From positions 124,001 to 188,000 of the forward strand of contig MWFC01000001.1 of the NCBI GenBank assembly GCA_002071415.1: 64,000 bases of DNA, written 5' to 3'. The DNA is from Bacteroidetes bacterium ADurb.Bin012. Its GTDB lineage: Bacteria; Bacteroidota; Bacteroidia; Bacteroidales; TTA-H9. A model generated the notes under the pieces. That model saw only the letters and a list, made by a program, of their open reading frames with translations, was not told the DNA's origin and ran no database searches. This document shows positions 1 to 64,000 of the stretch, in pieces. The position numbers and the translations under genes were made by a program. How positions within the stretch are numbered: the stretch's first letter is position 1; every line of letters begins with the position of its first letter.

Positions 1-1
1 C

Positions 2-778
2 ATTATCCCCGTGAGCATAATGGTATATCGAGCTCAATTGGGCGCCGCAAATCCTGCCGATGTTTTCCTTCCAATTCTGCTATCTACCTTCGTCTCTACC
101 TTGGCAGGAATCATTTCGGTCAGTCTGGTACAAAGGATTAATCTTGTTCAAAAAACCGTGCTATTATATTTGCTTGGATTCACTGCCATTGTTGGAGGAT
201 TGGTGTGGTATTTGAGCATTGTCGATCAACAAACCATGAATAAAATTTCGACAGCAATCAGTAGCGTTATTCTATTTTCGATTATCATTATTTTTATGGT
301 AATTGCTACGGTAAAAAAGGTAAGGGTGTACGATGAATTTATCGAAGGAGCCAAGGAGGGTTTTCATATTGCAGTAAGAATCATCCCTTATCTGGTGGGA
401 ATGTTAGTAGCCATTGGTGTATTTAGGGCATCGGGAGCTATGGATAGTCTGGTCGATGGAATTTCGTGGTGTGCACAAAAGGCAGGTCTCGATACTTCAT
501 TCGTACCGGCACTCCCAACTGCTATTATGAAACCTCTGAGTGGTAGTGGAGCAAGAGGAATGATGCTCGAAGCCATGAAATATTTTGGTGCCGATTCTTT
601 TGTTGGAAGGTTATCATGTCTTTTTCAGGGATCAACCGATACTACGTTTTATATTATAGCACTGTATTTTGGTTCGGTTGGAATACGCAACAGCCGTTAT
701 GCCGTTGTTTGCGGGCTTATTGCCGATCTGGCTGGGATTATTACTGCAATTTTCATGGCCTATCTTTTCTTTGGCTAA
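2..778 (+). CDS. SpmA/SpmB-type fused membrane protein (nucleoside-recognition domain), 5' truncated by window
   Basis: The frame is open to the left edge, so only the C-terminal 258 residues are present; any GTG at position 11 is internal. The first part resembles the end of SpmA (ARG-x-GAANPADVFLP-like segment followed by a membrane helix). From about residue 85 it continues as SpmB: the segment around VYDEFIEGAKEGFHIAVRII, then a hydrophobic stretch with GVFRASGAMD, then a PLSGSGARGMMLE motif and a final helix ending in YLFFG. In Bacteroidota spmA and spmB are commonly fused in one protein of roughly 400 residues. The family takes its name from spore maturation in Bacillus, but here it is simply an inner-membrane protein of unknown substrate with 'gate/nucleoside recognition' domains. 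Nothing in the window suggests sporulation. Confidence 0.8.
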   Translation: MIPVSIMVYRAQLGAANPADVFLPILLSTFVSTLAGIISVSLVQRINLVQKTVLLYLLGFTAIVGGLVWYLSIVDQQTMNKISTAISSVILFSIIIIFMVIATVKKVRVYDEFIEGAKEGFHIAVRIIPYLVGMLVAIGVFRASGAMDSLVDGISWCAQKAGLDTSFVPALPTAIMKPLSGSGARGMMLEAMKYFGADSFVGRLSCLFQGSTDTTFYIIALYFGSVGIRNSRYAVVCGLIADLAGIITAIFMAYLFFG

Positions 779-912
779 TCAATAAAGGGAGTATATCCAT
801 AGAATAAATTCATAATATAATGAAAAAGAGTGTATTGTATTTTATTATCAGGGGATAGCCTTTGATTTATCAATTTTAATTGAAGGAATTATGGAATTTA
901 TCAATCATTTTT

Positions 913-920
913 TAATTTTG
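913..920 (+). promoter_or_regulatory. Bacteroidota -7 box TAATTTTG upstream of the TPR protein gene
   Basis: TAATTTTG matches the TAnnTTTG consensus exactly and lies 26 bases before the start codon at 947. No clear TTTG -33 element is visible at the expected distance. It separates this gene from the preceding membrane protein. Confidence 0.55.
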
Positions 921-946
921 CATGCCCAAAAAATTTAGCAAACAGA

Positions 947-1639
947 ATGAGTAAAAAAAAGAAAAAGAAAGAAGTAACCAACGGAAGAATCGAAGCCGTT
1001 GAAAGCGCCCTTTCCAAAAGTGAACGCTTTTTAGAGGAGAATCAGAAAGTTATTCTTATAGTTGTAAGTGCAATAATAGTAATTGTATTAGGATTTCTTG
1101 GCTATCAAAGATTGATCATAGCTCCCAAAGAAGTTAAGGCAGCCAACGAAATCTTCATGGCCCAGAATTATTTTGAACATGATTCTTTGTATAAAGCACT
1201 GAATGGTGATGGACAATATGCCGGTTTCCTCGAAATAGTCGACAGATATGGCGCTACCAGCACAGGCAACCTTGCAAAATATTATACTGGCATTTGTTAT
1301 TTAAAACTTCAGGATTTTGACAACGCCATCAAATACCTCAAAAAGTTTAATACGAAAAATCCTGTGGCTAAATCAATGGCTCTCGGTGGAATAGGCGATG
1401 CTTACCTCGAATTAGGCAAGAATGAAAAGGCGATAGAATATTACAAAAAAGCCGCTCAACAAAAAAATGAATTTACCTCTCCTCTCTTCCTTATGAAGGC
1501 AGGTTTGAGTTATGAACTCCTGAATGATTATCAGAATGCACTGAAAGTTTATGAAGAAATTCGGATGAACTATCCAAAAAGCTATGAAGCACGTGATATA
1601 GACCGTTTTATTGCCAAAGCCAAAGGTATGCTCAGATAA
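947..1639 (+). CDS. YfgM-like membrane-anchored TPR protein
   Basis: A 230-residue protein with a very basic N-terminus (MSKKKKKKE), one transmembrane helix at about residues 33-53 (VILIVVSAIIVIVLGFLGY) and an outward-facing C-terminal domain of tetratricopeptide repeats. Consecutive units are visible at about 105-140 (KYYTGICYLKLQDFDNAIKYL), 144-180 (GIGDAYLELGKNEKAIEYYKKA) and 185-215. This architecture and length fit the YfgM/tetratricopeptide-like family, whose E. coli member associates with the SecYEG translocon and periplasmic chaperones; that role is inferred here from the family only. It has its own promoter box upstream and a strong terminator downstream, so it appears monocistronic. 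The exact function in Bacteroidota is not established. Confidence 0.75.
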   Translation: MSKKKKKKEVTNGRIEAVESALSKSERFLEENQKVILIVVSAIIVIVLGFLGYQRLIIAPKEVKAANEIFMAQNYFEHDSLYKALNGDGQYAGFLEIVDRYGATSTGNLAKYYTGICYLKLQDFDNAIKYLKKFNTKNPVAKSMALGGIGDAYLELGKNEKAIEYYKKAAQQKNEFTSPLFLMKAGLSYELLNDYQNALKVYEEIRMNYPKSYEARDIDRFIAKAKGMLR

Positions 1640-1658
1640 TTTTTTATAATTCATATTG

Positions 1659-1692
1659 AGCCTGATTCAAAAATTATGATCAGGCTTTTTTC
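1659..1692 (+). terminator. Rho-independent terminator after the TPR protein
   Basis: AGCCTGAT and ATCAGGCT form an 8-bp stem around a 12-base loop, followed by a T-rich run (TTTTTTC). It lies 20 bases downstream of the TPR gene and just before fmt. Confidence 0.85.
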
Positions 1693-1709
1693 ATTTTTAT
1701 ACCTGGTAG

Positions 1710-2684
1710 ATGGAGAAAAATTTGAAACTGATTTACATGGGGACGCCCGAATTTGCTGTGGCTCCGTTAAAGGCCCTAATCACAAATGGTTATAGAGTCG
1801 AAGCTGTTGTTACGGCCCCTGATAAACCAGCAGGAAGAGGTCAACGTATGCAGTCGAGCCCCGTAAAATCTTATGCACAATCGGTTGGCTTGCCCTTGTT
1901 TCAACCCTATTTCTTGAAAGATCCACAATTTATAGCACAGCTCGAGAATTTGACTCCTGATATTATTCTGGTCGTGGCTTTTCGATTAATTCCACCCGAA
2001 ATATGGAAATTAACCCGGATAGGAGCTATCAATCTTCATGCATCTCTTCTGCCCGACTATCGAGGTGCGGCACCTATACAAAGAGCCATAATGAATGGAG
2101 AAACCATAACGGGTATTACCACTTTTTTTATAGACGAAGGAATAGACAAGGGAAAAATCATCCTTCAGGAAGTTATTCCCATTGGAGAAACAGAAACCGC
2201 TGGCAGCCTGCACTTCAAAATGATGCAACAAGGAGCCGAACTTGTTCTGAAAACTCTCGATACCATTGCCAGAGGAAATTATCAGCTTAAAGATCAAGGC
2301 AAACTCATCTGCGAAAAGAAATTGAACCTGCATTATGCTCCGAAAATTAGCAAAGAAGATTGTAAAATTATCTGGCACAATTCGGCTAAAAATATTTTTA
2401 ATCAAATCAGAGCCTTGAATCCTCATCCAGGAGCAGATACACTGCTAATGGCACCTGACCAAACTGCCCAAATCCTCAAAGTCTATTATGCAACCCCCAT
2501 CTTTGAACCTCTTGGTACCATAACTCCCGGAAGCATCAATACCGATGGTAAATCCTTCTTACAAGTTGCGTGTGGCGATGGTTTCATCGAATTGACCGAG
2601 ATACAGTTAAGTGGTAAAAAAAGAATGGATATTGCCTCGTTTTTACGAGGATTTAAACTCGATAACCGCTGGACTCTGATTTAA
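1710..2684 (+). CDS. fmt: methionyl-tRNA formyltransferase
   Basis: Transfers a formyl group from 10-formyl-tetrahydrofolate to Met-tRNA(fMet) for translation initiation. The 324-residue length is typical. The N-terminal formyltransferase domain starts with YMGTPEFAV (9-17). The catalytic triad expected from the E. coli enzyme is present at the same numbers: Asn108 and His110 in AINLHASLLP, and Asp146 in DEGIDKG. The SLLPDYRGAAPIQ loop that contacts folate is intact. From about residue 205 the C-terminal OB-fold tRNA-binding domain follows (HYAPKISKEDCKI..., then the GDGFIELTEIQLSGKKRM end). It stands alone between two terminators or promoters; def is not adjacent. Confidence 0.97.
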   Translation: MEKNLKLIYMGTPEFAVAPLKALITNGYRVEAVVTAPDKPAGRGQRMQSSPVKSYAQSVGLPLFQPYFLKDPQFIAQLENLTPDIILVVAFRLIPPEIWKLTRIGAINLHASLLPDYRGAAPIQRAIMNGETITGITTFFIDEGIDKGKIILQEVIPIGETETAGSLHFKMMQQGAELVLKTLDTIARGNYQLKDQGKLICEKKLNLHYAPKISKEDCKIIWHNSAKNIFNQIRALNPHPGADTLLMAPDQTAQILKVYYATPIFEPLGTITPGSINTDGKSFLQVACGDGFIELTEIQLSGKKRMDIASFLRGFKLDNRWTLI

Positions 2685-2951
2685 AGTATCTCATCTGTCT
2701 TGGGGTTGGAAGTTTTAGAAAAAAATCTAAACGCTTGCCAATTATTTCATATTTAATATACTGTAAAATAATTATTTATAATAAATTTCTTTCATTTTTC
2801 CTGCTTTAATAAAAAAATTCATCAAAAATTCAACCTATGTTTTTTGTGAATCTCAATGAGAGTGAACAGGGTTTAGAAGCAGCCGAAAAGAGGGAATTTA
2901 TTAACAAAATTTGATTTTTTTCAACAATTTTGCGTAAAAATGAATGCTTCT

Positions 2952-2982
2952 CTTGATTTCAAAGAGTTTATATATATATTTG
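2952..2982 (+). promoter_or_regulatory. Promoter of the HU gene (-33 CTTG, N19, -7 TATATTTG)
   Basis: TATATTTG at 2975-2982 matches TAnnTTTG, and CTTG at 2952-2955 lies 19 bases upstream in the -33 position. This is one of the two best two-part promoters in the window. The leader is about 30 bases, in keeping with a strongly expressed gene. The rest of the 334-base gap after fmt is AT-rich and carries no gene. Confidence 0.75.
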
Positions 2983-3018
2983 CACTACCATTAAATGTTA
3001 ACCTAAAAACCTACAATT

Positions 3019-3291
3019 ATGAACAAAGCAGAATTAATCGATGCCATTGCTACCAATTCCGGACTTACCAAAGCAGCCTCGAAGAAAGCCCTCGATGCCA
3101 CCATCTTAGCTATTTCTGAAGCTTTGAAACAAGGCGACAAAGTCTCTCTGATTGGTTTTGGAACTTTTGGTGTAGCCAAAAGAAGTGCCCGCACAGGACG
3201 CAATCCTCGAACCAAAGCTCCCCTTCAAATCCCTGCCAAAAATGTTGTGAAATTTAAACCCGGCAGTGAACTTTCAAAAAGTGTTAAGTAA
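3019..3291 (+). CDS. hup: HU-family DNA-binding protein
   Basis: A 90-residue histone-like protein that bends and compacts DNA as a dimer. It opens with the canonical MNKAELIDAIATNSGLTKAASKKALDA helix pair, followed by GDKVSLIGFGTFGV and the beta-arm signature KRSARTGRNPRTKAPLQIPA (about residues 53-72) with the conserved Pro that intercalates into DNA. It ends in VVKFKPGSELSKSVK. Length and motifs match the Bacteroidota HU of about 90 residues. It is preceded by a good promoter and followed by a strong bidirectional terminator, so it is transcribed alone. Confidence 0.96.
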   Translation: MNKAELIDAIATNSGLTKAASKKALDATILAISEALKQGDKVSLIGFGTFGVAKRSARTGRNPRTKAPLQIPAKNVVKFKPGSELSKSVK

Positions 3292-3307
3292 GTAGAAATT
3301 TTTTGAT

Positions 3308-3350
3308 AAGAAAGCCCCCATGATGGCTAATCGAGGGGCTTTCTTATTGT
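3308..3350. terminator. Bidirectional terminator between hup and recQ
   Basis: AAGAAAGCCCC (3308-3318) pairs with GGGGCTTTCTT (3335-3345), an 11-bp stem with a 16-base loop. Its arms end in T/A-rich sequence on both strands, so it can stop both convergent genes. The recQ stop codon (3344-3346) lies inside the arm. Confidence 0.88.
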
Positions 3351-5272
3351 TTGAAGCTCAACAAACCAAAACTGTCGCGAACCAATTTTCCATTCTCAGT
3401 CAAATAAACAATAACCTGCATCACGTTGTCTTCATCTGAATCTGGCGACATTTGCCGAAGAACTTCGGGTAAACTAATCGACTGATCTTTTATAATTTTT
3501 TTCAATTCTTCTACAATTTGTTCGAATTCTTTCTCGCCCAAGGGAAGTGAATGGTGTTTTACGCAATAATCACATGCCCCACAACGCATTCTGGTTTTTT
3601 CTCCAAAATAAGATAAAAGAATTTGGCTTCGGCAATGATTTTCGTCTTTTATATAATGGAGCATGGCTTCGAGCCTTTTTTGAGCAGCTTCTTTCCTTAA
3701 ACGATAATTTTCTGGCGATAGGTAAAAATTGGAAAGGTCTAATCTTTCTATAACAAAAACGAGCTGGGGCTTATTTTTGCGAGGCATATAAGAGACCACT
3801 TCGAGGTGATCGAGTTCATGCAAAAGCTGAATCACCTGGTCAGTTGTTATATGGATGTATTTTGCAATGGCTTCTTCGATGATACGCTGATGGCTGGTGT
3901 ATAGAGCCCCTCCATACATGCGTGAAATAATCTTTATGAAACCATCGAATTTCTTGTTGGCTACCTGAAAATTGTACATTCCATCTCCCGAAAGTCGAAA
4001 CATAAGCTGGGAGGGAGAGTCCAAGGCATCATTCAAAGCTATATAACCTTCTTTTTCGATGATTTTTAATGCGTTGAAAGTAGGTAATGGCTTTAGATTG
4101 AATCGATTGCAAAAATCATTCAAGTCGAAATCGAACGAGATATCTTTTCCAGATCCAATGGCGAGGTTATAATAGTTTCCCAGAGCATTGTAAACATTTT
4201 TAATTACTCCATAGCTTGGCCATGAATTATTAAAATTTTCGCTGGCATCACTCATATCGGATTCATCATAAAGCAATATGGCATACGATAATTTTCCATC
4301 TCTTCCGGCGCGCCCTGCTTCCTGAAAATATGCTTCGGGAGAATCGGGAATATCCATGTGAACGACAAACCTTACATTGGGTTTGTCTATTCCCATACCA
4401 AATGCATTGGTTGCTACCATTACTTTTAATTCATCGTTCATCCAGCGGTTTTGTACATTATTCCTTTGCTTCATGGACATCCCTGCATGATAGACGCCGG
4501 CCGAATGATGGTTCCGAACCAGGAATTTTGCTATTTCAACGGTTCTGCGTCTGTTCCGAACGTAAACGATCCCCGAGCCTTTTAAATTGCTGCAGATTTT
4601 CAATAAACGTCTCGCCTTATCACCTTCCTTTTGTACCACATATATTAGATTGGGACGATAAAAGCTACGACTCAATACATTTTTTTCCTTAAACTGCAGC
4701 TTCTCCTGTATGTCGTTGATGACCATCGAAGTGGCTGTTGCAGTAAGGGCAAGTATGGGGGTTTCTTGATGGAATTCTCTGATTTCAGCAATACGAAGAT
4801 ATGGAGGCCTGAAGTCGTAACCCCATTGCGAAATGCAGTGAGCTTCGTCGACGGCTATCAGATTTAATTTCATATAGGGCAATCGGTCTCGAAATGAGGA
4901 AGTGATAAGCCTTTCGGGTGATAAATATAAGAATTTCAAATTGCCATAAGCTGCGTCGTCGAGAATTTTTTCGATCTGATATGAACTCATGCCCGAAAAA
5001 ACAGCTTCGGCTTCGACTCCTTTTTTTTTGAGAGTTTCAACCTGATCTTTCATCAAGGCTATCAGAGGCGAAACCACTAAGCAAACCCCTTCCATGGCTA
5101 AGGCAGGAATTTGATAACAAATACTCTTCCCTCCTCCTGTCGGTAATAACGCAAGTGTATCTTTCCTCCACAATACCGACCGAATAATGTCTTCCTGCAA
5201 TGGTCTGAACGATTTGTACCCAAAATATTGGGAAAGGATATTTTGTATGTCGTATTTATCGTTACTAACCAT
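3344..5272 (-). CDS. recQ: ATP-dependent DNA helicase RecQ
   Basis: A 642-residue superfamily 2 3'-5' helicase for recombination and fork repair. Motif 0 FRPLQEDII (22-30) and Walker A LLPTGGGKS (42-50) lead to the DEAH box in VDEAHCISQWGYDFRPPY (141-158) and motif III ALTATAT. Domain 2 carries VYHAGMSMKQR, VMVATNAFGMGIDKPNVRFV and the arginine-finger motif QEAGRAGRDG. A zinc-binding RQC part follows with cysteines in CRSQ...MRCGACDYC. The segment after it is short and no HRDC domain is recognisable, which is the usual state for Bacteroidota RecQ of this length. Divergently transcribed from lepB. Confidence 0.95.
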   Translation of the reverse strand: MVSNDKYDIQNILSQYFGYKSFRPLQEDIIRSVLWRKDTLALLPTGGGKSICYQIPALAMEGVCLVVSPLIALMKDQVETLKKKGVEAEAVFSGMSSYQIEKILDDAAYGNLKFLYLSPERLITSSFRDRLPYMKLNLIAVDEAHCISQWGYDFRPPYLRIAEIREFHQETPILALTATATSMVINDIQEKLQFKEKNVLSRSFYRPNLIYVVQKEGDKARRLLKICSNLKGSGIVYVRNRRRTVEIAKFLVRNHHSAGVYHAGMSMKQRNNVQNRWMNDELKVMVATNAFGMGIDKPNVRFVVHMDIPDSPEAYFQEAGRAGRDGKLSYAILLYDESDMSDASENFNNSWPSYGVIKNVYNALGNYYNLAIGSGKDISFDFDLNDFCNRFNLKPLPTFNALKIIEKEGYIALNDALDSPSQLMFRLSGDGMYNFQVANKKFDGFIKIISRMYGGALYTSHQRIIEEAIAKYIHITTDQVIQLLHELDHLEVVSYMPRKNKPQLVFVIERLDLSNFYLSPENYRLRKEAAQKRLEAMLHYIKDENHCRSQILLSYFGEKTRMRCGACDYCVKHHSLPLGEKEFEQIVEELKKIIKDQSISLPEVLRQMSPDSDEDNVMQVIVYLTENGKLVRDSFGLLSFKQ

Positions 5273-5394
5273 TTTTTTACTCTATATCAAAAGTATATTG
5301 ATACATAAAATTCATACACATTCTGAGTTTGTTCCTCTACTAAGGAGAACATAAAGTCAGGAATCGAATTCCTTCAAAATTACTATCATTGCAA

Positions 5395-5402
5395 CAAATT
5401 TA
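5395..5402 (-). promoter_or_regulatory. -7 box TAAATTTG for recQ
   Basis: On the reverse strand TAAATTTG matches TAnnTTTG exactly, about 120 bases upstream of the recQ start. No equally good box was found for lepB in the shared 172-base spacer. Confidence 0.45.
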
Positions 5403-5444
5403 CACATGTATCGTTAAAACTGAATATCAATACATAAAGAATAT

Positions 5445-6989
5445 ATGGACCCTTTGGTATACATCATTTTAGCCTTTGTCTTTTTCCCGGTTTTTTTATT
5501 GTCAATATTTAAGGATGTTGGTATAGCACCATGGAAAACACTTATCCCTTTTTATAATTATTATTTATGGAATAAGATGATAGGGAAACGACTTTATTGG
5601 TTTTTATTGTTGTTTGTTCCTTTCATCAATGTTTTCATGGTTTTCCTGATGGAGGTGGAGATTGCCAAGTGTTATCAGAAATATGATCTGGGTCATCAAG
5701 CATTGGCAGTCTTGTTTCCTGTAATATATCTACCTTATTTGGGATTATCGGCCAAGGAAAAATATCTCGAGCCTTCGAAACGGCCTGTGATAAAAAAAAC
5801 TGCTTTGAGAGAATGGGTCGACGCTTTAATTTTTGCAGTAGTAGCTGCTCTCATTATTCGTACGTTTATTTTCGAGGCGTACACCATCCCTACTCCATCG
5901 ATGGAAAAAACGCTTCTTGTTGGCGATTACCTTTTTGTAAGCAAAATGTCTTATGGGCCTAAAGTACCCAATACACCCTTATCGTTCCCCTTCGTTCATC
6001 ACACACTTCCTTTCACTCAATATTCAAAATCGTATGTCGAGTGGATTAAGTTACCCTATTATCGATTTCCAGGGTTTGGTAAAGTAAAGCACTATGACCC
6101 AGTTGTATTTAATTATCCATCGGGAGATACTGTTGTTTTGGAGCGTCAAAACGAAGATTATTATCGTATTGTGAGGATGGCCGAGGAAGAATTCAAAATG
6201 CGCATGGGAAGTCGTTACAGGGAAGGGATGGGCAGAGAAGCGGTATGGCATACTTATCATGTAGTTGCTCGTCCGGTCGATAAACGTGAAAATTATATCA
6301 AACGCTGTATTGCTTTACCTGGTGATACGATACAAATTATCAACAGGCAAGTTTATCTCAATGGGAAAGAATTACCTGACCCACCCTTGTTGCAATTCAA
6401 TTATTTGATAAATACTGAGGGACGTGGCTTGAGTCGGCGAGTTCTCGAGCGCATGGATATTTCGAAAGAAGACATGGGATGGTTTCAACAATATGCCATA
6501 CTGCCCCTTACCAAAGATAAAGTTCAACAAATTAGCAGAATACCTGGTGTAATCGAAGTAAAACCGCAATTGGCTCCTGCTGGCGAATGGTCACCCGACA
6601 TCTTCCCCTTCGATTCGGCTTATCCATGGAATGTCGATAATTTCGGGCCTTTGTACATTCCGAAACAAGGCAATGAGGTCACCCTTACCCTCCATAATCT
6701 ACCTTTATACAAGCGAATCATCGAAGTGTACGAAAAAAACCGGCTAGTTGTTAAAGGAAATAAAATTTTTATCAATGGAGAAGAGGCTAATTCGTATCGT
6801 TTTCAGCAGAATTACTATTGGATGATGGGTGATAACCGACATAATTCGGCTGATTCCCGTTATTGGGGCTTTGTTCCCGAGGATCACATAGTAGGGAAAG
6901 CCGTATTTGTTTGGCTTTCTCTCGATAAAGATAAATCGCTCACCGAAGGAAAAATTAGGTGGAAAAAGTTATTTCGCATCCCCAGATAA
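5445..6989 (+). CDS. lepB: signal peptidase I (long Bacteroidota form)
   Basis: Cleaves signal peptides from exported proteins at the outer face of the inner membrane. At 514 residues it is much longer than the E. coli enzyme. Three hydrophobic segments lie in the first 100 residues (about 1-22, 50-72 and 82-100), then a further helix at about 127-146 anchors the catalytic domain. Catalytic Ser152 sits in EAYTIPTPSMEKTL and catalytic Lys286 in YIKRCIALPGDTI. The closing box is MMGDNRHNSADSRYWGFVPEDHIVGKA near 450. Long insertions separate the Ser and Lys boxes (about 130 residues) and Lys from the last box (about 160), as in other members of the phylum. Transcribed alone; divergent from recQ. 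Confidence 0.95.
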   Translation: MDPLVYIILAFVFFPVFLLSIFKDVGIAPWKTLIPFYNYYLWNKMIGKRLYWFLLLFVPFINVFMVFLMEVEIAKCYQKYDLGHQALAVLFPVIYLPYLGLSAKEKYLEPSKRPVIKKTALREWVDALIFAVVAALIIRTFIFEAYTIPTPSMEKTLLVGDYLFVSKMSYGPKVPNTPLSFPFVHHTLPFTQYSKSYVEWIKLPYYRFPGFGKVKHYDPVVFNYPSGDTVVLERQNEDYYRIVRMAEEEFKMRMGSRYREGMGREAVWHTYHVVARPVDKRENYIKRCIALPGDTIQIINRQVYLNGKELPDPPLLQFNYLINTEGRGLSRRVLERMDISKEDMGWFQQYAILPLTKDKVQQISRIPGVIEVKPQLAPAGEWSPDIFPFDSAYPWNVDNFGPLYIPKQGNEVTLTLHNLPLYKRIIEVYEKNRLVVKGNKIFINGEEANSYRFQQNYYWMMGDNRHNSADSRYWGFVPEDHIVGKAVFVWLSLDKDKSLTEGKIRWKKLFRIPR

Positions 6990-8056
6990 GGAGTGTTTCG
7001 ATCAAAAGGTTTGAGTTGGAATACTCTCTTAGGTAATTACGATATCGTTAAGAACTCTCGACATTTGGGTAAAGCTCTGGTCATCATCTAACGACATTTC
7101 GAGCTTGTGTGTATGATAGCGGATTTGTTAGAAATAAGGTTATAGAAGATTTTTAGCAGGCATTGAATACTTCTTCGACCAACTCCGAATTATTGGTCTT
7201 CTTCCGTTTCTCTGCTATGACATCTACCAGCGTTTTACTCCGGGCTGCCTAGTTTGAGATATATTAATGGCCTGAACTTGATTTTTTATCAGATCAGTGA
7301 ATGTTGTCGTATTGATGATTTTCTTTAAGCTTCGCATGTTATCAAGCGGTACTATGATATTATATAGCAATAGGAACAATGTGGTTGAAAGCCCGACCCC
7401 AGTATCTGCCTTCGATTTGCACCATTTTGAGGCAATTTTCGAAGCGTATTTCATAAAGAGCACGCAACTCTTTTTCAAAAAGTATATGCTTACGGCTGAA
7501 AACTTCGATCAAAAGACGATTCATGTGAGTTTTCGAATTTTCGGAGGTTGACGAGATATGGTTTGGGTTACAGCTTGGCCTCTTCGATCCATTGCTGATT
7601 ATAACTATTTTTTCGGATCGAAGCTTTCAGAGCCTTGACCAGCTTTATATAAAAAATTTACATTCGGAAATTGAGAAACCTGAGCTTGTAAATTCTGATT
7701 ACAATAGAATAATGACAGATTTTGAGCAAAATCAAATGCAAACATTCTTCCTTCTGCTTTATTTGTTGATGAGATGGACAGAGTTTTTGACAAGGAAGGA
7801 TTTACGCTTGGCTATAATAGATATAGGGAAGAATGATGAAAATTTCGATTAATTTTTAATCCATACAGATTCAACTTTTATTTCTGGCCTCCACCAAAAC
7901 AAGGGGGATATAATGTCACATCCAAAAGATACTCGAATACACAAATAACTTTCCATCAGTTTTTTACATTTTATAGAGTAATAATGCAGTAGTGAAACAT
8001 TTACTTTGCCGTATTATTATTGTACCTCTAACTGATTTCTTATCAAATGATTGAGA
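6990..8056. other. Gene-poor gap of about 1.07 kb
   Basis: No intact gene is convincing here. The reverse strand holds fragments of a decayed reading frame (separate entry). Forward frames at 7297-7551 and 7592-7852 (84 and 86 codons) are poor in coding character, overlap the reverse-strand remnant in part and have no recognisable motif, so they are not called. Confidence 0.6.
7029..7600 (-). pseudogene. Remnant of a decayed gene, product unrecognised
   Basis: Reading the reverse strand gives a series of protein-like segments in changing frames that run in the same direction. They are a segment around MNRLLIEVFSRKHILFEKEL from about 7524, then LYNIIVPLDNMRSLKKIINT (about 7360-7300), then KTLVDVIAEKRKKTNNSELV with a frame change near 7235, then HKLEMSLDDDQSFTQMSRVL ending in a stop at 7029-7031. 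At least three frame changes or stops interrupt them. The composition (charged, few stops within each segment) looks like former coding sequence. I do not recognise the family; a transposase or a restriction-type enzyme would be guesses. A further protein-like reverse segment at 7605-7793 may belong to it. Confidence 0.4.
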
Positions 8057-8064
8057 TATTTTTG
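8057..8064 (+). promoter_or_regulatory. -7 box TATTTTTG upstream of the T9SS cargo gene
   Basis: TATTTTTG matches TAnnTTTG. It lies inside the longest open frame of the next gene, which begins at 8051, and so places the true start downstream at 8090. Confidence 0.6.
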
Positions 8065-8089
8065 CTACAAATTTAAACAGACAAACACT

Positions 8090-9574
8090 ATGAAAAAAAA
8101 TTACAAACACGGTCGGCATTTGATGTTGAAACGAATGTTTAGCATTGCTTTTTTGAGTTTGATGGCATTTCATTCCTTTTCACAGGGAATACCCGATTTA
8201 TTATGGGAAAAAGTTTATCCAGGCAATGGGACAGACATTACAAGGCAGCTTATATCTACTAATGATGGGGGATATGCCATTATTAGTGAAAGTGATTCTT
8301 ATGGTCCAGGAATCATTTCTGCTTATTTAATAAAATGTGACTCACTTGGTAATAGCGAATGGAGTAAATGTTATGGTGGATCAACCTTTGACTTCCCAAG
8401 AGGAATAATACAAACAACTGATAATGGCTTCTTAATCGCTACCTATTCTAACTCTTTTACAACCGATATGATTATTCGTTTGATTAAAGTTAACGAGATA
8501 GGAGATACTCTGTGGACTTCTATATTACCCAATAGTAATGGTTGTAATCTTACATTAGCTGGTTGCCTTACTCAAACTTTTGATGGGGGTTATATGGTTG
8601 CTGCATATGGATGGCGTCCTCCAAATAATAATCAAATCGTAATATTTAAAACAGATAATGAGGGTAACTATGAATGGTTTAAAGAATATGGCGGTTCAAC
8701 GAATGATGACTATGGAGCTTGTATTAAGCCCACTTTGGATGGAAACTATATATTAGCGGGTTACACTTATAGTTTTGGAAGTGGTTTATGTGATGGCTAC
8801 TTGATCAAAATAGATCCCAATGGAGATACCCTATGGACAAGTGTAGTGGGCGGTTCAAGCTATGATTCATTCCATTTTGTACAGCCAACGAGTGATGGCG
8901 GTTATATTGCAGTTGGATCCACTCAATCCTATGGTAATAAAGAACAAGGATTTACAGTTAAGGTAGATAATAAGGGTAAAGTAGAATGGATTTCAGCTCA
9001 AGGTGGTAACCAAAATGAAGGATTTGAAGGGGTAGTTGAAACATTGAATCATGAATATTTGATTACGGGGAATACTAGCAGTTATGGAAATGGACAGCAT
9101 GATTTTATAATCGTCTTAATGGATGACCAGGGAAATATGCTCGACATGAAGACCTATGGAACAAATGGTGATGATTTTGGTTCTACGATTGAAATTATGA
9201 CGGATAATAGATATATAGCAGGTGGTTCAAAAACAAAAAATAATTCACTCGATTCATGGGCCTTATGCTTTAAGGCAGATTCAATTGTAGGTATCGATTT
9301 ACCTCGAAGTTCACAAACGGTAATATCTTTGGAAATATCTCCCAATCCTTTTTACAACCAGGCAAACATCGACATTTTTGTTCATTCATCGGGAATGATT
9401 AGTTTGAACCTCTTCGATATGAATGGAGTTAAAGTAGATGAAATTTTCGATGGTTATATTTCAGCCGGTGCTCATTCTTTCCAATATAAAAATGCATCAT
9501 TATCGCGAGGAATTTATTTTTGTCAGTTAAAAATTGAAAATCAAATAGTTATTAAGAAAGTCATTTTGCTTTAG
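8090..9574 (+). CDS. secreted repeat protein with T9SS type A sorting domain
   Basis: A 494-residue exported protein of unknown function. I start at 8090 (MKKNYKHGRHLMLKRMF...) because a -7 box lies at 8057-8064. A signal peptide follows (IAFLSLMAFHSFSQG). The body is made of six to seven repeats of about 50-55 residues, each with a core like TDGGY-hydrophobic-4, then a SFG/SYG turn, DGYLIKID-NGDTLW and an aromatic GG motif (for example about 220-275), a pattern expected to fold as a beta-propeller. The last 75 or so residues (ISPNPFYNQANIDIF... NGVKVDEIF... GIYFCQLKIEN... KKVILL) form a type A C-terminal sorting domain for secretion by the type IX system and surface attachment or release. 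No catalytic motif is seen. Confidence 0.85.
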   Translation: MKKNYKHGRHLMLKRMFSIAFLSLMAFHSFSQGIPDLLWEKVYPGNGTDITRQLISTNDGGYAIISESDSYGPGIISAYLIKCDSLGNSEWSKCYGGSTFDFPRGIIQTTDNGFLIATYSNSFTTDMIIRLIKVNEIGDTLWTSILPNSNGCNLTLAGCLTQTFDGGYMVAAYGWRPPNNNQIVIFKTDNEGNYEWFKEYGGSTNDDYGACIKPTLDGNYILAGYTYSFGSGLCDGYLIKIDPNGDTLWTSVVGGSSYDSFHFVQPTSDGGYIAVGSTQSYGNKEQGFTVKVDNKGKVEWISAQGGNQNEGFEGVVETLNHEYLITGNTSSYGNGQHDFIIVLMDDQGNMLDMKTYGTNGDDFGSTIEIMTDNRYIAGGSKTKNNSLDSWALCFKADSIVGIDLPRSSQTVISLEISPNPFYNQANIDIFVHSSGMISLNLFDMNGVKVDEIFDGYISAGAHSFQYKNASLSRGIYFCQLKIENQIVIKKVILL

Positions 9575-9606
9575 TTTATCATAAGCACTATCTTCGATGA
9601 AATATG

Positions 9607-9646
9607 AACCGGGAAGAGTTACCTTTGTACTTTTCCCGGTTTTATT
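9607..9646 (+). terminator. Terminator hairpin after the T9SS cargo gene
   Basis: AACCGGGAA (9607-9615) pairs with TTCCCGGTT (9633-9641), a 9-bp stem with a 17-base loop followed by TTATT. The loop contains a promoter box for the next gene. Confidence 0.7.
9620..9627 (+). promoter_or_regulatory. -7 box TACCTTTG inside the terminator loop
   Basis: TACCTTTG matches TAnnTTTG and lies 20 bases before the ATG at 9647. It sits in the loop of the preceding gene's terminator, so termination and initiation elements share the same 40 bases. Confidence 0.5.
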
Positions 9647-11467
9647 ATGTTGAAGTTGAGGCTCATATTTATTCTTTTTTTGCTGGGTATGTTCCTTCCT
9701 TATGGTAAGGGAGAAACAAGTAAAGAGATTGCATCTTCGAAAAATGTCGGAATAATCAAAAGAATAGATTCTCTTTTGCTCGCATCGGAAAATTTGACTA
9801 ATAGTCCTGAACGAATGCTTTTTCTCTCGATGAAAGCCGATTCGTTGTCGAAAAAATTTGCATATCCATATGGTATGATAAGTTCATCGTATAATATAGC
9901 CCGTGCCATGTTTTATCAAAGCAGGTTGAAAGAATCATATAAACTTTTGGATTCGCTTTTAATAGCCATAGAGTCGGATTCGGCTGCAATAAGTAAAGTG
10001 ATGAATTATCAGGTAGGTCGTTCCAAGATATATTCTTTGATGGCCATCATATTTCAGGAGCTAGATGAATATGAACGCTCGATGGATTATTACTTCAAAG
10101 CCTTGAAACTAATTGAAAAAGGCGGGCAATCTTATGATGTTGCTTTAATCTATAAAGGTCTTGGAGGTTTGAATCTAAAAGCTGGCAACTTCGGTAAAGC
10201 CAATGAATATTTTAATAAAGCCTTGATTGCCAGCAATAAATTTGCAGACCCACAAATAAAATTCGACATTTACCAGGAACAATATGAATACTTTAAGAAT
10301 AGGAAAGAATATTCGAAAGCATTAGAATTTTCTGTAAAAATGATTGGTTTATCTAAAACTGCAGAAATTCCTTACATGACGGCTATTGCCTTAAAAAATT
10401 CGGGAGAAATTTATTATTTATTGGACGAACCTTCATTAGCTAAAGCCTATTTATACGAAGTTATTCACAATGAGTCTTATGAGGAATTCCCTAATGTATT
10501 GTCTGAATGTTATGCTATATTGGCCCGATTGTTTTTCGATGAGAGCGAGTATACCGAAGCAGAAGGTTATGCCCAGAAAGCATACGAAAAGGCATTCAAT
10601 ACTTCGAGATTATCATTGAAAGCTAACGCTTTATATGAATTGGCCAAGAGTCAGCAAGCCATTGGAAAATTTAGTGAGGCATTTGATCATTTAAAACTCC
10701 ATTTGTTATATAAGGATTCTCTGAATAATATAAATAACACCCATAAAATATTGCAAATATATTCGAAAGCTGAACTCGATAAAGTAATGACCGAAAAGAA
10801 ATTATTAGAAAATCAGTTAACCATCAAAATGCTGGAAAGCTCCAGAAAAGGTCATCTGCTTATTGGTTCTATATTGATCATCTTATTGTTAAGTTCATTG
10901 GCACTTATTATGGTGAAGAAATATAAATTCGAAAAAGAGGTAAATAAAAAACTCGAAAGACAACAAGCCATAATCAACGAGCAAGAATTGATCATCGAAA
11001 AGGAAAAAGAAAATCAGTTGAAAATAGAACTCGAACATAAAAATCGTGAGTTAATTACACATACTATGCTGTTAACTCAAATGCATGAAGATAAGGTTAA
11101 ACTTATAGATGAACTTCAGGAAATTTATAGCAAGGTGTCGAAAGTGGATAAAGACAGCGCTTCTGTAATTGCAGGTAGAATCAATGCTTTACGTAATAGT
11201 ATCAATGCCAACACATGGGAAGATTTTAAAACTTATTTCGAAAATGTTTATACTGATTTTTATTCGAATTTATTGGCTGCCTACCCAAACTTAACCCCTA
11301 ACGAAAAAAAATTATGCGCTCTGCTCAGATTGAATCTTAACACAAAAGAAATTGCAGCTATCACTTCACGTGAAGTAAGAAGCATAGAATCGGCACGGAC
11401 CAGATTGAGAAAAAAATTGGGTCTTTCTCCTAATACCAATCTTTCGATTTTTCTTTCCAAGTTTTAA
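9647..11467 (+). CDS. TPR sensor protein with membrane helix, coiled coil and C-terminal HTH
   Basis: A 606-residue one-component regulator of a type common in Bacteroidota. An N-terminal signal segment (LIFILFLLGMFLPYGKG) is followed by about 370 residues of tetratricopeptide-like helix pairs, for example SIMAIIFQELDEYERSMDYYF-like and GGLNLKAGNFGKANEYFNKA, which would lie in the periplasm. One transmembrane helix spans about 402-421 (LLIGSILIILLLSSLALIMV). A charged coiled coil covers about 425-485. The C-terminal 55 residues (LTPNEKKLCALLRLNLNTKE... SIESARTRLRKKLGL) form a LuxR-like helix-turn-helix on the cytoplasmic side. It probably passes an envelope signal directly to DNA. No ligand or target is evident; the upstream T9SS cargo gene is a candidate by position only. 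Confidence 0.8.
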   Translation: MLKLRLIFILFLLGMFLPYGKGETSKEIASSKNVGIIKRIDSLLLASENLTNSPERMLFLSMKADSLSKKFAYPYGMISSSYNIARAMFYQSRLKESYKLLDSLLIAIESDSAAISKVMNYQVGRSKIYSLMAIIFQELDEYERSMDYYFKALKLIEKGGQSYDVALIYKGLGGLNLKAGNFGKANEYFNKALIASNKFADPQIKFDIYQEQYEYFKNRKEYSKALEFSVKMIGLSKTAEIPYMTAIALKNSGEIYYLLDEPSLAKAYLYEVIHNESYEEFPNVLSECYAILARLFFDESEYTEAEGYAQKAYEKAFNTSRLSLKANALYELAKSQQAIGKFSEAFDHLKLHLLYKDSLNNINNTHKILQIYSKAELDKVMTEKKLLENQLTIKMLESSRKGHLLIGSILIILLLSSLALIMVKKYKFEKEVNKKLERQQAIINEQELIIEKEKENQLKIELEHKNRELITHTMLLTQMHEDKVKLIDELQEIYSKVSKVDKDSASVIAGRINALRNSINANTWEDFKTYFENVYTDFYSNLLAAYPNLTPNEKKLCALLRLNLNTKEIAAITSREVRSIESARTRLRKKLGLSPNTNLSIFLSKF

Positions 11468-11518
11468 CTCTCTTTAAAAGCATAAATATTCAGAATGCCG
11501 TTTACTTACATTAATTCT

Positions 11519-12118
11519 TTACTTTTTTGGCGGTTCCTGAACATCGAATTTCGAAATAATCATAGCGAAGTCGTAAAGGCTGTTAAATCGATAATCAATT
11601 AACATAGGGTGCTTCCTTGCAAGTTGTTCATCTGCAATTAAAACTGTGATCATTCCCAGATTATGTCCGAAAACCATATCACTTATCATATCGCCCACCA
11701 TCATCGAATGTTTAAAATTTAATGCAGGAAAATCGTGTCGGGCGCGTAAAGCCATTCCAGGCCGCGGCTTACGACAAGTAGAGTGTGAAACCTTTAGATC
11801 GGGGCAATGATATATGGCATGTATCTCACCTCCAGCCTTGCGTATTTCTTCTTTCATAAAGGAATGTATTTCGTTTAATTGCTCTTCTGTCATCTTGCCT
11901 TTTCCTATGCCTTGCTGATTAGTCACTACTATGATGGGATAGAACAGCTTGGAAAAAATGCTCATTGCTTCCAATGCTCCGGGTAAAAATTCGAATTCAG
12001 CTGGCCGGGTAACATATCCCCCCACTATCCTTCGGTTGATGACACCGTCTCTGTCGAGAAAAAGGGCAAATTTTCTATCAGAATTCAAAAGCTCTAAACT
12101 CTTCCTGCGCTCGTTCAT
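11519..12118 (-). CDS. gmhB: D-glycero-D-manno-heptose 1,7-bisphosphate 7-phosphatase (HAD-IIIA)
   Basis: Removes the 7-phosphate of heptose bisphosphate, the third step of the GDP-heptose route. The longest frame extends to 12376, but that part lies inside hddC and reads as low-quality sequence; I start at ATG 12118 (MNERRKSLELLNSD), giving 199 residues, typical for GmhB. The HAD nucleophile motif FLDRDGVIN comes directly after, then VVTNQQGIGKGKM, the zinc-loop region HCPDLKVSHSTCRKPRPGMA and motif III/IV MVGDMISDMVFG. The 41-base overlap with the end of hddC implies translational coupling; the exact start could be a later TTG. Last gene of the heptose operon. Confidence 0.88.
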   Translation of the reverse strand: MNERRKSLELLNSDRKFALFLDRDGVINRRIVGGYVTRPAEFEFLPGALEAMSIFSKLFYPIIVVTNQQGIGKGKMTEEQLNEIHSFMKEEIRKAGGEIHAIYHCPDLKVSHSTCRKPRPGMALRARHDFPALNFKHSMMVGDMISDMVFGHNLGMITVLIADEQLARKHPMLIDYRFNSLYDFAMIISKFDVQEPPKK

Positions 12119-12785
12119 AATCTTCTGGAATTCCAATGTCGATAAAGTATTGGTAACATTTGTGGGCATAAACAGGATGTTTGAGATAAATTTTTTCGAA
12201 TAAGTCTTTTTCGAGTGAGAACTTTTCGGGCAAGGCTTGTCTAAGGAAGAAATCCTTGTGGATGACATAAGTTCCACCATTAATCCAACCTGAGCCTTCC
12301 ATGCTTCCTTTTTCTCGAAAAGCTGTAATACGGCCTGTTTCGTCAAATTCGACAGTTCCATATCTGGTAACATCATTTACCTGTCGCACCACAATCGTAA
12401 GATCTGATTTCATTATGAGGGTAAAATCATACAACTTTCCCAAATTCACCCTGAACATGGTATCACCATTCATTACTACTACTTGTTTGCCTTCTGCTTT
12501 CTCCAATGCTTTTTTCACCGCACCTCCGGTTCCTAAGGGTTCATCTTCTCTGGAGTATTCTATATTCATGTACTTGTATATGTTATGAAAATGTTCCTCG
12601 ATTTTTTCATGCAAATAGCCTGTAGCCAATATAATTTTTTTTACTCCATACATTTCGAGGTAGTCCATCACATATTCCAGAAAAGGTTTTCCATTGACGG
12701 GGGCCATGCACTTAGGCATATCGGGTAAAGCCGAACGAAGTCGGGTACCTAATCCACCGGCCAGAATAATGACTTCTTTTATCAT
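12078..12785 (-). CDS. hddC: heptose 1-phosphate nucleotidyltransferase (HddC-like)
   Basis: A 235-residue sugar nucleotidyltransferase of the RmlA/GT-A fold. The N-terminus reads IILAGGLGTRLRSALPDMPKC and continues MAPVNGKPFLEYVMDYL, the nucleotide- and sugar-phosphate-binding signatures. PLGTGGAVKKAL and NGDTMF (metal-binding Asp) follow. Placed with gmhA, gmhB and a GHMP heptokinase, it is best read as D-glycero-alpha-D-manno-heptose 1-phosphate guanylyltransferase, the last step to GDP-heptose. The nucleotide used (GTP) is inferred from context. Its ATG follows the gmhA TGA with no gap. Confidence 0.87.
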   Translation of the reverse strand: MIKEVIILAGGLGTRLRSALPDMPKCMAPVNGKPFLEYVMDYLEMYGVKKIILATGYLHEKIEEHFHNIYKYMNIEYSREDEPLGTGGAVKKALEKAEGKQVVVMNGDTMFRVNLGKLYDFTLIMKSDLTIVVRQVNDVTRYGTVEFDETGRITAFREKGSMEGSGWINGGTYVIHKDFFLRQALPEKFSLEKDLFEKIYLKHPVYAHKCYQYFIDIGIPEDYERAQEEFRAFEF

Positions 12786-13379
12786 TCAATGAGGATGAGC
12801 AGGGTTGATAAACAGTTCTTTTTCAATTTGTTCGCACAAAATGTGTCCGAGTAGAATATGTGCTTCTTGAATCCGGGGTGTATCTTTCGAAGGTACATTG
12901 ATAAGATAATGAACGAGGTTTTTCAGTTTGCCTCCAGTTTCACCCGTGAGGGCAGCTGTCGTGATTGCTTTTTCATTTGCTGCTTCCATGGCTCGAAGAA
13001 TATTCGTCGAATTGCCTGAAGTAGAAAGGCCAATCAGTATATCACCCTTGTTCCCAGTGGCACGAACCATTCTGGCGAAGACTTCTTCGTAGGCATAGTC
13101 ATTGGCTACGGCTGTTAAAAATGAGGTATTGACATGAAGGGCTTCGGAGGGCAGGGGAGGGCGGTCGAAATAAAATTTGCCCGAAAGCTCGGCGGCCAAG
13201 TGTTGCGCATCGGCTGCACTTCCGCCATTGCCGCAAAAAAGTACCTTGCCTCCTTCCTTGAAACATCGAATACAGGCTTCTGTCAAAAGAGCAAGATTTT
13301 GCAAAAGCTCTCTATTGTTGATGATATTCTGTTTCAGGACGATAGATTCTTCGATTCTTGAAATAATAAACTTTTCCAT
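12786..13379 (-). CDS. gmhA: D-sedoheptulose 7-phosphate isomerase
   Basis: A 197-residue SIS-domain isomerase that converts sedoheptulose 7-phosphate to heptose 7-phosphate, the entry step of heptose synthesis. Signatures are FCGNGGSAADAQHLAAELSGKF (about 49-70), the RPPLPSEALHVNTSFLTAVAND segment and the second phosphate-binding loop GLSTSGNSTNILRAM (about 117-132). The C-terminal RIQEAHILLGHILCEQIE helix carries the conserved His and Glu. It sits 20 bases after hddA and touches hddC. Confidence 0.95.
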   Translation of the reverse strand: MEKFIISRIEESIVLKQNIINNRELLQNLALLTEACIRCFKEGGKVLFCGNGGSAADAQHLAAELSGKFYFDRPPLPSEALHVNTSFLTAVANDYAYEEVFARMVRATGNKGDILIGLSTSGNSTNILRAMEAANEKAITTAALTGETGGKLKNLVHYLINVPSKDTPRIQEAHILLGHILCEQIEKELFINPAHPH

Positions 13380-13399
13380 ACTTCAAGTAAAATATTTAA

Positions 13400-14422
13400 T
13401 TAAAACGACCAAGTAGACAAACCCTGTTGGGTGAATTCGTAATTCACGACAAAACCTCCGAAAGGTTTAAGAGCTTCAGCCAATCGATATCTATGATTTT
13501 CGGGACAATAGAACATCATGAATCCACCACCACCGGCTCCTGAAATTTTACCTCCAATAGCTCCATTTTGTAAAGCAGTGCTATAGATACTATCAATTTG
13601 TGGATTGGTAATTCCATCAGCGATTTGTTTCTTATGTTCCCAGCCAAAATTCAAGATTTCGCCTAATCTTCTCAATTCGCCCTTCAATAGAGCTTCTTTC
13701 ATCATAAAAGCCTGTTCCTTCAATTTTATAGTGGCCTTGGTACGAAGCTGATGATGACTGGCAATGGCTTCTGCCTGATTTTCGATGATACGGCTCGAAT
13801 CGCGACGGGTTTGTGTATAAAATAGCACCAAATCGTGCGTAAGTTCATCTAAATATCTTTGATGAATACGAAGTGGATTAACTATGACTTTATTATCACC
13901 ATAAAATTCCATAAAGTTAAAACCACCGAAAGTAGCTGCATATTGGTCTTGACGGCCACCGGGCATTCTTAAATCCTGTCTTTCGATTTCATAAGCCAAT
14001 TGAGCCATATCATATTCTCCTAAAGGCAATGAAAGCATCTCAGTAAAAGCTCCGAGTATGGCTACTACGAGTGCTGACGAAGTTCCCAACCCAGAACCTG
14101 GCGGCACATCGACGTAAGTTTCTAATCGCATAGCAACAGGTTGATGCGTAAACTGTCTAACTATTCGGTTATAAACTCCTGCATGAAGTTCGAGCCCCTT
14201 TTCGGGAATAATTTCTTCTGATAGAGCATACTCTCTGCGAAAACCTCTGTCAATGGCATGTAAGACAATGTGCGATGAATCATCGCAAATAATGGAAGCT
14301 CTTGCATAAAGATTGATGGTAGCATTGAGCACCGCTCCTCCATATAGATCACAAAAAGGAGATACATCGGTTCCTCCTCCTGCAAGGCCAATTCGTAATG
14401 GAGCTTTACTTCTGTATATCAT
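13400..14422 (-). CDS. hddA: D-glycero-alpha-D-manno-heptose 7-phosphate kinase (GHMP kinase)
   Basis: A GHMP-family kinase of 340 residues that phosphorylates heptose 7-phosphate at O1. I start at ATG 14422 (MIYRSKAPLRIGLAGGGTD) and not at the TTG at 14440, because a TATATTTG -7 box covers 14438-14445. N-terminal RSKAPLRIGLAGGGTDVSPF marks the sugar-kinase subgroup with HddA and related fucokinase-like enzymes. The ATP-binding loop is DVPPGSGLGTSSALVVA (about 105-121) and the C-terminal motif GGKISGAGGGGFMMFYC. First gene of the operon hddA-gmhA-hddC-gmhB, which together makes GDP-D-glycero-alpha-D-manno-heptose for surface glycans. Confidence 0.9.
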   Translation of the reverse strand: MIYRSKAPLRIGLAGGGTDVSPFCDLYGGAVLNATINLYARASIICDDSSHIVLHAIDRGFRREYALSEEIIPEKGLELHAGVYNRIVRQFTHQPVAMRLETYVDVPPGSGLGTSSALVVAILGAFTEMLSLPLGEYDMAQLAYEIERQDLRMPGGRQDQYAATFGGFNFMEFYGDNKVIVNPLRIHQRYLDELTHDLVLFYTQTRRDSSRIIENQAEAIASHHQLRTKATIKLKEQAFMMKEALLKGELRRLGEILNFGWEHKKQIADGITNPQIDSIYSTALQNGAIGGKISGAGGGGFMMFYCPENHRYRLAEALKPFGGFVVNYEFTQQGLSTWSF

Positions 14423-14437
14423 TTGCCTAGGTTTTGT

Positions 14438-14445
14438 CAAATATA
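14438..14445 (-). promoter_or_regulatory. -7 box TATATTTG of the heptose operon
   Basis: TATATTTG on the reverse strand matches TAnnTTTG. The predicted transcript would begin about 11 bases before the hddA ATG at 14422, which rules out the upstream TTG start. Confidence 0.6.
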
Positions 14446-15080
14446 TTTTTTGAAGATATTTCGTGTAACTTTCATTCGTTGAAATGAGAATGTAAAATTA
14501 CGACCTTTTCGGTAATGAAGGGCTGACTGACTTTAGTTCCATTGCATGCGTCGGAAACTCAATTTTATTGCCTCAACATTTATTTATTGAGCAAGCGATC
14601 GATTTTTTCGAGAATATACTCCTTGCAGAAGTGCATGCTGATGTAATTGTTACATCTGGCTTCCGAGGTTTGTCACGGTTGTGTTCGCAAGTATAAGTTG
14701 TTTGTGCCAGAATGTACACCTTGGATAAATTAAAAGGTTTTAACATGCATGATAACGGCTGTGGCAAATGATATACTCTGCATCATGATTCTCAACTTTT
14801 ACCTGTCGAGAAAAATTAAGGCGACATAGAAGACGATCATGGTGAGATTGTATGATATCAATGATCATCATCAAGGAAAAGTTTAGAATTTTACAAACCC
14901 ATGAAATTATTCTATGGAAATTTTTTATGGTATTTTTTTGAAACGAATTATTATGCGAATATCGAGGATAAAATTGATCTACAAAGCGAAAAGGCCACAA
15001 TACATAACGAAATTCAAGACGGAAAAGATTTCGATAATTGCTTGAAAATCAATTGAATGTAAAAATGGTTCATTTCCTTG
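14446..15080. other. Gap of about 0.63 kb between the heptose operon and the GT4 gene
   Basis: No convincing gene. Reverse frames at 14573-14767 and 14740-15000 have no motif and look like chance frames. A 51-codon forward frame at 14901-15056 (starting MKLFYGNFLWYFFETNYY, ending DNCLKIN) has a more natural second half but no promoter box or relatives I recognise; it could be a small gene or a fragment. Confidence 0.5.
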
Positions 15081-16220
15081 TTATAGAAATTCTTCGAAAG
15101 TTCTGATGAGTCCCTCCCAGGTAAACTTTTGTTTTTCTTTCTTTATATGTTGAACGAACTCATTTGTATTACCTAAGGAATAGAATTTGTAAATAGCATC
15201 GGCTAAAGATTTAGGGTTGGGTTCAACTACATAGCCTACTTTACCATCGGGTACCATTTCGGGCAAGCCTCCAACATTAGTTACTATCATGGGTTTTTCG
15301 AAATAATAAGCAATCTGGGTTACACCACTCTGAGTAGCCGATTTGTAAGGCTGGACAATGATGTCTGAAGCACAAAACCAGGCAGGAACTTCGGAATTGC
15401 TGATAAAAGAATTATGCATCACGATTCGTTCACTAAGATTCAGATCGCTTATCATTTTTCTATAAGGCTCGGCATTAGTGTAAAATTCTCCAGCAATGAT
15501 CAGTTTTACGGGTAGTTTTTCGAAACGCTTGTCGGTGAAGGCCTGTAAAAGAATATCGAGTCCTTTGTATTCACGAACAAAGCCAAAAAACAACATATAC
15601 CTGAAAGATGGATCGAGATCGAGCTTTTGACAGGCTTCCTCACGCGAAAGGGGCTTGCCATAAGTATCGTATAAAGGATGAGGATAAAATTTTCGTGGTT
15701 TCCTATTGCCGAAGCGGCCAATATCTTCAAGCACCGACTTCGACATGGCCACAAAGCCATGGCAACTTCCCAAAAAATATTTCGATAAGCAGGTATCGAA
15801 AAAACGTGCTTCATGAGGAATAATATTGTCGATGATGGCTACGATTTTGGTAAAATGATTTTTTTTGACGATTCGTGCAATCGTACCCATACAAGGTGCC
15901 ATAAAAGGCATCCAGTAACGAAGAACCAACAGAAGAGGTCGTTTGTTTTTGATTTCGCGTCCAACTTTAATCCAGTTGAAGGGATTTATAGAATTGACTT
16001 TAGTGAGAATGTTCAACCCAACAGGCGGAGGATCGGTAGAATATTGAGTTTTGCCCGGAAAGAATAAAGAAGGATATTGAAGACTAAAATTGTAGATAGT
16101 AACTCTATATCCTGCGTCCTTAAAAGCCTGCGCAAGTCGCTCGTTGAAGGTGGCTAATCCTCCGCGTAAAGGATAGGTGGTTCCTAAAATAAATATTTCA
16201 ATATCAGATTGATCGGTCAA
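15081..16220 (-). CDS. glycosyltransferase family 4 (GT-B fold)
   Basis: A 379-residue retaining-type glycosyltransferase. The N-terminal Rossmann half has the glycine-rich acceptor loop LGTTYPLRGGLATFNERLAQAF (about 12-33). The C-terminal donor half begins near FFGFVREYKGLDILLQAF (about 210-228) and has KLIIAGEFY, then SEVPAWFCASDIIVQPYKSATQSGVTQIAYYF (about 283-314) and IVTNVGGLPEMV. The first Glu of the usual E-x7-E donor motif is not obvious: the matching segment reads SATQSGVTQIAYYFEKP. It overlaps the upstream GT2 gene by 17 bases, so the two are co-translated and probably act on the same surface glycan. Donor and acceptor are unknown. Confidence 0.85.
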   Translation of the reverse strand: MTDQSDIEIFILGTTYPLRGGLATFNERLAQAFKDAGYRVTIYNFSLQYPSLFFPGKTQYSTDPPPVGLNILTKVNSINPFNWIKVGREIKNKRPLLLVLRYWMPFMAPCMGTIARIVKKNHFTKIVAIIDNIIPHEARFFDTCLSKYFLGSCHGFVAMSKSVLEDIGRFGNRKPRKFYPHPLYDTYGKPLSREEACQKLDLDPSFRYMLFFGFVREYKGLDILLQAFTDKRFEKLPVKLIIAGEFYTNAEPYRKMISDLNLSERIVMHNSFISNSEVPAWFCASDIIVQPYKSATQSGVTQIAYYFEKPMIVTNVGGLPEMVPDGKVGYVVEPNPKSLADAIYKFYSLGNTNEFVQHIKKEKQKFTWEGLIRTFEEFL

Positions 16221-17157
16221 ATCCGGTTCGTTTTTCGATTAAATATTTATTTCTATCGTGCGATGTTCGGGAAATAAGCTCTCCTACAAATCCTGCTGTA
16301 AACAATTGAGTTCCCAATATCATCGAAAGAAGTCCGAAATAGAATAAAGGCCTCTGGGTCATTTTATATTCCGCCAGGAAAAATTTAGCATAAGCCAGAT
16401 AGCAGGCTATAAGAAATCCTATGAAAAACAGAGCTGTACCTATGAGACCGAAAAAATGCATGGGTTTTTTCCCAAACCTTCCAATAAAACTAATAGAAAT
16501 CAAATCGAGAAATCCATTGATAAATCGATTTAGTCCATACTTACTTTTCCCATGTTTACGGGGATAGTGTTGAACGACTTTTTCTCCAATCTTTACAAAC
16601 CCAGCCCATTTGGCAATAACAGGAATATAACGATGCATTTCTCCATAAATCTCAATAGCTTTTACCACCTCGTTGCGGTAGGCCTTCAATCCGCAGTTGA
16701 AATCATGTAACTTGATATGTGTAGCTTTGCGAGTAGCCCAGTTATAAAGTTTTGTAGGGATAGTTTTTGAAGGCGGATCATATCGTTTTTTCTTCCAACC
16801 CGATACCAAATCATATCCTTGATTTTTTATCATTTGGTAAAGCTCGGGGATCTCATCGGGGCTATCTTGCAAATCGGCATCCATAGTGATGATTACCTCA
16901 CCTATTGCCGCTTCGAAACCCGTATTTAATGCTGCGGCTTTACCATAATTCCTGCGAAACTTGATGGCTTTTACATGCGGATCATCATGATTCAAAGCTT
17001 CGATGATTTTCCATGAATCATCATTGCTGCCATCGTCAATAAAGATAATTTCGTAAGAAAATCCGTTTTGCTGCATTACCTTAGTAATCCAGGCATGCAA
17101 TTCAGTAAGCGATTCAGCTTCGTTATATAAAGGAATAATGATAGATATATCCATCAA
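16204..17157 (-). CDS. glycosyltransferase family 2 with two C-terminal membrane helices (DPM/ArnC-like)
   Basis: A 317-residue GT2. The GT-A core opens with ISIIIPLYNEAESLTELHAW, followed by FIDDGSNDDSW, AALNTGFEAA and the metal-binding ITMDADLQDSPDEIPEL (about 91-107). Two transmembrane helices follow (about 231-258 and 268-293), the arrangement of dolichol/undecaprenyl-phosphate sugar transferases such as GtrB or ArnC. The probable product is a polyprenyl-phosphate-linked sugar used by a periplasmic transferase. The start overlaps the DUF4199 stop by 4 bases (ATGA), and its end overlaps the GT4 start. Confidence 0.88.
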   Translation of the reverse strand: MMDISIIIPLYNEAESLTELHAWITKVMQQNGFSYEIIFIDDGSNDDSWKIIEALNHDDPHVKAIKFRRNYGKAAALNTGFEAAIGEVIITMDADLQDSPDEIPELYQMIKNQGYDLVSGWKKKRYDPPSKTIPTKLYNWATRKATHIKLHDFNCGLKAYRNEVVKAIEIYGEMHRYIPVIAKWAGFVKIGEKVVQHYPRKHGKSKYGLNRFINGFLDLISISFIGRFGKKPMHFFGLIGTALFFIGFLIACYLAYAKFFLAEYKMTQRPLFYFGLLSMILGTQLFTAGFVGELISRTSHDRNKYLIEKRTGFDRSI

Positions 17158-17717
17158 TCGTGGGTACTGATTTCTTCGTCAGAAAAACTGGGAATGGGTT
17201 TTTTTCTGGTAAAGGCAGAAATAATCAGTGCAAAAATAAGGCTCATGGCAATATTCCCATAGAATCCCTGCAAAGCCGATTTTAAAGGAGTTACACTTTC
17301 TACCCTTGCAATAGCACTGTCCAGAGCTTCGCCCGTCAAGGCAGGATTCTGTTCCAGCATCTCGATACTGCGTTCAATAGCTTCTGTAAAATAGGATGGA
17401 TCAAAATATTGGTAAAATACATAAGAATAAATCCCACCAACGATAGCTGCAATAACTCCCGTGAAGAAAGAATTCAGCAAACCATCGGTGTAGGTCAAAA
17501 TGCCATTCAGCTTTTTATCTCTTAGGATTTTATTACTGTAATAAAGAAATCCAATGTACATAGCCAGAGATATTAGAAGATTTACTATTCCAAAAACAGT
17601 ATTAAACTGGTCGAATCCGGCAATGTAATATATCAGGCTGAGGAGAATGAAAACAACTCCCATAAGGGCTCCATATTTCAAACTATTGTTGAGCGTAAGG
17701 ATTAATTTGTTTTTCAT
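17154..17717 (-). CDS. DUF4199 family membrane protein
   Basis: A 187-residue integral membrane protein with four predicted helices: about 14-36, 40-62, 82-108 and 148-170. A soluble loop between helices 3 and 4 is rich in acidic residues (YFTEAIERSIEMLEQNPALT...). The pattern and the opening NNSLKYGALMGVVFILLSLI match the Bacteroidota-specific DUF4199 family, which is frequently found directly upstream of a GT2 gene, as here. Function unknown; by position it may help the glycosyltransferase or form part of a lipid-linked sugar step. First gene of the DUF4199-GT2-GT4 operon. Confidence 0.85.
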   Translation of the reverse strand: MKNKLILTLNNSLKYGALMGVVFILLSLIYYIAGFDQFNTVFGIVNLLISLAMYIGFLYYSNKILRDKKLNGILTYTDGLLNSFFTGVIAAIVGGIYSYVFYQYFDPSYFTEAIERSIEMLEQNPALTGEALDSAIARVESVTPLKSALQGFYGNIAMSLIFALIISAFTRKKPIPSFSDEEISTHD

Positions 17718-17744
17718 AGTTTAAAGGTATTTTTACTTATTGAG

Positions 17745-17752
17745 CAAAGGTA
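17745..17752 (-). promoter_or_regulatory. -7 box TACCTTTG for the DUF4199-GT2-GT4 operon
   Basis: TACCTTTG on the reverse strand matches TAnnTTTG and lies 28 bases before the start codon at 17717. It faces away from the SRP RNA promoter. Confidence 0.6.
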
Positions 17753-17812
17753 AAAATATTCACGAAATTGTAAAAATCTTTCGATAAAGAATAAAAAATT
17801 AGAATTTTGTTG

Positions 17813-17820
17813 TATTTTTG
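17813..17820 (+). promoter_or_regulatory. -7 box TATTTTTG of the SRP RNA gene
   Basis: TATTTTTG ends four bases before the first base of the RNA helix at 17825. Because the RNA 5' end is set by its structure, this gives an internal ruler for where transcription starts relative to the box in this genome. Confidence 0.7.
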
Positions 17821-17824
17821 CAAA

Positions 17825-17921
17825 GGGTAAGTCTTATACGACCAGCTCCCGATGAACTCCCCCAGGTCCGGGAGGAAGCAAGGGTAATCGGTCGTAGCGG
17901 TGCGATATAAGGAGCTTACCC
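17825..17921 (+). ncRNA. ffs: signal recognition particle RNA, small bacterial type (4.5S)
   Basis: The conserved SRP apical domain is present: the CAGGTCCGGGAGGAAGCA core at about 17863-17880, with the GGAAGCA-like GGAGGAAGCAAGGG segment that binds Ffh. It is flanked by pairing arms (CGACCAG...CGGTCG and AGCTCC...GGAGCT). The closing helix is GGGTAAG (17825-17831) with CTTACCC (17915-17921). A T-rich run (TTTCTTATTTT) follows. About 97 bases, the usual length of the Bacteroidota form without an Alu domain. Functions with Ffh and FtsY in co-translational targeting. Confidence 0.95.
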
Positions 17922-18020
17922 TTTCTTATTTTATAGATTTTTATCTTAACGAGGCTGAACAATACTATTATCACTCTTTCACCGTAAGAAATTTGTAAAG
18001 ATGCATGAGATGCATCGGAA

Positions 18021-18050
18021 GAAAAAACCTGCTTTTGAGCAGGTTTTTTC
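18021..18050. terminator. Bidirectional terminator before the TonB receptor 3' end
   Basis: AAAAAACCTGC pairs with GCAGGTTTTTT, an 11-bp stem with a 6-base loop and A/T tails on both sides. It can end the reverse-strand TonB receptor transcript and any forward read-through from ffs. Confidence 0.88.
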
Positions 18051-18071
18051 ATGGCGCATGAAATAGAAATA

Positions 18072-21000
18072 TTAGTTGAAAATATAACGAATTCCGACTT
18101 GCCCCATCCATCGTGAGCTTATCAGACCGCTGTCGTCGATATTCCATACTTCGCCTTTAGGTTTCTGGAAAGTAAAGGTTGGTACGGTTTTATTGCCATC
18201 GGCATCAGCTTTGAGTCCCTGGAAGTTAAGAAGAGGATAATTACCATAATATCCTGATACATAATATTTACGACCCCAATCGGAATTAATAAAATTACCC
18301 AGATTGAAGATATCGAAAGTAATCTGAAGCGTATTTCGTTTGCCGGCTACGTTAACATAAAAGTCCTGTGCCAAATGAAGGTCAATGTTATGTTCAAAGG
18401 GGGTGCGGGCAGCATTGCGTTCGGCATACATGCCACGACGAGACCTCAAATAATCGTCCGATTCTATGAAAGCAGTCAGATCATTCCATTGCTGTTCTTT
18501 ACTTATAACAATATTTCCATTGGCGTCTTTGACATCGAGTAAAATAATATCGTTTTGATCTTTAGGAACATACATCAGTTCCAAACTTTGGTTATCTTCA
18601 CCCAGCCATGATTTGGTATTATCCTGATAACCCCATGAAAATCTTTGACCCGATTGTCCTGAATAGAAGAATCCAATAGTTGTGGCACAATGTTTCAGAT
18701 AGTCGATTTTCCATGATATATAGCCCACGATGCGATGACCCATATCAAAATCAGAGATGCTGAAGTCGAGGTCATTTTTCCCTCTTACATTGGGAACGCG
18801 CCATTGAGAGGAGTTTTGGGATGATTGTCCATCGTTCATCGAGCGAGCTGCTCCAAAGGTATAGGCTAAACTCGTGTATAAGCCATTATGGAAGGTTTTC
18901 TGCAACTGAGCAGTGAGATTATAAGTATATCCCAGAGATGTATTGGTTGCCCACATAATGTCAGTATATTTAGCACCCTGCAGGTCAATTTTTTCCCATA
19001 AAGGGCGGTTATCGCCGGTTCCTGTCAGATGAAGTCCGGATTTTTTATAAGCAAGGTTCTTATAAAGTACATTATTAATGTTTTTGGTGTAAGTAACATC
19101 ACCAGTTGCAATCACATCCCAAGGTAGTTTTTGGTCGACGGCCAAACTCATACGCCAAACCTGAGGGAATTTGAAATTCTTAGCAAATAGGTCGATCTGG
19201 CCTGAAGGTGTAACTGGATCTCCGGGTTTCCATCCGGGCTGGTTGTTCCAATCGGGATTGAAAATCAGATAAGGGCTCGTAGGGTTCGAAACATAGGTTA
19301 CCCTCATGCCGCCAAGCATAAGTCCATTGTTGTTGTAAACACCACCTGGCCAAACATAAGGTATGCGGGAAGTGAAAATACCTATACCTCCTCTAACCTG
19401 AGTACTTTGATCATTGAATACATCCCAGTTGAATCCGAATCTGGGCGACCATAACAGATGGACATCAGGCATTTGACCGGTTTGTGCCCCTTGCAAATCC
19501 CATCCATTCTGTTCTAAAACAGGAATGATGTTATTATTGAAATCTTCGTTTACAATGGGATCGTCTAAAAACATGGGAATATCAACCCTGAGGCCAAAGG
19601 TAAGTTTCAAATTATCCAGAGCTTGATATTCGTCCTGAGCATAGAATCCCAACTGAAGGGCTTTGAATTTTGTAGCTGCACTCGAACCATCACCCGTTTT
19701 CCCATCTGTCATCGAAAATGTTCTATCATATTGAGTAGCTGTATCATTGTTCAAGAAATCATCAATGCTGTTATAGGTATAAACTCCGAAATTTTGACGG
19801 ATGAAGAGGTTATACATGTTATAGAATTCGTTGTGCGTACCAAATGTAAGGGTATGTTTTCCAGAGTACCATTCGAAATTATCGGTAAGAGTGATAATAT
19901 CCTGATCGAGCTGATTGGCTGTGGAAAATTGTTCAGAACCAAGATTGATGCTGCCTTTACCGTCGCGAATGCTCACGTAAGGGAAATTCTGTCCCATAGG
20001 ATCGCGGTCATCTCTAACAAAGGTAAGTCCCACAATCAGGTTGTTGGCAAATTTGTTTCCGAAGATACTTTTCAGTTCTAAAGCCGATGAATTGGTGGTA
20101 GATGGAAAATATATACCCGCATTTTCGAAAGTGATGTTGGTATTGGTTTGATACCCAGGTTCGGTTTTTGTTCCTTTTGTATATTGATGTCGAAGGGTAA
20201 GCTTATGGTTTTGATTGATGTTCCAGTCGACACGTCCAAATATTTTGGTGCCGTCGAGTTTTTTTATAACTCCCTGAAATCCACCCGGGTCATAACCATA
20301 CGATTTTACCTTTTCGATTAGTTGACTAATTTTATCTACATCCGAATTGCCTTCATAAGTAGAAAATTCGAAAGGCTGAGGAGTTTCGTCCTTTTGAATC
20401 TCGACGTTGCCAAAAAAGAAAACTTTATCCTTGATGATAGGGCCACCTAAGCGAACGCCATAAGTTTTACTCGAAAAATCGGGTAGTTTCTTTCTTTCGA
20501 TGTTGGAATCGTCGGTGGGAGTTTTTCCTGCGAGGTCTTGATTACGGAAATAATAATAGGCCGAACCTTCAATTTCATTAGTTCCTCTTCGAGTTACGGC
20601 ATTGATTCCTGCACCGGCAAAACCACCCAATTTGATGTCGTAAGGAGCAATAGCAATATTCAACTGATCGATGGCATCCATACTAAAGGGGCTTATACCG
20701 GTTTGTCCACCGTTGGTTCCACTTCCGGCTAATCCGAATACATCGTTGTTAACGGCACCATCTATAAATATGGCATTGTAGCGGTTGTTCATGCCAGCTA
20801 CCGTAAGATTGGGTCCATCGCTGGTTTCCTGAACCCGGGCTTGAGGCGTCAATCGAGTGTAGTCGGTTAGATTGCGCCCGATGGTTGGTAATTTATCGAT
20901 TTTGTCACGTGTTATATTGGTTTCACTACCGGTTCGATTTAAATCGAAGATTGCACTTCTTTCAGCAGTGATTTCGACACCGGAAATTTGAGAAAGCTTC

Positions 21001-21335
21001 TCGGCTAAAGAGACATTAATTCGCGAATATTGTCCTAATGTAAGGAAAATGTTCTCTTTCAGAAAATCTTCGTAACCAACATACGAAATTTTCAAGGTGT
21101 AAGGACCACCAACGTTGACATTGGGAATTCGATAGAAACCATTGATATCGGTGGTTGTACCATACTGCGTGCCTGAAGGAACATGGATAAGTATGACCGT
21201 CGCTCCGGGTAAACTTTCACCATTAGTCCCGGTAACTTTCCCATTGATCCCAGAAGTAGTAATCTGTGCAAACGAACTGCCTGCTCCTATCATGATAAGT
21301 ACAATCATGCAGAGTTTTCGGAAAATTTGATTCAT
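18072..21335 (-). CDS. Oar-like TonB-dependent receptor with carboxypeptidase-regulatory-like domain
   Basis: A 1087-residue outer-membrane receptor. A signal peptide (about 1-24, ending SSFAQ) is followed by a CarboxypepD_reg-like beta-sandwich (about 28-110: GINGKVTGTNGESLPGATV, GFYRIPNVNVGGPYTLKISY). Next comes a plug region (about 135-250: KIDKLPTIGRNLTDYTRLTP, FIDGAVNNDVFGLAGSGTNG and INAVTRRGTNEIEGSAYYYF). The rest is a long beta-barrel with GFYAQDEYQALDNLKLTFGL and ending in an aromatic strand (QVGIRYIFN). No SusD partner gene lies next to it, so it is of the Oar/OmpA-related receptor group and not a SusC pair. Ligand unknown. Transcribed alone. Confidence 0.9.
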   Translation of the reverse strand: MNQIFRKLCMIVLIMIGAGSSFAQITTSGINGKVTGTNGESLPGATVILIHVPSGTQYGTTTDINGFYRIPNVNVGGPYTLKISYVGYEDFLKENIFLTLGQYSRINVSLAEKLSQISGVEITAERSAIFDLNRTGSETNITRDKIDKLPTIGRNLTDYTRLTPQARVQETSDGPNLTVAGMNNRYNAIFIDGAVNNDVFGLAGSGTNGGQTGISPFSMDAIDQLNIAIAPYDIKLGGFAGAGINAVTRRGTNEIEGSAYYYFRNQDLAGKTPTDDSNIERKKLPDFSSKTYGVRLGGPIIKDKVFFFGNVEIQKDETPQPFEFSTYEGNSDVDKISQLIEKVKSYGYDPGGFQGVIKKLDGTKIFGRVDWNINQNHKLTLRHQYTKGTKTEPGYQTNTNITFENAGIYFPSTTNSSALELKSIFGNKFANNLIVGLTFVRDDRDPMGQNFPYVSIRDGKGSINLGSEQFSTANQLDQDIITLTDNFEWYSGKHTLTFGTHNEFYNMYNLFIRQNFGVYTYNSIDDFLNNDTATQYDRTFSMTDGKTGDGSSAATKFKALQLGFYAQDEYQALDNLKLTFGLRVDIPMFLDDPIVNEDFNNNIIPVLEQNGWDLQGAQTGQMPDVHLLWSPRFGFNWDVFNDQSTQVRGGIGIFTSRIPYVWPGGVYNNNGLMLGGMRVTYVSNPTSPYLIFNPDWNNQPGWKPGDPVTPSGQIDLFAKNFKFPQVWRMSLAVDQKLPWDVIATGDVTYTKNINNVLYKNLAYKKSGLHLTGTGDNRPLWEKIDLQGAKYTDIMWATNTSLGYTYNLTAQLQKTFHNGLYTSLAYTFGAARSMNDGQSSQNSSQWRVPNVRGKNDLDFSISDFDMGHRIVGYISWKIDYLKHCATTIGFFYSGQSGQRFSWGYQDNTKSWLGEDNQSLELMYVPKDQNDIILLDVKDANGNIVISKEQQWNDLTAFIESDDYLRSRRGMYAERNAARTPFEHNIDLHLAQDFYVNVAGKRNTLQITFDIFNLGNFINSDWGRKYYVSGYYGNYPLLNFQGLKADADGNKTVPTFTFQKPKGEVWNIDDSGLISSRWMGQVGIRYIFN

Positions 21336-21625
21336 AATTTAATGGGTTAGATTATTGAGGTTGAGTTGTCCGAAATCATAACTTAGATAAATATATATGT
21401 GTATTCATTTTATCAAAAGGTTATCAATAAATGTAAACAGCCTCTTCGAAATCCTTGCAAAACTATCGAAGAGTATGAGAATATCATTTAAATAAACTTA
21501 AAGTTTTTATTAATTCTCTTTAAAAGCAGATAAAATATTTTATTGATCAGGTGGTTATAAAATGATTCAGAGATACATTACCCATATGACTTTTCGAGTG
21601 ATAAGGAGAATCATTCTTTGAAGGT

Positions 21626-24600
21626 TTATTTTAGGGCAGTAATGAGGATTTTTTGAATGGAGAGGTTGGCTTGTTCGGGTACCAGGCTCAACCATGTGGT
21701 AGTGGCTGCATTCCATCCCGTAGTTGAGTTCAATGGTGCAACAAAGGTATTGGTAACAGGGTTTTTTAATAATTTAATAACCACGCCTCCTGTTTTGGTT
21801 TTTCCGTGGCCATAGTTTACGACGATTTTGGCGTCTTCTTGTAAAGGATGGGAGAGGCTGACTACTATAAAAGCTTCGCTTTTGGCAGGATATGTTTTTG
21901 CATCAAGTGAAAATTGAACCATTTGATTGGTTTCGAGATTTAATGGTTCGTCTGTAATTTGCGTCAGAGTATCTGAGAGTATCAGTTTCAGAGTTCGCTG
22001 CAAGCCTTCGATGGCTTCCTGACGGTGAGGTTCGAGATGCAGGGCAATCAAATAATTATCGAAAGCTACGCCAAGATCGTTTTTATTTTCGGCAATTTTC
22101 CCTTCAGCAAGCGCTTTTTCATAAGTAATTCCTTCCACTTCGCGTGGAGTAATGAGTAAGGCATTGAGTTCGGCAATTTTTTTCGAGGGGTAGTCTTCGG
22201 TTGGTTTTAAGTTTCGAGCCGTTAGATAATGTTTGAGAGCATCATTATAAAGTCTGACGTCGAAACAACTATCGGCCGATTTTATGGCGTGTTGAAAACG
22301 AGCTTCTAAAAGGGCATTGTCGCTAAGAATTTTTTGTATTTCTTTTATCTTTTGTCCGGGTAATGCCTCAGAAGGATTAACTTCTGCCGCTTTCCTGTAA
22401 AAGCTAATAGCTTCTTCAAGTGCGCCTTGCCGGTAAAGGCTATCGGCTTGTCGAAAATTGTTTTTATATGCAAGTTGTCGTTGTTCTATGGCTTGTATTT
22501 CTTCATCAATTTGTTTGAGCCTGTTTGCAGCATATTCCTGATCGGGCATCACCTGTGTGGCTTGCATGAAAAACTGACGTGCTTCATATAATTTTCCTGC
22601 CTTGTATGAAGCATCAGCTTTGGTAATAAGATTGTGATACTGTTCGGTTCGAGTAGCAATTTCCTGAATTATATTCCGAAGTTCTGTAATTTTTTGCTTT
22701 GGATATTCTTCATTCGGTTTCAATTGAACAGCATTTTCATAAGCAAGGACTGCTTGGGAATAATTTTTTAGTTTATCGAGACTATCAGCGGTTTTTATCC
22801 ATCGAGTATAATCCTGTTCTCGCTTCTCGATGGTTTTTATTTTTGTTTCAATGGCTAAGATTTGATCCAGTGGATAAGTCTCATTCTGCTTGATTTGACT
22901 GGCTTCCTTATAATATGTTAAAGCCGTTATCAAATTATCTGATTTATATAATGAATCAGCTTTGGCAATGGCTTGCTGGTATTTGAGTTCGTTAGCCTTC
23001 ATCTGTGCAATAATTCTATGAAGAGCTTCTATTCTATCTTTCACTTCTTCATTGTTCGGCTTGATAGATAAGGCATTCTGATACATCTCGAGAGCATTTT
23101 GATAATCTCCTGCGTTTTCGAGATTCTTTGCATTAGCCTTGGCAAGAGTAAAGGCATCGTTTTCGGCCTTTTCTTTTTCGGTCTTTAAAATCTTAATCTG
23201 TTCGATACGTGATTGTGGATAAGGATTTCCGGGCATAAGCTGGCTTGCTTGCTGATAAAAACCGAGCGCCTTATCGAGATCCTGAGCATCAAAGGCCTCA
23301 TTTCCCCTTGCTACGTAATCATTGAAAGACTTTTCTTTTTCTGCCTTCGCCAGAATGAGTGAATCCATTTGTTGAACCTTCTGACTGGGATAAACTTCAT
23401 TTGGATTGATAGCTTGTGCTTTTTGATATTCTAATTTAGCTTGCTGCCATTTCCCTTCTTTAGCCAATTGATTGGCTTGGACAATAGTTTGCCTGTAATT
23501 GGCCTCAATAGCAGCTTTTTGTTCGAGTTGCAGTTGTATTTCTTCGACTTTCTGTTGAGGATATTTTTCGTCGGGATAAATTTTCAGCGCATTTTGATAT
23601 GCTGCCAAGGCATTTTTCAAATCTCCCGTTGCTAAGTATTGGTCGGCAAGTTTGATGTTAGATTCATAAGTTTCGCGTTTTTGCCGCAAATTGCCAAGAA
23701 TATTTTCAATTTCGGAAATACGCGCGCTGGCTGCTTTATCATTAGGTTGAATTTTCAATACCTGCCGATAGTAAACTAAAGCCGAGTCATACTGTTTGGA
23801 TTCAAAGAAATTTTGGGCTTCTGAAAGCGTCTGACTGTAAAGTTTCAGGCGATTTTGCTCTACTATTAATAGGGAATCGCTCTGGGCTTTTTTTCTTGAA
23901 GCCAAAAGATCGTTTGTTTTTAATTGTATAGCTTCTGCATAAGCTTTCGAAGCATTCTCATATTGCTTTTCGCTTAAATATCTATCGCCTCGAGCTAAAG
24001 TTTGAGCATACTTTGCCTCTTTCAAGGCAATATCCTGACGAATTCGAGATGATTCCTCTATTTTTTGAGAGGCAAGAGCATGATTGGGCTTAAGTGCTAA
24101 AGCTTCGCGATACAGTTTCTCGGCTTGTTCGTAATCTTTTTGATTTTCTGCTTCACCAGCCCTGGCTAAAAGCATTTCGAATTGTTCATCAATCGATTTT
24201 TGAACTAATAAAGTGCTGTCGATGGAATGTATTCTATCGAGGGCTCTTTTGTCATTGGGAAAGATTTCGAGTGCAGATTGAAGAACTTCTTTTGCCTTGG
24301 CAAATTGATTATTTTTCAATAATCTATCTGCTTGAACCAACTTTTCGTCAAAGGCGTTCCGAAAGGCTTGCTGTTGCTTGAATAAATCTTCGATTTCTTG
24401 AATTTTTGTCTTTGGATAAGTTTCGTCGGGTTTCAACTTAATAGCACCTTGGTAAAGAACAAGGGCATCGTTATACATCTTATTGGCAAGCAAGTTGTCA
24501 GCTTTTTGTATGGCTTGTTGATAGTTTGCCTGAAGCTGTCGGAAGTTTGTTTCGAGTTCGTCGATTTGTGCAAGTTTAGCCCTTACTTGCGCATTATTAG

Positions 24601-25969
24601 GTTGAAGTTCGGAAGCTTGCTGAAGGAAGCTTCTAGCTTGAGAATAATTTTTGGCGACAATATATTGATCGGCTTGTTTCAAAAGTTCTTCGAAATGAAT
24701 GGCAATTTGTTTTTGCTCGTTGAATTTTTGTGTGAGTATTGCGATTTGTTCTTGGGGATAGGTGGAGTCGGGTAGGAGTTTAGAAGCCGATTGGTAAGTT
24801 TGAATGGCTTTGGTGAATTCTCCATTTTTTTCGAGCTCGGCTGCTTGATGAATGAGTTGTTCATACGATCTACGATTTTTTACCAACTGATCAATCCGTG
24901 GCTGCAATGATTTGATTTTCGAAGAACCATAACTGTCGTTCGGTTTGAGTAGAAGGGCATCGGAAAATAATTGATACGCTTTTTCTATTTCGCCCGATTT
25001 CAAATAATTATCTCCTTCGTTGATCAATGATTTATAGCGCTGCTGCCTCGATGATTCATCGGCATACAAAGCCTGGATTTCGCGAATACGTGTTTTAGGG
25101 TAAGTTTCATCGGGATTGATGTCAATGGCCTCTTTATAGGCTTTCATAGCTTCATCGAACTTTCCTGCTGCGAAGGCTGCATCTCCTTTGGCTTTGGCTT
25201 TCTGATACTGTGAGCTGATTTCTGCCTGATAAGTCAGGATGTCATTAATTTCATCGATTTTTTGTTGGGCTTCAACACCTTCGGGTAAAATTTGATTAGC
25301 TTCCGTAAATAGTTGGAGTGCTTGTTCATATTTTTGAAGTTGATATGCCTGATTGGCTTCAGCAAGCTTTTGTTGATAAAGTATGCGAGCTTGTTTCTCT
25401 TGCTGCTGACTTTGTGCGAGCCCCTGAGCAGCCTGTTCATCGTCCCCCTTTATCTGCAACGCACTGCTAAATGCTTTCGAAGCATGTTGATATCGTTTGG
25501 CTTTCAGAGCATCATTCCCTTCAAGCATGGCTTCATTGTATCGAGCAATTTGTTTCTGCTGGTTTTCTATCTTTTTCTTTAATTCATTCAAACGTGAATG
25601 TAAATGAGGGTCGATAAATGAAAGATGTTCCAAGTGCCCCACCAGTTTATTGGCTGAGGCGTAATCCTTATTGCGAAATGCAAGTTCAGCTTCATAAAGC
25701 AGAGTCTGAGCTTCCTTATTAAATTGCTCGGCCGATGATAAGGCCTTTTCCAGCTCGATAATACGATTTTGAACTTTTGTATCACCAGGTTTCAACTTAT
25801 CTGCATACCTATACGCCGATAAAGCCGATCGAAGATCATTTACTCTGTAAACACTGTCGGCAAATTTCACGGCTTTTTCGAAAGGGGAGAGGTTTTGCTG
25901 AGCATTGGCGGTAATATAAAATAATGACGAATAGGTGATTATTAAAACGAGGCGAAGGGTATTTCTCAT
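21626..25969 (-). CDS. giant secreted or periplasmic TPR-like repeat protein
   Basis: A 1447-residue protein. The longest frame starts at 26041, but a TAATTTTG box at 26024-26031 lies downstream of that point; ATG 25969 gives a clean signal peptide (MRNTLRLVLIITYSSLF..ANA). From about residue 30 to 1320 there are about 23 tandem units of about 56 residues. Each has a helix like YQQAIQKADNLLANKMYNDAL, a second helix like VLYQGAIKLKPDETYP, and a third like KTKIQEIEDLF. The P-[DN]-E-x-Y-P turn recurs in more than half of the units. The last 130 or so residues form a distinct beta-rich domain (around MVQFSLDAKTYPAKSEAFIV). The role is unknown; it looks like a long periplasmic scaffold or spacer. 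No partner gene is adjacent. Confidence 0.82.
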   Translation of the reverse strand: MRNTLRLVLIITYSSLFYITANAQQNLSPFEKAVKFADSVYRVNDLRSALSAYRYADKLKPGDTKVQNRIIELEKALSSAEQFNKEAQTLLYEAELAFRNKDYASANKLVGHLEHLSFIDPHLHSRLNELKKKIENQQKQIARYNEAMLEGNDALKAKRYQHASKAFSSALQIKGDDEQAAQGLAQSQQQEKQARILYQQKLAEANQAYQLQKYEQALQLFTEANQILPEGVEAQQKIDEINDILTYQAEISSQYQKAKAKGDAAFAAGKFDEAMKAYKEAIDINPDETYPKTRIREIQALYADESSRQQRYKSLINEGDNYLKSGEIEKAYQLFSDALLLKPNDSYGSSKIKSLQPRIDQLVKNRRSYEQLIHQAAELEKNGEFTKAIQTYQSASKLLPDSTYPQEQIAILTQKFNEQKQIAIHFEELLKQADQYIVAKNYSQARSFLQQASELQPNNAQVRAKLAQIDELETNFRQLQANYQQAIQKADNLLANKMYNDALVLYQGAIKLKPDETYPKTKIQEIEDLFKQQQAFRNAFDEKLVQADRLLKNNQFAKAKEVLQSALEIFPNDKRALDRIHSIDSTLLVQKSIDEQFEMLLARAGEAENQKDYEQAEKLYREALALKPNHALASQKIEESSRIRQDIALKEAKYAQTLARGDRYLSEKQYENASKAYAEAIQLKTNDLLASRKKAQSDSLLIVEQNRLKLYSQTLSEAQNFFESKQYDSALVYYRQVLKIQPNDKAASARISEIENILGNLRQKRETYESNIKLADQYLATGDLKNALAAYQNALKIYPDEKYPQQKVEEIQLQLEQKAAIEANYRQTIVQANQLAKEGKWQQAKLEYQKAQAINPNEVYPSQKVQQMDSLILAKAEKEKSFNDYVARGNEAFDAQDLDKALGFYQQASQLMPGNPYPQSRIEQIKILKTEKEKAENDAFTLAKANAKNLENAGDYQNALEMYQNALSIKPNNEEVKDRIEALHRIIAQMKANELKYQQAIAKADSLYKSDNLITALTYYKEASQIKQNETYPLDQILAIETKIKTIEKREQDYTRWIKTADSLDKLKNYSQAVLAYENAVQLKPNEEYPKQKITELRNIIQEIATRTEQYHNLITKADASYKAGKLYEARQFFMQATQVMPDQEYAANRLKQIDEEIQAIEQRQLAYKNNFRQADSLYRQGALEEAISFYRKAAEVNPSEALPGQKIKEIQKILSDNALLEARFQHAIKSADSCFDVRLYNDALKHYLTARNLKPTEDYPSKKIAELNALLITPREVEGITYEKALAEGKIAENKNDLGVAFDNYLIALHLEPHRQEAIEGLQRTLKLILSDTLTQITDEPLNLETNQMVQFSLDAKTYPAKSEAFIVVSLSHPLQEDAKIVVNYGHGKTKTGGVVIKLLKNPVTNTFVAPLNSTTGWNAATTTWLSLVPEQANLSIQKILITALK

Positions 25970-26023
25970 AAACAGACAAAAATTCTCAATCAGGAACACA
26001 AAATATATAATACGTTTTTCTGG

Positions 26024-26031
26024 CAAAATTA
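26024..26031 (-). promoter_or_regulatory. -7 box TAATTTTG of the giant repeat protein
   Basis: TAATTTTG on the reverse strand matches TAnnTTTG. It puts the transcript start near 26019, leaving a leader of about 50 bases before the ATG at 25969. Confidence 0.55.
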
Positions 26032-26098
26032 GTATATTCATGATGGATTCTGAAGACCTATTTTGTTTTAACCTTTTTCAATAGGATAAAAGGTGATA

Positions 26099-26495
26099 TT
26101 ACATTTGTAATTTAAATATACAAAATTAACATATTTAAACTCAAATGCAATCTGTAATTTTATTGTTGTTAACAATTTACAATTATCAATTAAATTTATT
26201 TTACATTATAATATAATTATTTATAAACCAGATGAATATAATTTTTTATTAAATTGATACTTTAAGTAATGGAGCGAATTTTTGACTATGTTAAAAAAGT
26301 TTGAATTTATACAAAAAGGACTTAAAATATGGATAACATTAGTTAAATCCATATAGTTATAATTTATTTTATCAAATTACATTTGTGAATTAAAATTCAA
26401 TTCAAATTATAAATTAGGTTACAATTGTAATAACTTTACAAAGTTACATTTGGATAAAGGAATATCCAATCATAAAATTAAGTTTATATTTGTAA
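26099..26495. repeat. Recurring TTACATTTGTAA-type inverted repeat
   Basis: Copies: TTACATTTGTAA at 26099-26110 (perfect), TTACATTTGTGA at 26377-26388 (one change), TTACAATTGTAA at 26419-26430 (perfect palindrome), TTACATTTGGAT at 26444-26455 (right arm degraded) and TTATATTTGTAA at 26484-26495 (one change, on the XRE promoter). Looser half sites occur at 26153, 26177 and 26211. Several copies also contain TACATTTG, which itself matches the -7 consensus, so they may be operators, tandem promoters or both. Confidence 0.5.
26485..26492 (+). promoter_or_regulatory. -7 box TATATTTG of the XRE regulator
   Basis: TATATTTG matches TAnnTTTG, 19 bases before the ATG at 26512. It lies within the operator-like copy at 26484-26495. 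Confidence 0.6.
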
Positions 26496-26511
26496 ATAAA
26501 TTTTATGAAAA

Positions 26512-26991
26512 ATGATCGAGCGAATAAGACAGATCATGAGCAAAAAAGGAATGACACCATCACAATTTGCCGATGCTATTGGGATACAACGTTCGGGGAT
26601 GTCGCATATACTTTCGGGACGCAATAAACCAAGTCTCGATTTTGTGATGAAAGTCCTGAACCGGTTCCCTGACATCGATCCAACTTGGCTTTTAAAGGGC
26701 GATACTATCGCTAAACCTAAACAGGACATAAAACCCAGGGAATTGACTTTGTTTTCTGATGAAGAAAATGAATTTGATAAGGATGAGACGCAAAATAACG
26801 AACGGCCCAAAATTACCAAACCCTCGGAGTCGAAACCTATATCAGTAAAAGTGGATGAACCTGTTGCTTATTCTCCCACTCCCAAGCAAAGGAGCGAAGA
26901 AGTCATGGGTAAAAATTCACCTCATCGTATTTCAAAAGTCATTTTGCTATACGAAGATGGTTTCTATGAAATAATGAGCAATCCTCAATAA
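26512..26991 (+). CDS. XRE-family helix-turn-helix regulator
   Basis: A 159-residue DNA-binding protein. The N-terminal 65 residues form a Cro/C1-type HTH: IERIRQIMSKKGMTPSQFAD, AIGIQRSGMSHILSGRNKPS and LDFVMKVLNRFPDIDPTWLL. The rest is polar and low in complexity (about 70-130, rich in Lys, Glu, Pro and Ser), ending with a short conserved-looking segment HRISKVILLYEDGFYEIMSNPQ. Proteins of this kind (HTH plus disordered tail) are widespread in Bacteroidota and their targets are mostly unknown. Repeated inverted repeats upstream, one on its own promoter, suggest self-regulation. Its last 7 bases overlap the convergent ndk gene. Confidence 0.88.
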   Translation: MIERIRQIMSKKGMTPSQFADAIGIQRSGMSHILSGRNKPSLDFVMKVLNRFPDIDPTWLLKGDTIAKPKQDIKPRELTLFSDEENEFDKDETQNNERPKITKPSESKPISVKVDEPVAYSPTPKQRSEEVMGKNSPHRISKVILLYEDGFYEIMSNPQ

Positions 26992-27407
26992 AACCTTTCG
27001 AGCGATGAAAAGAAGAAATTTGCCTCACGCTGGGCATTTTCGTCAGAATCGCTGCCATGAACTGCATTTTGCTGAATATCTGTGCCATACGATGCTCTTA
27101 TAGTTCCTTGAGTAGCCTTGGCAGGATCGGTATTACCAATCAAAGTTCTAAAATCATCAACGGCATTTTCTTTTTCTAAAATGGCGGCAATAATGGGTGC
27201 CGATGAGATAAATCTTACCAAACCCTCGTAAAAAGGTCTTTCTTTGTGAATCTCATAAAATTTTCCGGCTTCTTCGCGGCTCAACCAGATCATTTTCATT
27301 GCTATAATCTTAAACCCATGTTCAATTATAAATTGAATAATGTTTCCTGTATAATTCCTCGAAATAGCACAGGGCTTAATCATGCTAAAAGTAATGTTTC
27401 CCGACAT
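26985..27407 (-). CDS. ndk: nucleoside diphosphate kinase
   Basis: Transfers the gamma-phosphate of ATP to other nucleoside diphosphates through a phospho-histidine. I start at ATG 27407 (MSGNITFSMIKPCAISRN), giving 140 residues, because a TATGTTTG box covers 27440-27447, over the start of the longer frame. The active site His117 lies in NAVHGSDSDENAQRE, and the nucleotide-binding segment is RTLIGNTDPAKATQGTIRASYG (about 87-108). Length and motifs are normal for the family. Divergent from the DHH operon and convergent with the XRE gene. Confidence 0.95.
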   Translation of the reverse strand: MSGNITFSMIKPCAISRNYTGNIIQFIIEHGFKIIAMKMIWLSREEAGKFYEIHKERPFYEGLVRFISSAPIIAAILEKENAVDDFRTLIGNTDPAKATQGTIRASYGTDIQQNAVHGSDSDENAQREANFFFSSLERFY

Positions 27408-27439
27408 GATAAAATCGATTTTAAAGTAGTTTGAATGAG

Positions 27440-27447
27440 CAAACATA
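27440..27447 (-). promoter_or_regulatory. -7 box TATGTTTG of ndk
   Basis: TATGTTTG on the reverse strand matches TAnnTTTG and gives a leader of about 28 bases to ATG 27407. Confidence 0.6.
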
Positions 27448-27499
27448 GCAACATTTATATTTTCAGATGATCGAATTGGTTCATTAAAAAGGCTTTTTA

Positions 27500-27507
27500 T
27501 AATTTTG
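27500..27507 (+). promoter_or_regulatory. -7 box TAATTTTG of the DHH-FKBP operon
   Basis: TAATTTTG matches TAnnTTTG and ends seven bases before the ATG at 27515. Using the spacing seen at the SRP RNA gene, the transcript would start about three bases before the ATG, so the mRNA is nearly leaderless. Confidence 0.55.
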
Positions 27508-27514
27508 CGTTCTC

Positions 27515-28552
27515 ATGATAGAAAAAAATAACTTTTACCTTAGAGAAGCAAAGAAAATTGAGGATTTACTTCAAACTCATCAAAATATCCTCATTATTAG
27601 CCATCCATATCCCGATGGGGATTCGATAGGAGCTTCTCTTGCATTATATATGGTTTTTAAAAAGCTTGGACATGAAGTAAATATTATCATTCCTAACGTT
27701 CATCCTCCTTTTTTGGGCTGGCTACCAGCAGTTCAAAACATTATAATTTACGAACAGCACATACAAGCAGCCCGGAAACTTATTCAGGAAACCCGGTTGG
27801 TTTTTTGTGTTGATTTTAATAATCTCAAACGTCTGAATCAGCTTAGTAGCCTTTTCAATGAGGATAATCATAAGTATGTTCTCATCGATCATCATCCTCA
27901 ACCCGACAATTATTTCGATGTAAAATTTCATACCATTCATGTGAGTTCAACCTCTGAACTTGTATATGAACTTTTGCTCATGATGGGTTTGGAAGATAGC
28001 ATTGATTTAGATGTTGCATTAAATCTCTACGTTGGTATAATGACCGACACGGGTTCTTTCAGTTATTCTTGTAATTATCCACGCACTTACGAAATTACTG
28101 CCCGTTTGATCGAAAAGGGTATAGATGCCCAAAAGACGCACAATCTTATTTATGATACTTTTTCGGAGCTTCGCATGCGATTACTCGGGTATTTGCTGCT
28201 TAACCGCATGATTGTGATGCAAGAGTATAAAACCGCCTATATGTGGCTTAGCCTCGAGGACCAGAAGACTTTTCAATTTCAACCAGGTGACGCCGAAGGT
28301 TTTGTGAATTATGCACTTGCAATCGAAGGCATTAGATTGGCGGCATTTTTTACCGAAAAACCCGATATGGTTCGTGTGAGTTTTCGCTCGAAAGGCAGCT
28401 TTTCGGTAAACGAACTGGCAAGGAAATATTTTGATGGAGGTGGGCATCTCAACGCAGCCGGTGCCAATAGTTACAAAACACTTCAAGAAACCCTTCGGTA
28501 TTTCGAAGCGGTGGTGAAGGAGAATATCATTGCTTTATGCCAGAAAGATTAA
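27515..28552 (+). CDS. DHH/DHHA1 phosphoesterase (NrnA-like oligoribonuclease / pAp phosphatase)
   Basis: A 345-residue manganese-dependent phosphoesterase. Metal ligands follow the family plan: His30, Asp34 and Asp36 in ISHPYPDGDSIGAS, Asp100 in FCVDFNNL, and the DHH motif at 125-127 in VLIDHHPQPDN. A further Asp lies in VGIMTDTGSFSYS. The C-terminal DHHA1 domain has the substrate-binding GGGHLNAAGA loop. Members of this size degrade short RNA oligonucleotides (2-5 nt) and 3'-phosphoadenosine 5'-phosphate; c-di-AMP or pGpG breakdown is also known in relatives. Its last 16 bases overlap the first FKBP gene, so it heads a five-gene operon. Confidence 0.9.
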   Translation: MIEKNNFYLREAKKIEDLLQTHQNILIISHPYPDGDSIGASLALYMVFKKLGHEVNIIIPNVHPPFLGWLPAVQNIIIYEQHIQAARKLIQETRLVFCVDFNNLKRLNQLSSLFNEDNHKYVLIDHHPQPDNYFDVKFHTIHVSSTSELVYELLLMMGLEDSIDLDVALNLYVGIMTDTGSFSYSCNYPRTYEITARLIEKGIDAQKTHNLIYDTFSELRMRLLGYLLLNRMIVMQEYKTAYMWLSLEDQKTFQFQPGDAEGFVNYALAIEGIRLAAFFTEKPDMVRVSFRSKGSFSVNELARKYFDGGGHLNAAGANSYKTLQETLRYFEAVVKENIIALCQKD

Positions 28553-29061
28553 CTCTGCTGATTATTATTGGTTTAGCTATAATATCCTGTCATTCTCCCG
28601 AAAAGGGAAAAAGCAACCAAATTCTCGAACCAGATTTATATGATACATTTGTAGCTTATAATCAGAGAATGACAGAATATGAGAATCAGCTTATCGAGGA
28701 CTATATGGCAAGATATCATTTAAGTATGAATCAAACTGGCACAGGGCTTCGTTACAAGATTCTAAGGGAAGGAGAAGGCCCAAGGATTAGAGAAGGGCAG
28801 GAAATTGCTCTTGATTATAAAATGTATTTGCTCACAGGCGATCTGGTTCGAGAATCAAAGCCAGGAAATCCTTTACGATTTACCGTAGGCAAATCCGATA
28901 TAATTTCTGGCCTTGATGAGGCCGTTAGATTGTTTCGAAAAGGCACAATTGCAAAAATTATTATACCTTCGCACTTGGCTTACGGAGCTACGGGTGATCA
29001 GCAATATATCCCTCCACGAGCCACTTTAGTGCTCGATATTAAAATTGTTGAACCTTATTAA
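28537..29061 (+). CDS. FKBP-type peptidyl-prolyl isomerase lipoprotein, GldI-like
   Basis: A 174-residue lipoprotein: signal peptide with lipobox IISC (Cys at about residue 18), a helical linker (about 30-65) and one FKBP domain (about 68-174). The domain keeps the fold-defining GEGPRIREGQ, SGLDEAVRLFRKGTIAKIIIPSHLAYGA and the closing ATLVLDIKIVE strand. The Phe-Asp pair of the active site is replaced (GDLVRES instead of GT-x-FDSS), so catalysis may be weak. Size, lipobox and position after a DHH gene resemble GldI, the gliding-associated isomerase of Bacteroidota; this is an inference. Predicted to act on folding of envelope or T9SS proteins. Confidence 0.82.
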   Translation: MPERLTLLIIIGLAIISCHSPEKGKSNQILEPDLYDTFVAYNQRMTEYENQLIEDYMARYHLSMNQTGTGLRYKILREGEGPRIREGQEIALDYKMYLLTGDLVRESKPGNPLRFTVGKSDIISGLDEAVRLFRKGTIAKIIIPSHLAYGATGDQQYIPPRATLVLDIKIVEPY

Positions 29062-29072
29062 CACATTACATC

Positions 29073-29933
29073 ATGAAAACTAAAATTACCTATTTTTTTG
29101 CTCTTACCTTGATAGCTGTTACCTTGATTTCGTGTAGCAAATATCCTGGTTACAAGAAAACCGATTCAGGTTTGTATTACAAGTTTTACGTCAAGTCGGG
29201 CGATACTGCCAAACCTAAGGTTAACGACATCTTGAAACTTTATATGTCGTATGGTACTAAAGACAGTCTTTTGATGGATGGCAAAGAGGAATTTCTTCTG
29301 CAGTTAACCAACCCACAATTCAAGGGTGATATCAATGAAGCCCTTGCCATGATGTCGAAAGGCGATAGTGCAAGTTTCATCATGCCTGCCGATTCATTTT
29401 TCAAGAAGATAGTACATGTTCCGTTGCCTGACTTTATCGACAGCACAGAAATGCTTTACTTTAATGTAAAAATGATCGATTTTTTCAGTCAGGAAGAATT
29501 CATCAAGCGTATGAATGAGGAAAATGCGCTCAAAGAACAGAAGGAGCTAAGCGATCTGGAAAGTTATCTTAGCGCTAATAATATTACGGTGCAACCTACC
29601 GAGAGCGGGCTTATCTACATCGAGATCGTTAAGGGAACTGGTCCACAAGCAACCCAAGGGAAGAAGGCCAAGGTTCATTATACAGGAACCTTGCTCGATG
29701 GAACCAAGTTCGATTCATCATACGATCATCCTGATAAACAACCTTTAGAATTTATAATAGGTGAACAGCGTATTATTCCTGGTTTCGAAGAAGGTGTAAG
29801 TTTGATGAAAAAAGGAGGCAAAGCCAAATTGATTATGCCTTCCAAGCTTGCTTATGGCAGCCGTCCGGCTGGGCCTAGTATTCCTGCATTCTCTACTCTG
29901 GTATTTGAGGTTGAACTCATTGATGTTCAATAA
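29073..29933 (+). CDS. FKBP lipoprotein with one degenerate and one canonical domain
   Basis: A 286-residue lipoprotein (lipobox LISC, Cys22). The N-terminal half (about 27-135: YPGYKKTDSGLYYKFY..., KGDINEALAMMSKGDSASFI) is a degenerate FKBP unit without the catalytic FD pair. A charged helical linker (about 140-180) joins it to a C-terminal canonical FKBP domain (about 185-286) with VHYTGTLLDGTKFDSSYDH, IPGFEEGVSLMKKGGKAKLI, SKLAYGSRPAGPSIPAFSTL and the closing FEVELIDV. The N-terminal unit is clearly a paralogue of the one in the next gene. Second FKBP gene of the operon, 11 bases after the first. Confidence 0.88.
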   Translation: MKTKITYFFALTLIAVTLISCSKYPGYKKTDSGLYYKFYVKSGDTAKPKVNDILKLYMSYGTKDSLLMDGKEEFLLQLTNPQFKGDINEALAMMSKGDSASFIMPADSFFKKIVHVPLPDFIDSTEMLYFNVKMIDFFSQEEFIKRMNEENALKEQKELSDLESYLSANNITVQPTESGLIYIEIVKGTGPQATQGKKAKVHYTGTLLDGTKFDSSYDHPDKQPLEFIIGEQRIIPGFEEGVSLMKKGGKAKLIMPSKLAYGSRPAGPSIPAFSTLVFEVELIDVQ

Positions 29934-29945
29934 TTTTGAACGTTT

Positions 29946-31259
29946 TTGCATGATATGAGCATTCGCCATTTACGTTTCATTTTATTTATTTTTGTCATCG
30001 GCTGCATCGTTTATGGGTGCAGCCGATTTAGTGGTTATAAGAAAACCAGCGACGGTCTATATTACAAGTTTTACCGACAAAATGAAGGCCCGCATCCAGA
30101 TACGAGTAATATCGTACAGATAAATCTAAGTTATCGCTACGGGGATTCCGTATTATTTAGCAGCAACATTTTAAGAGAACCCATGAATATGATGGTAAAT
30201 CCTCCTGAATTTCGGGGCGACCTCAATCAGGCTTTAATGATGATGAGCCCAGGTGATAGTGCTTCATTCCTTATACGAGCCGATTCGTTCTTCTTTTGCA
30301 CTCTGAAATACAATCGTCTGCCAAAGATAAGCACCCCCGACTCGTATGTTACACTCGAAGTAGGCATGACAAAGATGTGGACAAAACAAGAGCAACGCCA
30401 AAAGGAACAAGAATGGATCATAGCTCGAAAAAATTCCGAAAAGGAGGAAATTCAGAGATTTATTAAGGAAATTCGATTCGAAGGAGATACTACTCCCGAG
30501 GGTTTGTATTTTAAAATTACTCGAAAGGGTGAAGGGCCAACTCCTAAACCCGGTGATCAGGTTACATTGAAATTCAGTGTAAATTTGATCGATGGAACCA
30601 AATTGTACTCGTCGTGGGATAAAGGAATACCAATGACCATTGAATTTGGGAAGAAATTCGATACTGAGGGAATCGACATTGCCTTATCGAGAATGAATAA
30701 AGGTTCTGTCGCTCGATTGATAATTCCGAGCAAATTAGCATTTGGAGAAAAAGGTCGCCCTCCTTTCATACCCCCTTATTCTCCTTTGCTTTATGATGTC
30801 GAAATAGTTGACATAAAATCAAAAATCGATAAACAAAAAACCAATCAGGAGCAAGTGGAAAAACTTCGTCTGAGTGAGCAGAAACGAATAGAAGAATATT
30901 TGGTTAAGAACAATTTGAAAGTGAAGCCACAGGCCAATGGACTTTATTTTATAGAGTTGAAAAAAGGGCAGGGGGTTCCTCCCAAAACCAATCAAACGGT
31001 TCGGGTGCATTATACAGGCTGGTTACTGGATGGAACGAAGTTCGATTCTTCATATGATAAAGGAAAACCTTTCGAATTTATTTTAGGGCGTGGAAATGTT
31101 ATCGAGGGCTGGGGGAAGGCCGTTGCTCAAATGCAAGCCGGCTCAAAGGTAAAAATTATTTTGCCGAGCCATCTTGCTTATGGTGAACGTGGAGCACCTC
31201 CTAAAATTCCTCCTTTTGCGCCTTTAGTCTTCGAAATTGAATTGCTCGATTATGAATAA
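29946..31259 (+). CDS. three-domain FKBP-type prolyl isomerase lipoprotein
   Basis: A 437-residue lipoprotein. The start may instead be the ATG at 29955; either gives a signal segment with lipobox VYGC. Three FKBP-like units follow. Unit 1 (about 27-135, SGYKKTSDGLYYKFYRQNEG... PGDSASFLIRADSFF) is degenerate and parallels the N-terminal unit of the previous gene. Unit 2 (about 180-285) has fold residues but reads GTKLYSSW where FDSS is expected. Unit 3 (about 325-437) is canonical: VHYTGWLLDGTKFDSSYDKG, VIEGWGKAVAQMQAGSKVKI, SHLAYGERGAPPKIPPFAPL. Charged helices link the units. Its TAA overlaps the ATG region of the next gene. Confidence 0.88.
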   Translation: MHDMSIRHLRFILFIFVIGCIVYGCSRFSGYKKTSDGLYYKFYRQNEGPHPDTSNIVQINLSYRYGDSVLFSSNILREPMNMMVNPPEFRGDLNQALMMMSPGDSASFLIRADSFFFCTLKYNRLPKISTPDSYVTLEVGMTKMWTKQEQRQKEQEWIIARKNSEKEEIQRFIKEIRFEGDTTPEGLYFKITRKGEGPTPKPGDQVTLKFSVNLIDGTKLYSSWDKGIPMTIEFGKKFDTEGIDIALSRMNKGSVARLIIPSKLAFGEKGRPPFIPPYSPLLYDVEIVDIKSKIDKQKTNQEQVEKLRLSEQKRIEEYLVKNNLKVKPQANGLYFIELKKGQGVPPKTNQTVRVHYTGWLLDGTKFDSSYDKGKPFEFILGRGNVIEGWGKAVAQMQAGSKVKIILPSHLAYGERGAPPKIPPFAPLVFEIELLDYE

Positions 31260-32058
31260 AAAAATATCCTCCATTGTATTAAACCTGGCTTGCATTGCTT
31301 TTTTGGGCTCATGCAGCAGCACAAAAAAAACAAATGCTCCCTCCGATATTTTTCAAACCCCTTCAGGAGTGGAGATTCAAATTATACAGCATGGCAAGGG
31401 AAAGAGAGCAGAAAATGGAAATATCGTCCGATTGCATTACACTGGTAAACTTACCAATGGAACTATTTTCGACAGCAGCATTCAACGCGATAAACCGATT
31501 CAAATTACCTTGGGCAAGGGTCAAATTATCAAAGGATGGGAGGAAGCCTTGCCATATTTGCACGAAGGAGATAAGGCGATCCTTTCTGTTCCTCCCGAAC
31601 TGGCTTATGGGAATCAGGATTTAGGGATAATCCCTCCAAATTCTACTTTAATTTTTGAAATCGACTTGCTCGAAGTGGTCCAGTCTACGCCTCCTGAGCC
31701 TTTTGTTACTGCGGGATTGGATACTTTGGTGCTGGATTCAGGATTGAAGATCATCATCGTAAAAAAAGGCAATGGGCCGAAGGCGAGTTTCGGTCGTCAG
31801 GTCGTTGCACATTATACTGGTTATTTACCCAATGGAAAGGTATTCGATAGCAGTTATCTTCATGGTCAACCCATTACTTTTCATCCAGGAAGCGGTCAAG
31901 TTATCAAAGGTTGGGATGAAGCTTTTCCTTTACTGCCCAAGGGAACAAAAGCACGATTAATCATCCCTCCTTATCTGGCCTATGGTGATCATGACACTGG
32001 ACCTATTCCAGCCGGTTCGACTCTGGTCTTCGATGTAGAAGTAGTGGATATAAAATAG
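31252..32058 (+). CDS. two-domain FKBP-type prolyl isomerase lipoprotein
   Basis: A 268-residue lipoprotein. I choose ATG 31252 (MNKKISSIVLNLACIAFLGSC) because it gives a compact signal peptide with lipobox LGSC and the usual short overlap with the preceding TAA; the frame extends to 31237. Both FKBP domains are canonical. Domain 1 (about 40-135) has LHYTGKLTNGTIFDSSIQRD, IIKGWEEALPYLHEGDKAIL and PPELAYGNQDLGIIPPNSTL. Domain 2 (about 160-268) has AHYTGYLPNGKVFDSSYLHG, VIKGWDEAFPLLPKGTKARL and PPYLAYGDHDTGPIPAGSTL. Both keep Trp in the GW position at the pocket floor. Last gene of the DHH-FKBP operon. Confidence 0.9.
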   Translation: MNKKISSIVLNLACIAFLGSCSSTKKTNAPSDIFQTPSGVEIQIIQHGKGKRAENGNIVRLHYTGKLTNGTIFDSSIQRDKPIQITLGKGQIIKGWEEALPYLHEGDKAILSVPPELAYGNQDLGIIPPNSTLIFEIDLLEVVQSTPPEPFVTAGLDTLVLDSGLKIIIVKKGNGPKASFGRQVVAHYTGYLPNGKVFDSSYLHGQPITFHPGSGQVIKGWDEAFPLLPKGTKARLIIPPYLAYGDHDTGPIPAGSTLVFDVEVVDIK

Positions 32059-32381
32059 GGATAACCCTGTTCATATTGAATCGCTTTGCAGCTTGTCATT
32101 CGATTCGATGTTTTCTTGTAAAATATTCAATAATAATTTCGGTGCTCGAAAGAAGTTAACCGTGCTCAATATTTGTACAACTTTCAATTTCATATTTATC
32201 TTTCACCGATCTTCATCCTCTCGTTTCTATGTAAAACAAATCCACTTTTGTTATAGTTTGGCCAAGTTCCTACTTTTGCGGATGAATAGGACAGAAACTG
32301 ATTCGAACCTTAATTTTTTGGGTTGAAGCATTGAAAATTCTATAATAAGTATTATCGGATTGTATTGATCAGGAAAAAGTT
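32059..32381. other. 323-base gap holding the symporter promoter
   Basis: No gene is supported; a 77-codon forward frame at 32093-32326 has no motif and spans the promoter at 32247-32278. No terminator hairpin was recognised after the FKBP operon. Confidence 0.6.
32247..32278 (+). promoter_or_regulatory. Two-part promoter (TTTG, N20, TACTTTTG) of the symporter gene
   Basis: TTTG at 32247-32250 and TACTTTTG at 32271-32278 are separated by 20 bases, matching the Bacteroidota -33/-7 arrangement. It leaves a leader of about 100 bases before the ATG at 32382, the longest of the forward-strand promoters found, in which no riboswitch was recognised. Confidence 0.7.
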
Positions 32382-33662
32382 ATGATAAAACGAATTCCTC
32401 TATATGTCAAAATATTAGCAGGTCTCGCCATTGGAATTTTTGTCGGTATTATTGCTGTAATTACCAATAGCGGTGGGTTTATTATCGATTATGTAAAACC
32501 ATTTGGAACGATCTTTTTAAATCTTTTGAAATTGATTGCCATTCCATTGATTTTTACTTCATTGGTTTCAGGTATAGCCGGATTATCCAATATTAAGAAG
32601 TTTTCTACATTAGGAGTACAAACCTTCGTTCTATATATTGTAACTACTGTTATTGCAGTATGTATCGGGTTGGGATTGGTGAATTTGATCCGTCCTGGTG
32701 ATTATTTTTCGGAAGGCAAACGTTCTGAAATGATGGCAAAATATGGCCAGTCTATTTCCATCGATGAGAAGAATGTTCAAAATCTCGGACACAGATCCCC
32801 TTTACAATTTTTAGTGGATATGGTACCTGAAAACATCGTGGATGCAGCTTCAAGCAATACTTCCATGTTGCAAATCATCGTATTTGCCGTGCTTTTTGGA
32901 TTGGCCTTGATCAGCATTAATGAGCAATTTTCCGAACCTGTAAAGAAGTTTATTGTTGGGCTCAATGAAGTCATACTTAAAATTGTCGATTTTATCATGC
33001 TGATAGCCCCGATAGGGGTCTTAGCCTTAATGGCCGGCTTGATAGTAGACGTTATAGGAAAAGATGCAGCCGAAGGAATTCAGCTTTTTGTTTCACTTGG
33101 CCTATATTTTTTGACGGTGCTGGTAGGCATTTTCATTATTATCATCTTGATATACCCTTCCATTTTAAGGATCTTTGTCAAGGTGTCATTCAGGCAGTTT
33201 TACAAAGCAATTTTTCCGGCTCAACTGGTTGCATTTTCCACGAGTTCGAGTGCTGCTACTCTGCCTGTAACTATGGAACAAGTCGAAAAAGAATTGGGCA
33301 TAGATAGAGAGATAACGAGTTTTGTGCTTCCCCTTGGGGTAACTATCAACATGGATGGTACAAGCCTGTATCAAGCAATCGCTTCCATATTTATTGCACA
33401 AGTCATGGGAATAGATCTCTCTCTAAGTCAAATGCTGACCGTTCTCATCATGGCTGTAATGGCTTCAATAGGCTCTGCAGGAGTTCCAGGAGCAGGAATG
33501 GTGATGTTGATTGTGATATTGAACAGTATAGGAATCCCGGCAGAAGGTTTAGCACTAATTATCGCGATAGACCGTCCTCTCGATATGTTCAGAACCGTTG
33601 TGAACGTTACCGGTGATGCCATGATAGCTACTCTTCTGGGAAAGAACAGAAAAATTACCTAA
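32382..33662 (+). CDS. dicarboxylate/amino acid:cation symporter (SDF/DAACS family)
   Basis: A 426-residue inner-membrane transporter that couples uptake of dicarboxylates or acidic amino acids to Na+ or H+. Eight helices and two re-entrant hairpins are expected. Hairpin 1 carries the serine-rich FSTSSSAATLPVTMEQ motif (about 286-301). Helix 7 has VTINMDGTSLYQAI (about 320-334) with the NMDGT cation/substrate site. Hairpin 2 has ASIGSAGVPGAGMVML, and helix 8 has AIDRPLDMFRTVVNVTGDAM with the conserved Asp, Arg and Asn. The Arg in helix 8 is typical of carriers for aspartate, glutamate or C4-dicarboxylates; which is used cannot be told. Monocistronic with its own promoter. Confidence 0.92.
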   Translation: MIKRIPLYVKILAGLAIGIFVGIIAVITNSGGFIIDYVKPFGTIFLNLLKLIAIPLIFTSLVSGIAGLSNIKKFSTLGVQTFVLYIVTTVIAVCIGLGLVNLIRPGDYFSEGKRSEMMAKYGQSISIDEKNVQNLGHRSPLQFLVDMVPENIVDAASSNTSMLQIIVFAVLFGLALISINEQFSEPVKKFIVGLNEVILKIVDFIMLIAPIGVLALMAGLIVDVIGKDAAEGIQLFVSLGLYFLTVLVGIFIIIILIYPSILRIFVKVSFRQFYKAIFPAQLVAFSTSSSAATLPVTMEQVEKELGIDREITSFVLPLGVTINMDGTSLYQAIASIFIAQVMGIDLSLSQMLTVLIMAVMASIGSAGVPGAGMVMLIVILNSIGIPAEGLALIIAIDRPLDMFRTVVNVTGDAMIATLLGKNRKIT

Positions 33663-34003
33663 ATATGTAATCGAAATGCAAGTTGAGCGGTACCCATTGC
33701 GGAATGAGGATTATGGAGCTCACGGCAAGATTCTTTGATGATCTTTTTGCTTTAGGTATTTATTCTCTGTAATTCTTTATACCTTCTCTGGTGTTCCTCT
33801 TATGAAAAAACACCGGTTGTTTGACAAATGTGAGTTTACCTCAAAAGCCAAAGCAAAGAAAGAATAAAATAATTTGTAGTTCTGAATTTTAATTATGAAG
33901 ACAAAAATGGTGATGGGTTTTGAAGGTCGCTCCCTATAATAGTTTTCCTAAAGATTTGAATGAAGCAATTGATTAACAGTTTAATACCCCTAATTCAGTA
34001 AAA
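33663..34003. other. 341-base gap, no gene
   Basis: AT-rich spacer between the symporter and the convergent salvage operon. It contains only a weak hairpin (next entry); no reading frame or promoter box of note. Confidence 0.6.
33788..33822 (+). terminator. Possible weak terminator after the symporter
   Basis: CTGGTGTT (33788-33795) pairs with AACACCGG (33809-33816) with one G-T pair and a 13-base loop, followed by a broken T run (TTGTTTG). It is 125 bases downstream of the gene, so the assignment is tentative. Confidence 0.3.
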
Positions 34004-35080
34004 TCATTTTACATACTGAGATATTATTTGCTCTATTTCAGGTTCTCTTTCTTTAAAATCATAATACAGCGCAAACTGTGCCTTTGCTCTTTGAAGGTTA
34101 TGTTGAGGATGATCTATCTTAAAATAAATATCGTCATTCAGATAATCGGTAAGAAAACGCAATGCAATAATAAATGTCATGTGAGCCGGGGCATGAGGCA
34201 AACCCATGATTTCGTCGGTATTCATAATTTTTTTAACACAGGGCAAATAACCTTGACAGTAAGCCTTCAATAAATCCAAATCGCAATGAACCGATGTGCT
34301 GTCGGGTTCATCTTCGTAGAAAGGATTGGCTGTGGTGCGCAAGGCATCGCCAAAATCGTGTAAAAAACTACCTGGCATCATTGTATCTAGATCGATCATG
34401 CAGATTCCTCTTAAATGATTATCAAAGAGAACATTATTGATTTTAGGGTCATTGTGCACAATTCTTTTTCGAGTATGGGGACTGTAGATTTTTCTTGAGA
34501 ATATAAGTTCATCATCGCAGGCAATGTCGACGATTTGAATCAAAGCGTTGGCCTGGCTCAAACGATGAGTGGATGCTTTCCCCTTTGCAATCAGGAATTC
34601 CCTCCACCGACTGTCGAGATTATGAAAATTCGGTAAAATCGTATGAAGCTGCTCAACCGGAAAATCCTTGAGCAAATAATGGAAGTCTCCCAGTACTTTA
34701 CCGGCTTCAAAAGCCATTGAGGGAGATAATGCCATATCGTAAGTCTTGGAATTGGGCACTCTTTCCATTACCCTCCAGTATTGGCCTTGATCATCGTGAT
34801 AGAAGGATTTTCCTTCCAAAGTTTGAATTATCCGAACAGTCAAATCTTCGGGTGAGGAATTTTTCGAAATATATCGAGTTACTTTGAAAATATTATCCAT
34901 AAGGGCAGCCACATCAGGGAAAACCTTATGGTTGATGCATTGAAATATAAAGCATTGATTATCCGTATCCACACGAAAAGTCTGGTGGATATGGCCCGAA
35001 CCAAAAGGCCGAACCATCGAGCAGCTTTTATCGAGGCCAAAAGCAACGAATACCTCGCCGGGTATCTTTATTAATCCCAT
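34004..35080 (-). CDS. NahK-like sugar 1-kinase of the aminoglycoside phosphotransferase family
   Basis: A 358-residue kinase with the APH/choline kinase fold. The N-lobe starts GSGHIHQTFRVDTDNQCFIFQ. The catalytic loop is IVHNDPKINNVLFDN (Asp in HND, Asn ligands) and the metal-binding motif CMIDLDTMMPGSFLHDFGDALR. The HND-KINN-LFD and IDLDT-MPG-DFGDA-R patterns are those of N-acetylhexosamine 1-kinase (NahK) and relatives, not antibiotic kinases. With the adjacent nucleotidyltransferase and sugar permease it probably phosphorylates an imported N-acetylhexosamine (or similar sugar) at O1. The start overlaps the nucleotidyltransferase stop by 10 bases. The exact sugar is not shown by the sequence. 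Confidence 0.82.
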   Translation of the reverse strand: MGLIKIPGEVFVAFGLDKSCSMVRPFGSGHIHQTFRVDTDNQCFIFQCINHKVFPDVAALMDNIFKVTRYISKNSSPEDLTVRIIQTLEGKSFYHDDQGQYWRVMERVPNSKTYDMALSPSMAFEAGKVLGDFHYLLKDFPVEQLHTILPNFHNLDSRWREFLIAKGKASTHRLSQANALIQIVDIACDDELIFSRKIYSPHTRKRIVHNDPKINNVLFDNHLRGICMIDLDTMMPGSFLHDFGDALRTTANPFYEDEPDSTSVHCDLDLLKAYCQGYLPCVKKIMNTDEIMGLPHAPAHMTFIIALRFLTDYLNDDIYFKIDHPQHNLQRAKAQFALYYDFKEREPEIEQIISQYVK

Positions 35081-35985
35081 AGAGGCTCTGGATAATACCC
35101 CTCACTTACCAGTTTTCGGAGATTTTCGACGACTTTTGAGCGATCTTCCTGATAAGTGATACCAAACCACTGTTCGTTAACCGTGAGTACTTTGAATCGA
35201 GCCTTCCCGGTCGAGATAAGATGATCGGCTACTGAGGGAATATAAAATTCCGCACTTGTTGAATGATGGTTTTCCTTTAAGAATTCGAGGAAAAGCCTTT
35301 CGAAATCTTGAAATATCTCCGGGCAGAAAGCCCATGTATTCATCGAAACAATGGTATCGCCCGGTAAAAACACTAAATCACCTCCCGAATTGGGGTAGGC
35401 ATAACCCCCATGTGTTTTATGAATTTGGTGAGTTTCAATAATTTTTTTCAGATAGCCATTGGAATCTATCTGGCAAATTCCTCTGGAAACACCGCCATAA
35501 TCCGATAATGTTCTTGAGAGGTAGTAGCCAACAAGTGCATATTCAGGAATAGAAGAACTTCGGGGTTTGCTAAAAAAGTCTATTACGGCCTGATAAGCTC
35601 CTGGCCCATAGAAATCATCGGAATTGATTACGGCAAAAGGCTCGTTTATTTTGTCTTTAGCCATCAAAACCGCATGACCAGTTCCCCAAGGTTTATTTCT
35701 TCCTACTGGAACCGTATAACCTGGAGGTAAATTTTCGAGTTCTTGATATATGTAATCTACTTCCATTTTTCCTTTATATCTGTCGTGGAAAAAGTTAGTA
35801 AACTCTTTTTCGATTTGTTTACGAATTATGAAGATCACTTTCCCAAAACCCGCTCTCATGGCATCGAAAACGCTGAAGTCAATAATAGTTTCACCATGAG
35901 GCCCAAGCGGATCGAGTTGTTTTAAACCACCGTAGCGGCTTCCTATTCCTGCCGCAAGAACCAATAATGTTGGTTTTGTTTTCAT
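35071..35985 (-). CDS. sugar-phosphate nucleotidyltransferase (GT-A fold)
   Basis: A 304-residue NTP-transferase. I start at ATG 35985 (MKTKPTLLVLAAGIGSRYGG), which sits directly before the Rossmann strand; the longer frame adds 27 residues without family character. Signatures: VLAAGIGSRYGGLKQLDPLGP (pyrophosphorylase loop, with LKQ in place of the more usual PK-x), PWGTGHAVLMAKD and the metal-binding VINSDDFYG. This GSRYGGLKQ subgroup is regularly linked to NahK-like kinases in Bacteroidota and probably makes an NDP-sugar from the kinase product. Middle gene of the operon permease - nucleotidyltransferase - kinase. Confidence 0.85.
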   Translation of the reverse strand: MKTKPTLLVLAAGIGSRYGGLKQLDPLGPHGETIIDFSVFDAMRAGFGKVIFIIRKQIEKEFTNFFHDRYKGKMEVDYIYQELENLPPGYTVPVGRNKPWGTGHAVLMAKDKINEPFAVINSDDFYGPGAYQAVIDFFSKPRSSSIPEYALVGYYLSRTLSDYGGVSRGICQIDSNGYLKKIIETHQIHKTHGGYAYPNSGGDLVFLPGDTIVSMNTWAFCPEIFQDFERLFLEFLKENHHSTSAEFYIPSVADHLISTGKARFKVLTVNEQWFGITYQEDRSKVVENLRKLVSEGYYPEPLWD

Positions 35986-36031
35986 CGCTATGGATATTGA
36001 AAATGATGGTTCGAAATTAATAAAAAACTTA

Positions 36032-37306
36032 TTACCAATTTTTGATTTTATGCAAACGCAATGCATATAACCATATAATGAGGTAACAAGGGATCAGAAT
36101 GATGTAAGCAAAATTAGGATCGAACATATCGGACAACTTACCCCAGGCTAAAGGCAAAATTGCTCCGCCGGCTATAGCCATTATCAATAAAGCTGAACCA
36201 GTTTTAATGTAACGTCCAAGACCATGCAACGCAAGTGGCCAAACTGCCGGCCAAACCAATGCATTGGCGAGCCCCAGCAAGGCTACGAAAATAATAGAAA
36301 CATAACCATCGGTAAGTAAAATCAGGATACTGAAGGCTAATCCTAAAAGACCCGATACCTGCAGAGCCTTTTCTTGTGTTATATATTTTGGAATCAATAT
36401 AATACCTAAGATATACCCCAATATCATCGATAACATAGTATAGGTTGTAAAGGCTTTTGCCACTTCCATTTTAATGCCGAGCGACAGGCCATATCGAATG
36501 ATAGTATCACCGGCTATCACTTCTGCTCCTACGTAGAAAAATAAAGTTAGTACCCCTAATACCAGATTGGGAAATTGTAAGATATTGGTTTTATTTGAAT
36601 TAAGTATGGAAGTTCCTTCATCCTCCTGTTCGGTTTCTATCTCGGGTAGTGGAGAAAATCGTATCATAAAGCCCATCAACACCAAAACTACCGTCATTAC
36701 GATGTAAGGATTGATCACCCGACGAGCTAAACCATCGAGTGCAGCAATACGTTCCTGAACGTCCAATGTGGAAAGGTTTCTGATGAATTCATCCCCATCA
36801 TTCAAAATAAAATAGGCAAGAATCAGTGGTGCGATGGCTCCGGCAAGTTTATTGGCAATTCCCATGATACTTATGCGACTGGCAGCACTTTCTACAGGTC
36901 CAATGATGGTAATGTAAGGATTAGAAGCCGTTTGCAACAAGGCCAAACCGGCTCCCATAATAAACAATCCTGTCAGAAAAATACCATAAGTGCGAGTTAA
37001 GGCTGCAGGAATAAAAATAAGAGTTCCAATCGCCATTACCCACAACCCCACCATCATTCCGTTGCGGAAACCAGTCTTCTTGAGTACCCACGACGATGGC
37101 AAAGCCATGATTGTGTAGGAAATATAAAAACTGAAAGTGACGAATAAGGCTTGAAAATCACTGAGATTACAAGCAATTTTCAAATAGGGTATTAATATCC
37201 CATTGAGCCAGGTAACGAAACCAAATATAAAAAACAATGCACCAATAATACTGATGCTCAATCTATAACTCGATTTGTTTGTTGTTGTAGGAGCAGAATT
37301 GACCAT
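36032..37306 (-). CDS. FucP/NagP-type sugar MFS transporter
   Basis: A 424-residue major facilitator with 12 predicted helices. The FucP subgroup is recognised from GALFFIFGFVTWLNGILIPY (helix 1, with the Asn of the sugar site), YISYTIMALPSSWVLKKTGF (helix 2 and loop), and ALLQTASNPYITIIGPVESA with ASRISIMGIANKLAGAIAPL. Relatives carry L-fucose, glucose/galactose or N-acetylglucosamine (NagP) with protons. Linked to a NahK-like kinase, an amino sugar is the likeliest cargo. First gene of the three-gene operon; 46 bases before the nucleotidyltransferase. Confidence 0.9.
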   Translation of the reverse strand: MVNSAPTTTNKSSYRLSISIIGALFFIFGFVTWLNGILIPYLKIACNLSDFQALFVTFSFYISYTIMALPSSWVLKKTGFRNGMMVGLWVMAIGTLIFIPAALTRTYGIFLTGLFIMGAGLALLQTASNPYITIIGPVESAASRISIMGIANKLAGAIAPLILAYFILNDGDEFIRNLSTLDVQERIAALDGLARRVINPYIVMTVVLVLMGFMIRFSPLPEIETEQEDEGTSILNSNKTNILQFPNLVLGVLTLFFYVGAEVIAGDTIIRYGLSLGIKMEVAKAFTTYTMLSMILGYILGIILIPKYITQEKALQVSGLLGLAFSILILLTDGYVSIIFVALLGLANALVWPAVWPLALHGLGRYIKTGSALLIMAIAGGAILPLAWGKLSDMFDPNFAYIILIPCYLIIWLYALRLHKIKNW

Positions 37307-37884
37307 ATTTTATGATATCGATGGGGTTGATTTATATTGATTTATTGATATTCTGAATAGTATGAGAATCAATTCATTTATAAAAATGAACTTTCGAGTG
37401 CAAAGAGAAATATAAAATCGAAACAATTATACTGTCCAAAACTAATCTCATAAAGTTGAAAGAAGAATCTGGAAATGCTGGAAATAATAGAAGAATGGCA
37501 ATGAGAATATGAACCGGGTATATCATATTGAATTTCATTGGAATAAATCGGGAAACCTGCGGTTGGGAATATTCATAATGAGGTGGTTTTGTATTTCGAT
37601 AAAGATGAGTAGTTTTCAAATGAATCGGTTTTATCAATAAATATGATTTTTGCTTTGATTATTGAAAATGAATTTATTAGAATAATATTTCGCTTTATTG
37701 GGAAAAACGTTGCAATTTATGTAAGTTTTAAAAACGAGAATATGCTTTGTCGAAAATTTTTCAGTACTCATCATGAGGTTTAACTCGAATCTTTTGGAAA
37801 CAATTGACGTTGAAAGTGAAAGAATGAAATGGGGGAGTTAGGCAGAGGGGAGTCATAGAATAAAAATTAGGGCTTAACAATATA
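37307..37884. other. About 0.58 kb between the sugar permease and aroC
   Basis: No gene is supported. A reverse frame of 87 codons at 37374-37637 has one hydrophobic stretch but no family resemblance and would overlap the likely permease leader. A G-rich patch lies at 37829-37850. The gap holds two divergent promoter boxes. Confidence 0.55.
37437..37444 (-). promoter_or_regulatory. Possible -7 box TAGTTTTG for the sugar salvage operon
   Basis: TAGTTTTG on the reverse strand matches TAnnTTTG, with a leader of about 125 bases to the permease ATG. It is the only full match seen upstream. Confidence 0.35.
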
Positions 37885-37892
37885 TATCTTTG
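37885..37892 (+). promoter_or_regulatory. -7 box TATCTTTG directly before the aroC start
   Basis: TATCTTTG matches TAnnTTTG and ends five bases before the ATG at 37898. By the SRP RNA spacing the transcript would begin one base before the ATG, so aroC mRNA is predicted to be leaderless. Confidence 0.6.
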
Positions 37893-37897
37893 CAAAT

Positions 37898-38998
37898 ATG
37901 ACAGGAAATTCGTTTGGAAGATTTTTTCGTTTGTCGACCTTTGGCGAATCGCATGGTGAAGCCATTGGAGGTATTGTTGATGGATGCCCGGCGGGTGTCG
38001 AATGGAATGAGAAATTCATTCAGAAAGAACTCGATAGAAGAAAGCCAGGTACTGGTTTTTCATCTTCTCCAAGGCAAGAACCTGACCATTTTGAGGTATT
38101 ATCGGGAATTTATGAGGGGAAAACTACGGGCCAGCCCATTGCATTTCTTATCCGTAATATCGATCAAAGACCACAAGATTACGAACAGGCCGAGCAAATG
38201 ATACGTCCGGGGCATGCCGATTTTGCATGGAAACAGCGTTATGGCATTTTCGATCCTCGAGGCGGAGGAAGAGCTTCGGCCAGAGAAACTGCAGCCCGTG
38301 TAGCTGCGGGTGCCACAGCCAAGTTATTTCTGAAAAAATATGGCGTGCATATCAATGCTTACGTACTAGCCATTGGACCTATTCAAATGACAGAGAAAAA
38401 CTGGCATCCTGTCGAAGATATCGAAGCCGATCCCTTGCGATGCCCACACAAGGAAACCTCCTCGAAAATGCAGGATTATCTGCAACAATTGAACGATGAA
38501 GGAGATACCGCAGGAGGTATTATAAGATGTTTTGTGAGGAATTGTCCTGCAGGAATTGGCAATCCGGTATTCGACAAACTGCAGGCTGCTTTGGCTTATG
38601 CCATGATGAGCATTCCTGCTGCGAAAGGATTCGAATACGGCGAAGGATTTTCGGCTGCAAGCATGAAAGGTTCGCAACATAATGATACTCCAGAATTTAA
38701 GAATGGAAGTATTCATTTCGTTACTCATCATGCTGGCGGAATTTTGGGCGGAATCAGTACGGGGGACGATATAGTTTTCAATGTCGCTTTCAAACCTGTT
38801 TCGAGCATTGACAAACCTCAATTGACCGTAACTTACGAGGGTAAACCGGCTATCTATCAGCCTGGCGGACGCCATGATATTACTGTCGTGCCAAGAGCCG
38901 TACCTGTAGTCGAAGCTATGGCTGCTCTGGTTATTGCCGATCAACTCATCGAATGGTTTGCACTTGGTAACTATTTACCAGAAAATCATTCCGATTAA
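37898..38998 (+). CDS. aroC: chorismate synthase
   Basis: Forms chorismate from 5-enolpyruvylshikimate 3-phosphate, the last common step to aromatic amino acids, folate and quinones; needs reduced FMN. At 366 residues it is of normal length. All three family signatures are present: RLSTFGESHGEAIGGIVDG (about 11-29), DPRGGGRASARETAARVAAGA (about 118-138) and GGRHDITVVPRAVPVVEAMA (about 325-344). The QxxRPGHADFAWKQRYG segment that binds the phosphate is intact. No other aro genes are adjacent. Its N-terminus MTGNSFGRFFRL is the usual one, which supports the ATG at 37898 despite the lack of a leader. Confidence 0.97.
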   Translation: MTGNSFGRFFRLSTFGESHGEAIGGIVDGCPAGVEWNEKFIQKELDRRKPGTGFSSSPRQEPDHFEVLSGIYEGKTTGQPIAFLIRNIDQRPQDYEQAEQMIRPGHADFAWKQRYGIFDPRGGGRASARETAARVAAGATAKLFLKKYGVHINAYVLAIGPIQMTEKNWHPVEDIEADPLRCPHKETSSKMQDYLQQLNDEGDTAGGIIRCFVRNCPAGIGNPVFDKLQAALAYAMMSIPAAKGFEYGEGFSAASMKGSQHNDTPEFKNGSIHFVTHHAGGILGGISTGDDIVFNVAFKPVSSIDKPQLTVTYEGKPAIYQPGGRHDITVVPRAVPVVEAMAALVIADQLIEWFALGNYLPENHSD

Positions 38999-39049
38999 TA
39001 AATTCAATATTAATTAATCAGATTAAGAAAACATTAAACACTTCTCACA

Positions 39050-41689
39050 ATGAAAAAGACAGGAAAAATAATTCTTATTGTTTTAATTTTCCTATTTATT
39101 TTGCTCCTTGCAATTCCTATTCTTTTCAAGGGTCAAATAAAAGAGGCTATTCTTAAGAGTGCTTCTTCGATGATAGATGCAAAACTCGATTTCGGTAAGG
39201 TAAATCTATCATTAATAAAAAATTTTCCTAATCTAACCGTAAATGTCAATAAAATAAGTCTTTCGGGAATAAAGAATTTTGAAAATGATACTCTGGCTTT
39301 TGTCGGAAAGGCTTCAGTTACTGTGGATGTATTTTCGGCTATTCATGGGAAAACATACGAGATAAAATCGGTTACGATTCGTCATCCTCGAATTTATCTG
39401 AAGGTTTTACCCGATAGTTCGGCCAACTGGAATATTTATCACCCGAGTGAAGATACGACTGCTCCCCGAAATTTTACCCTGAAACTGAAAAAGATTTACA
39501 TCGAAGATGCCAGTTTAATCTATGATGACCGCCTGCTGAATACTTTGGTCAAAGCAGAAGGAATAAATAGTGAGCTTTCGGGTGATTTGACTGCCGAAAG
39601 CACTTCATTACAAACTTTTACCCTGATTAAAGACATTATGGTAGATTATGGCGGTATACGTTTCCTAAATAAAACAGAATGCGAATTGAAGGCAGAAGTT
39701 GACGCCAATCTCAAGGACATGATTTTTACAATGAAAGATAATGAAGTTCGAATAAATCAACTGTTTTTAGGATTCGATGGTAAAGTTCAGATGATGGAAG
39801 AAGGGTATGGCCTCGACCTCAGTTTTTCGAGCCGGCAAACGAGTTTCAAAAACCTGCTTTCGATGGTGCCTTCTATTTATGCCAAGGATTTTGAAAAATT
39901 GACCGCTTCGGGCACAATGAAATTTCATGGAAAAATAAAAGGAATTTACGCTGATACATCATTCCCCTCTTATGATATTGTACTCGAGGTAAATGAAGGC
40001 AGATTTCAATACCCCAGCTTGCCTTCTGCTGTTGAAAACGTAGCTATTCGAGCCAATGTGGTCAATCCCGACGGGCAACCCAACAACCTGACTCTCGATC
40101 TCAGCCGTTTTCACCTTGAAATGGCTCATAACCCTATCGACCTGAAAGTTCTACTAAAAAACCCTATCAGCGATCCATGGATAAAAGCCGTCATCTTAGG
40201 AAGACTCGATCTGGCAGAAATAAAGAATGTTTATCCACTTGGCATCAATCTTAAAGGTAGTATTAGAGCCGATCTATCGCTCGAAGGAAATATTTCTACT
40301 CTCGAAAAAGGAAACTTCGAAAATTTCGACGCTAAAGGCAGTTTGGTAATAGATGATTTATTCCTACCCGATACGTCTACCAAAAAAGATCTCAATATCT
40401 CAACGGCACGGCTTAACTTTTCACCCGCCTATCTGGAGCTTGCCAACTGTAAGATAAATATTGGAGCTAACGACATTGCCGCAAATGGAAAGGTAACCAA
40501 CTATCTGGGATACCTCCTTCGAAATACCGACTTGAAAGCCAATCTGAACGTCAGTTCAAATCGCCTTAACCTTGATGAATTCGTGACTTCAGGCTCAAAA
40601 AGTCAGAATGATAAAACCCAATTAGGAATCATAGAAGTGCCAAAACGCATTGACTTTGCATTGAATGCCAATCTGAATCAAGTCGTGTTCGGTAAACTCG
40701 AAATGAATGATATAAGAGGTGAGATTCAGGTTAAAAATCAACAGGCTTTTCTGGATAATCTTTCTTTAAAAACATTGGGAGGCCTCATTACATTGAAGGG
40801 TTCTTACAATACGATAAATCCTACCCATCCATGTATGGAATTGAACCTCAAGATAGAAAATATCGATATTCCACTCACGGCTTCGACTTTTGTGACTGTG
40901 CAGAAAATCACCCCTATACTCGAAAATGTGAAGGGATTAGCCAGTGCTTCACTCAGTTTGAAAACCGATTTAGACCCCAATATGATTCCTGATTTGAATA
41001 CACTTTCTTCGAGTGGAACCATTCAAACAGGAAACCTAAAAATTTCGAACGTTGCAGCTTTGCAAAAATTAGATGACATACTCAAATTAAACCGTTTCAA
41101 AGAATTCGAAACCAACCCCTTATCATTGTTCTATCTCATCGAAAATGGAAAACTCAATATAAAACCTTTCGATTTAAAATCGGGAAATCTGATGGGAACG
41201 CTGGGCGGAAATGTTCTTATTGCATCTCAAGAACTCGATCTTGATTTTATTATACAGATGCCAAGAAGTGAATTTGGAGGTGCAGCCAATAGCGTTCTCG
41301 AAGGATTGGTAAAACAAGCCAATCAAAAGGGAGCTAAAATCAAATTGGGAGAAACCGTCACGATACATGCCAAAATAACTGGACAAGCCAATAATCCAAA
41401 AATAAGTACTAATTTGGTAGAAAGTTCGAAGACGCTGGCCAGCGATATGAAAAAACAAGCCGAAGATGAATTCAATAAAAAGAAAATCGAAATAGAACAA
41501 AAAGCTCAGGCAGAATTGGAGGCCCAAAAACAAGCTGCCCAGGCCAGAATGAAACAGGAAGAAGAAAGACTTCGACAAGAAACCGAACAAAAGAAAAAAC
41601 TACTCGAAGAAAAGGCCAAACGTCAGGCCGACTCGCTCGAGAAAAAAGGGAAAGACGAGCTAAAAAAACGATTGAAGAAAGTCTTTTGA
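39050..41689 (+). CDS. AsmA-family envelope protein with C-terminal coiled coil
   Basis: An 879-residue protein anchored by one N-terminal helix (about 6-27, IILIVLIFLFILLLAIPILF) with the remainder in the periplasm. The AsmA N-domain follows (DAKLDFGKVNLSLIKNFPNLTVNVNKISL). Repeating beta-groove segments and the AsmA_2-like C-terminal region (GTIQTGNLKISNVAALQKLDDILKL, GNLMGTLGGNVLIASQELDL) come next. The last 75 residues are a Glu/Lys/Gln-rich coiled coil (about 800-875), a feature not found in E. coli AsmA. AsmA-like proteins (with YhdP and TamB) form bridges that move phospholipids to the outer membrane; that role is inferred. 51 bases after aroC and 7 bases before the DUF1848 gene. Confidence 0.85.
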   Translation: MKKTGKIILIVLIFLFILLLAIPILFKGQIKEAILKSASSMIDAKLDFGKVNLSLIKNFPNLTVNVNKISLSGIKNFENDTLAFVGKASVTVDVFSAIHGKTYEIKSVTIRHPRIYLKVLPDSSANWNIYHPSEDTTAPRNFTLKLKKIYIEDASLIYDDRLLNTLVKAEGINSELSGDLTAESTSLQTFTLIKDIMVDYGGIRFLNKTECELKAEVDANLKDMIFTMKDNEVRINQLFLGFDGKVQMMEEGYGLDLSFSSRQTSFKNLLSMVPSIYAKDFEKLTASGTMKFHGKIKGIYADTSFPSYDIVLEVNEGRFQYPSLPSAVENVAIRANVVNPDGQPNNLTLDLSRFHLEMAHNPIDLKVLLKNPISDPWIKAVILGRLDLAEIKNVYPLGINLKGSIRADLSLEGNISTLEKGNFENFDAKGSLVIDDLFLPDTSTKKDLNISTARLNFSPAYLELANCKINIGANDIAANGKVTNYLGYLLRNTDLKANLNVSSNRLNLDEFVTSGSKSQNDKTQLGIIEVPKRIDFALNANLNQVVFGKLEMNDIRGEIQVKNQQAFLDNLSLKTLGGLITLKGSYNTINPTHPCMELNLKIENIDIPLTASTFVTVQKITPILENVKGLASASLSLKTDLDPNMIPDLNTLSSSGTIQTGNLKISNVAALQKLDDILKLNRFKEFETNPLSLFYLIENGKLNIKPFDLKSGNLMGTLGGNVLIASQELDLDFIIQMPRSEFGGAANSVLEGLVKQANQKGAKIKLGETVTIHAKITGQANNPKISTNLVESSKTLASDMKKQAEDEFNKKKIEIEQKAQAELEAQKQAAQARMKQEEERLRQETEQKKKLLEEKAKRQADSLEKKGKDELKKRLKKVF

Positions 41690-41696
41690 AAAATTT

Positions 41697-42581
41697 ATGA
41701 CCAGAAGAAGAGCCAAAGCTGATTTCCCGCTTGTTATCAGTGCTTCACGGATGTGTGATCTCCCACAATGGTACCCGCAATACTTAATCCACGAGATAAA
41801 ACAACGACTCGAAACCGGCCGAACCTTGCATAGCCTCGTTATCTGGACAAAACATCCTTTAGCGCTCTTGAAGTCCCCTCTATACGACGAATTGAGTTAT
41901 TTGAAAAGTATCGGGATTCAGCTCTATTTTCAGATTACTATCACCGGGATGGGTAATCGTGTTTGTGGATATGATAAATTTCAGCGACCATGGAGACCTG
42001 AACCTATTGCACCATCAAAAGAAGAAAGTGTAAAAATTTTACCACAGCTAATTTCCTTGACCGAACATCCCTTGCGCATAAGGCTTCGCATCGATCCTAT
42101 TCTACAGGTTAAGGATATTAAAGGAGAATTTTACAGCAATTATGAGGAATGTAAGGATACTATTGAAAAGTGTTCCGCCCTGGGTATTAGAAAATTTTCG
42201 TTCAGTTTTGTAGAGCCAGGTATTTACCGAAAGGTAGACCGGCGCTTTCAGCAGCTTGGAATCACACTTATAAAATTTGATGAAATTTTAAGAAACAAAA
42301 TCAGATATGAATTTTCCGATTTAGAAAAAAAACTTGGAGTAGATATTTCAGGATGTTGCATAGAAGATTGGCCTGTTTCGTCGTGTATCAACGGAAGGAT
42401 GCTTCAGCAATTACATCCTCAGAAACTCGATGTGTCGCTCTGTCAACCTCATTCCCGTCCGTTGTGCGGATGTACTGCTTCCATTGATATAGGCGGCTGG
42501 CCTCCTAAAACCTGTCCTACTGGCTGCGATTATTGTTATGCCCGACCATTTTATCGGGATTTGAAGGAAAAGGAAAAGTAG
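41697..42581 (+). CDS. DUF1848 family protein with C-terminal cysteine cluster
   Basis: A 294-residue protein of unknown function. The opening VISASRMCDLPQWYPQYLIH and LVIWTKHPLALL are typical of DUF1848, as is the TIM-barrel-like middle (LYFQITITGMG, IRLRIDPIL, FSFSFVEPGIYRKV). The C-terminus carries a dense Cys array: CSQP-like LCQPHSRPLCGCTASIDIGG and KTCPTGCDYCYARPF, with the C-x3-C-x2-C order of iron-sulfur proteins related to radical SAM enzymes (compare the spore photoproduct lyase group). It may bind a metal cluster. It follows the AsmA-like gene by 7 bases, so the two share a transcript, although no functional link is known. Confidence 0.83.
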   Translation: MTRRRAKADFPLVISASRMCDLPQWYPQYLIHEIKQRLETGRTLHSLVIWTKHPLALLKSPLYDELSYLKSIGIQLYFQITITGMGNRVCGYDKFQRPWRPEPIAPSKEESVKILPQLISLTEHPLRIRLRIDPILQVKDIKGEFYSNYEECKDTIEKCSALGIRKFSFSFVEPGIYRKVDRRFQQLGITLIKFDEILRNKIRYEFSDLEKKLGVDISGCCIEDWPVSSCINGRMLQQLHPQKLDVSLCQPHSRPLCGCTASIDIGGWPPKTCPTGCDYCYARPFYRDLKEKEK

Positions 42582-42635
42582 AAAACGATACCTGGTGCGA
42601 GTTGCATAGAAATATACAGACATTGATACAGCAGG

Positions 42636-42683
42636 ACGAGGAGAGTAAGGGGGACTGGGAGACAAGGAGAGCAAGATGCAAGG
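42636..42683 (+). repeat. Low-complexity purine tract with GACGAGGAGA units
   Basis: About 50 bases made of degenerate G/A units such as GGACGAGGAGAG and GGGAGACAAGGAGAG. The reverse complement of a similar tract occurs at 63608-63662. Both lie just after the last gene of a forward operon. Confidence 0.45.
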
Positions 42684-42805
42684 AGGCTTCACTATAAAGT
42701 ATATAAAATGCTCATTTTTAGTATGTTAACTTTCAACTCACCAATCTCCAATTTTCAATCTTGAATTACCTGTTACCGTGTATATTATGTAATCATCAAA
42801 TATAA

Positions 42806-42842
42806 AAAAACCCGTTCTCATTAAAGCAGGAACCGGTTTTTA
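42806..42842. terminator. Bidirectional terminator between DUF1848 and tRNA-Pro
   Basis: AACCCGTTC (42809-42817) pairs with GAACCGGTT (42830-42838) apart from one mismatch, with A and T runs on the outer sides. It can end both the forward operon and the reverse-strand tRNA transcript. Confidence 0.7.
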
Positions 42843-42856
42843 TCGATCTTATTTTG

Positions 42857-42930
42857 TCGGAGTGGTGAGACTCGAACTCACGACCTCTTGCACCCCATGC
42901 AAGCACGCTAGCCAACTGCGCCACACCCCG
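42857..42930 (-). tRNA. tRNA-Pro (anticodon GGG)
   Basis: The reverse strand folds into a full cloverleaf of 74 bases. The acceptor stem is CGGGGTG/CACTCCG with the C1-G72 pair and A73 typical of bacterial tRNA-Pro. The D arm is GCGC-AGTTGGCTA-GCGT, the anticodon arm CTTGC-ATGGGGT-GCAAG with anticodon GGG, and the T arm GTGAG-TTCGAGT-CTCAC. CCA is not encoded (the sequence continues CAAAA). It reads CCC and CCU. Confidence 0.95.
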
Positions 42931-42967
42931 ATCTATATTTCAGTATTGACCTTCCTGAATGCGCCTG

Positions 42968-42975
42968 CAAATTTA
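42968..42975 (-). promoter_or_regulatory. -7 box TAAATTTG of tRNA-Pro
   Basis: TAAATTTG on the reverse strand matches TAnnTTTG and lies 38 bases upstream of the mature tRNA 5' end, leaving a short precursor leader for RNase P. Confidence 0.6.
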
Positions 42976-43047
42976 GATGATTTTTATAAAAGAAAACTTT
43001 TCCCCTTCACAAAATCTCTAAATTTTACCACAAAATTGATGGTGTAT

Positions 43048-45435
43048 TTAGTTTTTTATAAGTTTTGATTGAGTGACTTGCTGATCCTGAATAACTTGAA
43101 TGATATAAGTCCCGGTGGGCACTAAGTTCAAATCTATTGTCTGGATGATTTCACTAGAAATAGAATTGAAATTTCTTGAAAAAAGGATATTGCCATTCAT
43201 ATCCATTACTCTCAATGATAATGTCTTATGAGAAAATCCTTTCAAATGAATCTTAACAATATGGTGAGCTGGATTTGGATTGATTTCTATGACAGGATTG
43301 CCTTTCGAGATTTCATTTGTACCCGTACAAACGTGAATATTCACCTTCATCATGCTTTCGATTGGGACGAAACAGGGTGCAGTTGGCATGGCAGTCAAAC
43401 GTAGATTTACATGTCCTTTATTGATATCATTGGTTCCCGGGAAATAAATAGTGTTGAGTAGATTGGGTTCGGAAAAATAGCCGTCGCCATAGGTTGACCA
43501 AACAATACTATCCGTGTTGTAAGCTGTTCCATGTAAATAGGCAGGATCTCCCACACAGATGAGGGTGTCTTTGCCAGCGTAGGAGTAAGGGCTAGGGTGG
43601 AGGAAAAGGGTCATCGAGTCGGAAGAAACCGAAATGAGGTCATAACTAAAGGCAGTGAGGGTTAGTTTAACGGAATCGGATTGCTTGTCTTGAGGTCCTA
43701 AAAAATAGATAGCATGTGGTTCATTGGGCTGATTAAAATGGCCATCGCCAGAAGTCGTCCATAGTACAGTACGGTAATTTTGTGCAGAACTATGGAGATT
43801 ATTGTAAGGTATAATGTTGCAAATTAATGTATCAGGTCCGGCGAAAGCCGATACTGAAAAGGAGGTGTCGAATTGGATTTTGGCGATGCGAGTTTTCCAG
43901 CCCGTTTTTATATATTCGGTAGTGAACCAGAATGAAGTATCATCGGAGGGGTCGATGGCCATCATAGCATAATCTCCCCATCGGCCAAAGTTGCTTTGTG
44001 CATAGGAGCCGGTAATGATTTCTGCTTCCTGGAGGTTCATTTGTCCTAAAGGAGCATTAGCCGTACGGCCAGTATACCGTATGGAAGGGGAATATGACTC
44101 ACTGCTGACGGAGTATCCGAGGGCAATATCTCCGATTGTGTTCATGGCTATACTTGGCATCCATCGGTTGAGATCATCAGGAGCCCAGGTCCCTTGTTGA
44201 TATATCTCCCAAGGATTGGAGTCAGTTTTACGGAATTCGTACCACCTTATACCAGCATGTGCTTGTCCATCGAAATCAACCGAATGACAAGCTACCATAG
44301 TTTGATAAGTCCCAAAGTTCCGATATTGCAGACGATACATCAGGCGGTCGGAAAGTGTTTCGAGGCCTTGATTCGTATTAGGTTGAGGAATGCAAGCTCC
44401 ACGGGGTGCATCACAAAAATAGGCATCGAAAGGCGCTACAGCCAAAGAGGTTACAGGTTGGAAGGTGCTGTTATTCACATTATTCCAATCGACATGAAAT
44501 TCCCATATCTTGAAGGCATCTTGAAGAGCTCCCAAACCATCATCGGTGAAATAAGCAAAATAATTGGGAGCGCCCGTTGGAGGAGGATTCCCATCGAAAT
44601 CGGAGGGAAGCATGCTCCATGCCCCAGCATTAGGTGGCAAATCAAAAAGAATCATTCGAGCGTTGGAATCCCCCACCAGCATAGCATCCCGTTCAAAAGC
44701 AGCAGCTGCAACTCTTACATAACTTCCAAACAAATTGAAAGAAGCATAATAAGCATCAGGCCAGATGCCAAATTTTGGATAATCGTTGAAAGCAGGGAAT
44801 TCAAATGCATATTGATAATATGAACCTAAAGGATCGGAAGTTTCTGAAATGGCAATAAGTTGCCAATAAGTTCCATTCGATGTGTTCACGGCAAATTGTG
44901 AGGCTATCCATCTATTGGCCAATTCATCGTATAGGACTATAGGATCGCCATCATTGGTACCAGTCCAAGGCCCAATAAAACCATTCCATAGGGTCGAATT
45001 GTTTACAGGACCAAAAAGCAAATTACCTTGTTTATCGTAAATAGCAAATGAAAGATTTATCATCTGGAAATAATAATCGCGGCCTACATCTCCTTCGGTG
45101 TCAGGTGGATAAACACTATTTACATTGCCTATTCCAGCAAAATTCAATATGGGACCCGCATTCGGAATCGAAGGGGCAGATATCTGCCTTACCGGATCGA
45201 GCTGAGCAGGTGTGAGCTGATGCATGATGGGATGGTGTTCATCAAAAGCAAGATTGCGCACCAGTGAATCTTTCCAGGAACGATCTCTCGCTCCGGGCAA
45301 AACAGCTGCCATTTCAGACAAAGGCTGCGATTTTCTGAAATATGCTGCTCTCTTTACCGTCATTTGTTGTGAAAAAACCAGTTGGGGAAAAAAGACAGCA
45401 ATGAAAATGATGAATAAGCAATGTTTCTTTTTCAT
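43048..45435 (-). CDS. large secreted protein with T9SS type A sorting domain
   Basis: A 795-residue exported protein. I start at ATG 45435 (MKKKHCLFIIFIAVFFPQLVFSQQ, a good signal peptide) because a TAAATTTG box covers 45468-45475. Residues of about 85-540 form one large domain found in many Bacteroidota and related secreted proteins (PPDTEGDVGRDYYFQMINLS, NDGDPIVLYDELANRWIASQ, GRWGDYAMMAIDPSDDTSFW); the pattern suggests a beta-propeller but its function is unknown. Two Ig-like repeats follow (about 545-715), each with W-[ST]-T-x-GDG-x-F, P-N, IYF-G and a VxLxLTA strand. The last 75 residues are a sorting domain (INPNPAHHIVKIHLKGF...GTYIIQVIQD...KLIKN). Confidence 0.85.
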   Translation of the reverse strand: MKKKHCLFIIFIAVFFPQLVFSQQMTVKRAAYFRKSQPLSEMAAVLPGARDRSWKDSLVRNLAFDEHHPIMHQLTPAQLDPVRQISAPSIPNAGPILNFAGIGNVNSVYPPDTEGDVGRDYYFQMINLSFAIYDKQGNLLFGPVNNSTLWNGFIGPWTGTNDGDPIVLYDELANRWIASQFAVNTSNGTYWQLIAISETSDPLGSYYQYAFEFPAFNDYPKFGIWPDAYYASFNLFGSYVRVAAAAFERDAMLVGDSNARMILFDLPPNAGAWSMLPSDFDGNPPPTGAPNYFAYFTDDGLGALQDAFKIWEFHVDWNNVNNSTFQPVTSLAVAPFDAYFCDAPRGACIPQPNTNQGLETLSDRLMYRLQYRNFGTYQTMVACHSVDFDGQAHAGIRWYEFRKTDSNPWEIYQQGTWAPDDLNRWMPSIAMNTIGDIALGYSVSSESYSPSIRYTGRTANAPLGQMNLQEAEIITGSYAQSNFGRWGDYAMMAIDPSDDTSFWFTTEYIKTGWKTRIAKIQFDTSFSVSAFAGPDTLICNIIPYNNLHSSAQNYRTVLWTTSGDGHFNQPNEPHAIYFLGPQDKQSDSVKLTLTAFSYDLISVSSDSMTLFLHPSPYSYAGKDTLICVGDPAYLHGTAYNTDSIVWSTYGDGYFSEPNLLNTIYFPGTNDINKGHVNLRLTAMPTAPCFVPIESMMKVNIHVCTGTNEISKGNPVIEINPNPAHHIVKIHLKGFSHKTLSLRVMDMNGNILFSRNFNSISSEIIQTIDLNLVPTGTYIIQVIQDQQVTQSKLIKN

Positions 45436-45467
45436 GAGTAGTAAAATTGGTAAATTCTTATCCGGCA

Positions 45468-45475
45468 CAAATTTA
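45468..45475 (-). promoter_or_regulatory. -7 box TAAATTTG of the T9SS cargo gene
   Basis: TAAATTTG on the reverse strand matches TAnnTTTG; the predicted leader to ATG 45435 is about 28 bases. It overlaps the first codon of the longer frame, excluding that start. Confidence 0.6.
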
Positions 45476-45626
45476 CATAAACATTTCAGTAAGATATAAT
45501 AAAGTTAGGTTGATTTCAAAAAGGTGGAGAAGTTTATTATTTACCTTTCCAAAGGAGATTCTTTCTAAGCATGGATAGATTCAATTGATATCATCGAATG
45601 TATATTCCGATTCATCTTTGCTTGCT

Positions 45627-46367
45627 CTATCGAATCTTATTTTTCAGGCAGTAATGATTATAGGCCTTTTCGGAAGCTATGTTTCCCAGGCGTATAGATT
45701 TTTTCCAATCCTTGCAAGCACCATCCAGATCGCCACTCATAAATTTGGCGTTTCCTCTGTTATTCAACGCAGGAGAATAGGTCGAATCGATATGCAATGC
45801 TACATCGAAATCAGCGATGGCTTCTTTGTATTTATTCATATTACTCAATGCAATTCCTCTATTATAATAGGCATACATATTCTTAGGCTCGATCTGGATG
45901 ACTTTCGTAAAACAAACATAAGCTTCCTTGAATTGCTTCAAGTATATATGTGCCTCGCCTTTGTACATATAGGCGTAGGTATGGGCAGCATTCAATCTTA
46001 AAGCTTCATCGAATTCCTCTATGGCTTTCTCATATTCTTTTTTTTGTTCGTAAATAAATCCACGAACGAAGAATCCATTTCCATCTTCTGGATTTTTTTC
46101 AATATATTGATTCATATAATTCAAGGCTTCATCATAATTACCCAAGCCAATCAAGGTAGCTGCCTTGGTAAATGTCCATTGGGAATTTTCATCGGTGTCA
46201 GACGTACCTGGTTTAAATGCATCTTGTCCGGGTTGATAAGATTTCTGCGTAGTATCGTGAATGGTAGCGGTTAGATTTTCCTTGGGCAGTTCCTTTTTGC
46301 TTGAATTGCTTTTACAAGCCGAAATTACAACTAAGGCAATCAAGAAGATAGATAAAAAGTGTTTCAT
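45627..46367 (-). CDS. TPR lipoprotein
   Basis: A 246-residue lipoprotein. ATG 46367 (MKHFLSIFLIALVVISACKSN) gives a lipobox ISAC; the longer frame to 46400 would overlap the upstream gene and spoil the signal peptide. From about residue 60 there are five TPR units: NYDEALNYMNQYIEKNPEDG, YEKAIEEFDEALRLNAAHTY, FKEAYVCFTKVIQIEPKNMY, YKEAIADFDVALHIDSTYSP, then a final GNAKFMSGDLDGACKDWKKS. This last 'GDLDGACKDWKKA'-type unit is common in Bacteroidota TPR proteins. Function unknown; likely an envelope adaptor. Last gene of the surE-lpxB run, 29 bases after the upstream TPR gene. Confidence 0.82.
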   Translation of the reverse strand: MKHFLSIFLIALVVISACKSNSSKKELPKENLTATIHDTTQKSYQPGQDAFKPGTSDTDENSQWTFTKAATLIGLGNYDEALNYMNQYIEKNPEDGNGFFVRGFIYEQKKEYEKAIEEFDEALRLNAAHTYAYMYKGEAHIYLKQFKEAYVCFTKVIQIEPKNMYAYYNRGIALSNMNKYKEAIADFDVALHIDSTYSPALNNRGNAKFMSGDLDGACKDWKKSIRLGNIASEKAYNHYCLKNKIR

Positions 46368-46396
46368 ATCTGGAAAGTTTAAAGAAGGCAAAATTA

Positions 46397-47323
46397 TCAA
46401 TCTTTACAGTAATTCATCAAGTATTTTATTGCAGGTTCATATCCAAGTTCTATGGCCATTTTCAAGTCGGCACAGCCAGTATCCATCTGATGCTGGGCAA
46501 GGCGGCTAAGACCTCTTCCTGTGAGAGCTTCAGCGGATGAATCTATGGAATAGGCCATGTTGTAATCCGATTCGGCTTCTGCAAATTTGTAAAGATTAAA
46601 ACTAGCCATAGCGCGGTTAAAATATGCTTCGGCATAATTGGGATTTAAATAAATAACTCGGGTAAAATCTTCGATTGCAGTGTAGTAATAACCAGCTTCG
46701 GCTTTCGCGACGCCACGGCTCAGGATAATTTCTGCATCGTTTGGCAAAAGCGCCAAGGCGGCATCGAAGTCGGCAATGGCCTCGAAGAACCTTCCCAGAT
46801 GATGTTTGCATAAACCCCTATGATACAAAGCTTGAGTATTTTTTGAATCAGATTTGACTAATTTATCGAAGTTCATGAATGCTTGCTCATAATTTTGATG
46901 TTCGAAATCGATGAGGCCTAAATTAAAAAGGGCGTCGGTCATGGTAGTGTCAAGTGAAATAGTCTTTCGAAAGTCTTCCCTGGCCAGGGAATCATTTCCC
47001 AGAGCGTGATAAATCAAACCACGTTGATAGAATACATTGGTTTGCTTTGAGTTGATTCTGGCTGCCTGATCCATATCGAAAAGGGCTTTCTGGAAGTTTC
47101 CTAACTTGTAATAGAGCACACCTCTATTATACCATGCCTCGGGCAGTGTAGGATCTTTATAGATGGCGGTGTTGAAATTCTGGAGGGCCTGTTCTGTATA
47201 TCCCAGACGGGCTGCTGTTATTCCCTGTTTTATGAAATATTCTGCATCATTCTGGGCTGAAGATTCAATAATGAGATTCCAAGAAATAAAAAGCAACAAG
47301 ATAATTTTGAAATATTGTTTCAT
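46397..47323 (-). CDS. secreted TPR protein
   Basis: A 308-residue protein with a signal peptide (FKIILLLFISWNLIIESSAQ) and seven to eight tetratricopeptide repeats that fill the rest. Examples are YTEQALQNFNTAIYKDPTLP, FQKALFDMDQAARINSKQTN, YEQAFMNFDKLVKSDSKNTQ and FFEAIADFDAALALLPNDAE, closing with MDTGCADLKMAIELGYEPAI. It shares the ending style of the downstream lipoprotein, so the pair probably arose by duplication. The ATG overlaps the lpxB stop by 4 bases. Location is periplasm or outer membrane; the partner is unknown. Confidence 0.82.
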   Translation of the reverse strand: MKQYFKIILLLFISWNLIIESSAQNDAEYFIKQGITAARLGYTEQALQNFNTAIYKDPTLPEAWYNRGVLYYKLGNFQKALFDMDQAARINSKQTNVFYQRGLIYHALGNDSLAREDFRKTISLDTTMTDALFNLGLIDFEHQNYEQAFMNFDKLVKSDSKNTQALYHRGLCKHHLGRFFEAIADFDAALALLPNDAEIILSRGVAKAEAGYYYTAIEDFTRVIYLNPNYAEAYFNRAMASFNLYKFAEAESDYNMAYSIDSSAEALTGRGLSRLAQHQMDTGCADLKMAIELGYEPAIKYLMNYCKD

Positions 47324-48441
47324 GATTGTGAAGCAATTACTCGTACGATTTCATTAGCAGCTCTTTTCGAAGCCCCCGGGCCTCCCAACAAATGCCTAAT
47401 TTCGTCGTATCCTTTGCGAATCTCGTTTCTATATCGTTCATCTTTCACTATCTTGTCTATTTCGTCGTATAAACGTGCAGGAGTAAAATAGTTCTGTATG
47501 AGTTCTTTTACTACTTGTCGGCCGGCGATAAGATTAGGTAAGCCGATAAATCCGATTTTTACCATACGTCTGGCAATAAAATAAGAAAGGGGCTGACCTT
47601 TATAACAAATTACCTGAGGCACATTCAGTAAGGCGGTTTCGAGTGAAGCAGTTCCCGAGGTAACTAAAGCTGCATAAGAATGACTCAGCAAATCATAGGT
47701 TTGTCCCTTAGTGATTGCAATTCTATGATGATTGGTAATTGGTTCGAAAAAATTGTCGGGAAGAGAAGGAGCTGCTCCAATCACAAATTGGAATTCAGGG
47801 AAACGCTTTACCATGCTGAGCATCACGGGTAACATCACTTTTATTTCCTGTTTTCGACTGCCCGGCAAAATTGCTATTATAGGCTGGTGATTCAAAGAAT
47901 TTCGACTGAGGAATTCTTCTCGAGAGGGAGGAATATATTCGGAAATAACATCGAGCAAGGGATGCCCTGCATAAAATACCTCAAAATGGTGTTGAGAATA
48001 AAAATCACTTTCGAAAGGAAGTATAGTAATCATGCGGTTGACGTATTTCTTTATGCTACGTACCCGCGATTGATGCCATGCCCAAACCTGTGGTGATACA
48101 TAATAGATGACTTTGATGTTATTTTTTCGGGCAAATTTGGCTATCCTCAAATTAAAACCCGGATAATCGACAAGAATAAGAGCGTGAGGTTGAAAGTTTA
48201 AGATATCGGATTTGCATTCATTTAGAATTTTTATAATGGTAGGGAGATGACCGGCCACTTCGACAAAACCCATAAATGAGAGGTCTCTGTGGTGTTTTAT
48301 GATGTTTACCCCAGCTTTCTTCATCAAATCTCCACCAAAGCCACGGAATTCGGCTTCGCTGTCGAGTTCTTGGATTGCCTTTACCAGATTGGAAGCGTGT
48401 AAATCACCCGAGGCTTCACCTACAATGAGATAGTATTTCAT
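47320..48441 (-). CDS. lpxB: lipid-A-disaccharide synthase
   Basis: Condenses UDP-2,3-diacylglucosamine with lipid X to give the lipid A disaccharide, at the inner membrane. The 373-residue length is normal. Signatures: YLIVGEASGDLHASNLVKAI (about 3-22), the RGFGGDLMKKAGV segment, ALILVDYPGFNLRIAKFARK, IYYVSPQVWAWHQSRVRSIK (about 112-131), ILPFESDFY and IAILPGSRKQEIKVMLP (about 193-209). The acceptor-side TSGTASLETALLNVPQVICY motif (about 266-285) is intact. Other lipid A genes are not in the window. Overlaps both neighbours by 4 bases (ATGA), so it is translated in line with the small membrane protein before it. Confidence 0.95.
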   Translation of the reverse strand: MKYYLIVGEASGDLHASNLVKAIQELDSEAEFRGFGGDLMKKAGVNIIKHHRDLSFMGFVEVAGHLPTIIKILNECKSDILNFQPHALILVDYPGFNLRIAKFARKNNIKVIYYVSPQVWAWHQSRVRSIKKYVNRMITILPFESDFYSQHHFEVFYAGHPLLDVISEYIPPSREEFLSRNSLNHQPIIAILPGSRKQEIKVMLPVMLSMVKRFPEFQFVIGAAPSLPDNFFEPITNHHRIAITKGQTYDLLSHSYAALVTSGTASLETALLNVPQVICYKGQPLSYFIARRMVKIGFIGLPNLIAGRQVVKELIQNYFTPARLYDEIDKIVKDERYRNEIRKGYDEIRHLLGGPGASKRAANEIVRVIASQS

Positions 48442-48728
48442 ATAGTTCCCGCCTTTATCCTTACATAAATAAAATAGCCCAATACAAGGACAAAGACCAT
48501 GGTTAAAACTCCTCTACCTGTGCGTTCGAATTTTCGTCGCATAAAAAAATGTCGGATCAAAACGATTGGGATGATAAGTGAAAGCCAATACATTTGCCAT
48601 GGTTGAAAAAATGGATCTAATCCCGTAATTGCAGTAAGAAGTAAGCCGATGAGCCAGAACAGTATTCCTCCGGTTATCATTCCGAGCAGTCCGGCTAAAA
48701 GTCCAAACCAATAGGTATTCTTATTCAT
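48438..48728 (-). CDS. small membrane protein between surE and lpxB
   Basis: A 96-residue protein with three hydrophobic segments: about 7-33 (WFGLLAGLLGMITGGILFWLIG), 44-62 (QMYWLSLIIPIVLIRHFF) and 74-90 (VLTMVFVLVLGYFIYV). A basic loop (MRRKFERTGRG) lies between the last two. It has no recognised domain. The start overlaps the surE stop by 8 bases and the stop overlaps the lpxB start by 4, so it is a fixed member of the operon. A role linked to lipid A or to inner-membrane processes is possible from position only. Confidence 0.78.
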   Translation of the reverse strand: MNKNTYWFGLLAGLLGMITGGILFWLIGLLLTAITGLDPFFQPWQMYWLSLIIPIVLIRHFFMRRKFERTGRGVLTMVFVLVLGYFIYVRIKAGTI

Positions 48729-49491
48729 TGTTGAATATTTTCTTCAAGTAATCCAAGGCATAATGTGCCGTCATGTCGTACTGAACAGGCATTACCGAAA
48801 TGAAGTTGTTTTCCAAGGCGCAAAGATCACTACCCGGTTGCCCATCGTAATTTATAAAATTCCCCATTATCCAGAAATAATCTCTTTCGCGTGGATCGAG
48901 GCGATGATCGAATTCTTCTTCCCATCTTCCTTCACCCTGATGTGTAATATGAATTCCACGGATTGGTTCACCTCCTGTTTCGGGAATGTTTACATTCAAG
49001 CAGACTCCTCTTGGTAATCCATTTTCGAGAATAATGCGTGCAATTCTGGTAACCCATTCATCGAGGCAACTGAAATTGGCATGGTATGAATAATCACAAA
49101 ACGAAAAACCTATGCTGGGAATATCTAACATGCAACCTTCCAATACAGCTGCCATAGTTCCAGAATACAGAATGTTGATAGAGGCATTAGAACCATGATT
49201 GATGCCCGAAACCAAAAGATCAGGTTTCCGGGGTACGAGAAATTTTTCGGCCAGTTTCACACAATCGACAGGTGTGCCACTTATACCGTATTCCTCATAA
49301 TTTTCTTCCTCGCTAATTTTCTGATAACGCAAAGGAATATTTACGGTGATGGAATGAGCCATCCCCGACTGAGGTTTATCAGGAGCGGCTACAATAACAT
49401 GACCCATGGGCCGCATCATTCGTATCAAGGCTTTGATGCCTGGAGCATTCACTCCATCATCATTGGTAACTAAAATGAGTTTATTATCCAT
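48721..49491 (-). CDS. surE: 5'/3'-nucleotidase SurE
   Basis: A metal-dependent nucleoside monophosphatase, also able to trim short polyphosphates. Metal site: Asp and Asp in LVTNDDGVNAPGI (about 7-19), Ser in PDKPQSGMAHSIT and Asn in LVSGINHGSNAS. The substrate motif GISGTPVDCVKLA and YSGTMAAVLEGC are present. ATG 49491 (MDNKLILVTNDD) is chosen; ATG 49497 adds two residues. A TATTTTTG box at 49505-49512 would start transcription about 3-9 bases before either, so the mRNA is almost leaderless. First gene of surE - membrane protein - lpxB - TPR - TPR. Confidence 0.94.
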   Translation of the reverse strand: MDNKLILVTNDDGVNAPGIKALIRMMRPMGHVIVAAPDKPQSGMAHSITVNIPLRYQKISEEENYEEYGISGTPVDCVKLAEKFLVPRKPDLLVSGINHGSNASINILYSGTMAAVLEGCMLDIPSIGFSFCDYSYHANFSCLDEWVTRIARIILENGLPRGVCLNVNIPETGGEPIRGIHITHQGEGRWEEEFDHRLDPRERDYFWIMGNFINYDGQPGSDLCALENNFISVMPVQYDMTAHYALDYLKKIFNNE

Positions 49492-49504
49492 AAACATTCC
49501 TCTT

Positions 49505-49512
49505 CAAAAATA
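49505..49512 (-). promoter_or_regulatory. -7 box TATTTTTG of the surE-lpxB operon
   Basis: TATTTTTG on the reverse strand matches TAnnTTTG. Its end is only 7 bases before ATG 49497 and 13 before ATG 49491. Confidence 0.5.
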
Positions 49513-49726
49513 AAATAATCTCCACTTAAAATAACTTTACCAAATTTTTTTTCATTTAAAAATGAAACTAATGTCACCATCATTATAAAAAAGAAACATA
49601 TTAAATAACACTTCCTTCGGTAATTTCATTTTTATGAATTAAGTAATTAGAAATATCGAGGTTCATCCTTTTGAATTGACAAAGTTAACAGTATTCTATG
49701 ATAAGGATTAAAATTAAGTTAAACAA

Positions 49727-50308
49727 TCAGAAGGTTTGAAGATGCTTGTATAGGATTTGAGTAGGCAAGCCCATCACGTTGTAAAACGAACCATGAATAG
49801 CTTCTATGCCAATGTATCCGATCCATTCCTGAACGCCATACGAACCGGCCTTATCATATGGAGAATAATAGTCGACATAATATTCGATTTCTTCTTTTTC
49901 AAGTTTTCTAAATCTTACCTCACTTTCGGCCACGAATGTTTCGGTTTTTCTTGATGAACGCAAGCAAATTCCCGTGTATACGAAATGAGTATTGTTAGAG
50001 AGTTGTTTGAGCATGATGATGGCCTCTTGTCTCGAAGAGGGTTTGTTGAGGATGTGATTATTCAGCCAAACAATTGTATCGGCCGTAATCAGAAGAAAGT
50101 TTTCGGGCAGGTCTTCATTATTGAAAGCCAAACTTTTGCGTCGAGCAAGCATCAAAGCGACATCTTTCCCGTGCATATCGAGAGGGTAGTCTTCTGGAGT
50201 TTCTTTTGTAAAGACCAGGAAGGGAAGGTCAAGCCCCGCAAGCAATTGCTGCCTTCTGGGTGAGCGCGAAGCTAAAATAAGAATGTAATCTTGTAGGTTG
50301 GATAGCAT
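49727..50308 (-). CDS. maf: Maf-type nucleoside triphosphate pyrophosphatase
   Basis: A 193-residue house-cleaning enzyme that hydrolyses non-canonical dTTP/UTP or methylated nucleotides to monophosphates. The N-terminal ILASRSPRRQQLLAGLDLPF loop (about 11-30) binds phosphate. Catalytic and specificity residues lie in LITADTIVWLNNHILNKPSS and in EKEEIEYYVDYYSPYDKAGS followed by YGVQEWIGYIGIEAIHGSFY and NVMGLP. The DKAGSYGVQ motif places it with the YhdE (dTTP/UTP) subgroup. The 235-base gap downstream to surE contains no gene. Confidence 0.93.
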   Translation of the reverse strand: MLSNLQDYILILASRSPRRQQLLAGLDLPFLVFTKETPEDYPLDMHGKDVALMLARRKSLAFNNEDLPENFLLITADTIVWLNNHILNKPSSRQEAIIMLKQLSNNTHFVYTGICLRSSRKTETFVAESEVRFRKLEKEEIEYYVDYYSPYDKAGSYGVQEWIGYIGIEAIHGSFYNVMGLPTQILYKHLQTF

Positions 50309-50402
50309 TTCGAAATTTTACCTGGATTGTTTCAATATGATTGAATATCAAAATAATGGTTGATCATTTCTGGTGAAAAACCTCATAAATCTCTCCTATT
50401 GG

Positions 50403-52040
50403 CTATTCGAGGTATTTTCCAACAATAGGCATTCTGCGTCCACTACCGAACGCCTTCTTCGATACCCTGAGGACAGGAGGCGCTTGATATCGTTTATACT
50501 CGTTGGAATTTACCATTTTTAGAATTCGAAGCACCAATGCTGAATCATGACCCTGAGCGATGATTTCTGTCGGTCCTTGCTGTTCCTCTATATAGAGACG
50601 AAGAATGGGATCCAGAATTTCGTATAAGGGCAATGAGTCACTGTCTTTCTGGTTAGGGCGCAATTCTGCCGAAGGTGGTTTTAAAAGGGTACTCTCGGGG
50701 ATGATAGGGCTTTTGCAATTGATATAATGAGCAAGAGCATAAACATCTGTTTTATAGACATCGCCCAAAACCGATAATCCTCCGCACATATCGCCATAAA
50801 GTGTACCATAACCCACGGCAAGTTCGCTTTTATTTGAAGTATTGAGCAAAATATGGCCAAATTTATTCGAAAAAGCCATCAGGATAATTCCTCTAAGGCG
50901 CGCCTGAAGATTTTCTTCGGTGACATCGGAAGGCATTTTCTTGAAAAAATATTCAAATGTGTTTTCTAAACTTTTATACGCCTTATCGATGCTTATTATT
51001 TCAAAATCAACCTCTAATCGTTGAGATAATAGAATAGCGTCAGTAATACTTTGAGGTGCGGTATAGTGAGAGGGTAGAATGAGAGCCTTTACATGATCAT
51101 TCCCAAGTGCTTCCTTTGCTAAAACCAGCACCAATGCCGAATCTATTCCGCCCGAAAGTCCTAGAATGGCATTTTTCAGGTTTAATTTGCCAAAATATTC
51201 CTGTATGCCAAAAACCAGTGCATCATGTATCATTTCTATACGTGAAAGGGGATAATGAGGCAGGGCATTGGATATCGAATGGAGTTTTTTGGTATCGACA
51301 ATCACCATGTCTTCGGCAAAAAGTTTCATGCGTGCTACGATATCTCCATAAATGTCAATAACCATCGAATCTCCGTCGAATATCAAATCGGTATGTGCGC
51401 CCACCTGATTGACGTAAATAAGAGGTATTTGGGATCTTACGGTGTTTTCTTTCAGTATTTTCGGCCTCAGCTCCGTTTGATTGTCGTGAAATGGTGAAGC
51501 CGAAATATTCACCATAAGCGATGGATTTAATTTAAGTAGTTCATCCTGTGGTTTGCATAAATAAAGTGGGTTATTGTCGGTATCAAGTAAATCCTCGCAG
51601 ATGCAAAGCGCAATTCTTTCACCTCTAAATTCAAAAACATCGAACTGCTGGTTGGGTTCAAAGTAGCGATATTCATCGAATATATCATCATCAGGGAGCA
51701 AGGTTTTGCGTTGAATGCCAAGAACTTGTCCTTCATATAATAAAAGTGCAGCATTAAACAAGGGTTTCCCTTTCCTTGTTTCGTTTTTTATGGGACTTCC
51801 CACAATGGCAGCAATATCTCGACAGGCTCGACTAATTTTCTGAACCGATTCTTCGCATTTTTCTATAAAATCATCGAATTCTAATAAATCTTTTGGGGGA
51901 TACCCACATACTGAGAGTTCGGAAAAAATAGCCAGCGAAGCTCCTTTTGATTTTGCTTCCTGTATAGATTGGATGATTTTTTTTGTGTTTCCTTCGAAGT
52001 CACCAATGATGTAATTGAGTTGAATCAGAGCTATCTTCAT
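50403..52040 (-). CDS. nadE: glutamine-dependent NAD+ synthetase
   Basis: Amidates deamido-NAD with ammonia released from glutamine; last step of NAD synthesis. I start at ATG 52040 (MKIALIQLNYIIGDFEGN), giving 545 residues; the longer frame adds 28 residues inside the upstream gene. The nitrilase-like glutaminase domain has the triad Glu41 (IFSELSVCGYPP), Lys112 (RKTLLPDDD) and Cys148 (CICEDL). The C-terminal synthetase domain carries the PP-loop LGLSGGIDSALV (SGGIDS at 296-301) and GTLYGDMCGGLSVLGDVYKT. It ends in SKKAFGSGRRMPIVGKYLE. 25 bases after the PorT-like gene. Confidence 0.95.
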   Translation of the reverse strand: MKIALIQLNYIIGDFEGNTKKIIQSIQEAKSKGASLAIFSELSVCGYPPKDLLEFDDFIEKCEESVQKISRACRDIAAIVGSPIKNETRKGKPLFNAALLLYEGQVLGIQRKTLLPDDDIFDEYRYFEPNQQFDVFEFRGERIALCICEDLLDTDNNPLYLCKPQDELLKLNPSLMVNISASPFHDNQTELRPKILKENTVRSQIPLIYVNQVGAHTDLIFDGDSMVIDIYGDIVARMKLFAEDMVIVDTKKLHSISNALPHYPLSRIEMIHDALVFGIQEYFGKLNLKNAILGLSGGIDSALVLVLAKEALGNDHVKALILPSHYTAPQSITDAILLSQRLEVDFEIISIDKAYKSLENTFEYFFKKMPSDVTEENLQARLRGIILMAFSNKFGHILLNTSNKSELAVGYGTLYGDMCGGLSVLGDVYKTDVYALAHYINCKSPIIPESTLLKPPSAELRPNQKDSDSLPLYEILDPILRLYIEEQQGPTEIIAQGHDSALVLRILKMVNSNEYKRYQAPPVLRVSKKAFGSGRRMPIVGKYLE

Positions 52041-52065
52041 AAGATCCGATCTAACGCTTTGATTA

Positions 52066-52788
52066 TTAGAAAAATAAAGCCAAAGAAAGTTCCAAATAAT
52101 TGGCAATCCCATCTTCCGAAGCATTTACTGAAGGATGGGAGTTATAATCGGAAAAGATATCCGTAAATGAATTATTGAAACCCAATCCAATCATGATAAA
52201 GGTGGATTGATCGAAGTGGTATTCGAATCCACCTCCAACAAAAATGGAGAGTTTCATAGCATTTAGAGCCGATGAAACATCGGGTTCGTTTTTCAAGGTC
52301 GTTCCCTGTTGGGAATAAAAAATATCGTTAGCATGGGCTCTTAGTTTAAAAGCAGGCACTAAACCCATATCTCCATAAAATCGAGTGTTTTTTTTGGGTA
52401 GTGTTTTCATCTTGAATAGTAAAGGAATTTCAAGATAACGATAGCTATAATTGCGGTAGACCTTTCCGAGAATCAATGTAGTATCACCTATTCCATTAGT
52501 CTTAGGTTTGGGTATTGGATAGTTTACCGGGTAGCAAATTTTACCTCCTTGATAACTTAATCCAAACCCGCTGGAAAAGAAATAATTATCTCGAAGATTG
52601 ATGTCAGCAATTAAACCCCACGTGAATCCAATTTTTCCACCATCGTTTTTATAGTTTCGCGTTTCAGGATTTATCCAGGTGTAATTTGGACTGACTTTTA
52701 TTCCAAATTGATACTTCTTTTCGCTTTGTTGGCCAAAAATATTCAGAGCCGCAACCATCACAAGCAATAACCCGATAAACTTTTTCAT
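52066..52788 (-). CDS. PorT-like outer-membrane beta-barrel protein
   Basis: A 240-residue exported protein. ATG 52788 gives a clean signal peptide (MKKFIGLLLVMVAALNIFGQ); the longer frame begins upstream of a -7 box at 52807-52814. The mature part has alternating beta strands (KYQFGIKVSPNYTWI, GFTWGLIADINLRDNYFFSS, RYLEIPLLFKMKTL, SIFVGGGFEYHF, TFIMIGLGFNNSF) and ends in an aromatic strand LELSLALFF. The YLEIPLLFK motif is the hallmark of the OMP_b-brl_2/PorT-like family. PorT itself is needed for type IX secretion in Porphyromonas, but many family members have unknown roles, so a T9SS function is only possible. Confidence 0.82.
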   Translation of the reverse strand: MKKFIGLLLVMVAALNIFGQQSEKKYQFGIKVSPNYTWINPETRNYKNDGGKIGFTWGLIADINLRDNYFFSSGFGLSYQGGKICYPVNYPIPKPKTNGIGDTTLILGKVYRNYSYRYLEIPLLFKMKTLPKKNTRFYGDMGLVPAFKLRAHANDIFYSQQGTTLKNEPDVSSALNAMKLSIFVGGGFEYHFDQSTFIMIGLGFNNSFTDIFSDYNSHPSVNASEDGIANYLELSLALFF

Positions 52789-52806
52789 GGTAGTTTGAAT
52801 TTTAAA

Positions 52807-52814
52807 CAAAGATA
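52807..52814 (-). promoter_or_regulatory. -7 box TATCTTTG of the PorT-like/nadE unit
   Basis: TATCTTTG on the reverse strand matches TAnnTTTG, with a leader of about 14 bases to ATG 52788. Confidence 0.6.
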
Positions 52815-53140
52815 CAGGCATTTATTGATTTATAAAGGTTGAAATAAAAGTATTGTTTTGTTCCCTGTAATGTAGGTGGTGAATAAGATGCCTGTGACCC
52901 GGTACGAAGGTGAAATTCAAGATAACAAATGACAATTGCTGATGAAACATTGAGGGTAAATAAGCCCAACGATATTGGTGTTTTTGTGGTTCCGACATTT
53001 TTTTTCTGGAATTTCACGGCTTGGCGAAGAGAAAGTTCCCCCAAATACATAAAAAAAGCTCGCCGTTCTTTATTTCCACATCCTGTATTTCCATTATCTT
53101 TATATAAATTTTATGGCCATTTGATATTTTATATAATTCA

Positions 53141-54946
53141 GTGAATTTCAAAACGATAATCTTTCTTTCGGCTTTATTGCTGGTTAACTTTTACGGCATG
53201 ACACAAGTGAGGGTGAAGGTCTGGTCGGATGAATTTAATTATAGCGGCCTGCCCGATACTAATCTTTGGGGATATGATGTTGGAGCTGGTGGATGGGGGA
53301 ACAACGAATCTCAATATTACACGGATCATCGTTGGTTAAATGCAAGGGCCGAAAGTGGTAAGCTGATTATTGAAGCAAGAAAAGAAAATTTTGAAGACTG
53401 TGAATATACCTCGGCAAGGCTTGTTACGCGCAACAAGGGAGATTGGAAATATGGTCGCATCGAGGTATCTGCTCGATTACCGCATGGTCGAGGCACATGG
53501 CCAGCCATCTGGATGTTGCCTACCGATTGGGTTTATGGCAGTTGGGTTAAAAGTGGTGAAATCGACATCATGGAATACGTTGGTTCCGATCCTGGTATAG
53601 TTCATGGCACTATTCATACACAAGCCTATAATCATATTATTGGCACACAAAAGACGGATACATTTTATGTTCCTGATGCCGAAACCAACTTCCATCTCTA
53701 TGCCATTGAATGGACAGAAGAAAAAATAGATTTCTTCGTAGATGATGAAAAATATTTCAGTTTCTATAACGAACATACGGGTTACACTACTTGGCCCTTC
53801 GATCAGCGCTTTCATTTATTATTGAATATTGCCGTTGGCGGAAGCTGGGGAGGACAACAAGGAATAGACCCAGATATCTGGCCACAAAAAATGTGGGTAG
53901 ATTATGTAAGAGTTTTTCAGAATATTCCTTTTGAGGAAATTCATATTGAAGGTCCATGCTGCCTTCAGGCCGGACAAGCTAATGCTGTTTTTGAAATTCA
54001 AGATATAGAAGGAGCTATATTTCATTGGACTGTTCCTGAAGGAGCTACTATAGAATCGGGACAGGGGACTCATAAAATCAAGGTAACATGGGGAAATGAT
54101 GAAGAAAATGTAAAATGTGAAGTCATTCATCCTCATGCTGGCGGAATTTATTCGAAGGAGGTATTCATTGCTCTTGCTCCTGTTTATTCGAGGTATGATC
54201 TCACCAATTTTGCCATTCAGGATACTGAAGGATGGACAATTACCGCTAATCCACCTAATCAAGTCAATATCTTCAAGCAAGATACCTTGATGCAACTCAA
54301 TTATTCAATATTTCCAAATGCGGGTAAACCTTATCTGGAATATACTTTTCCTACAATTGTAGATATGAACCAGCATCCTCATCTGAACGTGTTTCTGAAG
54401 ACTTTTAATAAAAGTGGTACTGCAGCGACAAAGATCGAACTTTTCGATTCTCGAAAGCGATTCACCGATGTTGATCCCGGATTTTCGATTCTGCCTTTGC
54501 AACTTTCAGGCGAAATTCAAGCCTTCCATTTCGATTTTACTAACCATTGGAACACCAATCTACCCTTTCCAAATTCCAAGGTAGATTCCAACTGTATTTC
54601 AGGCTTGAGAATATACTTGGATACACCTGGTTCCGAATGTCCCTGCTTCGATTCGCTCTGGATATCGAGAATCGAAATCAGCAAGGAAAATTATTTGGGA
54701 ATCAGCAACCGACAATCTGAGCCCTTCATTCGTTTTTATCCCAATCCTTTTCGACAAACTCTTTACATAAAATCGAGTAAAAACTTTCCCGATCATTTTT
54801 ATATCTTTGACCTCACAGGTAGAGAAGTTTTTCATACAATTATCAATCAACCCGTCAACCTTCTCTCTCTCGATTTTCTCAACCCGGGTGTTTATTTGGG
54901 TGTTTTGAAAAATTCAAGATATCGCCAGTATATTATCAAACAATAA
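53141..54946 (+). CDS. secreted family 16 glycoside hydrolase (beta-glucanase/laminarinase-like) with T9SS sorting domain
   Basis: A 601-residue secreted enzyme with a GTG start at 53141; no in-frame ATG gives a better signal peptide than MNFKTIIFLSALLLVNFYGM. The GH16 domain (about 25-262) contains the catalytic E-x-D-x-x-E motif GEIDIMEYVG with nucleophile Glu140, Asp142 and acid/base Glu145. It also has the substrate-cleft sequences GRGTWPAIWMLP and HLLLNIAVGGSWGG. The Met in the motif (EIDIME) is typical of laminarinase-type beta-1,3(4)-glucanases. Then come a PKD-like domain (about 268-345) and a carbohydrate-binding-like beta-sandwich (about 350-510). A type A sorting domain ends the protein (IRFYPNPFRQTLYIK...GVYLGVLKNSRYRQYIIKQ). 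Confidence 0.92.
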   Translation: MNFKTIIFLSALLLVNFYGMTQVRVKVWSDEFNYSGLPDTNLWGYDVGAGGWGNNESQYYTDHRWLNARAESGKLIIEARKENFEDCEYTSARLVTRNKGDWKYGRIEVSARLPHGRGTWPAIWMLPTDWVYGSWVKSGEIDIMEYVGSDPGIVHGTIHTQAYNHIIGTQKTDTFYVPDAETNFHLYAIEWTEEKIDFFVDDEKYFSFYNEHTGYTTWPFDQRFHLLLNIAVGGSWGGQQGIDPDIWPQKMWVDYVRVFQNIPFEEIHIEGPCCLQAGQANAVFEIQDIEGAIFHWTVPEGATIESGQGTHKIKVTWGNDEENVKCEVIHPHAGGIYSKEVFIALAPVYSRYDLTNFAIQDTEGWTITANPPNQVNIFKQDTLMQLNYSIFPNAGKPYLEYTFPTIVDMNQHPHLNVFLKTFNKSGTAATKIELFDSRKRFTDVDPGFSILPLQLSGEIQAFHFDFTNHWNTNLPFPNSKVDSNCISGLRIYLDTPGSECPCFDSLWISRIEISKENYLGISNRQSEPFIRFYPNPFRQTLYIKSSKNFPDHFYIFDLTGREVFHTIINQPVNLLSLDFLNPGVYLGVLKNSRYRQYIIKQ

Positions 54947-55315
54947 TTTATTGCTCCTTATAGACTTATAGACTCATTATTGTTTATCAACCAACAATAT
55001 GGTTTTCTGGTAAATAATATTACAGCTATTCTTTATTAAAATAATCAAAACCAAATACTTAGATAGAGATTTATCTGTGACTTTCTTAAAATGAACTTTT
55101 AAACGAGTAAGCTTTGAAATAGATTTCACGATTGAAAAGGAGGATAATTTACTCGAAGGACCTGCTAAGCCAGAATCATAAATTGATTAATTTTTAATCA
55201 ATATTTTTTAATCATCTCAATGAAATTTTGGTGAAATGATTTCAAAATTGAGCAAAATAAGAAAATCTGTATTAATTTAGATGAGCTCAATTTGATGTAA
55301 AATTAATCAAAAAAT
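54947..55315. other. 369-base gap, no gene
   Basis: Very AT-rich spacer between the GH16 gene and the polymerase gene. No reading frame, hairpin terminator or full TAnnTTTG match was found. The near-repeat TTTTTAATCAATATTTTTTAATC lies at about 55191-55213. Confidence 0.5.
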
Positions 55316-58264
55316 ATGCTGAGGATTGCGCATTCTTACTATAGTCTGAGATATGGAACTCTTTCCGTAGAAGATTTGGTCGAATTAGGTGCCGAGGCAG
55401 GGTTAAAGCGTCTAGTGCTGGCCGATATCAATAACACGGTAGGTTTGCCCGATTTTGTAAAAGCCTGTCATCGAGCGGACATATTACCCATAGCCGGTAT
55501 GGATATCTTTAAGGAGAATCATCGGCTTTACACCTTGATAGCACGGAATGCAAATGGTTTTCGGGAGATGAATGAATTTATAAGCCAGTACAACAGCCAG
55601 CAAATTCCGTATCCTGACGAAGCTCCCGAGATGAAGGAAGTTATTGTGATTTATCCTTTTAGCAAGGCATTTACCCGACCTTTCAGCCCTCATGAATTTA
55701 TTGGCATACGACCAAGCGAACTGAACCGCCTGATATTTTCACCTCTGCGCAACCAAGTCGATCACCTGCTTGCCATTCAATACATCACTTTTGCCAATGA
55801 TGAGGGATATGAGATTCATCGAAATTTCAGAGCCATCGACAATAACATTTTACTTAGCAAGCTAAGTTCAGATTTATTGGCGGCAAAAGACGAGAGGTTG
55901 CTCGTGCCTGAGGCGAGCCAGAACTTTTTGAGAGATCACGAAGCGCTGGTGCAACATACCGAAAGAGTCTCAGAAAGTTGGCAGATAGATTTTGATTTTA
56001 TGACTTCGAAGAATAAAAAAACCTTCACGGGGAACAGGGAAGACGACAAGGTTTTGTTGGAAAAACTTGCGCTGGAAGGAATGGTTTATCGCTACGGAAA
56101 GGGGAATGCCGAAGCCGAGCAGCGAGTGCGATCGGAACTCGAAATTATTCATCGTTTAGGTTTTTCGGCTTATTTCCTCATTGCTTGGGATATAATACGT
56201 TACAGCATGTCGTTAGGGTTTTATCATGTAGGGCGTGGCAGTGGGGCCAACAGCGTCGTAGCTTATTGCCTGCGCATCACCGACGTGGATCCTATAGAGC
56301 TGAATCTTTATTTTGAGCGTTTTATCAATCCCAAACGGAGCAGTCCACCCGATTTCGACATAGATTATTCGTGGAAGGACAGAGATACGGTGATTGACTA
56401 TATCTTCAAACGATATGGTCGTCAGCATACGGCTTTGTTGGGGAGTATGTCCACTTTTCGCGATCGCTCCATCTATCGGGAATTAGGGAAAGTTTATGGG
56501 CTTCCCAAACATGAAATCGATGAGCTGGCCGAACATCCGGAATTCAGAATTCAACGCGACCATATTGCCCGACACATACATGAGATTGCCTGCAAAATAG
56601 CGGATTTCCCCAATATCCGCTCCATTCATGCAGGAGGTATTCTTATTTCGGAAGAACCTATTACTGCCTATACCGCGCTTGATTTGCCCCCCAAGGGATT
56701 TTTAACAACGCAGTGGGATATGTATGTAGCCGAAAGCCTTGGATTCGAGAAGCTTGACATTCTGAGCCAAAGAGGTATAGGACACATTAAAGAGTGTGCC
56801 GATATTGTACTTCAAAACCGCGGTCTCAAAATCGATGTTCATCAAGTCGATCAATTCAAGGCCGACCCTTTGGTTCGCGAAAAAATACGTAATGGAGAAA
56901 CTATGGGATGTTTTTACATAGAAAGTCCAGCTATGCGAGGTTTGCTCAAGAAACTTGCCTGCGACAATTACTTGAGCCTTGTAGCAGCCAGCAGCATCAT
57001 TCGTCCGGGGGTTGCACGTTCAGGCATGATGCGTGAATATATCTACCGTTTTCATCATCCCAACGAGTTCTCGTATATTCATCCCATCATGAAAGAACAA
57101 TTGGCCGAGACCTATGGCGTGATGGTTTATCAAGAAGATGTATTGAAGGTTTGCCATCATTTTGCCGGGCTCGACCTTGCCGATGCCGATGTACTGCGCA
57201 GGGCCATGAGCGGAAAGTTCCGCGGGAAAAAGGAAATGGCACGCATAGTAGATAGATTTTTTAGCAACTGTCGTGAACGTGGATACCCCGAGGATATCAT
57301 CGCAGAAGTTTGGCGGCAAATAGCATCCTTTGCCGGTTATTCTTTCTCGAAGGCTCATTCGGCATCGTATGCGGTCGAAAGTTACCAAAGCCTCTATCTG
57401 AAAGCCCATTTCCCCTTAGAATTTATGGTAGCCGTCATCAACAACTTTGGCGGATTCTATTCCACCTGGGTTTATTTTAATGAAGCTCGTCGCTATGGTG
57501 CTCGAATTGAACTGCCCTGCGTAAACAAGAGTCGAGTGGTTACCTCGATAGAGGGAAACACCATTTACATTGGATTCATCCATATCGAAAACCTCGAACG
57601 TGATTTTTCGCAACTTATCGTAAGCGAAAGAGAAAGAAATGGCCTTTATCTTGACCTGGCCGATTTTATCGAACGCACTCAGGCCAAACTGGAGCAAACC
57701 CTTCTGCTAATCCGCACAGGAGCTCTTAGATTTACCGGAAAAACGAAAGCCAATCTGATGTGGGAAGCACATATCTTCCTGAATAAAAAAAATTCTCAGG
57801 CTTCTTCTCAACCTCCCTTATTCAAAATTTCTGCACGACCTTTCCAGCTTCCTGCTCTTCCTTCCAATTCGCTTGAAGATGCCTACGACGAAATAGAACT
57901 TCTTGGTTTCCCCGTTACCGTGTCTTATTTCGATATGCTACAAACCCGTTTTCGTGGAGAAGTAATAAGCCGAAACATGATACAGCATGTCGGCAAAACC
58001 GTAAGAATGCTCGGATATTTAGTTACACTCAAATATGTACGTACCGTTAAAAACGAATTGATGCATTTTGGAACCTTTGTAGATGCCGAAGGTGAACTCT
58101 TCGAAACCGTCCACTTCCCCAACTCGCTCAAGCAATATCCCTTTCATGGAAAGGCCATGTATCTGCTCGCAGGAACCATTACCGAAGAATTTCAACATCC
58201 CTCGCTCACCATTACTAAAATGGCAAAATTGCCTTTTCAGCCCGATCCTCGACATAAAAATTAA
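55316..58264 (+). CDS. DNA polymerase III alpha-type subunit, short form (DnaE2/ImuC-like)
   Basis: A 982-residue C-family polymerase, about 200 residues shorter than replicative DnaE. The PHP domain begins MLRIAHSYYSLRYGTLSVED; the first His of the usual H-x-H is replaced (I-A-H), so its metal site is degenerate. The polymerase core has YHVGRGSGANSVVAYCLRIT (about 300-320), catalytic aspartates in SSPPDFDIDYSW (about 342-353) and GSMSTFRDRSIYRELGKVYG. SIIRPGVARSGMM and MVYQEDVLKV follow, then FAGYSFSKAHSASYAVESYQ near 680. An HhH/OB-type tail closes it. This form is usually a damage-tolerance polymerase in Bacteroidota; no imuB/dinB or lexA gene lies beside it here. Confidence 0.85.
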   Translation: MLRIAHSYYSLRYGTLSVEDLVELGAEAGLKRLVLADINNTVGLPDFVKACHRADILPIAGMDIFKENHRLYTLIARNANGFREMNEFISQYNSQQIPYPDEAPEMKEVIVIYPFSKAFTRPFSPHEFIGIRPSELNRLIFSPLRNQVDHLLAIQYITFANDEGYEIHRNFRAIDNNILLSKLSSDLLAAKDERLLVPEASQNFLRDHEALVQHTERVSESWQIDFDFMTSKNKKTFTGNREDDKVLLEKLALEGMVYRYGKGNAEAEQRVRSELEIIHRLGFSAYFLIAWDIIRYSMSLGFYHVGRGSGANSVVAYCLRITDVDPIELNLYFERFINPKRSSPPDFDIDYSWKDRDTVIDYIFKRYGRQHTALLGSMSTFRDRSIYRELGKVYGLPKHEIDELAEHPEFRIQRDHIARHIHEIACKIADFPNIRSIHAGGILISEEPITAYTALDLPPKGFLTTQWDMYVAESLGFEKLDILSQRGIGHIKECADIVLQNRGLKIDVHQVDQFKADPLVREKIRNGETMGCFYIESPAMRGLLKKLACDNYLSLVAASSIIRPGVARSGMMREYIYRFHHPNEFSYIHPIMKEQLAETYGVMVYQEDVLKVCHHFAGLDLADADVLRRAMSGKFRGKKEMARIVDRFFSNCRERGYPEDIIAEVWRQIASFAGYSFSKAHSASYAVESYQSLYLKAHFPLEFMVAVINNFGGFYSTWVYFNEARRYGARIELPCVNKSRVVTSIEGNTIYIGFIHIENLERDFSQLIVSERERNGLYLDLADFIERTQAKLEQTLLLIRTGALRFTGKTKANLMWEAHIFLNKKNSQASSQPPLFKISARPFQLPALPSNSLEDAYDEIELLGFPVTVSYFDMLQTRFRGEVISRNMIQHVGKTVRMLGYLVTLKYVRTVKNELMHFGTFVDAEGELFETVHFPNSLKQYPFHGKAMYLLAGTITEEFQHPSLTITKMAKLPFQPDPRHKN

Positions 58265-58707
58265 ACTATCGAAGGAAACCCGGGTTCGCTTCAGCATCCG
58301 CCTGGGTCGAACCACCCTGGCAAGCTGTATCTTCATGATTTTTCGCAGCTACTTTCTTCGCTTAACAATAGAACTATGTGTTATAACTAAAACCTGACCT
58401 TCCCAACATTTCATATCTCTTGACGGTGTTTCAATAATATCATTAGGTCATCTACCTGCCACTATCGAATCCCCTAACAGGATTAATTATACATAAAATT
58501 TTCGCACAACTAACTGATTGAGGAAGAATCAGTTTATTTGTCATCTAAGGACATTATAGAATAAACTCAACAAATTTAAGTGGAATACAATCTTTTAGAA
58601 TTAATTTGTTTTTAATGCGATTTGCAACTGCTGACATTTTGTGGCTAAATCCAGACTCTGAGCTAAACTTATAGAGAATAAATCTAATCTAATACTTCCT
58701 TGAATCC
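58265..58707. other. 443-base gap, no gene
   Basis: Holds a perfect 10-bp palindrome AACCCGGGTT (58277-58286) and a GGTTCG/CGAACC inverted repeat (58283-58288 with 58308-58313) just after the polymerase stop. No T run follows, so it is not called a terminator. The remainder is AT-rich without reading frames of note. Confidence 0.5.
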
Positions 58708-60099
58708 TTATTTGGCTAAATTCTCAGATTTACGAGCCATTGAAGCCCAAACTCCGAGAATGCCCAAAATAACGAAGATGATAAATGTTGTTCGTTGGGA
58801 ATGGAGGAATAATGACAAATTGCCTGCATGAATCTTCGAATTGCCGAGGAAGATATTTATTACTAAAGTTGCAATCCCCATGCTGATCATTTGTCCGGTC
58901 AAACGCATAGTACCTACAGTAGCCGAGGCCACCCCAAGGTATTTCTTTTCTACCGACCCCATAATGGCATTTGTGTTGGGTGAGGTAAACAAACCAAAGC
59001 CTATTCCAATCACCCCAAGAATCACCATTAAATAAATGAGGGATGAATTTGTTCCCAAGGGGATGAGCGCCATAAGACCGAGTGTGATGGTACTCATGCC
59101 TGCAGAGGCCAAAATACGAGGGTCATATACATCCGACATACGGCCCGAAAAATACGACACTATCACCATCATTGCAGGCTGAATCACCAGAATCAAACCC
59201 GCATCGCGGGGATTGAGGCCTTTTACATACTGAAGATATAAGCTCAACATAAAAGTAATGGCAAAAGTAATGGCGTAATTGAGTAAAGCTGCCAGATTCG
59301 ACATGGCAAAAAGCCGGTTATGGCTCAGCAATCGCATATCGAATACGGGAAAATCGGATTGAATTTCTATTTTTACGAAAAAATATAAACCAATTAAAGA
59401 AATGAAAGCCAATATGATAGCCCAGAAATTCGGGAGATGGCTAAAACCATACATAAATGCCGACATGGCGATGATATATAGAATTCCTCCTTTCCAATCA
59501 AATTGTTCCGAATGTGGGCTTTTCCATTCCGTTTTTACGAGAAGAGGCATGGAAATAGCCACGAAAGCCACTGGAATAGCAGTTAAATAGAATATGCTTT
59601 GCCAGCCCCAGTTTTTAACGAGGAAACCGGCAATAAGAGGACCAAGCGACAGTCCCAAATAAACCGCCATTACGTTAGTACCAATGGCTTTGCCTCTTTC
59701 GTTGGCAGGGAAAATATCCGTAATAATGGCCATATTCGTTCCAAACATCATTGCACCCCCAGCACCCTGAAGCACACGAGAAGCCAATAAAAGCCCCACA
59801 CTCGGACTCATGGCACAAAAAATAGAACTCAATGAGAACAAGATGGTCCCACTAAGGAAAACTCTCTTTCGTCCAATGATATCGGCTATTTTCCCCAAAG
59901 GAACCATTAAAACAGCCGATGACAATAGAAACGACATGGCTACCCAACTCATCATCACAGCATGGAGCCCGAAGTGGGAACCAATTGCAGGTAAAGCAAG
60001 ATTAATGGATGATCCCATAAAAGGATTTGCAAACGAGGTAATCAGTATAAGCGTAAGAATCAAATTGCGATGCCGAGTCGGAAGTTCTTTCTCACTCAT
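58708..60099 (-). CDS. MFS drug-type exporter (DHA2, EmrB/QacA-like)
   Basis: A 463-residue inner-membrane antiporter with about 14 predicted helices. Family signatures: SINLALPAIGSHFGLHAVMM (helix 1 end), WVAMSFLLSSAVLMVPLGKI, the motif A-type loop GKIADIIGRKRVFLSG, SRVLQGAGGAMMFGTNMAII (motif C-like region) and ERGKAIGTNVMAVYLGLSLG-PLIAGFLV. Substrate unknown; multidrug or metabolite efflux is likely. No membrane-fusion protein or TolC-like gene is adjacent, so it probably works alone. Upstream box TATTTTTG at 60204-60211. Confidence 0.88.
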   Translation of the reverse strand: MSEKELPTRHRNLILTLILITSFANPFMGSSINLALPAIGSHFGLHAVMMSWVAMSFLLSSAVLMVPLGKIADIIGRKRVFLSGTILFSLSSIFCAMSPSVGLLLASRVLQGAGGAMMFGTNMAIITDIFPANERGKAIGTNVMAVYLGLSLGPLIAGFLVKNWGWQSIFYLTAIPVAFVAISMPLLVKTEWKSPHSEQFDWKGGILYIIAMSAFMYGFSHLPNFWAIILAFISLIGLYFFVKIEIQSDFPVFDMRLLSHNRLFAMSNLAALLNYAITFAITFMLSLYLQYVKGLNPRDAGLILVIQPAMMVIVSYFSGRMSDVYDPRILASAGMSTITLGLMALIPLGTNSSLIYLMVILGVIGIGFGLFTSPNTNAIMGSVEKKYLGVASATVGTMRLTGQMISMGIATLVINIFLGNSKIHAGNLSLFLHSQRTTFIIFVILGILGVWASMARKSENLAK

Positions 60100-60203
60100 G
60101 ACAAAGGTTTTGATAAAATTACAAGCTTTGAGCCAATGGTTTACTTTATCTTATAGTCTTTACCTTTAATTTTATTCGTAATGCATTATTTATCAATTCA
60201 TAA

Positions 60204-60211
60204 CAAAAATA
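60204..60211 (-). promoter_or_regulatory. Possible -7 box TATTTTTG of the MFS exporter
   Basis: TATTTTTG on the reverse strand matches TAnnTTTG, about 105 bases upstream of the ATG at 60099. Confidence 0.4.
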
Positions 60212-60315
60212 CAAAGAAGAGCATTTTTATATTATCATAGTGCAAATCGATACCTGTTATCACTATTGTGATTAGGCTGAAAAATCAAAGTTCGAAATAT
60301 AAAGAGGCGCCGATG

Positions 60316-60323
60316 TAAATTTG
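60316..60323 (+). promoter_or_regulatory. -7 box TAAATTTG of the GT2-miaA-epimerase operon
   Basis: TAAATTTG matches TAnnTTTG. The predicted transcript start (about 60328) falls one base before a four-codon frame ATG ATG CAT AAC TGA (60329-60343) that ends directly against the ATG of the next gene. Confidence 0.6.
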
Positions 60324-60343
60324 CAAAAATGATGCATAACTGA

Positions 60344-61564
60344 ATGAATTCAAAAACTTCATCGAAAATATACGTTGCCATGCCTGTTATGGCAGAATAT
60401 GAATATCTGCCTACTTTGCTCGAATGTTTGGAGAATCAAAGTTTCCAGAATTTCAAGCTTGTAGTTTGTGTAAATCAACCCGATGATTATCGCTTCAATC
60501 CCAATAAAATCCACATTTATGAAGACAATCAGAAATGCTTGAGTTTACTGAAATCCAGTTCATATTCATTTGATATCGAGATTATCGATAGGTCTTCTAC
60601 CGATATGGGGTGGAAAGGGAAGCATTGTGGGGTAGGGCAAGCCCGCAAAACAGTGATGGATGCTATTGCACGGGAAGCTAAAAATAACGATGATATCATT
60701 GTGAGTCTGGATGCTGATACGCTATTTGGGACAGATTATTTAGAGGTTATAGCCCAGACTTTTCTTGATTATTCTTATATTGCTGCTTTATCGGTTCCTT
60801 ATTATCATCCGCTCACCCAAGATGAAATTACCAATCGCTGTATTCTCCGTTATGAAATATATATGCGGGTGTATGCTCTGAATATGTTATTCATTCATAA
60901 TCCCTATGCTTTTACGGCAATTGGTTCGGCTATGGCTTTAAGAGTCGATATTTACCGAAAAGTAGGAGGCATTACACCGCATCGAGCTGGTGAAGATTTC
61001 TATTTTTTACAAAAACTCCGTAAACATGGTTCAGTGCTTACGTGGTGTCCAGCGAAAATCTATCCTGCTGCACGGTTTTCCGATAGAGTTATCTTTGGCA
61101 CTGGCCCGGCAATGATTCGAGGCAGGGAAGGCCATTGGGAGGCCTATCCCATTTTTCACCATTCATTGTTCGATACGGTGAAAATTACCTTCGAGGCATT
61201 CTCGAGATTATACTTAGAAAAAATAAAAACGCCTATGGATGTTTTTTTAGAAGATATTTTTCGAACTTCCGACATTTGGGGACCACTGCGTAAAAATTCC
61301 AGTGAGATAAAATCGTTTGTAAAGGCTTGTACACAGAAAATTGATGCCTTGCGCATACTTCAATTTCTGAAAAAATACCATCCTCAAATCAAAAAATCTG
61401 ACGAGATTTGCCTCAAAGAATTCATGATGCATTATTTCCCTGAGAGTCATCCAGCGCTGATCGAAAGTTTCGACACTTGCAATATAAATGCCTTGCAGGA
61501 AATTCGTGATTTTCTTACTATGAAAGAATATTCTTATCGACAGCATCATCCTTTGCTTCAGTAG
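60344..61564 (+). CDS. glycosyltransferase family 2
   Basis: A 406-residue soluble GT-A enzyme. The core opens with IYVAMPVMAEYEYLPTLLEC, and the metal-binding motif is IVSLDADTLFGTDYLEV (Asp-x-Asp at about 123-125). ITPHRAGEDFYFLQKLRKHG supplies the ED motif used as catalytic base (about 220-240). The C-terminal 150 residues are helical and acidic without membrane segments. The donor and acceptor are unknown. It leads an operon with miaA (22 bases downstream) and an NAD-dependent epimerase; the link to miaA seems one of position only. Confidence 0.85.
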   Translation: MNSKTSSKIYVAMPVMAEYEYLPTLLECLENQSFQNFKLVVCVNQPDDYRFNPNKIHIYEDNQKCLSLLKSSSYSFDIEIIDRSSTDMGWKGKHCGVGQARKTVMDAIAREAKNNDDIIVSLDADTLFGTDYLEVIAQTFLDYSYIAALSVPYYHPLTQDEITNRCILRYEIYMRVYALNMLFIHNPYAFTAIGSAMALRVDIYRKVGGITPHRAGEDFYFLQKLRKHGSVLTWCPAKIYPAARFSDRVIFGTGPAMIRGREGHWEAYPIFHHSLFDTVKITFEAFSRLYLEKIKTPMDVFLEDIFRTSDIWGPLRKNSSEIKSFVKACTQKIDALRILQFLKKYHPQIKKSDEICLKEFMMHYFPESHPALIESFDTCNINALQEIRDFLTMKEYSYRQHHPLLQ

Positions 61565-61586
61565 TTGCTTTTATACACTTTTATAC

Positions 61587-62504
61587 ATGATTACAATACT
61601 TGGACCTACGGCAGTTGGGAAAACACGCATTTCGGCTATGATAGCTGCTCGGATGGATGCCGAGATTATTTCGGCCGATTCACGTCAAGTGTTTCGTGGA
61701 ATGGATTTAGGCACAGGCAAGGATTTACAGGATTATTTCGTAGATGGCAGTTTTATTCCCTATCATTTGATCGACATCCGTCAGCCAGGCGAAGAATATA
61801 GTGTATGGGATTTTTCATGTGATTTCAAGAAAGCTTATCTCGAAATTCGTAGTAGAGGCAGGCAGGTAATTCTATGCGGTGGTACAGGTTTATATATCGA
61901 AGCAGTGATTGGAGGGTATTATATGCCTCAGGTACCCGAGGATAAAAATTTAAGAAATTCTCTCGAAAAAGAATCTATCGAAAATCTTATCACTCGGCTT
62001 GCATCCCTGCGACCTTTACACAATACTACCGATATTACCGACCGAGCTCGTTTAATTCGTGCCATCGAAATAGAAACTTGGAAACTTTCACATCCCCGAG
62101 AAGAAACCTTCGTACCTCCCAATTTTATTCTTGGCATTACATTACCCCGAGAAGAGCTTCGAATGAGGATTACCCAAAGACTTCACAAACGAATAGAGCA
62201 AGGCATGATAGAAGAAGTAGAGCAGCTCAAGAAGCTTGGCATAAGTCACGAAAATCTCGATTCCTATGGATTGGAATATCGCTTTATAAGCCGTTACCTG
62301 AAAGGGCAGATGTCGAAAAATGAAATGGTAGAATCGTTAAATACGGCTATTCATCAGTTTGCGAAACGGCAAATGACGTGGTTCAGAAGGATGGAACGCA
62401 AGGGATTTCGGATTCACTGGTTAGATGGAATGCAATTAGCTGAAGAAGTCGTGAAAAAGGCTATGCAGGTTCTCGATAGCCATCCAGATCAATGGAAGGA
62501 ATGA
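61587..62504 (+). CDS. miaA: tRNA dimethylallyltransferase
   Basis: Adds a dimethylallyl group to A37 of tRNAs that read UNN codons. The 305-residue protein starts with the P-loop ITILGPTAVGKTRISAMIAA (about 2-21). The DSRQVFRGMDLGTGK motif (about 35-49) binds substrate, and VILCGGTGLYIEAVIGGYYM follows. The C-terminal half has the tRNA-contact segments RARLIRAIEIE, then SYGLEYRFISRYLKG and FAKRQMTWFRRM. Its stop overlaps the next ATG (ATGA). The RQVFRGMDLGTGK form differs from the E. coli RQIYKGMDIGTAK but is within the family. Confidence 0.93.
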   Translation: MITILGPTAVGKTRISAMIAARMDAEIISADSRQVFRGMDLGTGKDLQDYFVDGSFIPYHLIDIRQPGEEYSVWDFSCDFKKAYLEIRSRGRQVILCGGTGLYIEAVIGGYYMPQVPEDKNLRNSLEKESIENLITRLASLRPLHNTTDITDRARLIRAIEIETWKLSHPREETFVPPNFILGITLPREELRMRITQRLHKRIEQGMIEEVEQLKKLGISHENLDSYGLEYRFISRYLKGQMSKNEMVESLNTAIHQFAKRQMTWFRRMERKGFRIHWLDGMQLAEEVVKKAMQVLDSHPDQWKE

Positions 62505-63529
62505 TTAAAATGACAAAGAATATGAACGAAAGAAAAAATATTATCATTACAGGAGCTACGGGTTTTATTGGAAGTTTTCTTACCGAAATTGGCGTCGAAA
62601 AAGGATGGCAGGTAACCGCCTGGGTAAGGGAAACAAGTAATACCGAACATCTCCCTTCTGGAGTAAATCTCATAAAAGCGGGTTTTTCTAATCGACAGAA
62701 GATGATGGAAGCATTACAGATGATCGAGCGCCAGAATGGTTCCATCGATTATATCGTTCATAATGCTGGAGTTACAAAAACAACTCATCCTGAGGACTTT
62801 GATAGGGTGAATGCAGAAAATACCGGCAGATTTATCGAAGCTATTCAGGAAAGTGGTATTTCAATTGCAAAATTTATTCTGATGAGTAGTTTGGCAGCCT
62901 TGGGGCCAGGCAATCCCCAAACCCTCGAACCACTTCATCCTGATGATGTTCCAAAACCCGATACCTTGTATGGAAAAAGCAAGTTAAAGGCTGAAAAAAT
63001 TGTTCGCCAATCGTCTTTACCCTGGAATATCATGCGACCCACAGGAGTGTATGGCCCACGAGAAACCGATTATTACCTCATGCTCCGCACAATAAAGAAA
63101 GGACTGGCTCCAGTTACTGGCTGCAAGCCTCATTTCCTTTCTTTTGTCTATGTAAAAGACTTGGTAAAAGCCGTTTTTTTAGCTCTCGAAACACCTATTA
63201 CACAACAAACATTTCATGTTTCTGACGGTAAAACCTATACCGATCGTGAATATAGGGATTTATGCTGCAAAATTCTCAATACAAACGCCTTGAAGGTAAC
63301 GGTACCGCATTGGGTTTTAAAAGCCGTTAGTTTTATTTCGGAAACCTTTGCCCGACCTTTTAAGATTACACCTACCCTCAATAAGGATAAATATTTAACT
63401 ATGAGAGCAATAAACTGGAAATCCGATATCAGCAATACCATCGAAATGCTTCATTATTCTCCTGAATACGATCTGCAACGTGGTTTGGACGAATCTATCC
63501 AATGGTATAGAAAAGAGGGTTGGCTGTAA
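62501..63529 (+). CDS. NAD-dependent epimerase/dehydratase (extended SDR)
   Basis: A 342-residue enzyme of the extended short-chain dehydrogenase group. Rossmann motif IIITGATGFIGSFLTEIGVE, then VHNAGVTKTTHPEDFDRVNA, the Ser of the active site in FILMSSLAALGPGN, and the Tyr-x3-Lys pair in DTLYGKSKLKAEKIV. RPTGVYGPRETDYY follows. ATG 62501 overlaps the miaA stop by 4 bases; ATG 62492 is also possible. Members act on nucleotide sugars or related hydroxy compounds; the substrate is not clear. Neighbouring GT2 suggests glycan metabolism. Confidence 0.85.
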   Translation: MIKMTKNMNERKNIIITGATGFIGSFLTEIGVEKGWQVTAWVRETSNTEHLPSGVNLIKAGFSNRQKMMEALQMIERQNGSIDYIVHNAGVTKTTHPEDFDRVNAENTGRFIEAIQESGISIAKFILMSSLAALGPGNPQTLEPLHPDDVPKPDTLYGKSKLKAEKIVRQSSLPWNIMRPTGVYGPRETDYYLMLRTIKKGLAPVTGCKPHFLSFVYVKDLVKAVFLALETPITQQTFHVSDGKTYTDREYRDLCCKILNTNALKVTVPHWVLKAVSFISETFARPFKITPTLNKDKYLTMRAINWKSDISNTIEMLHYSPEYDLQRGLDESIQWYRKEGWL

Positions 63530-63607
63530 AATGGGGGATGGGGAATGGTGAATTATAAGTTAAAATAATGAAAATGAATATGTTAGTATTAAAAAATACT
63601 CCCTGAA

Positions 63608-63662
63608 ATCCCCCTCGCTCATTCTCCCCGTCTCTTCGTCTCCTCGTCCCGTCGTCCCGCAA
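63608..63662 (-). repeat. Low-complexity purine tract (reverse strand) related to 42636-42683
   Basis: On the reverse strand it reads GGGACGACGGGACGAGGAGA then GACGAAGAGACGGGGAGA, with the same GGACGAGGAGA core as the tract at 42636. It lies 80 bases after the epimerase gene. A second G-rich patch (GGGGGATGGGGAATGG) begins at 63532. Confidence 0.45.
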
Positions 63663-63735
63663 TCTCTTCATAATCTTAAAGGCATCCTCGCATTACGTAT
63701 TGCATATCAATTTTCACTTTTCATCTTGGATGTCG

Positions 63736-63743
63736 TACTTTTG
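63736..63743 (+). promoter_or_regulatory. -7 box TACTTTTG of the partial gene at the window end
   Basis: TACTTTTG matches TAnnTTTG, 32 bases before the ATG at 63776. Confidence 0.55.
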
Positions 63744-63775
63744 TTTCACTTTATCTTTTTTCATGCTTACATCTT

Positions 63776-64000
63776 ATGAATCTCTATTCGCGTAAGAGAA
63801 AATGGAAATGGTTATTGGGTTTATTTGCTCTGTTGATCTTCGGGAGTACAATTTTTTATACGGATCATCTTGTAAGGCAAATTAAAGAAGCCGACCAGAA
63901 GAATCTTCGTATATGGGCTGATGCTGTGAATCGCAAAGCTGCATTAGTTAATTATACCGATAATTTTTTCCGACAAATTCAGGAAGAAGAACGCCGACGG
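63776..64000 (+). CDS. N-terminus of a probable membrane sensor histidine kinase, cut by window end
   Basis: The frame is open from ATG 63776 to the last base (75 codons). It reads MNLYSRKRKWKWLLGLFALL then IFGSTIFYTDHLVRQIKEAD, a basic start and a membrane helix at about 11-30, followed by an extracytoplasmic charged helix (NLRIWADAVNRKAALVNYTD). This beginning, with an aromatic/basic cap and a DHLV-like helix end, resembles Bacteroidota sensor kinases with two membrane helices and a periplasmic loop. No kinase motif is within the window, so the call is an inference. A promoter box lies 32 bases upstream. Confidence 0.55.
   Translation, partial: MNLYSRKRKWKWLLGLFALLIFGSTIFYTDHLVRQIKEADQKNLRIWADAVNRKAALVNYTDNFFRQIQEEERRR

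Follow-up and report, generated by a model that had tools for sequence, protein, structure and literature searches.

Autoregulating repressors of the XRE/Cro-C1 type (P22 c2, 434 Cro, SinR, DdrO and the C proteins of restriction systems) are the closest described counterparts of the locus reported here. The HTH_3 fold is shared, and so is a palindromic operator at the repressor's own promoter that overlaps the core promoter. Unlike those repressors, the present one is encoded by a chromosomal gene with no relative found among the viral contigs of IMG/VR, its operator arrays flank a bend-like element, and the protein carries a disordered linker and a C-terminal beta-hairpin. A bending site between arrays for one protein has precedents: the early operator of phage Mu has an IHF site between O1 and O2, and in P1 parS IHF binds between ParB boxes. 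The present locus is probably likewise arranged but, in contrast to both, has no transposase or ParA, its bending factor is a candidate only, and it is a chromosomal locus found phylum-wide. The operators of BlaI/MecI and CopY are TACAnnTGTA. The inner 10-bp palindrome of the motif described below is identical to these; the regulator, however, belongs to the XRE/HTH_3 group and not to the winged-helix Penicillinase_R group. Lastly, MatP is a site-specific DNA-binding protein tied to the terminus region, as the present protein appears to be, but matS has 23 copies spread over 800 kb (PMC3330122), whereas the sites here are clustered at one promoter and the fold is different. In the papers searched, we found neither a published account of the motif or its regulator nor a site-specific terminus organiser in Bacteroidota.

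Operator-like repeats in front of the XRE gene

The window (the whole 64-kb stretch of DNA that was analysed) contains an XRE gene preceded by a spacer with a G+C content of 18% (26042-26511). A first-pass annotation had placed five copies of TTACA-N2-TGTAA in this spacer, and all five are present: two perfect, two with one change and one with two. The Bacteroidota -7 consensus is TAnnTTTG, and the last copy had been said to overlap such a box; TATATTTG indeed falls within it. The putative operators and associated features are as follows.

26024-26031, minus strand: -7-like box of the divergent TPR gene, CAAAATTA
26099-26110, plus strand: distal operator with perfect arms, TTACATTTGTAA, no mismatches
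26377-26388, plus strand: proximal operator, TTACATTTGTGA, one mismatch; exact in locus L009
26419-26430, plus strand: proximal operator, a perfect palindrome, TTACAATTGTAA, no mismatches; the L009 counterpart has one mismatch
26444-26455, plus strand: weak proximal operator, TTACATTTGGAT, two mismatches
26484-26495, plus strand: promoter-proximal operator superimposed on the -7 box, TTATATTTGTAA, one mismatch
26485-26492, plus strand: -7 box of the XRE gene, TATATTTG, inside the last operator copy
26512-26991, plus strand: XRE/Cro-C1-type repressor of 159 residues (HTH 1-65, disordered linker, C-terminal beta-hairpin 142-156)

On the other side of the spacer, and divergent from the XRE gene, lies the gene for a secreted TPR-repeat protein (21626-25969), with a strong AT skew (-0.2) across the gene region. 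Its length of 1447 residues, as first annotated, corresponds to a form that begins at 25969 with a signal peptide; the start at 26041 does not belong to this form and is the first ATG of a longer, 1471-residue frame. With the start at 25969, the spacer measures ~542 bp.

Perfect matches to the 12-mer number two in the window versus 0.10 expected, and none of 2000 dinucleotide shuffles of the spacer contained four or more copies at ≤1 mismatch. When any 5-N2-5 palindromic word was allowed, however, 85 of 500 spacer shuffles equalled the observed count, hence the spacer alone is weak evidence: the copies are real and, judged by the window's spacer, suggestive. Across the whole genome the exact 12-mer occurs seven times versus five for a mirror control, and at ≤1 mismatch 102 times versus 158. 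A large regulon was rejected because exact genomic sites are about as numerous as those of the mirror control.

Conservation of the motif and of its putative ligand

The XRE protein is encoded by a single-copy gene and scores 32.7 bits against Pfam HTH_3 (curated cut-off 23). In its AlphaFold model, a five-helix HTH is predicted with pLDDT >90 and the C-terminal hairpin (142-156) with pLDDT ~90; the linker between them is variable and disordered. The nearest folds are P22 c2, 434 Cro, SinR, HigA and DdrO. Orthologue matches were obtained in 49 of the 60 relatives searched, nearly all from different families, and in a phylum-wide sample the protein was detected at E ≤ 1e-10 in 43 of 297 genomes; it is thus widespread but not universal. 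The hairpin is matched by a loose pattern in 91 of 104 orthologues. Residues 143-159 (26938-26988) read KVILLYEDGFYEI in the window, with KIVIFYSDGTFxEY-like sequences elsewhere, and the hairpin is possibly a tail for oligomerisation or partner binding.

Two other identities were considered for the locus. A phage repressor was rejected since the family pattern had no match in the IMG/VR viral contigs and the PHROGs matches were centred on the HTH. A HigA-type toxin-antitoxin locus was also rejected, as no toxin gene is adjacent: the neighbours encode the TPR protein, a nucleoside diphosphate kinase (NDK) and a DHH-family protein. The ndk gene (26985-27446) meets xre tail to tail and overlaps its 3' end; of 29 loci with an ndk-family gene, most likewise have a convergent ndk. 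Three genes in a row for FKBP-type peptidyl-prolyl isomerases (28537-31259) follow downstream of the DHH-family gene, and two domains were matched in the third. Other loci also have FKBP-like genes close to the XRE gene.

The first-pass annotation had proposed a search for the 12-mer near XRE orthologues in related genomes. We assembled 104 non-redundant regions upstream of XRE genes; a scan of named genomes covered 80 loci from Bacteroidales, Flavobacteriales and Cytophagales. At ≤1 mismatch, 262 sites were found in 100 of the 104 regions versus 9.4 in shuffles, leaving four loci with no operator at this threshold. A de novo ranking of inverted repeats (5-N-5, gaps of 0-12) over the same 104 regions placed TTACA-N2-TGTAA first, at 54 loci, against a shuffle maximum of nine. 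Site density was 8.63 per kb upstream of XRE genes versus 0.29 per kb upstream of neighbouring genes. A second, independently drawn set came mostly from family f57: of its 22 scored loci, 21 contained the motif, with 85 sites in all versus 2.3 expected, and seven further loci of the draw were left out.

The motif is also specific to this gene. A search of 43 genomes for two exact operators no more than 38 bp apart gave 13 pairs, each directly upstream of an XRE gene; the mirror control gave none. No further target gene was found among exact and ≤1-mismatch sites in the window's genome or among paired exact sites in the 43 genomes. The confinement of all 13 pairs makes the protein look like a dedicated autoregulator, although it may have weaker targets, or targets with one site, at other places. 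Moreover, the motif accompanies the XRE gene through Bacteroidota orders whatever its neighbours. Because the motif follows the gene among orthologues and paired sites are confined to it, the XRE protein is very probably the ligand of TTACA-N2-TGTAA, and a near-invariant stretch around the recognition helix (orthologue alignment A1) fits a conserved operator. Binding of the motif by this protein, with control of the xre gene itself, had been suggested at the outset; the comparative counts favour this, and we hold the pairing of protein and motif, together with self-control, to be highly likely. The control is very probably repression, the sign that we infer from the layout. Finally, operator spacings are periodic at 10.9 bp (R = 0.32; 99% of the null at 0.19).

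A conserved element between the operator arrays

A second conserved feature emerged from the alignment of orthologous upstream regions: an element of ~58 bp with a consensus of roughly TAAA-N4-YT-N2-AAA-YCAR-T-N4-TTA-N8-TTATATAAAGTAATA-N-TTTAA. The window's copy and a candidate for its protein partner are as follows.

26208-26265, plus strand: conserved ~58-bp element between the operator arrays, with an A/T tract, AACCAG at 26226-26231 and TACTTTAA at 26258-26265
3019-3291, plus strand: DNABII (HU/IHF-family) protein of 90 residues, unlinked (PF00216, E = 7.7e-33, at G000:C1:127019-127285)

A two-block position weight matrix, held out by protein cluster, scored above 20 in 35 of 104 loci, compared with one at most in reverse-complemented, reversed or shuffled sequence. 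In a whole-genome search with the model, the XRE locus was the best match in the window's genome (E = 2.6e-5) and the top match in several other genomes too. Extra genomic copies (L158, L160-L163) scored weakly, had no operators nearby and were discarded as background. Operators flank the element, and all but one keep clear of the interval from -38 to +46 around it; distal operators are present in most orthologous loci. An Rfam scan of the region returned no match. RNAalifold predicted no base pairs in the element, which argues for a DNA element rather than an RNA. Nor is the element dif, which was found separately as ATAATTTATATTATGTWAA.

The first block of the element fits W-A-Y-C-A-R-N4-T-T-R, the consensus for IHF of E. 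coli, and has an A/T tract at the place usual for IHF sites. This tract is the TAAA conserved at -14 to -11 from the CCA, upstream of the IHF-like core, and we would liken its position to that in the lambda H' site. The second half, TATAAAGTAATA-TTTAA, is not known from IHF sites. In the independent set, 8 of 22 loci have exact WATCARNNNNTTR (WATCARN4TTR) between -129 and -146, always on the same strand, versus 0.98 expected anywhere in 300 bp, and a WTTCAR variant at about the same place gave six hits in these 22 loci. Full matches to the IHF consensus number 6 among the 63 called elements of the first set; the window's own element, AACCAGATGAATA, is two changes away from the E. coli consensus and fits it poorly. 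On balance, the central element is probably an IHF/HU-type bending site, for which the products of the two PF00216 genes in the window's genome, one of them inside the window, are candidate bending factors.

The presence of operators on both sides of the element, together with their 10.9-bp phasing, suggests a bent repression complex. Dimers of the 159-residue protein would bind TTACAnnTGTAA; the gene-proximal site coincides with the -7 box, and its occupancy would block RNA polymerase. The ~58-bp element between the remaining sites would bind a bending protein of the IHF/HU type, and distal and proximal dimers, on the same face of the DNA, would join in one bent complex. We regard a loop joining the two arrays as evenly poised. 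Taken together, 26042-26511 is likely the autoregulatory region of a conserved Bacteroidota XRE repressor, with an IHF/HU-type bend and a bent complex.

In four loci, two same-strand copies of the element lie ~110 bp apart (L035, 437-498 and 546-615; L070, 3419-3481 and 3536-3600; L165, 2771-2823 and 2877-2939; L083, 3616-3684 and 3740-3798), and a simple loop does not explain these tandem copies. We also noted that contigs often end close to the XRE gene or a short way upstream of it (L010, L020, L026, L032, L035-L037, L040, L041, L043, L156 and L159), perhaps from the A+T-richness of the spacer.

The replication terminus and other readings of the locus

A dif-like site, ATAATTTATATTATGTTAA, occurs once in the window's genome.

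G000:C1:225062-225080: dif-like site, ~37 kb beyond the window's right end

We take this site and its counterparts in other genomes to be dif from the general bacterial dif pattern, alongside their observed single copy and their place at the skew terminus. The distance of the site from the window puts the window in the terminus region. The dif-like core is present in one copy in most genomes where it was detected. Among 31 genomes with both features on one contig, the XRE gene lies 0.9-317 kb from dif (median 76 kb; 74 kb in the window's genome), and three named loci (L077, L112 and L117) have dif within 3 kb. The side varies: dif is upstream in families f56 and f57 and downstream in f1, f19, f62 and f63. 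A replication origin at this locus was rejected, as the skew does not flip within the window and six genomes have their skew origin a long way from the gene.

These observations invite a reading in which the complex of XRE protein, operators and bend serves chiefly as a structural landmark that marks the terminus at one site, with autoregulation setting the protein level. In all ten complete genomes dif is 0.9-206 kb from the gene (≤5.3% of the genome), and in all six complete genomes with sampled GC skew the gene adjoins the terminus, at 0.00-0.12 of the genome from it. The failure of the paired-site search in 43 genomes to find other targets, and the resemblance of a bending site flanked by binding sites to P1 parS, also speak for such a role. 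However, inversions symmetric about the axis from origin to terminus could keep any terminal gene near dif without selection, hence we treat a role at the terminus only as a hypothesis. In addition, copies that overlap a promoter are the mark of a regulator, and the sites are confined to that promoter rather than spread as matS is: dispersal of the MatP/matS type was rejected, since the 271-kb terminus contig has two exact sites, both at the XRE promoter, and paired sites occur only at the XRE gene. We therefore consider a mainly structural role doubtful. It is, in our judgement, rather improbable that XRE protein on arrays around an IHF-type bend near dif forms, at one locus, a dedicated nucleoprotein site that helps to organise or time the end of the replication cycle; similarly speculative is the notion that such a site would do the work of MatP/matS with a repressor of phage type.

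The sites might instead act as a bidirectional switch, with the divergent 1447-residue TPR gene under their control as well, as the first-pass annotation had it. Distal operators in family f1 occupy the TPR-side half of the spacer, the window's operator at 26099 lies 130 bp away from the start codon of the TPR gene, and over all loci the density of distal operators beside the upstream gene is 7.5 per kb if that gene is divergent versus 1.8 per kb otherwise. Yet loci whose upstream gene is co-directional, or is a different gene, have distal operators as well, XRE-TPR adjacency is restricted to f1, and the conserved -7-like box of the TPR gene is ~70 bp from the nearest window operator (26099). 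Control of the TPR gene thus seems quite unlikely. The arrays appear independent of any divergent gene, and the difference in density would allow some divergent genes to be affected.

A third reading takes the copies for tandem promoters: TTACATTTG merely contains the -7 consensus TAnnTTTG and the palindrome is incidental. TACATTTG is present in three window copies, as first annotated (at 26100, 26378 and 26445), and some of the single exact sites in the rest of the genome are TACATTTG copies just 5' of start codons, for example at L004. Against this, copies whose core excludes TAnnTTTG on both strands number 119 versus 7.7 expected (~15-fold enriched), the perfect palindromes TTACAATTGTAA, TTACATATGTAA and TTACATGTGTAA are recurrent, and operator spacings are helically phased. 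As a full explanation, tandem promoters are therefore very unlikely; what survives of this proposal is that the start-proximal copy doubles as a promoter. Of the 104 loci, 91 have a TAnnTTTG box no more than 70 bp from the start codon; in 76 of the 91, the window included, this box forms part of an operator-like 12-mer (≤2 changes). As judged from this overlap, the start-proximal copy is promoter and operator together, and because the two coincide, occupancy should block the promoter.

Lastly, that another regulator with a similar operator, for example of the BlaI/CopY type, binds the copies and controls the XRE gene is most improbable: the core TACAnnTGTA is the BlaI/CopY box, a resemblance only, whereas the motif is found at the XRE gene in order after order despite different neighbours, every paired site in the 43 genomes is at an XRE gene, and no Penicillinase_R domain was found in the XRE protein and the eight neighbouring proteins scanned.

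Returning to autoregulation by the XRE protein, a regulator conserved in much of Bacteroidota, from gut, marine and soil members alike, would gain a testable function, a DNA site and a promoter architecture. The central element would indicate IHF-type bending sites in Bacteroidota, and the place of the locus near dif links the regulator to the terminus region.

Follow-up and report, generated by a model that had tools for sequence, protein, structure and literature searches.

McBride and Braun reportedly described GldI in 2004 as a predicted isomerase that gliding depends on. GldI is needed both for gliding and for the stability of GldJ and GldK, and deletion of the peptidyl-prolyl isomerase (PPI) bound to SprA had no notable effect (PMC9127263). 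Another PPI, BamK, was found in 2025 as a subunit of an unexplained extracellular dome on the BAM complex of Bacteroides thetaiotaomicron (PMC12578637). The BAM subunits of Flavobacterium johnsoniae were reported without GldI, which is nowhere mentioned in the main text (PMC12611786). Here we compare these proteins with a locus in a window of 64,000 nucleotides from Bacteroidetes bacterium ADurb.Bin012, in which a set of FKBP lipoprotein genes occupies the chromosomal slot behind an NrnA-like gene that is filled by GldI or BamK in other Bacteroidota. The shared slot of the array, GldI (gliding) and BamK (outer-membrane assembly) suggests a common job.

Anatomy of the FKBP lipoprotein array

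The operon is headed by a gene for an NrnA-like DHH/DHHA1 phosphoesterase (27515..28552, plus strand), which exceeds the cut-offs of PF01368 and PF02272 and scores 117 bits against NF053633 (NrnA), under its cut-off of 350. A nucleoside diphosphate kinase (NDK) gene (26985..27446, minus strand; PF00334, 176 bits) is divergent from it and is a conserved neighbour in many class-level and named loci. Directly 3' of the DHH ORF lie four genes, all on the plus strand, the overlap or spacing between neighbours being no more than about 23 bp: gene 1 (28537..29061) with a single FKBP-like unit (28714..29055), gene 2 (29073..29933) with an N-type unit (29139..29513) and a second unit (29577..29930), gene 3 (29946..31259) with three units (the N-type unit at 30024..30407, then 30471..30818 and 30909..31256), and gene 4 (31237..32058) with two units (31342..31680 and 31714..32055). 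The start codons of genes 3 and 4 may be internal ATGs at 29955 and 31252, and a promoter and terminator scan of the locus gave no excess over shuffles. A lipobox is found in all four proteins (IISC, LISC, VYGC and LGSC), and the ORFs, lipoboxes and profiles bear out the four tandem FKBP lipoproteins of 1, 2, 3 and 2 units behind a DHH gene that the initial annotation had described.

Six of the eight units exceed the cut-off of Pfam FKBP_C (PF00254, 21.1 bits). The two N-units (genes 2 and 3) carry the motif GYKKTxxGLYYKFY, as first noticed, and gave no single-unit match to PF00254; they match a profile built from the local FKBP units at 66.7 and 55.0 bits, and hhalign joined them to the C-units at probability 99, against less than 1 for the unrelated NrnA and NDK controls. 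AlphaFold2 modelled the gene 3 N-unit with the FKBP order of strands and helix and gene 1 with a pLDDT of 91, and the gene 2 N-unit had no match below E 0.3 among PDB sequences. The active site was scored by aligning the units on human FKBP12 and reading off Phe36-Asp37. The pair is present in exactly four of the eight units (as FDSS, in genes 2 and 3 in the last unit only and in gene 4 in both) and is missing from gene 1 (VR), from the N-units of gene 2 (LM) and gene 3 (LF) and from the middle unit of gene 3 (LY), the same split as in the initial annotation. Gene 1 and the N-unit of gene 2 are predicted to be non-catalytic, and the second unit of gene 2 and both units of gene 4 catalytic; the proposal of envelope lipoproteins combining both kinds of FKBP unit is supported by lipoboxes, profiles and FD pattern.

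Age of the array and occupancy of the NrnA slot

Two further genomes of the same family (G216 and G328) show the identical 1-2-3-2 order and the identical FD pattern. A domain phylogeny, which had been proposed as a check, groups the units of genes 1-4 by position across families and not by genome, with tree figures of 99 for the N-units and 95 for the gene 1 units (both starred). The array is an old arrangement common to many Bacteroidia. A recent or ongoing expansion was rejected because the tree groups units by position, and the same set is found in the two further family genomes; the "expanding" foldase family of the initial annotation is thus not supported. The paralogy which it saw between the N-terminal units in genes 2 and 3 is supported but old, since both cluster with their own counterparts from relatives.

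Of the 142 genomes in the order that have NrnA, 92 carry an FKBP gene directly behind it (our own genome plus 23 and 68), that is 92 of the 109 order genomes with an evaluable NrnA locus and no BamK match. This linkage is the rule in the order, and the FKBP lipoprotein array is the commonest form of the locus; in 17 order genomes no FKBP-like gene follows NrnA. Of the 27 genomes in the order with BamK-family matches, 25 have BamK immediately after NrnA, and no array was seen behind BamK in the slots read. GldI fills the slot in Flavobacteriaceae (over its curated cut-off in 8/8 tested), and a GldI-labelled gene stands directly behind NrnA in 20/77 evaluable named loci. In the window this position is held by gene 1, and the array fills the BamK slot. 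A literature search found no paper joining BamK with GldI or GldI with Bam and peptidyl-prolyl isomerase, none on DUF4827 or on nrnA with FKBP in Bacteroidetes, and none on gldI with a phosphoesterase in Flavobacterium; most subscription papers lay outside this search, and the gldI-phosphoesterase neighbourhood may therefore well be in print already.

The best family for gene 1 is TIGR03516 (GldI), with 60.2 bits over residues 7-171, below the curated cut-off of 157.6, and GldI was likewise the best family for 8/8 further first genes tested (57-98 bits). Gene 1 resembles GldI over its full length and shares with it the slot behind NrnA, the lipoprotein nature, a helix ahead of the FKBP in which Asn and Ile are conserved, and the lost FD; the hhalign comparison of the two spans 161 mature columns. 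It differs in having 19-22% identity to GldI rows. Moreover, multi-unit FKBPs follow gene 1 in the array, whereas GldI loci carry larger single-FKBP proteins, e.g., cyclophilin-FKBP fusions.

BamK (NF053690, DUF4827) shares with the array the lipoprotein nature, an FKBP-like fold, the NrnA slot and profile similarity to array units, but consists of one highly diverged unit. A BamK from L046 is similar to the J chain in 9HIS, a structure of the B. thetaiotaomicron BAM complex (E 2e-17), and two slots hold sequence intermediates between FKBP and BamK (L158, with a BamK-like N-terminus and an FKBP with FD, and L318). Genes 2-4 score about 11 to 20 bits against NF053690, short of its cut-off of 120. 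With full-length profiles BamK was slightly closer to gene 1 (88.8) than to the C-units (84.0); once signal peptides were removed the lead reversed, hhalign of mature parts giving 96 for the catalytic unit with its helix, 74 for gene 1, 47 for BamJ and 16 for NrnA. The claim is therefore limited to shared slot and homology. Among the 50 fold matches listed for gene 1 were none of the BamK or BamJ chains of 9HIS and 9HJ3, which is uninformative either way.

Automatic naming of genes 3 and 4 as BamJ (NF053689) was rejected: the whole proteins reach 142 and 143 bits because the scores of several units add up, and the best single unit reaches 87 against a cut-off of 100. BamJ has an FKBP_C unit as genes 3 and 4 do, but in the order genomes read it is single-unit, encoded elsewhere in the genome and mostly acidic after the Cys (4/5). 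It is unsafe to let automatic annotation name multi-unit FKBPs as BamJ.

Candidate roles of the array

The explanation that we favour, at about an even chance, is that the array is an old NrnA-linked set of outer-membrane FKBP lipoproteins that helps outer-membrane and surface proteins to fold and assemble, with gene 1 as the counterpart of GldI. The data above show the anatomy, the age, the shared slot and the homology; we infer the outer-membrane face on which the proteins lie, their isomerase activity and clients, and any contact with BAM. The four units with FD would isomerise prolines, and the four that have lost it would most probably bind clients or a partner complex. BamK, a single strongly diverged FKBP-fold lipoprotein, would have taken the place of the array in many families of the Bacteroidales, and GldI and BamK would be specialised or replacing forms of the old foldase set. 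Several points run against this explanation: the signature used for surface lipoproteins (PMC12578637), two acidic amino acids among the six that follow the lipid-bearing Cys, occurs in 0/4 window proteins (9/28 BamK relatives, 4/5 BamJ and 16/52 in the background); GldI is not among the F. johnsoniae BAM subunits (PMC12611786); BamK may have entered the slot from another place; and there are the 17 genomes with no FKBP-like gene behind NrnA.

It is less likely that the proteins are general periplasmic isomerase-chaperones of the FkpA/Mip kind, tethered to the outer membrane and serving many clients with no dedicated machine, the shared slot then reflecting common descent only. The catalytic units resemble FkpA and FklB models (NF008150, NF008602) and FkpA/Mip structures, in which a catalytic FKBP unit also stands behind a helix, and the absence of the export signature fits. 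On the other hand, the array has tandem and non-catalytic units and no FkpA-type N-terminal domain over cut-off (FKBP_N, PF01346: 18.6 bits against 22 in gene 2, none in the other three genes). The non-catalytic units form separate old clades, and the changed pocket of gene 1 is conserved (CY at 36-37 in 20/32), which together suggests specific binding.

Membership of the extracellular BAM dome, where the array would supply several PPIs in place of the BamJ and BamK of Bacteroides, appears fairly improbable. The slot is common with BamK and the two are mutually exclusive in the loci read; the window's own genome (G000) has no BamK over the NF053690 cut-off and no FKBP_C protein outside the array except one short one on C14, so any BamJ- or BamK-like role would fall to the array. 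The missing export signature and the multi-unit size, unlike that of BamJ and BamK, speak against it, as does the BamH_bt model, which had no match in this genome but matched no control either.

A dedication to type IX secretion (T9SS) or gliding is improbable; the array would then mature T9SS lipoproteins (GldJ, GldK/PorK) or cargo, gene 1 acting as GldI and one of the catalytic units as the PPI bound to SprA. For this link, suggested by the initial annotation, speak the likeness of gene 1 to GldI, in sequence as well as in slot, and the need for GldI in gliding and in GldJ and GldK stability. SprA is present in the genome, which has no other FKBP_C protein save the short one, and the models of genes 1 and 3 match the SprA-bound PPI 6h3i_B (Fjoh_4997) over 128 residues (Z 19.2-19.5). 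Window units score 14-73 bits with two f55 orthologues of this PPI, which like the array has a helix and an FKBP and whose nearest kin, among the sets compared, are the catalytic array units; unlike the array it is single-unit and lies away from the NrnA locus in G064 and G099. SprA is nearly universal (140/149; 191/197), and its co-occurrence with the array is therefore uninformative. Specificity for T9SS finds no support, for there are arrays in genomes lacking SprA (G204 and G320, 99-100% complete; G039, one contig; and the less complete G321 and G058) and BamK replaces the array while SprA stays (25/27); the deletion of the SprA-bound PPI points the same way. Finally, a recent duplication with decaying redundant copies, the non-catalytic units being debris, could appeal to the FD pair missing in half the units, but is hardly credible, contradicted as it is by the identical pattern in three family genomes and the position-wise clades across families.

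Returning to the old foldase set that we favour, the finding of GldI and BamK in one chromosomal slot gives a shared frame for both proteins and direct tests. A wider and rather unlikely proposal is that a single ancestral factor for outer-membrane assembly, working with the Bacteroidota BAM, has taken the form of GldI, of BamK or of the FKBP array in different lineages. If this were true, gldI mutants would be defective in gliding and T9SS because outer-membrane lipoproteins and barrels fail to assemble, and Bacteroidia with the array would possess a BAM foldase module of several tandem units, catalytic and binding-only.

Architecture of the four-gene FKBP array

Four lipoprotein genes occupy 28537-32058 of the + strand (genes 1 to 4: 28537-29061, 29073-29933, 29946-31259 and 31237-32058; products of 174, 286, 437 and 273 aa), directly downstream of the gene for an NrnA-like DHH/DHHA1 protein (27515-28552). 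The DHH gene overlaps with the start of gene 1 and gene 3 with that of gene 4, and gaps of 11 and 12 bp separate the other neighbours, so that the five genes likely form one operon. All four array proteins carry a lipobox, with 1, 2, 3 and 2 FKBP units respectively; six of the eight units pass Pfam FKBP_C. Phe36-Asp37 (FD, human FKBP12 numbering) survives in four units, namely the final one of gene 2, the final one of gene 3 and the gene 4 pair; the remaining four have lost it. Lipoboxes, Pfam matches and the FD alignment thus confirm the initial annotation, which had described four FKBP lipoproteins with 1, 2, 3 and 2 units, half of them without FD.

The first units of genes 2 and 3 (N-units) are true, diverged FKBP relatives, as shown by their match to an iterated FKBP profile that included related units (66.7 and 55.0 bits), by the alignment of N-unit and C-unit profiles with a probability of 99 (unrelated controls NrnA and NDK, < 1) and by the AlphaFold2 model of gene 3, in which all three units have an identical strand order (mean pLDDT 89; the pTM of 0.49 leaves the unit arrangement unsure). 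Genes 3 and 4 (29946-32058) exceed the cut-off of the NCBIfam BamJ family (NF053689) solely through addition of unit scores, and the name was rejected; automatic annotation would therefore misname both genes as BamJ, and such names are unsafe on multi-unit FKBP proteins. Elsewhere in the window (21626-26041, - strand) lies a 1471-aa ORF with many similar, TPR-like-looking repeats (NP-D/N-E-YP-x-x-KI-x-EI) and a distinct C-terminal part.

Age and distribution of the NrnA-linked array

G216 and G328, the two further genomes of the window's family, share its 1-2-3-2 gene order and its FD pattern. A tree of 118 units from 16 loci puts the N-type units into one group (support 99) and the first-gene units into a second (95), and the units of the window fall with those at the corresponding position in relatives; this was a quick tree with few columns, whose inner forks are weak. 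The FD pattern shared with G216 and G328 and the grouping by position show that the non-catalytic units are old and retained rather than recent debris, and the suggestion that the family is expanding proved wrong for this lineage. Longer arrays most commonly begin with a single non-catalytic unit, followed by pairs of a non-catalytic and a catalytic unit and then a gene with 2-3 mostly catalytic units. FD is absent in 30/32 first-gene units and 51/51 N-type units and retained in 60/70 C-terminal units. Across 32 loci of the class Bacteroidia, 20/32 first-gene units have Cys-Tyr instead of Phe-Asp, a conserved, changed pocket; the gene 1 unit of the window (28714-29055) has Val-Arg there.

NrnA is present in 192/197 genomes of the class and 142/149 of the order Bacteroidales. 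Among 60 class loci picked to spread across the listed families, 49 have an FKBP (45) or BamK (4) gene directly behind NrnA. Of the 142 NrnA genomes of the order, 140 were covered: our own, the 29 nearest, 27 with BamK hits and a further 83. NrnA is followed directly by FKBP in 92 (1 + 23 + 68) and by BamK in 25, nothing FKBP-like follows in 17 (2 + 15), and four contigs end too soon; of the remaining two genomes with BamK, one has it at a contig end and the other has NrnA on a separate contig. One scan of 80 named loci, 77 of them judgeable, found 49 FKBP, 20 GldI, 3 BamK and 5 with none. Neither FKBP nor BamK follows NrnA at L044, L217, L228, L266 and others (G072, Marinifilum, a Rikenellaceae MAG), and in a reduced 1.2 Mb genome without SprA (G286, locus L316) a phosphomutase-like gene stands there instead. 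The window locus is an ordinary instance of a widespread locus, of which, as far as literature searches show, no published description was found.

BamK and GldI behind NrnA

BamK (NF053690) often takes the position immediately after NrnA in Bacteroidales families. BamK was hit at E 1e-5 in 27/149 order genomes, 7 of them above the curated cut-off, and NrnA lies directly upstream on the same strand in 25/27 (gap -1 to 169 bp); no FKBP gene was found in about 1 kb behind these BamK genes, nor in about 6 kb at L043, L045, L046 and L047. One such BamK matches chain J of the B. thetaiotaomicron BAM structures 9HIS/9HJ3 (E 2e-17), and Dysgonomonas hofstadii (L215) has BamK at the same place (162 bits). 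With signal peptides removed, BamK profiles score 96 with a catalytic array unit plus helix, 74 with gene 1, 47 with BamJ, 44 with GldI and 16 with a control, which makes BamK more similar to array members, whichever of them it may have come from, than to BamJ. Two proteins encoded behind NrnA have the look of intermediates between FKBP and BamK, with a BamK-like N-terminal part joined to an FKBP unit that can still be recognised. In that of L158 (1099-1647, - strand) the N-terminus scores 35.5 bits and the FKBP unit, which has FD, 81 bits with the FKBP profile; at L318 the second gene (1542-2075, + strand) reaches 62 bits with the BamK profile.

In Flavobacteriaceae the place is taken by GldI, and 8/8 tested proteins, including those of Cellulophaga baltica, Maribacter aquimaris and a Flavobacterium MAG, pass TIGR03516. 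Behind it lie larger single-FKBP proteins, filling the place of the multi-unit genes (about 350-410 aa at L091, L098, the named Flavobacteriaceae L205, L206 and L219, and others); L091, whose protein was the one tested, encodes a cyclophilin-FKBP fusion, a dual-family isomerase. GldI is also the best NCBIfam family for window gene 1, over nearly its full length, but at 60 bits the cut-off of 157.6 is not reached; it was likewise best for 8/8 further first genes tried (57-98 bits).

Location and role of the array

The mixture of active and inactive pockets in tandem FKBP units would fit a predicted foldase/holdase that grips and isomerises clients. An acidic stretch after the lipid Cys is found in 0/4 window proteins, and array proteins overall resemble background (first genes 34/111 and multi-unit genes 50/169, against 16/52 for other lipoprotein-like ORFs), which speaks for a probable periplasmic face. 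BamJ and BamK are described as PPI-fold surface lipoproteins forming a half-dome over BAM (PMC12578637); lack of the acidic stretch is no bar to such a location for the array proteins, as only 9/28 BamK relatives have it. In F. johnsoniae BAM a PPI-fold domain is carried by BamM, and accessory subunits are reported to differ among species; the Flavobacterium BAM so described does not contain GldI, which goes unmentioned in the main text (PMC12611786).

The translocon protein SprA is present in 140/149 order and 191/197 class genomes, and this near-universality makes its presence a weak test of a role restricted to T9SS. The exceptions count against such a role: FKBPs lie behind NrnA without SprA in G204, G320 and the single-contig G039, and in the less complete G321 and G058, those of G204 and G320 being atypical and weak-scoring. 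Among the nine SprA-less order genomes, the place holds FKBP in 3, BamK in 2 and nothing in 3, and NrnA is absent in 1. The SprA translocon itself bears a PPI whose deletion reportedly had no notable effect, and GldI is described as necessary for gliding and for the stability of GldJ and GldK (PMC10994853, PMC9127263) and is listed among proteins needed for gliding and biofilm formation (PMC8444969). That BamK, GldI and the array share one place behind NrnA suggests that their common theme is probably the assembly of surface and outer-membrane proteins, and it is this shared place that is worth following.
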